Origin: Pseudomonas sp. TH10
Lineage (GTDB): Bacteria; Pseudomonadota; Gammaproteobacteria; Pseudomonadales; Pseudomonadaceae
DNA length: 41,213 nt
Assembly (NCBI RefSeq): GCF_016651255.1
Contig: NZ_JAEKEG010000059.1
Coordinates: 1 to 41,213 of the forward strand
Reading direction: 5' to 3'
Position numbers and translations under genes: made by a program. The notes below the pieces were generated by a model. That model was not told the DNA's origin and searched no databases. It saw only the letters and a program-made list of their open reading frames with translations. This document shows, piece by piece, positions 1 to 41,213 of the stretch (positions within the stretch are counted from its first letter, which is position 1; every line of letters starts with the position of its first letter).

Positions 1-531
1 CGGCAGGTGACGGGAGATCGCGCGGAAACCATAGGCCAGGCCATCACGTTTGCCGGTACCGGGAATGCGCACGAAGTCGAGCTTGACCCGCTCGGGCGGG
101 TTCATCCGCAACCAGAGGCTTTTGACCAGCAGCTCATCGGACATTTCCACGATGGAGCAGACCACGGTGGTCGGCAGGCCGCAGTCGATGGCCTCGCGAA
201 TCACCGAGCTGTAGACCTGGGCGGTGGTCAGCGCGTCGATTCGGAAACTGGTGACCATCAGGAAGACGTGGGACGGGTCCGCCGCCTTGCCCAGCTTGCG
301 CACTTTGCGGCGCAGGTGCGGGTAGACCACGTACAGAAACAGCATGCCGCGCAGGAAGTGCGTGGCACCCATCGAGTAGCGCCAGATACCCACGGCGCCA
401 ATCAGGAAAATGAAGTCCTTCGACTCGGAGTCGAACGTGGACGTGGGCAGCATCAAGGCCAGGCCCATCAACAAACTGAGGTAGAACAGCCAACCGGCGG
501 CCTGAAGTAGGCCGTGCTTTAGCCTGTGCAT
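1..531 (-). CDS. alg8: Alginate polymerase subunit Alg8 (N-terminal part, cut by window edge)
   Basis: Alg8 is the inner-membrane glycosyltransferase (GT2 type) that polymerises GDP-mannuronate into polymannuronate, working with the c-di-GMP receptor Alg44. The 177 visible codons begin [14 protein letters not shown], followed by two hydrophobic segments (about residues 8-30 and 40-70). The start of the GT2 catalytic region then appears, with [15 protein letters not shown] and [14 protein letters not shown]. It lies directly downstream of algD on the same strand, the conserved order of the Pseudomonas alginate operon. I chose the ATG at 531 because the protein begins as Alg8 homologues do; an ATG three codons upstream (540) is possible. 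The 289-base gap to algD contains a REP-like palindrome cluster. The remaining roughly 310 residues lie outside the window. Confidence 0.93.
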
Positions 532-638
532 AATCTGCATCCGTCTCTATCTCGGGCGAGCCTGTGGGGTGGCCCGATGGGGTTAAGAGCAGGCTTACAA
601 AAAACTTGCAAGGTTACGGGTGACACCGATCTTTTCGG

Positions 639-774
639 GTTCACTCGAAACCCGGGTGAACCTGTGTAGGCGCTGGCGAAGGCTGCGATCTTTGATCTTG
701 ATCTTTCAGGGTTCGCTCAGAACTCAAGTGACCCTGAAAAGATCGCAGCCTCGTTTCACTCGTCAGCTCCTACC
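639..774. repeat. REP/BIME palindromes between algD and alg8
   Basis: The sequence holds a chain of inverted repeats. GGTTCAC/GTGAACC flank 639-663. GGCTGCGATC (681-690) is mirrored by GATCGCAGCC (740-749), and TTTCAGGG pairs with CCCTGAAA inside. The outer ends carry tgtagg and agctcctac remnants. This is the same family (taggagctgccgaaggctgcgatc) found near 3.9, 7.0, 16.3 and 31.4 kb. It sits inside the alginate transcript, so on RNA it would fold into a large stem between algD and alg8. Confidence 0.8.
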
Positions 775-820
775 GCGGGTTCGCACAGTTGTTGCGCGGC
801 GCCGAAGAGATGCCTTGCGG

Positions 821-2137
821 TTACCAGCAGATACCTTCGGTGCGCGTACCGGCGTCGGTGGCCTTGGCCATGAAGCCGACCAGGTCGATGACCTGTTTGC
901 CGTGCGGTGCTTGCTGGGCCAGCGCGCGGAATTTCTCGTCGCGGTTGCCGAGGATGATCACGTCGGAGTTGTCGATTACCGAATCGAAGTCCGCGTTGAG
1001 CAGGGACGATACGTGCGGGATTTTCGACTCGATGTAGTCTTTGTTCGCGCCGTGAACACGGGCGTACTCGACGTTGCTGTCGTAGATGCTCAGGTCGTAA
1101 CCCTTGCCGATCAGCATCTCGGCCAGTTCCACCAGCGGGCTTTCGCGCAGGTCGTCGGTGCCGGCCTTGAAGCTCAAGCCGAGCAGGGCGACTTTGCGTT
1201 TGTCGTGGCTTTCAACGATGTCGAAAGCGTTCTGCACTTGCGATTCGTTGCTGCGCATCAGCGAGTTGAGCAGCGGCGCTTCGACGTCCAGGGAACCGGC
1301 GCGATAGGTCAGAGCACGCACGTCTTTTGGCAGGCACGAACCACCGAAGGCGAAGCCTGGGCGCATGTAGTACTGGGACAGATTGAGGGTCTTGTCCTGG
1401 CAAACCACTTCCATCACTTCACGGCCATCGACGCCGACCGCTTTAGCGATGTTGCCGATCTCGTTGGCGAAGGTCACTTTGGTTGCGTGCCAGACGTTGC
1501 AGGTGTACTTGATCATCTCGGCGACGGCGATGTCCTTGCGGATGATCGGCGCGTCGAGTTCTTCGTACAGCGATTGCAGAACGTCGCCCGACGCCTTGTC
1601 GAACTCGCCGATGACGGTCATCGGTGGCAGGTCGTAGTCGGCGATGGCGGTGGATTCACGCAGGAACTCAGGGTTGACCGCGACGCCGAAATCAACGCCG
1701 GCTTTCTTGCCAGAGCAGTCTTCGAGAATCGGGATGACCACGTTGGCAACAGTGCCCGGCAGTACGGTGCTGCGCACAACGATGGTGTGACGGGTGGTTT
1801 TTTCACGCAGGACAAAACCGATCTCGCGGCATACCGCTTCGATGTAGTTCAGTTCCAGGTCGCCGTTCTTCTTGCTCGGCGTACCCACGCAGATCATCGA
1901 CAGGTCAGTGTCACGAATCGCTTCGGCGAAGTTGGTCGTGCCACGCAGACGACCGGTCTGGATACCCTGTTGCAGAAGTTCGCCCAGGCCCGGTTCAACA
2001 ATGGGGGATTTGCCAGCGTTGATCATGTCGATCTTGTCTTTGGCAACGTCAACGCCAACCACGTCATGGCCCCGTGCAGACAGGCAACCGGCACACACTG
2101 CGCCAACGTAACCCAAACCAAATATGCTGATGCGCAT
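821..2137 (-). CDS. algD: GDP-mannose 6-dehydrogenase AlgD
   Basis: Cytosolic, NAD-dependent four-electron oxidation of GDP-mannose to GDP-mannuronate, the committing step of alginate synthesis. The 438 residues match the usual family length (about 436). The N-terminal Rossmann motif GLGYVGAVCAG is at residues 7-17. The UDP-glucose/GDP-mannose dehydrogenase central domain follows, with the catalytic cysteine at 268 in GFAFGGSCLPKD and the conserved KYTCNVWHATK helix near 210-220. The C-terminal domain contains GLSFKAGTDDLRESP. It is the first gene of the alginate operon and alg8 follows. A long upstream region with an AlgU-like -35 element precedes it, as expected for an envelope-stress-controlled gene. 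No frame defects. Confidence 0.97.
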   Translation of the reverse strand: MRISIFGLGYVGAVCAGCLSARGHDVVGVDVAKDKIDMINAGKSPIVEPGLGELLQQGIQTGRLRGTTNFAEAIRDTDLSMICVGTPSKKNGDLELNYIEAVCREIGFVLREKTTRHTIVVRSTVLPGTVANVVIPILEDCSGKKAGVDFGVAVNPEFLRESTAIADYDLPPMTVIGEFDKASGDVLQSLYEELDAPIIRKDIAVAEMIKYTCNVWHATKVTFANEIGNIAKAVGVDGREVMEVVCQDKTLNLSQYYMRPGFAFGGSCLPKDVRALTYRAGSLDVEAPLLNSLMRSNESQVQNAFDIVESHDKRKVALLGLSFKAGTDDLRESPLVELAEMLIGKGYDLSIYDSNVEYARVHGANKDYIESKIPHVSSLLNADFDSVIDNSDVIILGNRDEKFRALAQQAPHGKQVIDLVGFMAKATDAGTRTEGICW

Positions 2138-2232
2138 CGCAATTACCTCAGTGTTTTATCAGGCCTTAGAAGGCCGGAGTTAATGGTGTTCAGCGTTCAC
2201 TAGTGCACTCGAAAGTGCGGCTTACAGGCGCC

Positions 2233-2261
2233 ACAATGCCGTGTGCAGGCATACGAAGTTC
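2233..2261 (-). promoter_or_regulatory. Candidate AlgU (sigma-22) promoter of algD
   Basis: On the minus strand a perfect GGAACTT (GAACTT at 2256-2261) matches the -35 element of AlgU/RpoE-type promoters, including that of algD in P. aeruginosa. Seventeen bases downstream lies CATTGT (2233-2238), a poor match to the usual TCTGA-like -10. Transcription would begin near 2226, giving a leader of roughly 90 nt. The -35 is convincing; the -10 is only positional. Confidence 0.5.
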
Positions 2262-2760
2262 CGAGTGTCTAAATAAGTGCACTCAAGATGTGCGCAACCA
2301 GGCCTTATAGTTATGACGTGCCCTGTTATGCAGCGGATCTTCCTTGTGGAAGACTCTGGTGCAATCGTCTTGCGCGCTCGATGTCAGGCGAAAAGCCCGT
2401 GGATCAAGCGGTTTGGTGCTCAGGCGAGCACGTTTATAGGGGCGCGGCCTTGGCCTTGCAGGGGATAGCAGTGTGGCTTATCTCCAGTCCTTTCAGTGTT
2501 GCCCAAATGAGCGATTAGTTAGCGCTAGTTTATGTGACAACTTCGCTGCATGAATCCCTTATCTGCGTAAGTTATCTCGTACAAACTCGGCGAGAATCGT
2601 TACCGGTGGTATGAGCTATGCATTTGGACATAGTTCCTGTCCACTCATCGCGAAATCTGAAATTTCTTGAAATATTGTCAAAGATGGCACTGGTCTCAAT
2701 TTGATAGCACTTTTGCTTTCGCCCTTTATAAATAGGCGATTAATCGCAGTAGATAGTTTT

Positions 2761-2797
2761 GTGCCACTACTGTGAAAAAAATTAGGTGCCACTACTG
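2761..2797. repeat. Short direct repeat GTGCCACTACTG
   Basis: Two identical 12-base copies (2761-2772 and 2786-2797), each followed by a run of A, spaced 25 bases start to start. They lie in the AT-rich block between algD and yaaA. Function unknown; the spacing of about 2.5 helical turns could suit a regulator or be a slippage duplication. Confidence 0.6.
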
Positions 2798-2936
2798 AAA
2801 AAAATGATCAGTGTCGAGTGAAACAAAAGTTAGGGGAGGGTGCGCTGTATTTTTGACGCCAGAATGTCGTCGATTCGAAGGGGATTGTCAGACGATCAAA
2901 CGTCGGCGCACGGAGATCGTGCGCCGAGCCGGTGCA

Positions 2937-3715
2937 TCACTCGGGAGCGTGGTCGCGCAAAAACACCAGATTATCGGGTTTCGATTGCTCGGCGCTGTAG
3001 CGATAACCCTGCACATCGAAGTGCTTGAGCTGGGCTGGATCGTTGATTTTTTCCTGGATGACGAAGCGGCTCATCAGGCCACGGGCTTTTTTCGCGTAGA
3101 AGCTGATGATCTTGTACTGGCCGTTCTTCTGATCCTTGAATTCGGTGTTGATGATCCGTGCGTTCAAGGCTGTGCGTTTGACCGCCGAAAAGTATTCGTT
3201 GGACGCCAGGTTGAGCAGCACGTCGTCACCCTGATCGGCCAGTGCCTCGTTCAGCCATTCGCTGATGCGCGTGCCCCAGAAGGCGTAGAGATCTTTGCCA
3301 CGGGCATTGGCCAGTTTGGTGCCCATTTCCAGGCGATACGGTTGCATCAGGTCCAGCGGGCGCAGCAAGCCATAGAGGCCGGAGAGCATGCGCAGGTGTT
3401 TTTGCGCATAGTCGAAGTTGGCTTCGCTGAAGGACTGCGCGTCGAGACCGGTGTAGACGTCACCCTTGAACGCGAGCAGCGCCTGCTTGGCGTTCTCTGG
3501 CGTAAACGCGGGCGTCCAGCTGCCGAAACGCGCGGCGTTGAGCCCGCCGATCTTGTCGGACACGTGCATCAGTTCGCTGATCTGCGCCGGCGTCAGGTCG
3601 CGCAGTTGCTGGATCAGTTCCTGGGAATGGTCGAGGTATTGCGGCTGAGTGAAGCGCTGGGTCGCCGGCGGTGTTTCGTAATCGAGGGTCTTGGCGGGGA
3701 AATCACCATCAGCAT
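2937..3715 (-). CDS. yaaA: Peroxide stress protein YaaA (frame broken near the start, probable sequencing error)
   Basis: YaaA (UPF0246/DUF328) is a cytosolic DNA-binding protein that lowers free iron and protects cells from hydrogen peroxide in E. coli. The main frame covers 210 residues from [18 protein letters not shown] to the end, with the family motifs [10 protein letters not shown] and [10 protein letters not shown]. The first 50 or so residues lie in another frame and start MLMVISP at 3715. Adding one G to the run at 3696-3699 joins them as [17 protein letters not shown] and gives exactly 259 residues, the usual size. The gene is otherwise intact, so the break is most likely a base-call error. 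It stands alone, with non-coding DNA on both sides. Confidence 0.88.
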
Positions 3716-3809
3716 GAAGTCTTCTCCTTTAATCGTGGGGGCGATTCTAGGGGGTTGTCTGCGTTGACTCCAGCTATGGGTGTGATAGGTGATCGGTGGT
3801 GTCATGGAA

Positions 3810-3985
3810 AAAGATCGCAGCCTCGTTTCACTTGGCAGCTCCTACGGGCCGGGTTCACCGGCACTGGGGTGCGGCATCCGGGGCAAGATCGCAGCCTCGT
3901 TTCACTTGGCAGCTCCTATGGATCGGGTTCACCGGGGGATTGGGTGTGCTCCTGTAGGAGCTGCCGAAGGCTGCGATCTTTTGAT
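3810..3985. repeat. REP array, three copies
   Basis: Two direct copies of AAGATCGCAGCCTCGTTTCA-type sequence followed by cttggcagctcctac (3810-3845 and 3884-3918) and one inverted copy, GTAGGAGCTGCCGAAGGCTG onward (3954-3985). They are separated by GGGTTCACCGG-containing spacers. The array fills nearly all of the 317-base gap between the divergent genes yaaA and the deacetylase; nothing else is visible there. Confidence 0.85.
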
Positions 3986-4032
3986 CTTCCCGATATATAG
4001 TGCCGCGCGGGTTTTGTTATGGAGACATCCCA

Positions 4033-5157
4033 TTGCGTATCGTATTTCTGGCCCTCGCCTGCCTCTTAAGCCTCGGCGCCACAGCGGCACCCGGCGAGGT
4101 GGCGACGCTCGAGCGTAGCACCTGGCCCGAACAGCTCGGCAACCCGACCCTGTTCGACGTCGCGTCGCGCGCCGAGATCCTCATGTTCGCGCGGGTGCTG
4201 CTGGCCAGTGAGTCCATGGACGATGCCAGCCTGACCCAACGCCTGGGCCTGCGCACGATCAATTCGGACGCCGTCCATCAGCTGCGCGAGCGCCTGTGGC
4301 AGCGCCTGCTGACCAACTACAACTTCGCCCAGCAAAGCTGCGATCAGGACGCCTCGTTCTGCTTTCTGGTAGAGGACATGGCGACGCTGCGCGAACAGGC
4401 CGCCAAGTTTCAGGTCAGCGATGACAGCTACTACATCAAATGGGCCGAACCGAGTCGCCTGTTCCACGCTCAGTACCTCGACGAACTGTTGCGCAAGGCT
4501 GCGCTGTTCCCGCAAACCACCAGCGAAGTCGATCGTTTTGGCGACTATGAGCGCAACGGCGAAAGCATGCACGACCGGTTGTTTCTGCTGACCTTCGACA
4601 GCGCCGCCAATGCTGTCCCGGACAATTCCGCCTGGGTGACCGAGTACCTGCGCAAGGCGAACATCAGCGGCACGTTCTTCGTGCTGGGCAAGGACATTCA
4701 GGCGCGACTCGCCGAGCGTTCAGTGTCCAGCCTGCAAGCGACTTACTCGCAACAGTGCATCGGTGTGCAGGGTTGGGAATTTCGCTCCCACAGCCACTGG
4801 CAGGACTGGCAGGACTCGGTGAGGCGCAGCGCCGACCTGGTCAAAAGCAAGCTGCCGGAAAACTACGTGCCGCTGTTTCGCCCGCCGGACGGCCAGCGTC
4901 GCGCGGACGCGGCGGCCTTCTTCAAGGCGCAGGGCCTGCAGGTGGCGCTGTGGGACATCGACGCCCAGGACGGCGCGGGCAAGCTCAAGGCCAATCAGGC
5001 CGCACAACGGGTGCTGACGCTGATGCTGCTGTGGCGCCACGGGGTGATCAATTTCAATGTGAAACAGGATGCAGTGAAAACCGCGCTGCCCTGGCTGATC
5101 ACGCAAACGGCGGCCAGCGGGATCGGTTGGGACGACTGTCAGGACGGTTTTCGCTGA
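4033..5157 (+). CDS. Exported NodB-like polysaccharide deacetylase family protein with altered metal site
   Basis: The predicted protein has 374 residues and a clear Sec signal peptide (MRIVFLALACLLSLGATAAP). I chose the TTG at 4033 because GGAG lies eight bases upstream and the signal peptide begins there; an ATG at 4000 is in frame but has no ribosome site. After an N-terminal helical region of about 180 residues comes a NodB-type domain: LLTFDSAAN (D189), ISGTFFVLGKD, WEFRSHSHWQDW (H253, H255) and FRPPDGQRR. Canonical NodB enzymes have TFDD and HxxxH. Here the second Asp is Ser190, and no His sits four residues after H253. It may deacetylate a cell-wall or exopolysaccharide sugar, or may have lost classical metal chemistry. 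Expressed alone. Confidence 0.8.
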   Translation: MRIVFLALACLLSLGATAAPGEVATLERSTWPEQLGNPTLFDVASRAEILMFARVLLASESMDDASLTQRLGLRTINSDAVHQLRERLWQRLLTNYNFAQQSCDQDASFCFLVEDMATLREQAAKFQVSDDSYYIKWAEPSRLFHAQYLDELLRKAALFPQTTSEVDRFGDYERNGESMHDRLFLLTFDSAANAVPDNSAWVTEYLRKANISGTFFVLGKDIQARLAERSVSSLQATYSQQCIGVQGWEFRSHSHWQDWQDSVRRSADLVKSKLPENYVPLFRPPDGQRRADAAAFFKAQGLQVALWDIDAQDGAGKLKANQAAQRVLTLMLLWRHGVINFNVKQDAVKTALPWLITQTAASGIGWDDCQDGFR

Positions 5158-5164
5158 ACAGGAC

Positions 5165-5265
5165 AAAAGCCCGTAAACATTGGGCGAGGGGCGAAATCTT
5201 GAGAGATTTCGATGCAGGCGGACTTCCGACTTTAACGGCACATTGCCTGCACGCCAAGGGCTTTT
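5165..5265. ncRNA. Candidate structured RNA element: nested inverted repeats
   Basis: An outer perfect 8-bp pair, AAAAGCCC (5165-5172) with GGGCTTTT (5258-5265), encloses two hairpins. One is CGAAATCT/AGATTTCG (5192-5199 and 5204-5211) with a TGAG loop. The other is TGCAGGC/GCCTGCA (5213-5219 and 5245-5251). The arrangement is a compact multi-branched fold of about 100 nt just after the deacetylase stop codon. Because the arms are symmetric, the transcribed strand cannot be told from sequence. It could be a small RNA, a bidirectional terminator-like element or part of the phoH leader. I do not recognise it as a named family. Confidence 0.35.
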
Positions 5266-5342
5266 CGTCACTCTGAAAAATAAACTTCAAAAAAGCGTCA
5301 AAGTACTTTTTCCTGTCACCTGTTTTGGAGTATTACGAAGAC

Positions 5343-5375
5343 AGACCGCCGAAACCTGCAACACAGGTGGCGTCT
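5343..5375 (+). promoter_or_regulatory. Stem-loop in the phoH leader
   Basis: AGA-CGCC (5343-5350 with one bulged C) pairs with GGCG-TCT (5369-5375), and inside it CCTG pairs with CAGG around a CAACA loop. It lies about 120 bases before the phoH start in a 337-base gap. With the nested repeats upstream, this suggests a structured 5' leader. No ligand-binding family is recognised. Confidence 0.3.
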
Positions 5376-5494
5376 CCCAAGACCCAATTGTGTGTGCAGT
5401 TCACTTGATCCCTCGCAGGTGAGTTCGGTGGCTACTTCGAGGCGCAGCACTGTCATGGTATTGCGTCTACTGGCTCTGACAAAGGTGACCGAGT

Positions 5495-6889
5495 ATGGAT
5501 GATCACGGACGTAGCCCTTCTTCCAACCAGCCAATCCTTTATGTACTCGATACCAACGTATTGATTCACGATCCAAACGCCCTGCTTAATTTCGAAGAAC
5601 ACCACGTCGCGATCCCGATGACCGTGCTTGAGGAACTGGACAAGCTCAAGAGCGGGCATCACAGCGTGGCCGCCGAGTGCCGTCAGGCCATCCGGCTGAT
5701 TGACAAGACCTTGGGCGATGCTTCCCCGGAAGACGTCGAACTGGGTGTGCCGATCCAGCGCGGGAAGGGCGGACCGAAGGGCTTGCTGTCAATTCTGATG
5801 AGCAAGCAGGCTGAGTCGAACCTGATTCTGCCCGAGCACCTGAACGACAACAAAATCATCAACCAACTGATCGACCTGCACACCCGCGACCCGCAAAAAC
5901 CTGTGGTGCTGGTGACCAAAGACATCAACATGCGCCTCAAGGCACGCGCCTGCGGAATCGCGGCCGAGGACTACAGCACCGACCAACTGGTCGATGACGT
6001 GTCCCTGCTGCCCAACGGCTACCACAACATGACCGGCTCGTTCTGGGACCGCGTGAGCAAGGTCGAAACCCGTCAGGACCATGGCCGCACCTGGCACCAG
6101 GTGCAACTGATCGACAACCTGCCGGCGGTGCACATCAACGAGTTCATCATTGATGAACAGGGCTTCGTTGGCTGGATCAAGGAGATTGAAGAAGACCGCT
6201 TGCTGATTCTCGACCTGCATCAGGAACCGTTGCTGCACCAAGAGGCGTGGGGGCTCAAACCACGCGACATCTATCAAAGCCTGGCGCTGTACGCGCTGCT
6301 GGATCCGGACATTCACCTGGTCAATCTGTCGGGTGCTGCAGGTTCGGGTAAAACCATTCTGGCGCTGGCCGCTGCGATCGAGCAGACCATGGTCAGCAAA
6401 CGTTATCGCCGCATCATCGCCACCCGCAGCGTGCAGGGTCTGGACCAGGAAATCGGCTTCCTGCCCGGCACCGAAGCGGAAAAAATGGAGCCTTGGCTGG
6501 GCGCCATCACCGACAACCTCGAAGCCTTGCACATGGATGACGAAAACACCCATGGCAGCGTCGACTACATCCTCAGCAAAGTGCCGCTGCAGTTCAAATC
6601 GCTCAACTACATTCGCGGTCGCAGCTTCCAGCAAAGCCTGATTCTGATCGACGAATGCCAGAACCTCACGCCGCACCAGATGAAAACCATCATCACCCGT
6701 GCCGGCGCCGGTTCCAAAGTGGTGTGCCTGGGTAACCTGGCACAGATCGACACCCCTTACCTGTCCGCGACCAGCTCCGGGCTGACCTACCTGACTGAAC
6801 GCTTCAAGGATTTCCCCAACGGTGTGCACATCACCCTGCAAGGGGTGCCTCGCTCGATCCTGGCTGAATACGCCGAAACCCACCTGTAA
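5495..6889 (+). CDS. PhoH family protein with N-terminal PIN domain (YlaK type)
   Basis: A 464-residue cytosolic protein. Residues about 14-165 form a PIN-like RNase domain (YVLDTNVLIHDP with D19; VLEELDKLK; VTKDINMRLKA). Residues about 260-464 form the PhoH ATPase, with Walker A GAAGSGKT (280-287), Walker B LILIDECQN, and the GAGSKVVCLGNLAQID sensor region. The PIN-PhoH fusion is known as a proposed RNA helicase/ribonuclease; its cellular substrate in Pseudomonas is not settled. Despite the name, there is no phosphate box in view. It is monocistronic: a 337-base structured leader precedes it and a strong terminator follows 12 bases after the stop. Confidence 0.92.
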   Translation: MDDHGRSPSSNQPILYVLDTNVLIHDPNALLNFEEHHVAIPMTVLEELDKLKSGHHSVAAECRQAIRLIDKTLGDASPEDVELGVPIQRGKGGPKGLLSILMSKQAESNLILPEHLNDNKIINQLIDLHTRDPQKPVVLVTKDINMRLKARACGIAAEDYSTDQLVDDVSLLPNGYHNMTGSFWDRVSKVETRQDHGRTWHQVQLIDNLPAVHINEFIIDEQGFVGWIKEIEEDRLLILDLHQEPLLHQEAWGLKPRDIYQSLALYALLDPDIHLVNLSGAAGSGKTILALAAAIEQTMVSKRYRRIIATRSVQGLDQEIGFLPGTEAEKMEPWLGAITDNLEALHMDDENTHGSVDYILSKVPLQFKSLNYIRGRSFQQSLILIDECQNLTPHQMKTIITRAGAGSKVVCLGNLAQIDTPYLSATSSGLTYLTERFKDFPNGVHITLQGVPRSILAEYAETHL

Positions 6890-6901
6890 CTCTCCACACA
6901 A

Positions 6902-6933
6902 AACCGGGCGGCCCAAAAGCCGCCCGGTTTTTT
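6902..6933 (+). terminator. Rho-independent terminator of the phoH gene
   Basis: AACCGGGCGGC (6902-6912) and GCCGCCCGGTT (6919-6929) form an 11-bp GC-rich stem with a six-base loop, followed by a T run to 6933. Confidence 0.95.
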
Positions 6934-6959
6934 GCCCATATTTCGCGCCTGCCGCCCCG

Positions 6960-7078
6960 TAGGAGCTGCCGAAGGCTGCGATCTTTTGATCTTGGTAGGA
7001 GCTGCCGAAGGCTGCGATCTTTTGATCTTGCTTCTGAAAATAAAGATCAAAAGATCGCAGCCTGCGTCAGCTCCTACG
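6960..7078. repeat. REP array, two direct and one inverted copy
   Basis: TAGGAGCTGCCGAAGGCTGC units start at 6960 and 6996 in direct orientation, 36 bases apart. An inverted copy (GATCAAAAGATCGCAGCCTG then cgtcagctcctac) spans 7044-7078. This fills the gap between the phoH terminator and moaC. Confidence 0.9.
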
Positions 7079-7162
7079 GTGTTTGGCGGCAGCCTTGCAA
7101 TCTTGCGTGCGGAAATCTGACCCGCAGGTTTACAATCCACGCTCCTGATCAGGAGTAATCCC

Positions 7163-7636
7163 GTGCTGACTCATCTCGATTCCCAAGGTCGCGCCAACAT
7201 GGTCGACGTCACTGAAAAAGCCGTGACGTTCCGTGAAGCGACGGCTCAAGCGCTGGTGCGCATGCTCCCCGAAACGTTGCAGATGATTGTCAGCGGCGGC
7301 CATCCCAAGGGCGATGTGTTCGCCGTGGCGCGCATTGCCGGCATTCAGGCAGCGAAGAAAACCAGCGATCTGATTCCGCTGTGCCACCCGCTGATGCTCA
7401 CTGGCGTCAAAGTCGAACTCAGTGCCGAAGGCGCAGACGCCGTGCGCATCGTCGCCCGCTGCAAACTGTCCGGGCAGACTGGCGTCGAAATGGAAGCGCT
7501 GACCGCCGCCAGCGTTGCCGCGCTGACCATCTACGACATGTGCAAAGCCGTCGATCGCGGCATGATCATCGAAAGCGTGCGCCTGCTGGAGAAGGTCGGC
7601 GGCAAGAGCGGGCACTTTCAAGCGGAGCAGCCATGA
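7163..7636 (+). CDS. moaC: Cyclic pyranopterin monophosphate synthase MoaC
   Basis: MoaC converts 3',8-cyclo-7,8-dihydro-GTP (made by MoaA) to cyclic pyranopterin monophosphate in molybdenum cofactor synthesis. The 157 residues match the family size. Motifs seen are [62 protein letters not shown] and GGKSGH, which include the conserved catalytic lysines and the PLCHP loop. The start is GTG at 7163, eight bases after AGGAG. The stop overlaps the moaD start in an ATGA, so moaCDE is translationally coupled. moaA is not in this window. Confidence 0.97.
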
Positions 7637-7875
7637 ACCTGACCGTGAAATTTTTTGCCCGTTACCGTGAAGCGCTGGGCGTGGATTCGGTAAAGGTAGA
7701 AGGCGATTTCGCCACTGTCGATGACGTGAGGGCACTGTTGGCAAAGCGTGACGGCGCTGAAGTGTTGAGCGAGCAGAACCTGATGTGTGCACGCAACGAA
7801 GATCTCTGCCAACTCGATGAACCGGTGGTCGATGGCGACGAAGTGGCGTTTTTCCCTACCGTGACCGGAGGCTGA
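7633..7875 (+). CDS. moaD: Molybdopterin synthase small subunit MoaD
   Basis: An 80-residue ubiquitin-fold sulfur carrier. Its C-terminal Gly-Gly (FFPTVTGG) is adenylated and thiocarboxylated, and donates sulfur to cPMP together with MoaE. It starts [16 protein letters not shown], typical of the family. The start ATG overlaps the moaC stop by four bases; moaE follows after three bases. Confidence 0.96.
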
Positions 7876-7878
7876 GCC

Positions 7879-8331
7879 ATGGCAATTCGCGTGCAGGCCA
7901 CGCCGTTCGATCCGGGCGCTGAAGTCAACGCGATGCACGCTGCCAACGTCGGCGTCGGCGCGGTGGTGAGTTTTGTCGGCTACGTGCGCGACTTCAATGA
8001 TGGGCTGGATGTGGCGGGGATGTTCCTTGAGCACTATCCGGGCATGACCGAAAAAGCCCTCGGCAAAATCGCTATCGAAGCGGAGCAGCGCTGGCCGCTG
8101 CTGAAGCTGGAAGTGCTGCACCGCATCGGCGCGCTGGAGCCGGGCGAGCCTATCGTCTTCGTCGGCGCCGCCAGCGCCCATCGCCAGGCCGCTTTCGACG
8201 CCTGCGCGTTTGTCATGGACTACCTGAAAACCCGTGCACCGTTCTGGAAGAAAGAAAACACCAGCGACGGGCCGCGTTGGGTTGAAGGGCGCGACAGTGA
8301 TCATGCCGCTGCGGATCGCTGGAAGCGATAG
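7879..8331 (+). CDS. moaE: Molybdopterin synthase catalytic subunit MoaE
   Basis: The large subunit of molybdopterin synthase inserts the two dithiolene sulfurs carried by MoaD. The 150 residues include FVGYVRDFNDG, LEHYPGMTEKAL, HRIGALEPGEPIVFVGAASAHRQAAFDACAF and the catalytic-lysine segment KTRAPFWKKE. It is the last gene of moaCDE. No clear terminator follows, only REP sequences. Confidence 0.97.
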   Translation: MAIRVQATPFDPGAEVNAMHAANVGVGAVVSFVGYVRDFNDGLDVAGMFLEHYPGMTEKALGKIAIEAEQRWPLLKLEVLHRIGALEPGEPIVFVGAASAHRQAAFDACAFVMDYLKTRAPFWKKENTSDGPRWVEGRDSDHAAADRWKR

Positions 8332-8356
8332 ATCCTCGTCGTCCTCAGATACGCCT

Positions 8357-8444
8357 TCGCGGGCAAGCCCGCTCCCACAGGTCTTGTGTTGTTCCCATAA
8401 TGTGTGAGCCACATCCGTCCATGTGGGAGCAGGCTTGCCCGCCA
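8357..8444. repeat. Inverted REP pair (gcgggcaagcccgctcccac family)
   Basis: GCGGGCAAGCCCGCTCCCAC (about 8359-8378) and its partly diverged inverse ATGTGGGAGCAGGCTTGCCC (8421-8440) form a BIME in the moaE to ABC-binding-protein gap. This is a second REP family, also seen near 32.1 and 39.9 kb. Confidence 0.85.
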
Positions 8445-8626
8445 AGAGGCCATCAGCTTCACCATTGAATTCAGCTTGGTACTCCTCCCGACCACTGGCC
8501 AATCCCCCAATTGACGATCAGTACAAAAAAGTCCAGTATGGAATTATAAGTACAAAAAAGGCCGTCCCCAGTTCCAGCTTTTTCTTCTGTCTTGCCAAAC
8601 CAACAACAACCCGCGAGAGAACGAAC

Positions 8627-9403
8627 ATGAAGAAACTCCCCCTCATCACCGGTCTGGCCCTGAGCCTGTTGGCAAGCGCCAGCGTGTTCGCCGCCGAGCA
8701 AACCCTGCGCATTGGCATCGAAGCCGCTTACCCACCCTTCGCCTCGAAAACCGACCAAGGTGAAATCGTCGGTTTCGACTACGACATCGGCAATGCCCTG
8801 TGTGCGCAGATGAAGGTCAAGTGCGTGTGGGTCGAAGGTGAGTTCGACGGTCTGATTCCGTCGCTGAAGGTGAAGAAAATCGACATGGCGCTGTCGTCGA
8901 TGACCATCAACGAAGACCGCAAGAAATCAGTGGATTTCACCCACAAGTACTACTTCACCTCGTCGCGTCTGGTAATGAAGGACGGCGCCACGGTCGATGA
9001 CCAGTACGCCAGCCTCAAGGGCAAGAACGTCGGCGTGCAGCGCGCGACCACCACCGATCGTTACGCCACCGAGGTGTTCGAGCCGAAGGGCATCAACGTC
9101 AAGCGCTACAGCAACAACGAAGAAATCTACATGGACCTGGCGGCGGGGCGTCTCGATGCGATCTTTGCCGACACCATTCCGCTGAATGACTTTCTGTCGA
9201 TGCCACGTGGCCAGGGTTATGCGTTTGTCGGGCCTGAGTTGAAGGATCCGAAGTACGTGGGCGAGGGCGCGGGGATTGCGGTGCGCAAGGGCAACACCGA
9301 ACTGGTCAGCGAGCTCAACAGCGCCATCGACGGCATTCGCGCCAATGGCGAATACCTGAAGATTTCCGAGAAGTACTTCAAGTCGGACATTTACGGCGAC
9401 TGA
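8627..9403 (+). CDS. Periplasmic polar/basic amino acid-binding protein (HisJ/ArgT family)
   Basis: The protein has 258 residues with a Sec signal peptide ([22 protein letters not shown], cleaved before AEQ). The SBP family 3 fold is clear from [79 protein letters not shown] and the C-terminal [12 protein letters not shown]. The similarity points to lysine/arginine/ornithine or histidine; the ligand cannot be fixed by eye. No permease or ATPase genes adjoin it, so it is an orphan binding protein that would have to share a transporter encoded elsewhere. The start ATG is preceded by gagagaacgaac. Confidence 0.9.
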
Positions 9404-9410
9404 GCAAAAG

Positions 9411-9789
9411 CATCGCCAGCAGGCTGGCTCCCACAGTTCTGAATGCGTCCCAGAGCGGGACAGCAGTCCGAGGCTCCCACAGAGCGCATTTCGCTGTGGG
9501 AGCCAGCAGGTTGGCTCTCACAGTTCTGAATGCATCCCAGAGCGGGACAGCAGTCCGAGGCTCTCACAGTTGAGCGCATTTCAATGTGGGAGCCAGCAGG
9601 TTGGCTCTCACAGTTCTGAATGCATCCCAGAGCGGGACAGCGGTCCGAGGCTCTCACAGTTGAGCGCATTTCAATGTGGGAGCCAGCAGGTTGGCTCTCA
9701 CAGTTCTGAATGCATCCCAGAGCGGAACAGCGGTCCGAGGCTCTCACAGTTGAGCGCATTTCAATGTGGGAGCCAGCCTGCTGGCGATT
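9411..9789. repeat. Tandem BIME array, four units of about 90 bp
   Basis: The landmark CAGTTCTGAATGC recurs at 9433, 9521, 9611 and 9701 (periods 88, 90 and 90 bases). Each unit also carries ATCCCAGAGCGGGACAGC, CCGAGGCTCTCACAG and GAGCGCATTTCAATGTGGGA. The array is bounded by palindromic REP ends (catcgccagcaggctggctc at 9411, ccagcctgctggcgatt to 9789). Units 2 to 4 differ at only a few bases, so the expansion looks recent. Translated frames through it are repeat artefacts. The rest of the 547-base gap (9790-9950) shows nothing else. Confidence 0.93.
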
Positions 9790-9950
9790 CGGTCGCAAGC
9801 ACATGCACATCTGTGTCAGTAGCCCACGTTAATCCCTTCTTAACCGCCCTGTCGTTTATTCCCCGACATCTATTCCATGCGCCCCGGGGCTCTCCAAGCC
9901 AGGGGCCAGCGTGTAGACTTCCGGTCAATCGAATTCAGAAGGGAAACGCA

Positions 9951-10460
9951 ATGAGCGAGGAAACGATGCGGTTGGGCCGTGAGCGGCGCTACCTGGTATT
10001 GCTGGGCATCATCTGCCTGGCGCTGATCGGCGGCGCGCTGTACATGCAAATCGTCCTGGGCGAGGCGCCTTGCCCGCTGTGCATCCTGCAACGTTACGCA
10101 TTGCTGCTGGTCGCGGTGTTTGCCTTCATTGGCGCGGCAATGAGCACCCGGCGCAGTATTACCATCCTTGAAACCCTGGTAGTGATCTGCGCGCTGGCCG
10201 GTGTGGCAGTGGCCGGGCATCACGTCTACACCCAGTTCTACCCGGCGGTCAGCTGCGGTATCGACGTACTGCAGCCGATTGTCGACGGGCTGCCGCTGGC
10301 GAAGGTCTTCCCGCTGGGGTTCCAGGTCGACGGCTTCTGTTCCACCCCGTATCCACCGATCCTCGGGCTGTCCCTGGCCCAGTGGGCGCTGGTGGCTTTC
10401 GTGCTGATCGTGGTACTGGTGCCGTTGCTGACGGTGCGTAACCGCAGGGCGCTGCGCTAA
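9951..10460 (+). CDS. dsbB: Disulfide bond formation protein DsbB
   Basis: DsbB is the inner-membrane quinone reductase that re-oxidises periplasmic DsbA. The 169 residues have four transmembrane helices. The first periplasmic cysteine pair CPLC is at 41-44, and a second periplasmic loop has Cys102 (AVSCGID) and Cys130 (DGFCSTP). Arginine 48 after CPLCILQR is the conserved quinone-interacting residue. ATG 9951 follows AGAAGGGA; an in-frame ATG at 9966 is possible. It lies ahead of the quinol oxidase operon but is separated from it by a terminator and about 780 bases. Confidence 0.94.
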   Translation: MSEETMRLGRERRYLVLLGIICLALIGGALYMQIVLGEAPCPLCILQRYALLLVAVFAFIGAAMSTRRSITILETLVVICALAGVAVAGHHVYTQFYPAVSCGIDVLQPIVDGLPLAKVFPLGFQVDGFCSTPYPPILGLSLAQWALVAFVLIVVLVPLLTVRNRRALR

Positions 10461-10489
10461 CCCGCTGCTGTTCCCAGGATTACCGAGAC

Positions 10490-10525
10490 GCCCCGGCCTT
10501 CGTTGAGCAGGCCGGGGCATTTTTT
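10490..10525 (+). terminator. Rho-independent terminator after dsbB
   Basis: GCCCCGGCCT (10490-10499) pairs with AGGCCGGGGC (10509-10518), followed by a T run (10520-10525). Confidence 0.93.
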
Positions 10526-11309
10526 GTGGGTAAAAAGCCTGTTTCAGCCCTGAAGTAAAAAGAGCGTGATGTGCGACAGTCGAGGGTGCGACAGGTGTGC
10601 GACATGTTGTCACAGCGCAAGTGTCGCAGGGCGTTTCAAAGTGGCTGATTGGCGCAGTTCTGCGCGACGAAATTGGCCCTGGTTTCAGGTGCGCGCCGTA
10701 CAACCGAAAAACCTCGAACAGGCAGTTTTAACAGGCCCTGGCGATTTGCCGGAGCCCTTGTCATATAGGGGCTACGGCGGGGTAGGCCGAGGCTGAAAAG
10801 CCTTCGGAGCTGTCTGAACTGAGGCGGATACACCTACATTTTTTGGTGTTTTTGTTGAGAATCGATTTCGATAACATGCGGAACTTTTGCAAAAATGGTG
10901 ATGGATTGTTGCTCGAATGGATAAAAATTATTTCGGGATAAGACATGGTGTATAGGGCGCTACCTATCTACAATCGCCCGCACTGAATTCCCGGCACTGT
11001 TCAGCCTTTATTAAGGAGCACTTTATTAAAGGGCTGCGCAGGAAGTCGGGTGTCGAGCAAGTCGAGAGGCTTACAAGACACCCAGGTGTCGGTGCCTTCC
11101 AACTTTCCGCACCAAATGGAATTGGTCTGTAACAAGGCCTTTGACCACGAATTCGAATAAGAACTTAACGCTGTCCCGGGATTTGTCGAGCGTCTGACGC
11201 GCGACGGGCGGCCCTTATTCAATCCAAAGAAAATGCCAACCCTTGGCAGGGTGAAGTGTTGGCGATCAAAACCCAACTGCATTGCGCAAGCTGCTTTAGA
11301 GGTCGTGAG
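10526..11309 (+). other. Long untranslated region before cyoA
   Basis: Nearly 800 bases with no convincing gene. It contains the GTGCGACA repeat cluster (separate entry) and, at about 10854-10875, gttgagaatcgatttcgata, which resembles a degenerate iron-box-like sequence (about half of the consensus positions). A TTAAGGAG at 11014 is followed by no sustained coding frame. A long regulated leader fits a terminal oxidase operon responsive to oxygen, iron and carbon source, but no site here is proven. Confidence 0.5.
10571..10628. promoter_or_regulatory. Cluster of GTGCGACA repeats upstream of cyoA
   Basis: Three direct copies of GTGCGACA begin at 10571, 10586 and 10597, and an inverted copy TGTCGCA lies at 10622-10628. 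Four copies of an 8-mer within 58 bases, ahead of an operon with a long leader, look like a multi-site operator. No regulator is identified. Confidence 0.4.
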
Positions 11310-12251
11310 ATGAGTAAAAACAGGTACCCCAGATTACTAGGCCTAGTGCCGCTGCTCGGCACGTTGTTGCTGGGAGGCTGCAACATGACCTTGCTCAATC
11401 CAACGGGCCAGGTCGGCCTGGAACAGCGCAACCTGATCATCACCGCGACCCTGCTGATGCTGTTGGTCGTTGTGCCGGTTATCGTCATGACCTTCCTGTT
11501 CGCCTGGAAATACCGCGCGTCGAACAAGAACGCCGTCTACACCCCGAAATGGTCGCACTCGACCAAAATCGAAGTGGCTGTGTGGACCATCCCGGTCCTG
11601 ATCATCATTGCCCTGGGTTACATCACTTACATCTCGACTCACGAACTGGACCCTTATCGTCCGATCGAGTCTGACGTCAAGCCAGTGACCATCGAAGTGG
11701 TCGCGCTCGACTGGAAGTGGCTGTTCATCTACCCGGAACAAGGCATTGCCACGGTCAACAAGATCGTGTTCCCGGCGCACACGCCAATCAACTTCAAGAT
11801 CACCTCTGACGCTGTGATGAACTCGTTCTTCATCCCGGGTCTGGGCGGCCAGATCTACGCGATGGCGGGCATGCAGACCAAACTGCACCTGATCGCTGAC
11901 CGCAACGCTGAAATGGACGGTATCTCCGCCAACTACAGCGGCGCGGGTTTCACCGGCATGAAGTTCAAAGCCATCTCAACGACTCAGGAAGATTTCGACG
12001 CCTGGGTAAGTGAAGTCAAGAAGTCACCTAAACAGCTTGATCAAGCTGAATACGCAGCCCTTGCCAAGCCAAGCCAGAACAACCCAGTCGAGCTCTACTC
12101 CTCGGTCACGCCGAACCAGTTCCAGATCATCGTCGACAAGTACGAAGGTATGAAGCCGGGCAAGCCACTGAAGCACGAGAAGAAAGAGAAAGAAGTGGCG
12201 GCCACGGAAATTGACTCGAGTTCGCATTCAGCTGCCGGGGCAGAGGAGTAA
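11310..12251 (+). CDS. cyoA: Cytochrome bo3 ubiquinol oxidase subunit II CyoA
   Basis: Subunit II of the quinol-oxidising haem-copper terminal oxidase. The 313 residues start with a lipoprotein signal ending LLLGGC (lipidated Cys24). Two transmembrane helices (about 45-70 and 90-110) follow, then a periplasmic cupredoxin domain (ALDWKWLFIYPEQGIATVN, DAVMNSFFIPGLGGQIYAM). The copper-A ligands of cytochrome c oxidases are absent, as expected for a quinol oxidase. A charged tail ends the protein. ATG 11310 with GAGG eight bases upstream is preferred over frames extending further up. cyoB starts four bases after the stop. Confidence 0.96.
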   Translation: MSKNRYPRLLGLVPLLGTLLLGGCNMTLLNPTGQVGLEQRNLIITATLLMLLVVVPVIVMTFLFAWKYRASNKNAVYTPKWSHSTKIEVAVWTIPVLIIIALGYITYISTHELDPYRPIESDVKPVTIEVVALDWKWLFIYPEQGIATVNKIVFPAHTPINFKITSDAVMNSFFIPGLGGQIYAMAGMQTKLHLIADRNAEMDGISANYSGAGFTGMKFKAISTTQEDFDAWVSEVKKSPKQLDQAEYAALAKPSQNNPVELYSSVTPNQFQIIVDKYEGMKPGKPLKHEKKEKEVAATEIDSSSHSAAGAEE

Positions 12252-12254
12252 ACG

Positions 12255-14285
12255 ATGTTTGGTAAATTAAGTTGGGAAGCAGTCCCATTCCACGAACCGA
12301 TCGTGATGATTACCATCGCCATGATCGCGCTCGGTGGTCTGGCGCTGTTCGCTGCAATCACCTACTTCAAGAAGTGGACCTACTTGTGGACTGAGTGGTT
12401 GACCTCGGTTGACCACAAGAAAATCGGCGTGATGTACATCATCGTCGCCATGGTCATGCTGCTGCGCGGCTTTGCTGACGCCATCATGATGCGTACCCAG
12501 TTGGCCATGGCCACCGAGGGTTCGCCTGGCTACCTGCCGCCTGAACACTATGACCAGATCTTCACCGCTCACGGTGTGATCATGATCATCTTCATGGCGA
12601 TGCCATTCTTCACCGGCCTGATGAACCTTGCAGTGCCGCTGCAGATCGGCGCACGTGACGTTGCCTTCCCGTTCCTGAACTCCCTGAGCTTCTGGCTGCT
12701 GGTATCGGGCGTCGTACTGATCAACCTGTCCCTGGGCGTCGGCGAATTCGCCAAGACCGGCTGGGTTGCCTATCCACCGCTGTCGGGCTTGCAATACAGT
12801 CCTGGCGTGGGCATGGACTACTACATCTGGGCGCTACAGCTGTCCGGGTTAGGTACGACGCTAACGGGGGTTAACTTCCTCGCGACCGTGCTGAAAATGC
12901 GTACCCCTGGCATGAAACTGATGGACATGCCGATCTTCACCTGGACCTGCACCTGGGCCAACGTTCTGATCGTGGCTTCGTTCCCGATCCTGACCGCTAC
13001 CCTGGCACTGCTGACCCTTGACCGTTACATGGATTTCCACATTTTCACCAATGAACTTGGTGGCAATCCAATGATGTACGTCAACCTGTTCTGGGCGTGG
13101 GGCCACCCTGAGGTATACATCCTGATCCTGCCGGCATTCGGCATTTTCTCGGAAGTCATCTCGGCCTTCACCGGCAAGAAACTGTTCGGCCACCACTCGA
13201 TGATCTACGCCTCGGGCGCGATCTCGGTACTGGGCTTCATGGTTTGGCTGCACCACTTCTTCACCATGGGTTCGGGTGCAAGCGTCAACGCCTTCTTCGG
13301 TCTGGCGACGATGCTGATTTCCATCCCGACGGGTGTGAAGCTATTCAACTGGCTGTTCACCATCTACCAGGGCCGTCTGCGCTTCACCAGCCAGGTGCTG
13401 TGGACTCTGGGCTTCATGGTGACCTTCGCCATCGGCGGCATGACCGGCGTACTGCTGGCCATCCCGGGTGCTGACTTCGTTCTGCACAACAGCCTGTTCG
13501 TGATCGCGCACTTCCACAACGTGATCATCGGCGGTGCGGTATTCGGTTACATCGCCGGTTTCGCCTTCTACTTCCCGAAAGCGTTCGGCTTCAAGCTGCA
13601 CGAAGGCTGGGGTAAAGCAGCGTTCTGGTTCTGGATCTCGGGCTTCTTCGTCGCGTTCATGCCGCTCTACGTACTGGGCTTCATGGGCATGACCCGTCGC
13701 CTGAACGCCACCACCAACCCTGAGTGGGTGCCGTACCTGTACGTCGCCATGTTCGGTGCGGTGATGATCGCTGTCGGCATCGCCTGCCAGCTGATCCAGT
13801 TGTACGTCAGTGTGCGTGACCGCAACAAGCCAGAGAACGTTTGCGATCACGGTGACCCGTGGAATGCACACACCCTGGAATGGTCGACCTCGTCGCCACC
13901 GCCGTTCTACAACTTCGCTGTGCTGCCAAAAGCTGACTGCATCGACCCGTTCACCGAAGCCAAGGAAAACGGTACTGCGTACCAGCAACCGGCCAAGTAC
14001 GAGCCGATCCACATGCCGAACAACACTGCCACTGGCGTAGTGATGGGCGCGCTGTTGACCGTCTTCGGTTTCGCCATGATCTGGCACATCTGGTGGCTGG
14101 CCATCGCGAGCCTGGTAGGCACTGTCGTCTACTTCGTGATCCACGCTGCACGTGATGACCAAGGCTATATGGTTCCGGTTGAAACGATCGAACGTATCGA
14201 AGCCGAGCAGCACAAGCGTCTGGTCGCGGCAGGGAAAATCCCGGCCAACGCCACCCGTGTTGAAACCTCGTTGGAACAGGCTTAA
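12255..14285 (+). CDS. cyoB: Cytochrome bo3 ubiquinol oxidase subunit I CyoB
   Basis: The catalytic subunit binds low-spin haem b, haem o3 and CuB, reduces O2 to water and pumps protons. It has 676 residues, about 15 transmembrane helices, and the full set of ligands. These are TAHGVIM (haem b His), [17 protein letters not shown] (CuB His and cross-linked Tyr), LHHFFTMG (two CuB His) and [12 protein letters not shown] (haem o3 and haem b His). The proton channel segment [12 protein letters not shown] is also present. It is the second gene of cyoABCDE, with three-base intergenic gaps on each side. The frame is intact. Confidence 0.98.
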
Positions 14286-14288
14286 ACC

Positions 14289-14912
14289 ATGTCGAATTTA
14301 GTGACCAATGCTGGACACGCCCATGGTGAACATGGGCACGATGACCATCACCACGATTCGGGCGAGATGACCGTATACGGTTTCTGGCTCTACCTGATGA
14401 CCGACTGCATTCTGTTTGCGTCGATCTTCGCGGTATACGCGGTACTGGTAAACAACGTCGCCGGTGGCCCTGCGGGCCACGACATCTTCGAACTGCCATA
14501 CGTGCTGGGCGAAACCGCTCTGCTGTTGTTCAGTTCGATCACCTACGGCTTCGCCATGCTGGCGTTGTACAAAGGCAAGAAGCAGCAGGTTCTGGGCTGG
14601 TTGTTCATGACCTTCCTGCTGGGCGCAGGCTTTATCGCCATGGAGATCAACGAGTTCCACCTGCTGATCTCCGAGGGCTTCGGTCCTAGCCGTTCGGGCT
14701 TCCTGTCCGCGTTCTTCACCCTGGTCGGTACCCACGGTCTGCACGTATCTGCGGGTCTGATCTGGATGGGCATCATGATGTACCAGGTCAACAAGCACGG
14801 CCTGACGACGACCAACAAGACCCGTCTGAGCTGCCTGAGCCTGTTCTGGCACTTCCTGGACGTGGTGTGGATCTGCGTATTCACCGTTGTTTACCTGATG
14901 GGGACCCTGTAA
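14289..14912 (+). CDS. cyoC: Cytochrome bo3 ubiquinol oxidase subunit III CyoC
   Basis: The 207-residue subunit III of the bo3 oxidase has five transmembrane helices and stabilises the complex. A His/Asp-rich N-terminus ([22 protein letters not shown]) precedes the first helix. Family signatures are [28 protein letters not shown] and [14 protein letters not shown]. The stop TAA shares its last base with the cyoD start ATG. Confidence 0.97.
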
Positions 14913-15247
14913 TGGCTAACGCACACTCCCATGACAGCCACGACGCCAGCCACGGCAGCGTCAAGTCCTACGCGATCGGCTTCATCCTTTCGGTGATCCT
15001 GACCGCTATTCCGTTTGCACTGGTGATGTACCCGTCGTTGCCGAAATCGATCACGCTGATGATCGTTCTGGCTTTCGCCGTGATCCAGGTGGTTGTCCAC
15101 CTGGTGTACTTCCTGCACCTGGACCGCTCGGCCGCCCAGCGTAACAACGTCATTGCGTTTGTTTTCGCCGCGATCGTTATTGTCCTGCTGGTTGGCCTGT
15201 CGCTGTGGATCATGTTCAGCATCCACACGTACATGATGGCGAAGTGA
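14912..15247 (+). CDS. cyoD: Cytochrome bo3 ubiquinol oxidase subunit IV CyoD
   Basis: The 111-residue subunit IV has three transmembrane helices and helps CuB site assembly. It starts [20 protein letters not shown], and [13 protein letters not shown] is typical of CyoD. The ATG at 14912 overlaps the cyoC stop by one base, which decides the start over upstream in-frame codons. Confidence 0.96.
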
Positions 15248-15257
15248 GGTAGACCCG

Positions 15258-16145
15258 ATGTCGCTCAAGCACTTTATCCAAATCACCAAACCGGGGATCA
15301 TTTTCGGTAACGTGCTTTCTGTGGCAGGCGGGTTCTTCCTGGCCTCGAAAGGGCATGTCGATCTGGCGGTGTTTCTGGCAGCCATGATCGGCACGTCCCT
15401 GGTTGTCGCCTCCGGTTGCGTGTTCAACAACTGCATCGACCGCGACATCGACCTGAAGATGGAACGCACTAAAAACCGCGTGCTGGTGCAGGGCTTGATC
15501 TCCCTGAAACTGGCCCTGGTTTACGCGACCATCCTTGGTGTTCTCGGCGTTGCGTTGTTGTACAAGGTGGCCAACCCGTTGGCTGCCCTGTTCGCGGTAA
15601 TCGGCTTTGTTATCTACGTCGGCTTCTACAGCCTGTACCTCAAGCGCAAGTCGGTTCACGGCACGCTGGTGGGCAGTCTGTCCGGCGCCATGCCGCCAGT
15701 GATCGGTTACGTGGCTGTAACCAATAGCTTCGACATGGCCGCGCTGACGTTGCTGGTGATGTTCAGCCTGTGGCAGATGCCGCATTCCTACGCCATCGCG
15801 ATCTTCCGCTTCAACGATTATCTGGCCGCATCGATTCCGGTGCTGCCAGTGAAGCGCGGGATTCAAGTGGCCAAGAAGCACATTCTGCTCTACATCCTGG
15901 CGTTCCTCGTGGCGACCTTGATGCTGACCTTCAGCGGCTACGCCGGCATGAGCTACCTCGCTGTAGCAGCGGCCATGGGCATGTACTGGTTGTACATGGC
16001 CTGGACCGGCTACAAAGCGGTGGATGACACCGTCTGGGCACGTAAGCTGTTCGTGTTCTCGATCTTCACCATCACCGCGTTGAGCGTCATGATGTCCCTG
16101 GACTTCAAGGTGCCGGCGGAGTTGCTGCTGACGTACGCGCCGTAA
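15258..16145 (+). CDS. cyoE: Protohaem IX farnesyltransferase (haem O synthase) CyoE
   Basis: An integral-membrane UbiA-family prenyltransferase that farnesylates haem b to haem O, the cofactor of CyoB. The 295 residues have the first Asp-rich motif [18 protein letters not shown] near 56-73, [13 protein letters not shown], and about eight helices. It is the last gene of the cyo operon; a strong terminator follows 19 bases later. Confidence 0.97.
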
Positions 16146-16164
16146 GGCACAAAGGCTTGAAGAA

Positions 16165-16199
16165 AAACCCCGCACATCGAGAGATGTGCGGGGTTTTTT
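16165..16199 (+). terminator. Rho-independent terminator of cyoABCDE
   Basis: AACCCCGCACATC (16166-16178) pairs over 13 bases with GATGTGCGGGGTT (16183-16195) around a GAGA tetraloop, followed by T residues. Confidence 0.97.
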
Positions 16200-16248
16200 A
16201 TGGGCGACAGTTCATGCGCTGCCACCAATGTTTACAACGCCGAACCCC

Positions 16249-16346
16249 TGTAGGAGCTGCCGTAGGCTGCGATCTTTGATTTTGATCTTTGGCAGGAACA
16301 GACATTGCTGAAGATCAAAAGATCGCAGCCTGCGGCAGCTCCTACA
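16249..16346. repeat. Inverted REP pair
   Basis: CTGTAGGAGCTGCCGTAGGC onward (16249-16289) and its mirror ending GCGGCAGCTCCTACAG (16311-16346) form a BIME of the taggagctgccgaaggctgcgatc family just after the cyo terminator. The remaining stretch to 16700 (about 350 bases) has no credible gene, only a spurious low-complexity minus-strand frame. Confidence 0.92.
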
Positions 16347-16700
16347 GAGACCTCATGCTCGACGCTGATATTTTTGAGGATGAGCCTGTGGGTACTGCGT
16401 TAAACACTCTTAGCGATCCGCTGGCAGTGGAGCACGACGGTTTGATGACCTGTACCGGTATTTGATGCGTGTTACGAGAACTCAAAAAAAGGTGCACGGT
16501 GGTGGCAGACGTTGACCGGCTATGGTGTTTTTCGCTCATGGCGCATGTTAATGAGTACGTAGGAAGTCTCTGAAGGAGTGTTCTGAAAATCTGCAAAGCA
16601 GTGTTCGCATGGTTGTGAGCGCTCAACTTCTGTCGTTAGATTTCCTTGTCGGGTGGTTTTTAAGAGCCCTGAAGTCAACTGTCGTTAGAGGGCTGTTAGC

Positions 16701-17848
16701 GTGAATGCATCAAAAAAATACCTGACCGATGCGGCGGTCCACCAGGCTCTGTTACTGGTCGATCTCACCGAAAAAAGCGCTCCCGAGCATGCCGTCCGAC
16801 TATTGCTCAATGAAATCCTTCAGCGCCTGGCTGCAAGCGGCTGGCCCCAGGCTCAACTACAGACAGGCCCACGCGTGGTGTCTGCCGAGGAAAACTACGG
16901 GTTGCTCGGCTATGACCCCGCTGAAATCACATTGGGCAGCGAACATACCCGTTGGGTCGATGAGCACTCTCTGTTGCGTACGCAAACCACCAGTCAGATT
17001 CCTTCTGCGCTGCAGCGTGCGGCTCGTAGTCGGCAGCCGGGGAGACGATATTGCTGGCCGCGCCCGGTATCACCTTTCGCCGAGACAGTCGTGACCGCTG
17101 GCATTGCGCGGAGCCGCATCAGATGGATATCTGGGTCCTCGGTGATCCGCAGCTGTCGACGCACGAGCATTTGCTGCGCCTGGTCGGCGATATTCTTCAG
17201 GCCGCCGTGCCTGAAAAACCATGGGTCTACAGCGACAGCCCGCATCACTACACCGAAGGTGGAATCGAAGTGAATGTGATAAATGACGGCGCTCCCGTCG
17301 AGGTCCTGGAGTGCGGTCGTATTGCACAATCGTTGTTGGAACGGTTGCAGATAGATCCATCGCGTCATGGTGGGTTGGCGCTCGGGATGGGGCTGGATCG
17401 GCTGACGATGCTGCGCAAAGGCATTCCGGATATTCGCTTGCTGCGGGATCAGAATGTACGGGTGCAGGCGCAGATGCACGATTTGAATCCATGGCGTGCG
17501 GTTTCGCGTTTGCCGTCGATTGCTCGTGATATTTCGCTGGCGGTCACACCGGGGTTGAGCGAAGAAGTGTTGACCGAAAAAATGTTACTCGCGGCCGGTG
17601 ACTGCGCCGAATGGATTGAGGAAATGCAGGTCAAGGGACGTTGGGGATTCGCTGACTTGCCTGTGCAGGCCGTCGAGCGTCTCGGGCTGTTGCCGGGCCA
17701 GGAGAATGTACTGCTCCGGGTGGTGCTTCGAGATTGTTCGCGATCGATCACGACGGCTGAGGCGAATGCCTTGTACGCGGATATCCAGTGCGCGTTGCAC
17801 GAAGGCGCACCCGGGGCGGGGTACAAGATGGATGTTTCGAAGGTTTGA
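16701..17848 (+). CDS. Single-chain PheS-like class II aminoacyl-tRNA-synthetase-related ligase (SrmL type; one-base frame break)
   Basis: The protein combines a class II synthetase core resembling phenylalanyl-tRNA synthetase alpha with a C-terminal anticodon-binding-like FDX-ACB domain normally found on the beta chain. Core signatures are EPHQMDIWVLGDP, EVLECGRIAQSLLE and the motif-3-like GLALGMGLDRLTMLRKGIPDIRLLRDQ. The FDX-ACB part starts SRLPSIARDISLAV. The first 115 residues lie in one frame and the rest in another. Adding one G to the run at 17039-17042 joins them (QPGETILLAAPGITFRRD), giving 382 residues. This layout matches what is called the PheS-related ligase SrmL in Pseudomonas, whose substrate is not known. 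GTG start; GAGGG lies nine bases upstream. It ends 46 bases from a MocR gene on the other strand. Confidence 0.78.
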
Positions 17849-17894
17849 TGCCGAGTAGGCAAACCGAACCCCCGTAGGGGAGGGTGGTGGTCGG

Positions 17895-19313
17895 CTATTC
17901 TTGTGGTTTATCCAGCAACCGGAAAAAGCGCTCGCGCACCTGGCTGCTGTCGCTGTGGGCGACGTTGAAGCGCAGGTGCTGGCCGGCGTCCGGGGCTTTG
18001 CTGAGCAGGGTGCCGGGGGCCAGGACCAAATCGATTTCCAGGCCTTTCCTGGCCAGGGTCTCGGCATGGTACCCATCAGGTAATCGGGTCCAGATGAACA
18101 ACCCCTCATGGGGCAACGATGACACCGAGCAACCGGCTTCTTCCAGCCAGCGGGTCACCCGGTTGCTCGAGTCGTAGAGCCGGTCCACGGTGCGGCGGGT
18201 GTGTTTGGCGTAGCTGCCGTCGCTGAGCATGTTGCAGACGATCTGCTCGGCCAGTTCCGAGGTCATGCCGCCGGCGGCCATCTTGAGCCCGATCATGCGT
18301 GCGGCCAGTGGCGGCGAAAGCACCGCGTAGCTGACGCGACTGTTGGCGGTCAGGGTCTTGGAGAAGCCGGACACATAGCTGACGTTGTCCAGCCCGCCTG
18401 CCGCCAGGCGCGGGGTACCTCGTTGTTGCAGGTCGCAATACAAATCGTCTTCGACAATGTGGAAGCCGTAGCGGTGACTCAACTCCAGCAAGCGATAGAC
18501 CTGCGCCGGCGAGAACGAGTGTCCGGTGGGGTTATGCAGACTGTTGTTGGTCATGTAGAGCACAGGCCGATGGGCAATGACTGTTCGCTCGAAAGCTTCG
18601 AGGTCCATGCCCTCGACACCCCGGTGGACGGTGACGACCTTGGCACCGTGCAAGGCCAGGTTGGTGTGCATGGTGAAGTAGCACGGGTCGTCGAGCAGCA
18701 CGGTGTCGCCGGGTTTGATCAGCAGGCGCATCAGCATATCGATGGCCTGCACGGTATTGGCGGTGGTGACGATCTGCTCCACCGGCACCTCGATGCCGAT
18801 GGCTGTCAGCTTGACCCGCAAGGCTTCGCGCAACGGCGGATAACCGGCGGCCACGCCGTATTCACCCATGCGCAGGGAGGCGTCGCGCAGGGTCCCGCGC
18901 ACGGCTTTGAGCAACTCATCGGCCGGTAGCCATGAGGAAGGCAGAAAACCTGCGCCGGGACGTAGTGCGCCGTTGTCCTGCAGCACAGCGCGGCGGACCA
19001 CGCTGAGCGTGTCCTGAGGCAGCAGGTCGGGGCCGGCATCCAGTTTGGGCATGGCGCTGGAGCGGTGTACGAAATGCCCCGAGCCCTGGCGGGAAACCAC
19101 CAGGCCCTTGGCACGCAGCCGATCCAGGGCGTCGACCACCGTGGACTTGCCCACATTCATCAGGTCCGAAAGCTCGCGAATGGGCGGCAGGCGGGAGCCG
19201 TGGGGCAGGCCGCCCTGGTTGATCGCCACCGACAGCTGATCGACGATCTGCTGCACTAGCGGTACGCCGGGCTGGAATTCGATGGCCGCGATGACTGCGC
19301 GTTGAACCTGCAT
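17895..19313 (-). CDS. MocR-type (GntR-aminotransferase fusion) transcriptional regulator 1
   Basis: The 472 residues start with a GntR winged helix-turn-helix (about 15-85: LVQQIVDQLSVAI, SRLPPIRELSDLMNVGKSTVVDALDRLRAKGLVVSRQGSGHFV). A fold-type I aminotransferase-like domain follows, with NNSLHNPTGHSFS, EDDLYCDL and the PLP lysine in SGFSKTLTANSRVSY. MocR proteins use PLP and its adducts with amino acids as effectors; they usually regulate an adjacent divergent operon and often themselves. This one is divergent from the MFS gene, with a perfect 8-bp inverted repeat between them. It is the left boundary of the accessory cluster. Frame intact. Confidence 0.92.
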   Translation of the reverse strand: MQVQRAVIAAIEFQPGVPLVQQIVDQLSVAINQGGLPHGSRLPPIRELSDLMNVGKSTVVDALDRLRAKGLVVSRQGSGHFVHRSSAMPKLDAGPDLLPQDTLSVVRRAVLQDNGALRPGAGFLPSSWLPADELLKAVRGTLRDASLRMGEYGVAAGYPPLREALRVKLTAIGIEVPVEQIVTTANTVQAIDMLMRLLIKPGDTVLLDDPCYFTMHTNLALHGAKVVTVHRGVEGMDLEAFERTVIAHRPVLYMTNNSLHNPTGHSFSPAQVYRLLELSHRYGFHIVEDDLYCDLQQRGTPRLAAGGLDNVSYVSGFSKTLTANSRVSYAVLSPPLAARMIGLKMAAGGMTSELAEQIVCNMLSDGSYAKHTRRTVDRLYDSSNRVTRWLEEAGCSVSSLPHEGLFIWTRLPDGYHAETLARKGLEIDLVLAPGTLLSKAPDAGQHLRFNVAHSDSSQVRERFFRLLDKPQE

Positions 19314-19335
19314 TTTACTGGTCTCTCCGGCAGTA

Positions 19336-19361
19336 AAGTTCGTTCGATTCTATACGAACTT
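19336..19361. promoter_or_regulatory. Candidate MocR operator between regulator and MFS operon
   Basis: A perfect inverted repeat, AAGTTCGT (19336-19343) and ACGAACTT (19354-19361), with a 10-base AT-rich spacer. Its left arm is 23 bases upstream of the regulator start. It lies in the only divergent promoter region of the left half of the cluster, where a self-regulating MocR protein would bind (inference). Confidence 0.6.
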
Positions 19362-19460
19362 GCTCTGATCAAGACAAGTGCTCTCTCTACCATCACCTTA
19401 CAGTCTTTCCTGATTGTCGGCGTTTTTGCTCGCACAATCATTTGGTTCCAGAGGTGTTGC

Positions 19461-20561
19461 ATGAGTATCGAGACAACGGCCGCCATCGCCAAACCGGTGA
19501 TCAACATCCGTCTGTTCACGATCCGGATCATTACCGCCGTGTCGTTGTTTGCCGTGCTGGGCAAGGCCAACGTCTGGCTCGACACCGCCACCAACAGCAT
19601 CCTTGCCCTGGGTTATCGGGCGTTATTATTGCTGCTGCCGTTGACGTTGCTGGTGCTGGGCCGTCGTTCCCTGAGCGTCACCCTGCTGTGCGCCGCCCTG
19701 GGGTTGGTGCTGCTGGCCGTCACCAGCAACCAGGGCATGGTGATGTTCGCTGCGGCGCTGTTTGCCTATGGCATCGCGATTGCCGGTTACCTGATCAAGA
19801 GCGAAGCGGCCCAGACCAAGGAGGGCGCAGCCTACAACCGGGTGGCGATGAACATGGGCAGCCTGCTGGCCGGGCTGATCCTGCTGTCGCCACTGCTGAC
19901 CCCGCCCCTGTTTTTCCTCGGTGCCGCCAGCTTTGTCCTGCTGTGCGTGCCCATCGCCATGGGCGCGACCTTCACCACCCAGTCAGCGGCAGCCAGTCCG
20001 GTGACACAGGACGGCAGTGGCTGGCGCAACAAACTGCCGTGGGCGATCGCCGGCATCGTCATGGGCATCAAGCTGTTTGGTGTGTTCTCGATTCTTCCGC
20101 AAGCGATCCTGCTCGAAACCGGTGAGTTGCCAGCGTGGTACGGCCTGATGCTGATCCTCAACAGCGCGGTCGTGGTGTTCGCCCAGGTGCCGGTGATGAA
20201 ACTCATCGAGCGCACGGGTCGCTTCAAGGTACTCGCGGTGATCGGAATCATCGTCGCAGGCTTTGTGGTGCTCTCGTCTCCCGCGGCCTTTCATGTGGAA
20301 ACCCTGATCGGCGCGTTGATTTGGGTGGCCTTGCTGTCCATCGCCGAGTGCGCCTTCAGCTACCTCGATTACTTCTCGGTCAAGCAGAACAACATGTTCG
20401 TCAAGGAAGTGTCTCTGGGCGTCGGCGCCGGGCTAACGGTGCTGATCATGCGGGTGGTGCCGGCGCCCTACAACGCCTTGTTGCTGGCCGCCATCGGCGC
20501 GGGCGGGATTCTGGCGTGGTACTGGCTCAACCGCACATCCAACGCGGCGCTGCACGACTGA
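19461..20561 (+). CDS. MFS-like transporter, probable exporter of the cluster product
   Basis: A 366-residue membrane protein with about 11 hydrophobic helices and short loops. It begins MSIETTAAIAKPVINIRLF and its segments include ALLLLLPLTLLVLGRRSL and VKEVSLGVGAGLTVLIM. A helical protein of this size with internal hydrophobic repeats fits the major facilitator superfamily, although the classical loop 2-3 motif is not evident. ATG 19461 has GAGG seven bases upstream. It is the first gene after the divergent operator, and the ATP-grasp gene follows after 42 bases, so it is most likely the exporter or importer dedicated to the pathway. Confidence 0.75.
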   Translation: MSIETTAAIAKPVINIRLFTIRIITAVSLFAVLGKANVWLDTATNSILALGYRALLLLLPLTLLVLGRRSLSVTLLCAALGLVLLAVTSNQGMVMFAAALFAYGIAIAGYLIKSEAAQTKEGAAYNRVAMNMGSLLAGLILLSPLLTPPLFFLGAASFVLLCVPIAMGATFTTQSAAASPVTQDGSGWRNKLPWAIAGIVMGIKLFGVFSILPQAILLETGELPAWYGLMLILNSAVVVFAQVPVMKLIERTGRFKVLAVIGIIVAGFVVLSSPAAFHVETLIGALIWVALLSIAECAFSYLDYFSVKQNNMFVKEVSLGVGAGLTVLIMRVVPAPYNALLLAAIGAGGILAWYWLNRTSNAALHD

Positions 20562-20603
20562 GCCATTGCGGTTGCTTTTTTTGCTTCACAGGCAGGAGGT
20601 TTC

Positions 20604-21884
20604 ATGAAGACGACGTCATGCGTAGTAGTGGTCGGGTACAACGGCAACCGGGTTCACGATATCCAGAAGCTGCGCGACCTCTGCAAGACGCTCTACAACG
20701 CAAGGCTGATCCTGGTGGTCGAGCGCATTGCCCCTGATGACGACCAGGTGGCGGACCACGTCTGCAGCGCTTCACTGGCGCCCGAGGATGTAACCGATTC
20801 CCTGGAACTGGTGGTGGGCTGCCTGGCGGTCGATCGCTGGAAACTGATCGGCGTGCTGCCGTTTTCCGACCGCGGGGTGTTGCTCGGCGCGGCCCTGGCC
20901 AGTCATTACGGACTCCCGGGTATCACGCCCAACGAAGCACGGGCGGGGCTGGACAAGCAGATTTTCCGCAAGCTCGAAGCCACCTCCAGCAAGGCTCCCG
21001 AAGATTACCGGCCAGTATTTTCAACCCGTGTCGAGAGCCTGGCAGAACTGCGCCAGCGGGTCGTCGAACTGGGTGGCAGGGCGTTCATCAAGCCCGCCTG
21101 TGAAGGTGCCAGTCGCGGCTGCCGGGTGATCCATCACCCGTCCGAATGCGACGAGGCATGGCAGGCACTCAAGCCTTATCGCAGTGGCGGCATCGTGCTT
21201 GAAGAATTGGTTCGCGATGCTCGGGAATACAGCTGGGACTATGTGGCCGGCAGCACCTGGATCACCGAGAAAACCACGACCGAAGGCGCCTTCCGGGCCG
21301 AGATCCAGCAGGTGGTGCCTGCGCCGTTGCAAGGTGATGCCCAGGCCCGCCTGGCAGCGGCGGGGCGGCACATGTCGGGGCTGGTCTCCTTGGACAACGG
21401 TGCCTACCACAACGAAATCTTCCTGCGCCCTGACCAGCTCACTTCGGCGGTGGAAACCAACATGCGCCCTGGCGGCATGCACATCTGGGACCTGGCGCGC
21501 ATTGCCTTTGTCGACTTCGACCCATGGGAGCGCTGGGTAAGGTGGGCCGTGGAGGGCCAGTGCGAGCGACAGGATCCGGTCGCGCGGGGTTACTGCGGCA
21601 TTCGCCTGCTCAGGGCGCCGGGTGGTGGCCTGTTGCGTGACCTTCCAGACATCGACGCCGTGGCGCGGATGCTCGGCATCGAGTTGGTGGCGGCCGTGTA
21701 TGAGCGGCGCATCGGCGACTCGGTGTCGGCGCTGGTCAAGGACAACACTTCATTTATCGGCCACATCGTCCTGTTCAACAAGGACTACGAGCAGCTCACC
21801 AGTGACTTGTTGCGCCTGGCCGAGGCGGTTGAAGTGCGCATGGAAGTCGCCTGCCTGGCGCCGCCCGCCAGAGCGATGGGCTGA
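20604..21884 (+). CDS. ATP-grasp ligase (carboxylate-amine ligase, L-amino acid ligase-like)
   Basis: A 426-residue protein with the three-part ATP-grasp architecture. The N-terminal domain is about 1-115 (VLPFSDRGVLLGAALASHYGLPGITPN). The ATP-binding part has Lys163 in GRAFIKPACEGASRG and VLEELVRDAREYS near 198. The Mg site has Glu271 in AYHNEIFLRP and Glu284/Asn286 in AVETNMRPGG. Such enzymes form an acyl phosphate and couple it to an amine; relatives of this length make dipeptides (BacD/YwfE type). It probably joins two pathway building blocks, or one block and an amino acid, in place of an NRPS. A perfect AGGAGG lies just before ATG 20604. Confidence 0.85.
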   Translation: MKTTSCVVVVGYNGNRVHDIQKLRDLCKTLYNARLILVVERIAPDDDQVADHVCSASLAPEDVTDSLELVVGCLAVDRWKLIGVLPFSDRGVLLGAALASHYGLPGITPNEARAGLDKQIFRKLEATSSKAPEDYRPVFSTRVESLAELRQRVVELGGRAFIKPACEGASRGCRVIHHPSECDEAWQALKPYRSGGIVLEELVRDAREYSWDYVAGSTWITEKTTTEGAFRAEIQQVVPAPLQGDAQARLAAAGRHMSGLVSLDNGAYHNEIFLRPDQLTSAVETNMRPGGMHIWDLARIAFVDFDPWERWVRWAVEGQCERQDPVARGYCGIRLLRAPGGGLLRDLPDIDAVARMLGIELVAAVYERRIGDSVSALVKDNTSFIGHIVLFNKDYEQLTSDLLRLAEAVEVRMEVACLAPPARAMG

Positions 21885-21911
21885 ACACGATTTGATTGAG
21901 AGGTAATACCC

Positions 21912-22406
21912 ATGTTTGAACAAACAACTTGTGATGAGCGCTTCCTCACCCTTGCCAAGGAGTTGGGTTACGACATCTACGGCGAAAACACTGCCGGCGG
22001 CCACTACGCGCCGTTGGTACGGCACCATGATGAGCTGTATATCAGCGGCATGGTGCCGCGCATGAATGGCAAGATCCAATACCCCGGACGGGTTGGCCTG
22101 GAGCTCAGCCTCAGTGATGCCCAGGCAGCCGCCAGCATCAGTGCCATGCGCGGGCTGGCGTTGATAGTGGATGCCATCGGTTCGCTGGATAAAATCAAGT
22201 CGCTGGTGCGGGTCACTGTGTACGTGAAATCCACCGCGGACTTTGTCGACCTCAGTGAAGTGGCCAATGGCGCATCGGACGTCTTCAGTCATGTGCTGGG
22301 GGATGCGGGTAAACATACAAGAACCACAGTTGGGGTTTATCAGTTGCCAAAGAATGCGGCGGTGGAAGTGGACATGATCGCAGCCTTGCGGCCTTCTGCG
22401 TTATAA
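21912..22406 (+). CDS. RidA family (YjgF/YER057c/UK114) protein
   Basis: The 164-residue RidA-fold protein keeps the catalytic arginine (Arg137 in KHTRTTVGVYQLPKNA) and the following acidic residue (Glu152 in AAVEVDMIAAL). RidA enzymes hydrolyse reactive enamines and imines released by PLP enzymes. In this setting it may deaminate or clear an imine from the aminotransferase or aminomutase, or act as a tailoring enzyme. It is longer than typical RidA (about 130), with an extra N-terminal stretch ending FLTLAKELGYDIYGENTAGG. It follows the ATP-grasp gene by 27 bases, with GAGAGG upstream of its ATG. Confidence 0.9.
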   Translation: MFEQTTCDERFLTLAKELGYDIYGENTAGGHYAPLVRHHDELYISGMVPRMNGKIQYPGRVGLELSLSDAQAAASISAMRGLALIVDAIGSLDKIKSLVRVTVYVKSTADFVDLSEVANGASDVFSHVLGDAGKHTRTTVGVYQLPKNAAVEVDMIAALRPSAL

Positions 22407-22488
22407 GCGCGGCGTGTTGGGTTTACAGTGTTGATGGCTTCACCTACTGTTCGGTGAATTGACGTCGACATCAAGTTGGAAGGCGCGA

Positions 22489-22955
22489 ATGGATAATGTT
22501 CAAGGTGCTTTTTTTCATATGACGAGTTTCGCCAGAGTTTGCATCAGCCGCCCCAGAGTGCGCGGGTATGGACGAGCGATAAACTTGCCGCAATGCGCGA
22601 AAGTCTTGCGGCCAGCGAAGTCGATATCGTCGCATTGGCCCACGACAGCAGCCTTGAAGGCTGCAAGTTGACACCGGGTGTGGCGGTGTCCATGCAATGG
22701 TTGAAACCCGGCGCTGTGTTGAATGGCCACGCCCATGGCTGGTGGCATCTGTTTGTCATACAGGCCGGCAGCGGCCTGCTGACCATGGGCGAGGATGACG
22801 AGGTGCGCGCCAGCACCGGCGACGTCCTGCTGGTGCCCGCCTGGACCCGACATGGCTTCGTCAACACCAGCACCACCGAGTCGATGGCCATGCTCAACAT
22901 GAGCAACATGCCGCAATTGGCGTTGCTTTCCAGTATGGCCAACGCAGTGAGCTGA
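22489..22955 (+). CDS. Small cupin-fold protein (frame break in a T run near the start)
   Basis: A single-domain cupin. The central segment LKPGAVLNGHAHGWWHLFVIQAG supplies the His-x-His and third His of cupin motif 1; GDVLLVPAWTRHGF is motif 2. The intact frame from a TTG at 22539 gives 138 residues but has no ribosome site. Adding one T to the seven-T run (22509-22515) links it to ATG 22489, which has GGAAGG five bases upstream. This gives 155 residues starting MDNVQGAFFSYDEFRQSL. Metal-binding cupins act as dioxygenases, isomerases or sensors; the role here is unknown. Last gene before a terminator, so it closes the left operon. Confidence 0.7.
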
Positions 22956-22992
22956 GCCTCGACAACCCCCAAACTCTGTTTGCTGTCCTTCC

Positions 22993-23022
22993 GGGAGTCC
23001 GCATTAGCCGACTCCCTTTTTT
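22993..23022 (+). terminator. Rho-independent terminator between the two halves of the cluster
   Basis: GGGAGTC (22993-22999) pairs with GACTCCC (23010-23016), followed by six T. It separates the MFS-ATP-grasp-RidA-cupin unit from the GST-KamA unit. Confidence 0.85.
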
Positions 23023-23046
23023 GTTTTTGTATTCTCCGATGCGCGA

Positions 23047-23085
23047 TTTCTGTATCCGTGTAAACAGATAGTTTCTGTATCTGTT
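23047..23085. promoter_or_regulatory. Candidate operator upstream of the second operon
   Basis: Inverted repeat AACAGATA (23063-23070) and TATCTGTT (23078-23085), overlapped by direct repeats TTTCTGTATC (23047-23056 and 23072-23081, 25 bases apart). It lies about 75-110 bases before the GST gene, after the terminator. The sequence differs from the first operator, so another regulator (perhaps the second MocR) may act here. Confidence 0.55.
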
Positions 23086-23157
23086 CAGTGCGTGAGCAAC
23101 TATCTAGCATCGACTCCAGTGCAACGGATTAATAGTCTTGATGCAAGGGAGTGGTCC

Positions 23158-23802
23158 ATGGAAAGTGCAAAGATAAAGTTGTACGTAGGGGCGGATTTTG
23201 TCAGTGCTTTTGCCATGTCGGCATTTGTGGCGCTGAAGGAAAAACAACTTCCGTTTGAATGTGTAACCCTTGATTTGGAAAGTAGAGAGAACTATCAGGC
23301 GAGTTATCGAGACCTGTCGATGACTTGTAAGATACCTACCCTGGTCCATGAAGACTTCGCGCTTTCAGAGTCTTCGGCCATTGCCGAGTACCTGGACGAA
23401 ATAGCGCCCGAGGGCCGAAAACTGTTCCCGGCAGACACCCGGCTACGCGCCCGGGCCCGCCAGCTTCAGGCCTGGTTACGCAGCGACTTGCTGATCATTC
23501 GCCGGGAGCGTCCGGCGGATCTCATCTACTTCGGAACAAAAGACACGCCCCTGTCCGAGGAGGCCCTGGTGGCCGTGGACCGATTGTTCTTCGTGGCCGA
23601 TCGCCTGCTCAAAGGCGGCGCCGATCACCTGTTCGGTGACTGGAGCATCGCTGATACCGACCTGGCAATCATGCTCAACCGCCTGCTTGCCAATGGCGAT
23701 CATGTGCCGGCGCGACTTGCCGCCTATGTTCGCCGGCAGTGGGACCGCGACAGCGTGCGGGCGTGGATGGACATCGAGCGCACAGCGCCGGCTGCCCAGT
23801 AA
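23158..23802 (+). CDS. Glutathione S-transferase, YfcF-like
   Basis: The 214 residues have an N-terminal thioredoxin-like domain (LYVGADFVSAFAMSAFVALKEK, KIPTLVHEDFALSESSAIAEYLDE, where the ESS turn binds glutathione). An all-alpha domain follows (RARARQLQAWLRSDLLIIRRERPADLIYFG, LFGDWSIADTDLAIMLNRLL). Overall it strongly resembles E. coli YfcF. It could conjugate or reduce an electrophilic or N-oxidised intermediate, or protect the cell. First gene of the second operon; ATG 23158 has AAGGGAG six bases before it, so in-frame codons further up are rejected. KamA follows after 29 bases. Confidence 0.9.
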   Translation: MESAKIKLYVGADFVSAFAMSAFVALKEKQLPFECVTLDLESRENYQASYRDLSMTCKIPTLVHEDFALSESSAIAEYLDEIAPEGRKLFPADTRLRARARQLQAWLRSDLLIIRRERPADLIYFGTKDTPLSEEALVAVDRLFFVADRLLKGGADHLFGDWSIADTDLAIMLNRLLANGDHVPARLAAYVRRQWDRDSVRAWMDIERTAPAAQ

Positions 23803-23831
23803 CTCGCCAGGAATTCATCGGGAGCGCTGCC

Positions 23832-25172
23832 ATGCAGGGAATGTCGGAGCTGCACAGATACAAGCCCTATAACGCCCGGACCATCCGCGAGACGCCGTAC
23901 TGGCACAGGCTCACGCCAGCGTTACAGGAAGCCATGGACGTGGTCGCGCGGGTGATGCCGTTTCGCACCAACGAATACGTGCTGGAAACATTGATCGACT
24001 GGGACAACATTCCCGACGATCCGATTTTCCGCATGACTTTCCCCCACCCGGACATGCTGTTGCCGAAGGAGTATGTGTCGCTCAAGCAACTGATCGAGCA
24101 GGACGACGCTGCGGCCATCAAGCGCCGAATCGAAGCAATCTGGCTGCGCATGAACCCCCATCCGGCCGGCCAGCTGACCCATAACAGCGCAAGCCTGGAC
24201 GGTAAAGTCCTGCCGGGCATTCAGCACAAGTACCGGGAAACCGTGCTGTTCTTCCCTGGCGCCGGCCAGACCTGTCACGCGTACTGCACCTTCTGTTTTC
24301 GCTGGGCGCAGTTCATCGGTGAAGAAGAACTCAAGTTCAACGCCCGTGAGTCCCAGGAACTGGTGAGTTACCTGCGGGTGCACACCGAAGTCACTGACGT
24401 GCTGATCACCGGCGGTGACCCGATGATCATGAACACTCGCTCGCTGGCCGGTTACATCGAGCCGCTGCTGGAGTTGCCGCACCTGCGCAGTATCCGCATC
24501 GGTACCAAGTCGGTGGCTTACTGGCCGCAGCGGTTCGTCAGCGACAAGGATGCCCCCGAGCTGCTGGCACTGTTCCGGCGAATCGTCGCGGCAGGCAAGC
24601 ACTTGTCAGTGATGGGGCACTACAACCACCCGGTCGAGCTGCGCCAGGACATCGCCCGCCAGGCCGTCGAACGCATTCGCTCCACCGGCGCCGTGTTGCG
24701 CATGCAGGCGCCGGTGATCCGCCATATCAACGAAAACCCCGCCGATTGGGCCGAGCTCTGGACCGAAGGCGTGCGACTTGGCGCGGTGCCCTATTACATG
24801 TTCGTCGAGCGCGACACCGGCCCTCGTCATTACTTTGCAATGCCGCTGGCCCGGGCCTTCGAGATTTTCCAGGCGGCCTATCGCAGCGTGTCCGGGCTCG
24901 CCCGCACGGTGCGCGGCCCCTCGATGAGCACCTTCTACGGCAAGGTTCTGATCAACGGGATTGAAACCGTGGCCGGAGAAAAAGTCTTCGTGTTGCAGTT
25001 TCTCCAGGCCCGGGATCCGCAATGGGTGCTGCGCACCTTTCATGCGCAATTCGATCCCCACGCCAGCTGGTTCGATGACCTGCGCCCAGCTTTTGGCGAG
25101 CGGCGATTCTTCTTTCAGGACGAGCCGCTGGCTGCACCCGAATTGATACCGGTCCTGCTGGAAACGGCATAG
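23832..25172 (+). CDS. Radical SAM aminomutase, KamA family (substrate unlikely to be lysine)
   Basis: The 446-residue enzyme has the radical SAM cluster motif CHAYCTFC (Cys148, 152, 155), followed by Arg157, which corresponds to the carboxylate-binding Arg of lysine 2,3-aminomutase. Next come DVLITGGDPM (SAM-binding GGD) and the PLP lysine, likely Lys371 in RGPSMSTFYGKVLI. KamA enzymes move an alpha-amino group to the beta carbon through 5'-deoxyadenosyl radical and PLP. The two aspartates that hold the lysine side-chain amine appear replaced: by my hand alignment, Glu301 in RHINEN and Ser364 in RGPSMS. Another amino acid substrate is therefore likely (inference). It would supply a beta-amino acid to the pathway. 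ATG 23832 follows GGGAG; frame intact. Confidence 0.88.
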   Translation: MQGMSELHRYKPYNARTIRETPYWHRLTPALQEAMDVVARVMPFRTNEYVLETLIDWDNIPDDPIFRMTFPHPDMLLPKEYVSLKQLIEQDDAAAIKRRIEAIWLRMNPHPAGQLTHNSASLDGKVLPGIQHKYRETVLFFPGAGQTCHAYCTFCFRWAQFIGEEELKFNARESQELVSYLRVHTEVTDVLITGGDPMIMNTRSLAGYIEPLLELPHLRSIRIGTKSVAYWPQRFVSDKDAPELLALFRRIVAAGKHLSVMGHYNHPVELRQDIARQAVERIRSTGAVLRMQAPVIRHINENPADWAELWTEGVRLGAVPYYMFVERDTGPRHYFAMPLARAFEIFQAAYRSVSGLARTVRGPSMSTFYGKVLINGIETVAGEKVFVLQFLQARDPQWVLRTFHAQFDPHASWFDDLRPAFGERRFFFQDEPLAAPELIPVLLETA

Positions 25173-25196
25173 GACGATTCATCAGGAGACATGGAC

Positions 25197-26071
25197 ATGA
25201 GTGGCATCCCGTTTGATCAGCGCGAAGGGGTTATCTGGCTCGACGGCGAGTTCGTCGAATGGTCCCAGGCGCGCTTGCATGTGTTGACCCATGGTTTGCA
25301 TTACGCGAGCACCGTGTACGAAGGCGAGCGTGTGTACAACGGCAGAATCTTCAAGCTGCGCGAACACAGCGAGCGGTTGTATCGCTCGGCACAATTGATG
25401 GATTTCGTGATTCCCTATGAGCTGGCCGAACTGGAATCGGCCAGCCATGAACTGCTGCAGCGCAATCACGTGGTCGACGGATACGTGCGGCCGGTGGCAT
25501 GGCGTGGCAGCGAAATGATCTCGACTTCGGCCCGCTTCAATCGCGTGCACCTGGCGATCGCCTGCTGGCAATGGCCGAGTTACTTCGACCCGGCAGGGCA
25601 CATGGGCGGCATTCGCCTGAAGACCGCCGACTGGCGCCGGCCGCCCCCAGCAGTAGCCCGTTCGAAGCCAAGGCTTCGGGGCATTACCAGATCGCCACCC
25701 TGAGCAAGCACGATGCAGAAAACAACGGCTTTCACGATGCGCTGATGCTCGACTGGCGCGGCCATGTCGCCGAGGCCACCAGCGCCAACGTGTTCTTCGT
25801 CAAGGACCGGACGCTGCACACGCCGCTGCCCGACTGCTTCCTCAACGGCATCACCCGCCAGACCGTAATCGAATTGGCCGGGGCGCTGGATTACCAGGTG
25901 GTCGAGCGCACGATTCTTCCTACTGAGCTCAGCGACTTCGAGGAGTGTTTTCTGACGGGCACCGCTGCCGAAATCACCCCCGTGCGCAGCATTGACGAGC
26001 AGCGCTATCGCCCGGGCAACGCCTGTCGCGAATTCATTGCCGCCTACACCGCCACCGTCAACGCCGGATAA
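25197..26071 (+). CDS. Branched-chain-type (fold IV) aminotransferase, one-base frame break
   Basis: An IlvE/class IV PLP enzyme of 291 residues after repair. The N-terminal part has GVIWLDGEFVEW, LTHGLHYASTVYEGERVYNG and GYVRPVAWRGSE. The PLP lysine is Lys159 in FEAKASGHYQ, the same number as in E. coli IlvE. LDWRGHVAEATSANVFFV and CFLTGTAAEITPVRSID follow. The frame breaks in the C run at 25644-25648; one more C restores DWRRPPPSSSPFEAKA. Start ATG 25197 sits eight bases from AGGAG, better than ATG 25191. In the cluster it would interconvert an amino acid and 2-oxo acid, or act on the aminomutase substrate or product. TauD-like gene follows after 18 bases. Confidence 0.85.
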
Positions 26072-26089
26072 ACCGCCAGGAATCTCACC

Positions 26090-26845
26090 ATGTCCGATCA
26101 AGGGATTGCATTTAAAACTGATGTTTCACTGGGCCACCGCCACGAAGAATTGGCAGCACGGGGCTGGACAGTACTGACCGCCGACGAATTTGCCGATGAC
26201 GTGGTCGGCACCCTGCAGCAGTTCGGTCCGATCATTCCGCAGTTCAACGGCCAGACAGCGTTCGCGATTACGCGCAAGCCGGGCTACGAAGACCTGCCGT
26301 ACTCCCAGAGCATGAACGGTATCGGCCCGCACACCGAGGCACCGGTCTATGCTCCGCCGCCACGTTACCTGGCGTTGCATTGTCATCAACAGGCGACCTG
26401 CGGCGGCGGCCACACGGGCCTGGTCGACGGCTACCGGTTCCTGGCATTGCTGGAACGCACCGAGCCGCAGTTGCACCAGTGGCTCGTCGAGACGCCCGTG
26501 GAGTTCGTGGCCACGGCCAAGCCTGGGGAAGCCGCGCAACGGCGGGTTAAGGAATACATCCTGACGCCGACGCCAGACGGCGACATCTTCCGTTTCAGCT
26601 ACAACCAGTTTCACTACGGCGACGTCAATCCCTCCAAAGAAAATCTGCAGCAATCGCTGGTGGCCAACAGCACCTCGCCGCTGGCGCGGTTCGCGGTGCT
26701 GGGGGAAGCGTATTTCCTGGAGCACAACACCCCGGTGTTGATCCCGAACGGCTGCCTGCTGATTTGGGACAACTGGCGGATGATCCACGCCCGCAGTCGT
26801 TACACTGACCCGGCGCGCAACCTGACCCGCTACTGGCTGGCCTGA
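26090..26845 (+). CDS. TauD/CAS-like Fe(II)-dependent oxygenase
   Basis: A 251-residue protein of the taurine dioxygenase/clavaminate synthase-like superfamily. The facial triad is visible as His81-Thr-Glu83 (GIGPHTEAPVYAPPPRYLALHC) and distal His233 (WDNWRMIHARSRY). Arg243 or Arg247 (ARNLTRYWLA) is placed to bind the 2-oxoglutarate carboxylate. These enzymes hydroxylate, desaturate or cyclise substrates. HTE rather than HxA/G argues against halogenase activity. It is intact, in the same operon as the aminomutase and N-oxygenase, and likely oxidises carbon of the amino acid-derived intermediate (inference). Confidence 0.85.
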   Translation: MSDQGIAFKTDVSLGHRHEELAARGWTVLTADEFADDVVGTLQQFGPIIPQFNGQTAFAITRKPGYEDLPYSQSMNGIGPHTEAPVYAPPPRYLALHCHQQATCGGGHTGLVDGYRFLALLERTEPQLHQWLVETPVEFVATAKPGEAAQRRVKEYILTPTPDGDIFRFSYNQFHYGDVNPSKENLQQSLVANSTSPLARFAVLGEAYFLEHNTPVLIPNGCLLIWDNWRMIHARSRYTDPARNLTRYWLA

Positions 26846-26912
26846 TTTTTCCGGTGCCGTTCATTTTATTTGCGTACCCCTGGGTGGGTACGCGTCCTAC
26901 AGGTAATGCGTT

Positions 26913-27871
26913 ATGCAAACAGCCATCGAGATCGCCAAAGTCGATCATCAATTGATCGTGCGGCTCAACCAGGCATGGACCAAACGAGCCACGGTGTGTG
27001 CGCCGGACAAGTGGCAGGCCGGCGAAGCCTTCGACCCTGCGCGTCCGGATTACCCGGAGTGCATGGTGCCGTTTTTTCATCACCCGAAATTCCAGGCCCT
27101 GAGCGAGGAGCTCAAGAGCAGCGTGCTGACCTGGGGCTGGATCGGCTACAACCTGCGCACGGTCACGGCCGAAGAACATGTGGTAAACCCCGCATTGAGC
27201 GTCATCGCCAATCAATACCTGGGGCAGCATGACTGGCATTTTCGCGAGGCGATGCAGCAGACGCTGATCGACGAGCACTACCACACCCTGATGCACCTGC
27301 GCGCGATCGAGCGCACCCGGGTCGACCGCGCGCTGGACCAGACGCTGGACTTGCCGCCGTCGGTGACTTATCTGCGGCTGCTGGCCCTGCGCGAAGCATT
27401 GCCCGAACAGTGGCAGCGGGACCTGGCCTCGATCACTTTTGCAGTGGTGGCCGAAATCAGCGTCAATGCCTACCTGGATCTATTGGCGGACGACCAGAGC
27501 ATCCAGCCGCAAAACCGTCGCGTGGCCGAGCTGCACAATCGTGACGAGTATGCCCACAGCAAGGTCCTGGCCGAGGTGGCCAAGGTCATGTACGGGAACA
27601 TGCAGCCGCCGCAGCGGGAATTTTCGCCCGTACGTTGTCCGTGGCCCTGAGTGCGTTTGTCGCCCAGGACTACTCGATGTGGGAAGCGATCCTGACTCAA
27701 CTGGGGGTTGAGGACGCGGCGCTGATCATCGCCGACACCCGTGAGAGCAACCGTAATGCGACCATCATGCGCGACTACAGCGGGCTCCAGCGTCTGGCCG
27801 AGGACCTGGGTATCACCGGGCAAATCGATTTCGACTTCCGGCCGACGCTCAAGACCGCATCGGTGGCCTGA
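26913..27871 (+). CDS. AurF-like diiron N-oxygenase (one-base frame break)
   Basis: The protein resembles the p-aminobenzoate N-oxygenase AurF family, non-haem diiron proteins that oxidise amines to hydroxylamines or nitro groups. The ligand set is complete: Glu88 (or Glu87) in TAEEHVVNPA, Glu121/His124 in DEHYHTLMH, Glu181 in VVAEISVNAY, and His208/Glu212/His215 in LHNRDEYAHSKV. The frame breaks after residue about 235; adding one A to the pair at 27619-27620 yields REIFARTLSVALSAFVAQDY and 319 residues, close to AurF length. All metal ligands lie before the break. It suggests that the product has an oxidised nitrogen. MBL gene follows after 15 bases. Confidence 0.85.
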
Positions 27872-27886
27872 ATCAGGAGTTGCGCC

Positions 27887-28688
27887 ATGTCCGTTCCCGA
27901 GTACGAAGTGTTCGCCATCCGTGTCGGTGCCAATGCCCAGCGCACGGCACGGGAGAAATTTTCTGTACGACGCCTGTTGTGGTGATCCTGACGCGCCGAT
28001 GCCGCTGGATTATTACTTCTGGGTGATTCGCCATGAGCAACGCGTGATCGTGGTGGATACCTGTTTCCAGCCGGCCACCGCAGATCGGCGCAACCGTCAG
28101 ATGTATCGCTTGCCGGAAGAATCCCTACGCCAACTGGGGATTGATCCGGCGCAGGTCGACAACCTGGTCCTGACTCATCTGCACTGGGACCATGCCGGAA
28201 ACCTGGGTTTGTTTCCCAAGGCCACCGTGCACCTGCAGGAGGCGGAACTGCGCTTCTGCACCGGACCGAAAATGGCCCATCGCACGGTGAACAAAACCTA
28301 CGAAGTCGACGACGTGATGTCGGCGCTGCCGCCGCTGTTCGAGGGGCGCATGCGTTTGCACACTGGCACCGTCGAGGTCGCCGCCGGCGTGACCCTGCAT
28401 CCAGTGGGCGGGCACACGCCGGGCAGCCAGGTGGTGCGGGTCAATACCCGGCGCGGTTGGATTGTGCTGGCTTCGGACGCTGCGCATTTGTGGGTGAACA
28501 TTCGCCAGCGCAGTCCGTTTCCGATTATCGATGACCTGGCGCAAACGCTGGAAGCCTTCAACGAGATCGAGCGCCTGGCGGACGGCGAGGAGCACGTCAT
28601 CCCTGGCCACGACCCCCTGATCGCCGAGCGTTTTGCGCATTGGAATGATGACCCGCACATCATCTGCCTGCACGAAAACCCCAGCTGA
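27887..28688 (+). CDS. Metallo-beta-lactamase-fold hydrolase, lactonase-like (frame break in an A/T run)
   Basis: An MBL-superfamily enzyme of about 266 residues after repair. The dinuclear metal motif HLHWDHAGN is followed by GGHTPGSQVV, LASDAAHLW and IPGHDP, with spacing like that of N-acyl homoserine lactonases. The first 24 codons (MSVPEYEVFAIRVGANAQRT) are in one frame and the rest in another. Removing one A from 27956-27958 gives RENFLYDACC and an exact codon count; two missing A would also fit. It could hydrolyse a lactone or ester in the pathway, open a toxic product for self-protection, or quench quorum signals. AGGAG lies before the ATG. Last gene of the right operon. Confidence 0.8.
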
Positions 28689-28780
28689 AAAACGCATTGG
28701 GGCCTGCACCTGAACCCGACCTGCAACACAGCCCTCGTACGGGTTACGTATACACCCCAGGTATCTCCATCAAACCGGCT

Positions 28781-30200
28781 TCACCTCTGGTTTTTCAGGA
28801 GTAGTCCCAGGGTCGCCACCGCCTCCTCGATCCTCGGCGTGAACGGCGCGCCACACGCGATTCTCAGGCAGTGCCCAAACCCCGGCCCATTGGAAAAGAT
28901 ATCCCCAGGCAAAATCTGAATACCCACCTTCAACCCCTCATGAAACAAACGCATCGAGGCATACCCAGGCGGCAATTCCACCCATAACAGGGTGCCGCCC
29001 TGCGGCTCGGTCACGCGGGTGTCTTGGGGAAAATGCCGCAGGATCGCGGTGTGCATCTGCTGGCGCTGCTGGGTCAGGGTGTTCCTCAGTCGGCGCAGGT
29101 AACGTTCGTAGGACGGCGTCTTCATGAACGCACTCACCGCCAATTGCGACAGCGCCTCACACCCCTCGACTGGCTGTGCTTGAGCATCTCCACCCGGTCG
29201 TGCCAGCGCCCGGCACTGATCCAGCCCAGGCGCATCCCCGGCGCGAGGGTCTTGTTCAGCGAGGCGCAGTAGATCAGGTTGTCGCTGCGGTCCCAGTGTT
29301 TCAGCGTGGACAACGGTTGCTCGGTGTCCACCAGGTCGCCGTAGGTGTCGTCCTCGATCAGCACCGTGGCGTGCTCGGCGCACAGTTGCACCAGTCGGGC
29401 CTTGTGCGAGTCGGGCATGATGCTGCCCAGGGGGTTTTGCAGATTGGGTATCACGATCACGGCGCAGATCCGTTCAGCACCTCGTAGTAATTGTTCCAGG
29501 GCAAACAGATTGATCCCGCAGTGCGCCGTTGCCGGCACCTCGCGCACCCGCAGATTAAGGCTTTCGAGAATCTGCAGCAGGCCGTGGAAGGTTGGCGACT
29601 CGACGGCAACCGTATCACCGGGCTGGGTGACGGCGCGCAGGGCCAGGTTAAGCGCCTCGGTGGCGCCGTTGGTGATCACGATCTGCTCGGCGCTCAGGTG
29701 GGTTTTGCTGGTCAGGGCGCGGCGAGCGAGGATGTTGCGCAGTGCGAGGTTGCCGCTGGTGGGCGCGGTGGTGCCCAGCAGCTGTTGATTCTGACGCAAC
29801 GCCTTGACCATGTGGTCCTGCAGGGTCTTCAGCGGGTAGAGCTGCGGCGCGCAATAAGGGTTGGCGAAATTGACTTTGATCGTCGCTCGCTGGCTCGCCT
29901 TGAGTACCGACGACACCTGTTGGTGAATGCCGACGTATGCATCGGCAGCCAGCGGCGGCGGTGGCAGGGGTGGGGCAGGGGTTCCGGCTGGCGAATATAG
30001 TTGCCCGAGCGCGGACGCGCCTCCAGCACCCCCTGGCCCTCCAGCTCCCGGCACACCTGCACCGCAGTCGACAGGCTGACCGCGTGCTTCTCCATCATCA
30101 GGCGGATCGACGGAAAGCGTTCGCCGGTTTTCAAGGTGCCGCTGCGGATCGCGTCGAGGTAGTGATTGGCTAACTGACGGTACAGGGGAAGTGTGTTCAT
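28781..30200 (-). CDS. MocR-type transcriptional regulator 2 (two one-base frame breaks)
   Basis: A second GntR-aminotransferase fusion. The N-terminal wHTH (PLYRQLANHYLDAI, ERFPSIRLMMEKHAVSLSTAVQVCRELEGQGVLEARPRSGNYI) is joined by a proline-rich linker to an aminotransferase-like domain. That domain has ITNGATEALNLALRA, IPNLQNPLGSIM, EDDTYGDLV and PLP lysine in CASLNKTLAPGMRLGW. Restoring one base in the G runs around 29967-29981 and one in the C run 29162-29165 gives about 473 residues. Start ATG 30200 is in the right place for the helix-turn-helix. It faces the MBL gene convergently and forms the right edge of the cluster. It resembles the first MocR only at family level. Confidence 0.8.
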
Positions 30201-30539
30201 GCAGGCCTCAGCAGTTGCACCACTGAGGTCGGGGCTGGACAGTGAGTAGACGCTCCCCGCAGGCGGACCCATGGTGCTCGAGGGTTAAGGGAAGTGTTAG
30301 TGCTGATTCGATACTGGAACAGTAGTCGCGGACTTGCCTGAATCGCAGGCAATAAAAAGCCCCGCACAGGGGCGGGGCTTGGGAGAAACACGAGCTGGCG
30401 AAAAAGCCTGCAGCTTGCTCGCGCTTGAGTGGGCAGCACTCAAAAAAGAAGCCGTGCTGCCACTATTACGCGGCCGCTACGCAATCCAGGGGCGCGAGCT
30501 CCCGCGCCACGGGGAGGGCGCTGCGCTGCGGGAGGTGTG
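30201..30539. other. Gap between MocR 2 and the next minus-strand gene
   Basis: Contains a short palindrome TACTG-GAA-CAGTA (30312-30324), about 110 bases upstream of the MocR gene, and the terminator of the following minus-strand gene. Frames through 30420-30540 look non-coding. Confidence 0.5.
30357..30380 (-). terminator. Rho-independent terminator (minus strand)
   Basis: Read on the minus strand, AAGCCCCGC (30380-30372) pairs with GCGGGGCTT (30365-30357) and is followed by a T run. It lies about 160 bases after the stop of the 233-residue minus-strand gene. Confidence 0.85.
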
Positions 30540-31241
30540 TTACTGGGCAGCGATGCTGAAGCCATCGAACGCTGTCTGTTGCTGCAGGGCGGTGATGATG
30601 TTCTTGCGGTTCACAGCCTGCTCGGTGCCCTCGTTATCAACGAAGACTTCGCTTTCCAGTTCCGCTTCTTCACCTTCACCGACGAAGGTGAAACCGAGGA
30701 ATTCCAGCGCTTCACGGTCAACGCTCAGGCGCGAGCGCGGCGTGCGCATTGGCAGAGTTACGCTGATGCCGTCTTTACTGATGGTGAAGATTTCGACTTC
30801 TTTCTTCTTGGCTGTTTTGCTCTTGCCGCCACTCGGGTTGCTGATCGCCTGATGAGTCTGGTTCAGCACTTTGAGAGCCAGGCCGTAAACGATTTCCTGG
30901 AACGCCGGATCGTCCTTGAAGCTGGACAGGATGCGGCCGATCGGGAACTTGCTGCTGAGGTCTTCCAGTGCCGCGATATCAGCGGCCTCGGCGTCCTTGA
31001 GCTGCTTGAGTTCGCCCATCAGTTCGTAGGCCTTGTCATCGTCAAAGCTGTCGTGAGCCTGGCGGATCGCGGCACGCAGTTCGCGGATCTGGTCGCTTTC
31101 ACGGGTCGACTGGAACGCGTCCAGGACCATCTCGCTGATGATTTTGGCTTGTGGCAGGTGTTGTGAAAGATTGATGGAGTTTTCGTATTCCGCTTTGGAC
31201 GATTCGGTGACTACGGATTCAGCGGTGTTGAAATCGGACAT
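30540..31241 (-). CDS. Conserved hypothetical protein, 233 residues
   Basis: I do not recognise a named family with confidence. The protein is soluble and acidic with a helical N-terminal half (LPQAKIISEMVLDAFQSTRESDQIRELRAAIRQ; ELKQLKDAEAADIAALEDL). A Lys-rich hinge (GGKSKTAKKKEVEIF) leads to a small mixed domain (SLPMRTPR-like strand, then REALEFLGFTFVGEGEEAELESEVF). The Lys-rich hinge could contact nucleic acid. The coding character is clear: long frame, Pseudomonas codon use, own terminator downstream. It is monocistronic, with a REP pair upstream. Confidence 0.7.
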   Translation of the reverse strand: MSDFNTAESVVTESSKAEYENSINLSQHLPQAKIISEMVLDAFQSTRESDQIRELRAAIRQAHDSFDDDKAYELMGELKQLKDAEAADIAALEDLSSKFPIGRILSSFKDDPAFQEIVYGLALKVLNQTHQAISNPSGGKSKTAKKKEVEIFTISKDGISVTLPMRTPRSRLSVDREALEFLGFTFVGEGEEAELESEVFVDNEGTEQAVNRKNIITALQQQTAFDGFSIAAQ

Positions 31242-31378
31242 TGAAATTTCACTACTTTTTAACTTGAGTGGAGATGAGCAAGCCCGTGGGCTTTTTCAGG
31301 CCGACTAATCTATTGGACCGGCGTCGTGTTGTCACGGACGAACAGGCCAGCGGCCAAAACATCCACCTCGGTACCCTC

Positions 31379-31480
31379 GTAGGAGCTGCCGCAGGCTGCG
31401 ATCTTTTGATCCTGATCCTGATCCTGGCGGCCCCCACCTAGCCAAAGATCAAAAGATCGCAGGCTTCGCCAGCTCCTACG
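31379..31480. repeat. Inverted REP pair
   Basis: GTAGGAGCTGCCGCAGGCTG onward (31379-31412) and its mirror ending TTCGCCAGCTCCTACG (to 31480) flank a short GATCCT triple repeat. The right end supplies the stop codon of the neighbouring membrane protein gene. Confidence 0.9.
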
Positions 31481-31975
31481 CATGAGTTGCCTTGAGGCCG
31501 CGAAACACCTGATAGAACCTGATCGAACGCCCGCAGAACAGACCGCTGGCAATCCCGGACGCGCAGGCCTTGAGCAACAGCAATGGCAGCGTGTTGGATT
31601 GTTGCGGGTGAACCTCGGCCTCATAGCCGAAGTAGTAATTGACCGCAAACAACAGCAGATAGAGCACCAAGGTCTTGCTGGTACCGGGCAGGATCAGCCC
31701 GGCTCCCGAGGCATCCAGCCTGACGTCCTGGCTGGAAAAACCAGCAGGCCAGCGGCGCTGCCCACCAGTACGGCGACCAGCCAGAAGCCCAGCGATAACA
31801 CCGGATGCAGCGCCAGATTGAGCGAATACAGGGACCAGGCGAGCAGGATCGGCGGCGTGATCAGCAGCGAGATTTTGCTTTCCCGGGTGGGGGAGAGGGC
31901 CTTGATCCCGAAATAGCAAAGCAGTACGAAGAGCGCGTAGACCCACGGCGGGGTATTTTGCAGGGCGTTGAGCAT
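31476..31975 (-). CDS. Small membrane protein (DUF6622-like), one-base frame break
   Basis: About 166 residues with four to five transmembrane helices (TPPWVYALFVLLCYFGIKAL; LLITPPILLAWSLYSLNLAL; LGFWLVAVLVGSAAGLLVF; TLVLYLLLFAVNYYFGYEA; LLLLKACASGIASGLFCGRS). The two halves lie in different frames; one more A in the run 31736-31740 joins them as LVFSSQDVRLDASGAG. The family name is from memory and tentative; function unknown. The TAG stop falls inside a REP element, suggesting that the repeat truncated or replaced the natural end. Confidence 0.6.
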
Positions 31976-32093
31976 CTTGACGTGTCCGTGTCGAAAAGCG
32001 AGCGTGGATATTAGCCCTGTCGGGTTCTGTGCATTGGCCTATTTTCACGCGGGGCGGTGAACTATCCGAACGTGTCTTGCCTGCCTGAGAGCC

Positions 32094-32118
32094 CTGTGGG
32101 AGCAAGGCTTGCCCGCGA
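32094..32118. repeat. Single REP element
   Basis: CTGTGGGAGCAAGGCTTGCC then cgcg, of the gtgggagcgggcttgcccgc family, just beyond the 3' end of the sensor kinase gene. Confidence 0.75.
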
Positions 32119-32136
32119 TGCAGGCACCGCGGTCCT

Positions 32137-33652
32137 TCAGACCTTTCCCGGCGTATTCAGATTCATCGACCGCACCGCCAATTGCGTGGCAACTTCCTCA
32201 TCCACTGGCAACGAAAACACCAACGTCGCCCCTTGGCCCGGCACATCCAGCAAACGAATCTCGCGGCCATGCAACTGCAGAATCCGCTGCACAATTCGCA
32301 ACCCCAATCCGCCATCCCGCCGCGCGCCGCCAATGTTGAACGGCCGCAGAAACAACCCCTCACGTAACTGCGCAGCAATCCCCGGGCCGCTGTCACTGAC
32401 CGTGATCTCGACGAACCCGCCCTGCGGGACCAGGCTGATGCTGATGATTCCGCCCACCGGCGTATGGCGCAGGGCGTTATCGAACAGGTTGGTCAGCACC
32501 CGCTCGATCAGCCCCAGGTCGGCAAAGACCCCGGACACCGTTGACGCAAAGTTGGCCTTGAGTTGCACCTGGCGCGCTTCGGCGGTCAGTTCGAACTTCT
32601 GGAAAATGTCCTGCACCAGGTCGGTCAAGGAAAACCGCTCCAGCACGGGCTGCACAAATCCATGCTCCAGCCGCACCAGCTCCAGCAGCGACTGTGCCAG
32701 CCCGCCAACCTTGCGGCTCTGATCCAGGGCGATGCCCAGGTAACGGCGGCGGTCGGCCACCGACAAGCGTCGCGTCCTTGAGCGACAAGGTTTCCAGATA
32801 ACCATGCAACGACGCCAGGGGCGTGCGCAGGTCGTGGGAGATGTTCGCCACCAGCTCGCGCCGCTCCTGGTCCTGGCGAGTCAACGAGCGCCATTGTTCG
32901 CTCAGGCGCGCCTGCATCTGGCGGAAGGCGGCGTCGAGTACGGCGATTTCGTCATGGCTGGCGGCTTTTTCCACGGGTGCCGGGGGTGTTTGCGGCATGC
33001 CATCGATATCGAACTGGCTGACGTTCGCGGTCAGGCGCCTCAAGGGCCGGGTGATCAGCGAGAAGGCCGCGAGACCGGCGATCAGGCATAGCAACGCCAC
33101 CAGCCCGATTGACCACAGGGCCGTGTTCAGCGCCGCGCTGGTGGCGCCTTGTTCGGCGAAGCGGTCATGTTCCTCGCCGAGCAGTACCACATAGAGGTAG
33201 CCAACCGGCTTGCCATCGACCTTCAACGGCGCGGCGCTGAACACCTTACGCCCTTCAATGCTGCGCGGGTCATCGCCAAGGATCGGCAGAGGTTGATCGT
33301 TGAGCAGTTGGCGGATCGGCGCCAGATCGACCTGCTGCCGACGAAGCCGGCCCTCGGGTGCGGCATTGCCGACGATCCGCCCCTCGGTGTCGAGCAGATA
33401 CACCTCGACACTCGGGTTGACCAGCATCAACTGACTGAACAGTTCGCGCACGGCACCGGGCATCAGGCCATTGCTGTCCATCAGCACCGTGTCGTGGGCG
33501 ATGTGTTGCGCCAGATCCCTCGACAGCCCCTGCACCACCTCCAGCTCATGCATCTGACTGGAACGCACTTGCAGCCATGCCGAGGTGCCGCAGCACACCA
33601 GCAGCAACACGGCGAAAACGATGGACAGGCGCTGCGTCAGGGTCAATTTCAT
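32137..33652 (-). CDS. Sensor histidine kinase (one-base frame break)
   Basis: A membrane kinase of about 504 residues after repair. TM1 is about residues 8-26; a periplasmic sensor region follows (27-175, with EVYLLDTEGRIVGNAAPEG and YLYVVLLGEEHD), then TM2 about 178-201. A HAMP linker comes next, then HisKA with His273 in VANISHDLRTPLASLHGY. The HATPase domain has NLFDNALRHTP (N box), DSGPGI (G1) and GLGLRI (G2). The frame changes near 32764-32770, between LETLSLKDAT and DRRRYLGIALDQ; one extra base there, or two missing, explains it. The start overlaps the stop of the response regulator by four bases (ATGA). The pair is divergent from msrB-msrA. Confidence 0.87.
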
Positions 33653-34359
33653 GGATGTTCTGCACCGAATTTATAGCCGCGGCCCCACACCGTGAGGATG
33701 CGCGAGGGCTGGGCCGGATCTTTTTCGATCTTTGCCCGCAGGCGATTGATGTGGGTGTTCACCGTGTGTTCGTAGCCCTCATGGCTGTAGCCCCAGACGG
33801 CGTTGAGCAGGTCCATGCGCGAGAATACTTTGCCCGGTTGGCGCGCGAAGAAGTACAGCAGATCGAACTCCCGTGGCGTGAGATCGAGGCGCTGCCCGTC
33901 GAGACTGACATCGCGGGTGATCGGGTCGATGCTCAGGCCATCGAGGCTGAGGCTGCCGGCGTCCATCTTCAGATTGCGCGCCATCGCATCGACGCGGCGC
34001 AACAAGGCTTTGACCCGGGCCACCAGTTCGAGCATCGAAAACGGCTTGGCGAGGTAATCATCGGCGCCCAGTTCAAGGCCAAGAATGCGGTGCAATTCGC
34101 TGGAGCGGGCGCTGGTGATGATGATCGGCGTGTAGCGGGCCATGGCCCGGGCGCGGCGGCAGATTTCCAGACCGTCGACCCCCGGCAGCATCAGGTCGAG
34201 GATCAATGCATCCCAATGACCTTGCTGCAGCAGGCGCATGCCTTCGTCGCCGTCGGCGCTGTGTGTCACCTCGAATTGTTCATCCCGCAGATGCAGGCAA
34301 ATGAGGTCGGCGATGTGCAGGTCGTCCTCGACCACGAGAACGCGTTTGGTCTGTTCCAT
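33649..34359 (-). CDS. OmpR/PhoB-family response regulator
   Basis: The 236 residues comprise a receiver domain (about 5-118; acidic pocket EDD 11-13, phospho-acceptor Asp55 in ALILDLMLPG, Lys in YLAKPFSM) and a winged-helix DNA-binding domain (about 140-232; LTPREFDLLYFFARQPGKVFSR, VNTHINRLRAKIEKDP, WGRGYKF). Translationally coupled to the kinase downstream. The promoter region (34360-34510) is shared with the divergent msrB-msrA pair, which are the obvious candidate targets. Confidence 0.95.
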   Translation of the reverse strand: MEQTKRVLVVEDDLHIADLICLHLRDEQFEVTHSADGDEGMRLLQQGHWDALILDLMLPGVDGLEICRRARAMARYTPIIITSARSSELHRILGLELGADDYLAKPFSMLELVARVKALLRRVDAMARNLKMDAGSLSLDGLSIDPITRDVSLDGQRLDLTPREFDLLYFFARQPGKVFSRMDLLNAVWGYSHEGYEHTVNTHINRLRAKIEKDPAQPSRILTVWGRGYKFGAEHP

Positions 34360-34510
34360 GAAACTCAGTCCTTCGGCGCGATAGGCGCATTGTGCGGGTT
34401 TTCCTCCGGGCGAGTTATCACGAATTCGTTAACTTCCCGTGAGGATTTGGCGATCAAACCAAGCCTAGGCTGTGTTCCATGAAGGGCATCTGGAATTTTT
34501 GGAGACGGCC

Positions 34511-35035
34511 ATGTTTTCACGGCGGCAGATTCTGTTAGCGGGCGGCGGGCTAGGGGTTGCAGCCCTGGTGGCGGGTGTATTGCCAAAATTTGCCGGTCGC
34601 CGCTCATTCATTGGCGATTTCATTGGCGATGCCAATGCCGCAGAGGTCTTCGAAGTGACGCACAGCGACAGTGAATGGCGTGCCCTGCTGAGCGACGAGC
34701 AATACGAAATACTTCGCGAAGAGGGCACTGAGCGCGCCTACAGCAGTGCGCTGAACGATGAACACCGGGACGGTACGTTCGCCTGTGCCGGTTGTGACCT
34801 GGCGCTGTTTTCCTCGGCCACCAAATTCGACAGCCGCACCGGCTGGCCGAGCTTCTGGGCGCCGCTGGACAACGCGGTGGGCATTCGCCAGGACCGTTCA
34901 TTCGGCATGGTGCGCGAGGAGGTGCACTGCCGACGATGTGGCGGTCACCTGGGGCATGTCTTCGATGACGGGCCCCAACCCACTGGCCAGCGTTACTGCA
35001 TGAACGGCCTGGCGATGAAATTCACGCCGGCTTGA
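34511..35035 (+). CDS. msrB: Tat-exported peptide-methionine (R)-S-oxide reductase MsrB
   Basis: Reduces methionine-R-sulfoxide in proteins. The 174 residues begin with a twin-arginine signal ([21 protein letters not shown]), so the enzyme should act in the periplasm or on the membrane. The SelR domain follows: [19 protein letters not shown], zinc cysteines in FACAGC (92, 95) and CRRCGGH (140, 143), TGWPSFW, and the catalytic Cys163 in RYCMNG. GGAGACGGCC directly precedes ATG 34511, which is preferred over in-frame ATG 34472. msrA follows 24 bases later. Confidence 0.93.
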
Positions 35036-35059
35036 TCTTTCGTTTCGGGAGCTAGACCC

Positions 35060-35764
35060 ATGAAATTATCCTTCACCTGGCGTCGCACACTGCTGAGCCT
35101 GGCCGCTGCTGGCGTTATCGGTCAATGCTCGGCCTTCTCCCTGGGCACCGGGGACGCAGTGGTCATTCCACCTCCGGCACTCGACCCAACCACCCAGGCC
35201 CGCAGTGAAACCGCAGTATTTGCCGGCGGCTGTTTCTGGGGCGTGCAGGGTGTGTTCCAGCACGTCAAGGGCGTGAAAAAAGCCGAGTCGGGATACGCCG
35301 GCGGTAGCGCCGATACCGCTCGCTACGAGCGAGTGAGCGACGGCGACACCGGGCACGCGGAAGCTGTCGAAGTCACGTTCGACCCGACTCAGGTCAGCTA
35401 CGGCACCCTGCTGCAAATCTACTTCTCGGTGGCCCACAACCCCACCGAACTCAATCGCCAGGGGCCGGACAGCGGCACTCAGTATCGATCGGCGATTTTT
35501 ATCCGCAGCGGCGAGCAGCAAAAGGTCGCCCAGGCGTACATCGCCCAGCTCGACGCCGCGCATTCGTTCAGCAAACCGATCGTGACCAAGCTGGAAAGTT
35601 ACAACGGTTTCTACCCGGCTGAGGATGAACATCAGGACTTCCTGACGGAACATCCCACCTATCCCTACATCGTCATCAACGACTTGCCGAAAGTGGCGCA
35701 GTTGAAACAGCTGTTTGCGGATCGATACCAGGAGAAACCGGTGCTGATCAAGGGCGGGTCGTAA
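35060..35764 (+). CDS. msrA: Exported peptide-methionine (S)-S-oxide reductase MsrA
   Basis: Reduces methionine-S-sulfoxide. The 234 residues carry a Sec-type signal (MKLSFTWRRTLLSLAAAGVIGQCSAF) and then the MsrA domain with catalytic Cys58 in FAGGCFWGVQGVF, GYAGGSADTARYERVSDGDTGHAEAVEV, HNPTELNRQGPDSGTQYRSAIF and ESYNGFYPAEDEHQDF. Together with the Tat-exported MsrB it forms an extracytoplasmic repair pair for both stereoisomers, transcribed as one unit and divergent from a two-component system. Confidence 0.94.
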   Translation: MKLSFTWRRTLLSLAAAGVIGQCSAFSLGTGDAVVIPPPALDPTTQARSETAVFAGGCFWGVQGVFQHVKGVKKAESGYAGGSADTARYERVSDGDTGHAEAVEVTFDPTQVSYGTLLQIYFSVAHNPTELNRQGPDSGTQYRSAIFIRSGEQQKVAQAYIAQLDAAHSFSKPIVTKLESYNGFYPAEDEHQDFLTEHPTYPYIVINDLPKVAQLKQLFADRYQEKPVLIKGGS

Positions 35765-35766
35765 CC

Positions 35767-36264
35767 TTAGGCCTGCACATCGGTCAGGCGCTTGCCCATT
35801 TCGAACGCGCGCATTTCAAACCCCAGTTCTTCATAGAGGCGCTGCGCCGGCGCGTTGAAGCCCCACACGGTCAAACGCAAATCCGCCGCGCCCTGGTCGA
35901 GCGCCCAGGCTTGGGCCTGCGCCATCAATGCGCGGCCAACGCCCTGGCCTCTGGCCGCCTGGTCAACACAGACCGAACCGATGCGCCCGACTCGCTGCGG
36001 TTGCATCAGCGAGCCCTTCGATTCGGTGACTTGCACGGTGATGAAACCTATCACCGTCGCAGCCTGTTCGGCGAGGAACACCGCGTGATTTTCGCCCTCC
36101 AGGCTTGGTCGCCAGAAGTCACTGTCGCGGGCGAAATCCCCGGTCGAGGGTGCGTAGATGTCCGGCCGGTGCTGGTGGTGCAGGCTGTTGAGTTGCTGGC
36201 CCAATCTGCAAATGGCCAGCAAATCCTGGGAAGTGGCTCGGCGGTAAAGGGTAGGGAATGTCAT
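35767..36264 (-). CDS. GNAT-family N-acetyltransferase
   Basis: The 165 residues contain an acetyl-CoA binding segment IGSVCVDQAARGQGVGRALMAQAQAWA (R/Q-x-x-G-x-G/A loop) and the C-terminal LTVWGFNAPAQRLYEELGFEMRAFEMGK. The substrate cannot be inferred. ATG 36264 has AAGGA nine bases before it and is preferred to the longer frame from 36318. Convergent with msrA, with only two bases between the stops. Confidence 0.88.
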   Translation of the reverse strand: MTFPTLYRRATSQDLLAICRLGQQLNSLHHQHRPDIYAPSTGDFARDSDFWRPSLEGENHAVFLAEQAATVIGFITVQVTESKGSLMQPQRVGRIGSVCVDQAARGQGVGRALMAQAQAWALDQGAADLRLTVWGFNAPAQRLYEELGFEMRAFEMGKRLTDVQA

Positions 36265-36425
36265 TGGCTGTCCTTGGCGTGTTGATGAAGCGAGATGCTC
36301 AACGCAGACACTAAACATCGTCGCTCTCCTTGTCGATCAGGTCACCGCGCAGACTAGTGCATGCCGGGCTTGACTGGATCCTGCTTGCCCCATCGCTGCA
36401 TGGCGCATTGCCTACCAAGCCAAAA

Positions 36426-36680
36426 TCAGTAGTGATACCGGCACATCACAACCCGAAGCTCTCCGTCCTCAACTGAATATACGAGGCGATGTTCTGCCGT
36501 GATTCGCCGGGACCAAAAGCCGCTCAAATTGTGTTTGAGCGGCTCAGGCTTCCCAAGTCCGGTGAAAGGCTCGCGCTGAATTGATTTGATCAGCAGGTTG
36601 ATTCGCTTGAGGCCTGCCTTGTCATTGTGTTGGAACCACAGACAGTCGTCCCAACCTTCAGGAGTGAACTCGATATTCAT
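36426..36680 (-). CDS. yoeB: Toxin YoeB (Txe family) of a type II toxin-antitoxin system
   Basis: The 84-residue ribosome-dependent mRNA endonuclease is very close to E. coli YoeB in length and sequence. GKPEPLKHNLSGFWSRRI and EHRLVY are conserved, and the catalytic residues Glu46, Arg65, His83 and Tyr84 are all present at the same numbers. The start overlaps the antitoxin stop by four bases, giving translational coupling. Confidence 0.96.
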   Translation of the reverse strand: MNIEFTPEGWDDCLWFQHNDKAGLKRINLLIKSIQREPFTGLGKPEPLKHNLSGFWSRRITAEHRLVYSVEDGELRVVMCRYHY

Positions 36681-36931
36681 TCTTCAATGAGTTGCCTGGC
36701 TTTGGTTTTTCCTGCGCGCAAATTGCCGATCGATTTGATCAGGCGCTCGGCATTGGCTGGAGAGCGCAGTAAATATGCCGTCTCCTCCAAAGCGTTGTAT
36801 TCCGCCAGGGACATCATCACCACCGGCTCGCCTTTTTGACGAGTCACCAGCAGTGGGGCACGGTCTTCGTTCACTCGATCCATTGTTTCGGCCAAGTGCG
36901 CTCGAGCTGTCGTGTAGTTGATGGTTTGCAT
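36677..36931 (-). CDS. yefM: Antitoxin YefM (Phd/YefM family)
   Basis: The 84 residues begin MQTINYTTARAHLAETMDRV, the DNA-binding Phd/YefM fold. VTRQKGEPVVMMSLAEYNALEETAYLLRSPANAERL follows, the standard region leading to the toxin-wrapping tail. ATG 36931 has GAGGAC upstream; an in-frame codon at 36985 is too far. It would autorepress the operon with YoeB as co-repressor. The roughly 270 bases upstream (to 37205) show no gene. Confidence 0.95.
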   Translation of the reverse strand: MQTINYTTARAHLAETMDRVNEDRAPLLVTRQKGEPVVMMSLAEYNALEETAYLLRSPANAERLIKSIGNLRAGKTKARQLIEE

Positions 36932-37205
36932 GTTGTAGTCCTCGCCTGAAGCTAAGAACGTACAGAAATGAGTACAGGATGGCAAGATAATACCTCTGAG
37001 TGGTCGCTACTCAAACGGTGCATTTGCGTATGAGCTGAGTATCACCCGATAGCCGCCGAGACGTTTCTGCTAGTGATGTAGGCCTTTTCCGATAAATGCG
37101 CCATCCTGCATTCCGCCAGGATCAGGTCGGTTTCTGACTGGGACGCTCTTACATATTCCTTTGTAGGCGTGAGCCTGCTCGCGGTACAGACGACCCGGGC
37201 CCCCG

Positions 37206-39122
37206 TCAGTCCTCTTGCGGCGCCACCATCCGCGTCTTCGGCAGGCCGTTTGAATTGTGTTGATAAATCGCCTGGGGCTGACCCTGTTCGTTAAAGAACA
37301 CCTGCCCGATCCCCGCCGAATTCCACAGCCGTTCACCCGCTTCAGCATGCTCCGGCACATGCGGCACAATGCGCATCAGCCGACGCTTGGTCAGCCAGTT
37401 CAGCGGCGAGCGCGGCGAGTAGAGCCAGCGGTTGAGCCGGTCGAACCACTCCAGCAACCTCGGCGGAAACTCGTTCTTGATGCCACTGCTGGTGACCTGC
37501 CAGATCCGTGGTCCGGCCTTGCGGTGTCGGATAAGTACTTCGTAGACGAAGGAATAATGCACATCGCCGGACAGCACCACGTAATTACCCGGTGTGCGCG
37601 AGTGGCGGAAAATGTTCAGGATCACCTGCGCCGCGCCGCGATGGGCCATCCAGTTTTCCGCGTCCACCAGCAGTGGATATCCGCACCAACTGAAGACTTT
37701 CTGCACGGTTTCAATCAGCTTCACGCCGAAGATCGGCGCTGGCGAAACGATGATCGCCGACGGGTGATCGAGCAGCTCCTGTTGCAGTTCGCTCAAGGCC
37801 TCCCAGTCGAGCAGGCCGGAAGGTTGCTTGAGCGCCATCTCACTGCGCCAGCGCCGGGTGCGGGTATCGATGACCACCAGCGCAGGACTCGTCGGCAGTA
37901 CGAAATGCCAATTTTGAAAGCGCAGCAGGTCGTCAATCAGATCGTCTTGCAGCGGGCTGTCGAGGTATTGGTCATCGCCGCTGGTGCTCAACCCCAGAGT
38001 TTTCTCCAGCAGCCCTTTGAAGGCGTCCGGGTTATTGCCCCAGCCCTGACACAACATGTAAGCGATCAACGCGTTGCCGATGATGCGTTTGGAGAACGGA
38101 TGGCCGTAGGCCGTTTCCTCCCATTGCGCGGACAGGTTCCAGTCGTCGGTGATGTCGTGATCGTCGAAAATCATCAGGCTCGGCAGATGCGCCAGTGCTC
38201 GAGCGACGTTGCCCAGGCCAGCCTTGAAACCGTCGATCCGCGTCTGTTCGAGGGCATAGCGCTTGCGTCGTTCGGGCGTCAGCGCAGGGGCTTGCGGATT
38301 GATCAGCGCCCAGGCAACCGGCGACCATACCAGCAAGTACATCGCCATGACTTCGGCCAAAGTCACCAGGTGGTTATCGGCATTACTGCTGGTGAAAATC
38401 GGCTTACGCGCACCGCCGAAAAATCGCTCACGCAATGTCTCGTTGCCTTCCAGCGCCGGTAACAAATCCGCACGGTGGTAGTAACTGGCAGGGTGTTCGT
38501 AGAGCTTGGCGCTGTCACTGACAACGGCACCTTCGAGGTGTTCGTCGAACAGGCCCAGACGCTCGATCAAGGCGTGAATCGCCCTCAGCATCGGCCCGGC
38601 AACGTCGTCGGCGTAGACCTGATCGCCGCTCATCATCAACAGGGCCGGGCGTTGTTGCGGATCGGTTTCGGTTGCCAACAATCGATCGACACAGAGCAAA
38701 CCATCCGCTGCGGGGTGATGTGGCTTGCGGCAGGAGCCATGTAGCAGTTGATCAATCCGCGAACGCAGAACGAAGTTCGGGCTCGTCGCATCGCCATACA
38801 GCAGATGCGGTGCCCACTCAGCGATCCCAGTGATGCCGTCAATCAGCAGGTCATAGTCGATACGCGTGTCGCAGGGCAGGGCGCTGTCGAGGAGCACATC
38901 GATCAAATGCACGAAAGCATGGCTGCCCACCGCAATCACCGTGCACTGCGTGGCATCGAGGCGGATGTCGGCGACACCCTGCACACGCAGGGTCAGCTCC
39001 AGCTCCCGCGACCCCACCAGCCACAGCAACAGCCGCGTGGGCTCCAGGCGCCGCAACAGCGGGCCGGCGAGAACCGGTGGCAGGGAGTGAAGATCGGCGG
39101 TTGGTGGCAGCGGTACGGACAT
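37206..39122 (-). CDS. PhoD-like metallophosphatase family protein
   Basis: A protein of about 638 residues with the PhoD metal-site features: LLMMSGDQVYADD, LMIFDDHDITDDWN and VVLSGDVHYSFVYEVL. An N-terminal domain of about 130 residues (LLLWLVGSRELELTLRVQ) precedes the catalytic part. No signal peptide is seen at the ATG chosen (39122, MSVPLPPTADL), so it is probably cytoplasmic, unlike secreted PhoD phosphodiesterases. A longer frame to 39275 is Arg-rich and looks non-coding. The substrate is unknown. The 290 bases upstream hold no recognised gene. Confidence 0.85.
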   Translation of the reverse strand: MSVPLPPTADLHSLPPVLAGPLLRRLEPTRLLLWLVGSRELELTLRVQGVADIRLDATQCTVIAVGSHAFVHLIDVLLDSALPCDTRIDYDLLIDGITGIAEWAPHLLYGDATSPNFVLRSRIDQLLHGSCRKPHHPAADGLLCVDRLLATETDPQQRPALLMMSGDQVYADDVAGPMLRAIHALIERLGLFDEHLEGAVVSDSAKLYEHPASYYHRADLLPALEGNETLRERFFGGARKPIFTSSNADNHLVTLAEVMAMYLLVWSPVAWALINPQAPALTPERRKRYALEQTRIDGFKAGLGNVARALAHLPSLMIFDDHDITDDWNLSAQWEETAYGHPFSKRIIGNALIAYMLCQGWGNNPDAFKGLLEKTLGLSTSGDDQYLDSPLQDDLIDDLLRFQNWHFVLPTSPALVVIDTRTRRWRSEMALKQPSGLLDWEALSELQQELLDHPSAIIVSPAPIFGVKLIETVQKVFSWCGYPLLVDAENWMAHRGAAQVILNIFRHSRTPGNYVVLSGDVHYSFVYEVLIRHRKAGPRIWQVTSSGIKNEFPPRLLEWFDRLNRWLYSPRSPLNWLTKRRLMRIVPHVPEHAEAGERLWNSAGIGQVFFNEQGQPQAIYQHNSNGLPKTRMVAPQED

Positions 39123-39413
39123 CCGGTCAAGGCTCTTGGTGCGCAGAGGCGGGCGATGATAACGCAGGTGGCGGCGGACAGCGAAAGCATCGCGGCATCG
39201 CCGCGGGCACTTGTTGCGGTGCCGCGTGCCCAAACTCGGCGTATCGCGGATCCTGGCGATCCTGCCCGGGTTCAATGGCGTGTTGATGACCGCGATATTT
39301 GCGGCGGTCAGCGTTCGGGCGATTGAAGTGGCGGTGAAGGCCAGGGCGGGACAGGAGTAGGTAAGCCTGCGGCAACATGCTTAGATAGGCATTTAAACCA
39401 TAGGGAATGGCAC

Positions 39414-39781
39414 ATGATCGACTTCAACAACAAAGGCTTCTTCAAGCTCAAGCAAAACGACGAATACGCCGAACGGGTTACCGCACTGCTATTGGAGGGG
39501 AGCAGGTCATCGACGCCTACAAATCCATGCGCGACGGCGTGGTGTTTACCAACAAACGCATCATCGCAGTCAACGTCCAGGGGCTGACGGGCAGCAAGAA
39601 AGACTTCACCTCATTGCCGTACAAGAACATCGTGGCGTACTCGGTGGAAACGTCGGGAACCTTCGATCTGGACTCCGAACTGGAGATCTACTTTTCGTCG
39701 CTGGGCAGAGTGAAATTCGAATTCACTGGCCGCACCTCGATGGTGGAAATCTCCAAGTTGATTTCCCAGCACCTGCTCTGA
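39414..39781 (+). CDS. Bacterial PH-domain protein (one-base frame break)
   Basis: About 122 residues after repair. The N-terminus (MIDFNNKGFFKLKQNDEYAERV) lies in one frame. The rest (QVIDAYKSMRDGVVFTNKRIIAVNVQGLTGSKKDFTSLPYKNIVAYSVETSG then DSELEIYFSSLGRVKFEF) is in another. One more G in the run 39497-39500 joins them as LLEGEQVID. The strand pattern, the VVFTNKRI segment and the SLPYKNI segment are typical of bacterial pleckstrin-homology (bPH) proteins. Function unknown. No clear ribosome site beyond gggaatggcac. Confidence 0.75.
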
Positions 39782-39904
39782 AGCGGGTGCCCCCGAAAAG
39801 CCGGGGCCTGGCACCATTCGCGCCCGACCCCGAACCAGCGGGAGCCCCACTGCACACCTCTAGCCCCCAGCAGACAACCAAAAATCCAGACCCCAAACAC
39901 CACC

Positions 39905-39934
39905 CCTGTGGGAGCGGGCTTGCCCGCGATAGCG
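39905..39934. repeat. Single REP element
   Basis: CTGTGGGAGCGGGCTTGCCC then gcgatagcg, the classical Pseudomonas REP sequence, in the gap between the PH-domain and DUF3077 genes. Confidence 0.88.
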
Positions 39935-39991
39935 CCAGATCATCCACGACAAACCCAAATGACCCAGCACCATCGCAAGCCCACCCTCAGA

Positions 39992-40272
39992 CTAACCCCC
40001 AGAATTCCCCCGCTCCCGCATCAAAACCTTCACCGAATCATCAACCAACGCCTTACTCATAGCCACCAGATAATGCGCAGCCCAAGCATGCCGCCCATTG
40101 TCCTTCGCATAAGCCGCATCCTCAGTCAGCGACTTGGCAAGGCTAAGAAAATCAGAAGCCATCGATAACGCATCAGCAATGGGCACGCCACCAATGACGT
40201 GAAACATCGCTTGATTACCGAGGTAGATCGCGGGGTGAAGCCGATGGTTTTGAGTTCTGGATTGTCGGTCAT
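39992..40272 (-). CDS. DUF3077-type small protein (one-base frame break)
   Basis: About 93 residues after repair. It starts MTDNPELKTIGFTP at ATG 40272 (strong GGAGGTGGCAA upstream) and continues in another frame as IYLGNQAMFHVIGGVPIADALSMASDFLSLAKSLTEDAA, then WAAHYLVAMSKALVDDSVKVL. One more base in the run 40232-40235 joins them. The opening, GVP-ADALSMAS and AAHYL-MSKAL-DD pattern matches the DUF3077 family common in Pseudomonas, of unknown function. Its start overlaps the stop of an upstream open frame (ATGA). Confidence 0.72.
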
Positions 40273-40881
40273 TTGCCACCTCCGGAGAGGGAGATGCAGT
40301 GGCCGAGGGTGGATGGTGGGGCGTTACGCAACTGGGAACAGCGTAGAGGGGGAAGCCAAACTTCGTACGGTTTGATTCTGCGCATTTCAGGTGCTCCTAG
40401 ATTTAAGAAGCTGCCACGTTCGTTTCCAAGCGAATGGGTGACAGCTGTGCGCAGGTTGGAAAACCGGGAATCTAGGAAACCGGCACGCCCGAAGACGTCC
40501 CACGCACAGCCGCCATAGATCACGACTGCGAGAGTAAAAACTCCTGCAAACGTGAGTAAGGCACTGATGCGCTTCCAGATTTGATCGGGTTTCCAAGCCC
40601 GGTCGCTGAGTTGGCAGCGACGGCGGAAGGGTATCGCGCAGGCCCTTTTCCTGCAACCTTTGAAAACATCCTGTTTGAGGCACAATCACTGGAAACTAGC
40701 CAACTTAGTAGCAGTAAAGATGTAAAATTGTTTAAGAGCTTTCCGATATCTGTTTCGGCATTTTTAATGCGGGCAGTACTTAAAAAGTGCGTTGCGCATT
40801 TTTGTACTCAGTATGAGCGAAATTTGGCAGAGATTTTTTATTTTGAGGCTATGATAATAAGTTAAATGATCAGGGGGTTTT
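40273..40881. other. Stretch without a confident gene
   Basis: A minus-strand open frame (40269-40685, 138 codons) ends in an ATGA overlap with the DUF3077 gene. It contains one possible membrane helix (ISALLTFAGVFTLAVVIYGG), but its start lacks a ribosome site and I do not recognise it. From about 40680 rightwards base composition turns strongly AT-rich. Confidence 0.4.
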
Positions 40882-41199
40882 ATGGACGTTAGCATATATA
40901 ATATTGCTAGGTTGTTTAGCAGTAAGCATGTCGGGCAATCAAAAATTAGCAAGCTAGAGGGAGGATTAATACAAGGAAAAAATAATGTAGATAAGTTAGA
41001 GTGTGCCATCAAGTCTAACTACCACCACATGTTTGGCTTGTCGCAGGTAGATGCATTGAAGTTTTTAGAAAAAACAGAGTTGCAGCTAGATAAAACACGT
41101 GCTAAAGCAGCAAGTTTCCGAGATACTGTTAATAATGAATATCACAAAAAATCCGTGCAGAAAGATAGATCGCTGAAAGTAAATGAAAGTTTACTTTAG
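40882..41199 (+). CDS. Small AT-rich ORF of unknown function, 105 residues
   Basis: ATG 40882 follows AGGGGG with eight bases between. The frame reads MDVSIYNIARLFSSKHVGQS and then a helical, charged protein (VDALKFLEKTELQLDKTRAKAASF; KKSVQKDRSLKVNE). There is no signal peptide or membrane segment; the C-terminal half could form a coiled coil. Codon use favours A/T-ending codons (AAA, ATA, TTA), quite unlike the neighbouring genes, so the gene was probably acquired. No family recognised. Confidence 0.55.
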   Translation: MDVSIYNIARLFSSKHVGQSKISKLEGGLIQGKNNVDKLECAIKSNYHHMFGLSQVDALKFLEKTELQLDKTRAKAASFRDTVNNEYHKKSVQKDRSLKVNESLL

Positions 41200-41213
41200 A
41201 GTGAAGGCTTAGG

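Follow-up and report, generated by a model that had tools for sequence, protein, structure and literature searches.

The 2005 paper by Lepore on the lysine 2,3-aminomutase structure 2a5h reportedly places D293 and D330 in contact with lysine and has Arg134 bind the carboxylate. Replacement of this Asp/Asp pair by Lys/Asn is given, in the accessible part of the SFLD paper, as the mark of glutamate 2,3-aminomutase (PMC3965090). A further enzyme, IdnL4 of incednine biosynthesis, is presumed to be a glutamate 2,3-aminomutase; the available portions of a review back this by disruption of idnL4, state that no activity of IdnL4 was seen in vitro, and describe IdnL3 as a beta-glutamate beta-decarboxylase and IdnL1 as a 3-aminobutyrate-selective ligase (PMC11284099). 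The same gene pair is reported, in the accessible text of a second source, from producers of salinilactam, micromonolactam, lobosamide, pretilactam, silvalactam and mirilactam (PMC9230918). The starter of incednine- and pretilactam-type macrolactams is thought to come from beta-glutamate. For pretilactam, the gene table in the part of the report available to us lists a P450 (395 aa), PlmK (450 aa), a PLP enzyme (419 aa), an acyltransferase (308 aa), ligases of 507 and 529 aa and a peptidase (296 aa); the same part names a deposited A. mirum PlmK homologue as an L-lysine 2,3-aminomutase (PMC6631532).

Here we describe a KamA-family enzyme encoded in a 41,213-nucleotide stretch of DNA from Pseudomonas sp. 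TH10, referred to below as the window. Our preferred reading, in which we infer both the substrate and the reaction, is a glutamate 2,3-aminomutase of the IdnL4/PlmK lineage that lies in a conserved 12-gene Pseudomonas cluster, and we give this reading a probability of roughly 0.55. We know of no activity for any member of the clade to which the enzyme belongs.

The enzyme and its side-chain pocket

The aminomutase gene is a single open frame on the forward strand (23832–25172), running from an ATG at 23832 to a stop codon at 25170–25172 and encoding 446 aa. C148, C152 and C155 form a CX3CX2C motif, R157 and K371 match KamA Arg134 and the KamA PLP lysine, respectively, in the alignment. Motif and alignment thereby bear out an earlier note on this DNA, which had described the radical SAM cysteines, Arg157 and Lys371 as kept, and STFYGK does stand in place of GGGGK around the PLP lysine as that note had said. 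The closest curated models are those of the KamA family, though the enzyme falls below all of the NCBIfam cut-offs: the broad-family model TIGR00238 gave 134.6 bits (E 3.7e-39) against a cut-off of 199.2, lysine 2,3-aminomutase (TIGR03820) 109.6 against 525.4, AblA_like_2 104.6 against 396.25, glutamate 2,3-aminomutase (TIGR04368) 98.3 against 650, EpmB (TIGR03821) 95.8 against 369.3 and arginine 2,3-aminomutase (TIGR04468) 93.2 against 600. A Pfam search of the enzyme found no family at E <= 0.001. The lysine 2,3-aminomutase 2a5h is the sole solved relative by sequence (E 1.1e-22) and is also the best solved match (Z 35.0, rmsd 3.7, 342 residues; next row Z 15.6) of an AlphaFold model built from a 60-row alignment (mean pLDDT 89.1). 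The CX3CX2C motif, the substrate-carboxylate Arg, the PLP Lys and this computed KamA fold place the enzyme in the broad KamA family of radical SAM/PLP proteins.

The source genome (4.98 Mb, 179 contigs, 78% complete) holds one match to the enzyme and one to the lysine-enzyme model. Among the relatives listed, which may omit records very near the source genome, the nearest named one is the protein of Pseudomonas gregormendelii (L016), at 98% identity. The aminomutase gene is under purifying selection, with dN/dS of 0.07–0.13 against nine Pseudomonas relatives.

The side-chain positions were read from an alignment of 81 clade members (that of the window and those of 80 genome loci) with eight lysine, eight glutamate and six arginine enzymes, each of these references scoring above its own curated cut-off; the alignment also holds three KamA-like proteins (L096–L098) and one Pantoea paralogue. 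At the Asp293 position every clade member has Arg (81/81), the lysine and arginine enzymes have Asp (8/8 and 6/6) and the glutamate enzymes have Lys (8/8). At the Asp330 position the clade has Ser in 80 of 81 members and Cys in one, whereas the lysine enzymes have Asp (8/8), the arginine enzymes Thr (6/6) and the glutamate enzymes Asn (8/8). Twenty actinobacterial (Actinomycetes) members agree, with Arg327 in all 20 and Ser364 in 19, the remaining one (L175) having Val. This conservation of Arg327 and Ser364 is not a matter of chance. E326 (76/81) and D328 (77/81) flank R327, and W158, R290, R358 and R361 are peculiar to the clade, R290 being an extra Arg that is not found in the sampled lysine, glutamate or arginine enzymes.

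A ten-member clade profile aligns with 2a5h without gaps and sets Arg327 on Asp293, and profile–profile alignment with hhalign against the eight lysine and eight glutamate enzymes gives the same register, with PYYMFVERDTG of the clade facing PYYIYQCDLS of the lysine and PYYIFHAKTV of the glutamate enzymes. The hhalign alignments stop near residue 359, and the pairing of Ser364 with Asp330 rests on MAFFT and on equal spacing, the distance from SG (354–355) to K371 being the same, without a gap, in the window enzyme and in the lysine and glutamate enzymes. A single-sequence phmmer alignment instead sets Glu326 at Asp293; we rejected this register as weaker because it needs one insertion and one compensating deletion, where the profile alignments need no gap.

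The earlier note had equated Asp293 with Glu301. This is wrong, as the ten-member profile, MAFFT and hhalign all place Arg327 there; Glu301, in HIN-E-NP, aligns with the Asp or Asn that directly follows the conserved Asn300, a position occupied in the clade by E (48), D (31), T (1) and N (1) among 81 members and in the eight lysine enzymes by D (7) and N (1). Its pairing of Asp330 with Ser364 stands on the MAFFT alignment and the spacing, and its claim that the lysine clamp is lost also holds, with Arg327 and Ser364 at the two Asp positions. The reasoning by which the note set lysine aside was partly at fault, because Glu, had it occupied the first position, would have left that position acidic and able to bind an amine; the part that relied on Ser364 at the second Asp survives. 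Its conclusion that lysine is probably not the substrate is supported by the Arg/Ser pocket, by the position in the tree (below) and by the score of 109.6 against 525.4 bits. On the register adopted here, the charge at the first clamp position is reversed relative to the lysine enzymes, and the Arg327/Ser364 pair is the same kind of swap as Lys/Asn, made with other residues. The placement of Arg327 therefore shifts the prediction from a substrate that is unknown but not lysine to one that is probably an acidic amino acid, with glutamate as the first candidate.

A separate clade and its cassettes

Two degenerate peptide patterns were used to scan the genome_contigs collection (84,980 species genomes by its description), yielding at least 593 matching stretches, of which at least 589 code for a relative; one gene may match more than once. 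The 80 distinct loci that were kept (53–98% identical) span Pseudomonas, Burkholderiales, Enterobacterales, Streptomyces, Chloroflexota, Planctomycetota, Bacteroidota and others. A clade member (best match about 49–100% identical) is present in 25 of 194 relatives' genomes, a match of any kind at E <= 0.001 in 84 of the 194, and a clade member at E <= 1e-60 in 50 of 394 Actinomycetes genomes. The clade and the Pseudomonas cluster are not described in titles or the starts of abstracts among the matches listed from the open-access literature, which is no proof of absence.

A maximum-likelihood tree was computed from 60 sampled rows, comprising 23 of the 81 clade members, seven of the 20 actinobacterial members fetched, and a further 30 rows. 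The 30 sampled clade rows form one side of a 100/100 branch, opposite separate groups of lysine, glutamate and arginine enzymes, and the one EpmB-like row sits on a long branch apart from the clade. The earlier note had proposed a phylogeny against these aminomutases as a check, and the enzyme falls outside all three groups. At 6.0, the branch leading to the clade is very long; the program gives a warning of long branches meeting, and the root was set at the midpoint. Because of this length and the arbitrary root, a separate origin of the Arg and Lys solutions is something that we infer from the tree.

The window enzyme shares with KamA (2a5h, TIGR03820) the fold (Z 35), CX3CX2C, the carboxylate Arg and the PLP Lys, but lacks both clamp aspartates and the GGGG motif, carries insertions at 144–145 and W158, and is 22% identical to L118. 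Clostridial glutamate 2,3-aminomutase (TIGR04368) resembles it in the cofactor motifs, in a basic residue at Asp293 and in a neutral polar residue at Asp330, but forms a separate group with Lys/Asn rather than Arg/Ser (22% identity to L104). Arginine 2,3-aminomutase (TIGR04468) and EpmB (TIGR03821) share the KamA-family core, but have Asp at the first clamp position in the rows compared and stand apart in the tree, the pair in the arginine enzymes being Asp/Thr.

Proteins of the VinK family (E <= 1e-8) are encoded in six of the 50 Actinomycetes genomes that hold a clade member. In three of these (G716, G790 and G851) the VinK domain lies 1.8–2.1 kb from the aminomutase; in the other three it is on another contig or far from it. 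One such locus, L189 (G790), has a P450-like frame of 395 aa, the aminomutase (464 aa), a class I aminotransferase-like protein of 418 aa, a VinK-bearing frame, ligases of 514 and 545 aa and a hydrolase-like frame, the P450 and hydrolase being named by eye. Next to the aminomutase this gene set repeats that of pretilactam, with names assigned partly by eye, and L175 (G851) has a similar set, in which VinK_C is matched at E 4.5e-31 and an alpha/beta hydrolase occurs. Because the gene sets of L189 and L175 resemble the pretilactam table, PlmK-type enzymes very probably belong to the clade, the membership of IdnL4 and PlmK being judged from gene order and sizes.

The VinK-linked enzymes of L175, L189 and L190 share the clade with the window enzyme (L175 by the tree, L189 and L190 by alignment and identity). 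They resemble it in this, in keeping R327 and in similar length to judge from PlmK (450 aa), but are 48–51% identical to it and have Tyr290/Val364 where it has Arg290/Ser364; these figures describe the VinK-linked enzymes and not IdnL4 or PlmK themselves. The window enzyme falls in one lineage with the aminomutases of incednine- and pretilactam-type macrolactam cassettes, and not with the clostridial lysine and glutamate 2,3-aminomutases.

A fourth cassette, L172, has a ligase 60–62% and an aminotransferase-like protein 64–65% identical to those of the VinK cassettes. The ligase is closest to 5jjq (E 4.7e-204), with the stretch FDFSLLDIGLALGSGATVVPVP common to both; 5jjq is, in the part of the source available, IdnL1 with (3S)-3-Aba (PMC11253843). 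The L172 aminomutase has R290, R327 and S364, which is exactly the pocket of the window enzyme. VinK has no match in the L172 genome (G569), and L172 need therefore not be a macrolactam locus. As a gene neighbourhood at one locus, L172 points to glutamate as the substrate of the window enzyme, and is the best evidence for it.

Substrate and alternative readings

Under the preferred reading of glutamate 2,3-aminomutase, a [4Fe-4S] cluster on C148/C152/C155 would cleave SAM to give a 5'-deoxyadenosyl radical, while the substrate would form an aldimine with the PLP held by K371. R157 would hold the alpha-carboxylate, and R327 and S364 would hold the side-chain carboxylate, replacing the two aspartates that grip the ammonium of lysine. 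Hydrogen abstraction at C3 would be followed by an azacyclopropylcarbinyl intermediate through which the nitrogen shifts, and in Pseudomonas the product would enter a pathway of oxidation and ligation.

A reversed charge would suit any acidic side chain, and R327 could bind the carboxylate of aspartate, 2-aminoadipate or a side-chain-acidic intermediate; R290 and the differing 290/364 pair of the VinK-linked enzymes could mark such a different acid. The L172 aminomutase has the R290/R327/S364 pocket beside an IdnL1-like ligase and a cassette aminotransferase-like gene, which argues for beta-glutamate, although G569 is without VinK, and we regard another acidic alpha-amino acid as rather unlikely. 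A neutral or larger substrate would be conceivable if R327 were salt-bridged to Glu326 or Asp328 and made no contact with the substrate, since both acidic residues are largely conserved beside it (76/81 and 77/81) and neighbouring genes do not prove what the substrate is. Against this stand the invariance of Arg327 (81/81), the Lys at the same place in all eight glutamate enzymes and the contact between D293 and substrate that is said to occur in 2a5h, and this reading is distinctly unlikely.

The deep separation of the clade, with its own W158, R290, R358 and R361, would also suit a PLP/radical SAM enzyme whose reaction is not a 2,3-amino shift but, for example, a radical elimination or racemisation, and the accessible incednine text, with no in vitro activity for IdnL4, fits this as well (PMC11284099). 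The CX3CX2C motif, carboxylate Arg and PLP Lys are nonetheless all kept, and incednine genetics, as given in the same text (PMC11284099), demand an aminomutase, which makes another chemistry improbable. Least probable by far is that the enzyme acts as a lysine or arginine 2,3-aminomutase or as EpmB, its pocket being unusual: the KamA-family models are the closest curated ones, but the scores are far below the equivalog cut-offs, the enzyme lies outside those groups of the tree, and Arg and Ser occupy the clamp. Lysine and arginine were rejected as substrates on pocket, score and tree.

If the glutamate reading is true, widespread KamA-like genes would form a separate acidic-amino-acid lineage recognisable by RDTG (327–330) and RGPSMS (361–366), and would offer a clean test of the way in which one fold has on two occasions, with Lys and with Arg, put a basic clamp in place of a carboxylate clamp.

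Gene order at stand-alone members was tried as a clue to substrate and proved uninformative in the six of 20 fetched actinobacterial neighbourhoods that were read (L157, L158, L165, L166, L168 and L169). By eye, a plsX-like gene adjoins the aminomutase in five of the six, usually followed by an argS-like gene; an argS-like gene, also named by eye, lies near the aminomutase in L157.

The Pseudomonas gene cluster and its variants

The aminomutase gene lies in a run of 12 genes bordered by two MocR-type regulators (Table 1). The same order is kept in 14 loci (the window and L016–L028; aminomutases at least 89% identical), where the gene caller recovered ten of the twelve genes in 14/14, the aminotransferase in 13/14 and the GST in 11/14; the caller, which uses codon usage, missed the GST in three and the BCAT in one of these Pseudomonas rows. 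All twelve genes are also present in a further genome (L188).

Table 1. Genes of the cluster in the window, from left to right border
Gene product	Position	Strand	Remarks
MocR-type regulator (GntR + class I aminotransferase), left border	17895..19313	-	Pfam on L016 orthologue
Membrane transporter-like protein	19302..20561	+	MFS label by eye
ATP-grasp-type ligase	20604..21884	+	Weak sub-cut-off matches to L-amino acid ligase C-domain and D-Ala ligase models
RidA/YjgF family protein	21912..22406	+	Domain match
Small cupin	22539..22955	+	Domain match
Glutathione S-transferase (GST) family protein	23092..23802	+	Domain match
KamA-family radical SAM/PLP aminomutase-like enzyme	23832..25172	+	C148/C152/C155, R157, R327 (= KamA Asp293), S364 (= Asp330), K371 (PLP lysine)
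Class IV aminotransferase (BCAT-like)	25191..26071	+	Two frames via single-base indel; intact in L016
TauD-family Fe/2-oxoglutarate dioxygenase	26090..26845	+	HTE motif in L016 orthologue
AurF-family diiron N-oxygenase-like protein	26913..27650	+	Shortened by single-base indel; 319 aa in L016
Metallo-beta-lactamase-fold (MBL) hydrolase	27741..28688	+	HLHWDH in L016; single-base indel vs L016
Second MocR-type regulator, right border	28781..30272	-	Several frames in draft; intact in L016

The transporter gave no Pfam or NCBIfam match, nor its L016 orthologue a Pfam match, and the L016 AurF orthologue carries EHYH and EYAH. No PKS was found in the Pseudomonas cluster, and no gene of the type at the IdnL3 position was recognised there. 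In this cluster the beta-amino acid probably serves as a building block for oxidation and ligation; if so, a compact and conserved set of genes that includes an AurF-like oxygenase along with an ATP-grasp-type ligase would be a target for product discovery. A gentisate-pathway-like reading of the cupin, GST and hydrolase was too weak and was dropped (cupin E 1.7e-6, 27.2 against 442.1 bits).

Related arrangements occur elsewhere. Trinickia terrae (L034) keeps a MocR regulator, the aminomutase, class IV aminotransferase, TauD, MBL, cupin, MFS-like protein and GST, and carries an Ldh_2-type dehydrogenase; AurF has no match at this locus. The aminomutase is accompanied by a member of one and the same flavoprotein cluster in Burkholderia (L035), Caballeronia (L050), Paracidovorax (L033), Pseudorhodoferax (L052), Pantoea (L060) and Rahnella (L061), and likewise in Streptomyces (L063, L064) and in the further Pseudomonas loci L045 and L178. 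MBL, cupin, GST and a transporter are present at some of these loci and absent from others; PF13454 was tested in the flavoproteins of L060 and L178. It is possible, and we suggest it tentatively, that the clade is a second, independent and widespread lineage of glutamate 2,3-aminomutase (Arg/Ser against Lys/Asn) that feeds beta-glutamate to a family of natural-product clusters not yet described, spread over Pseudomonas, Trinickia, Burkholderia, Pantoea/Rahnella and Streptomyces. In these clusters either TauD and AurF or a PF13454 flavoprotein would oxidise the beta-glutamate, and after ligation it would leave the cell as part of a small molecule.

Several further features of these loci were recorded. 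Against a 95%-identical stretch of L016, the window has single-base indels at 16701–17848, 25191–26071, 26913–27650, 27741–28688, 28781–30272 and 32140–33652; the genes concerned include an ordinary sensor-kinase-like region, and the aminomutase gene has none. Because the genome is 78% complete and in 179 contigs, these look like draft sequencing error more than decay. Beside the cluster lies a lone class II tRNA synthetase core (PheRS-alpha-like, PF01409; window 16701–17848), intact in L016 (2776–3921, 382 aa) and listed in the window, L016 and L018 only, which is possibly a paralogue or a self-protection gene.

Other KamA-like proteins also accompany clade members. Two Pseudomonas loci, L176 (5180–6289 and 10991–12454) and L177 (6519–7865 and 12749–13984), have a KamA-like protein about 5 kb from the clade member that groups with arginine 2,3-aminomutases in the tree. 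In Pantoea L060 (5244–8654) a 2-hydroxyacid dehydrogenase, a different KamA-like protein with Gln at the first and Asp at the second clamp position, and an ATP-grasp-like ligase lie beside the clade member, and this cassette recurs elsewhere in the same genome (L187).

A large protein, with a FAD/NAD-binding PF13454 domain as tested in L060 and L178, adjoins the aminomutase in L060 (12038–14005), L035 (12168–14240) and L178 (5972–8497) and may replace TauD/AurF as the oxidising component; in L060 it is followed by a weak, sub-cut-off YfbR-like HD match. An asparagine-synthase-like protein (PF00733 and an amidotransferase domain) directly adjoins the aminomutase of Pseudomonas L178 (10223–12073), where a beta-amino acid could conceivably be amidated or closed into a ring. 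Finally, in L032 (3433–8348) the aminomutase shares its locus with a LysR-like gene, a class III aminotransferase, a CMD-family protein and a 4Fe-4S ferredoxin. The class III aminotransferase beside the aminomutase in L032, L036 and L071 suggests breakdown of a beta-amino acid, in L032 with a dedicated reductant.
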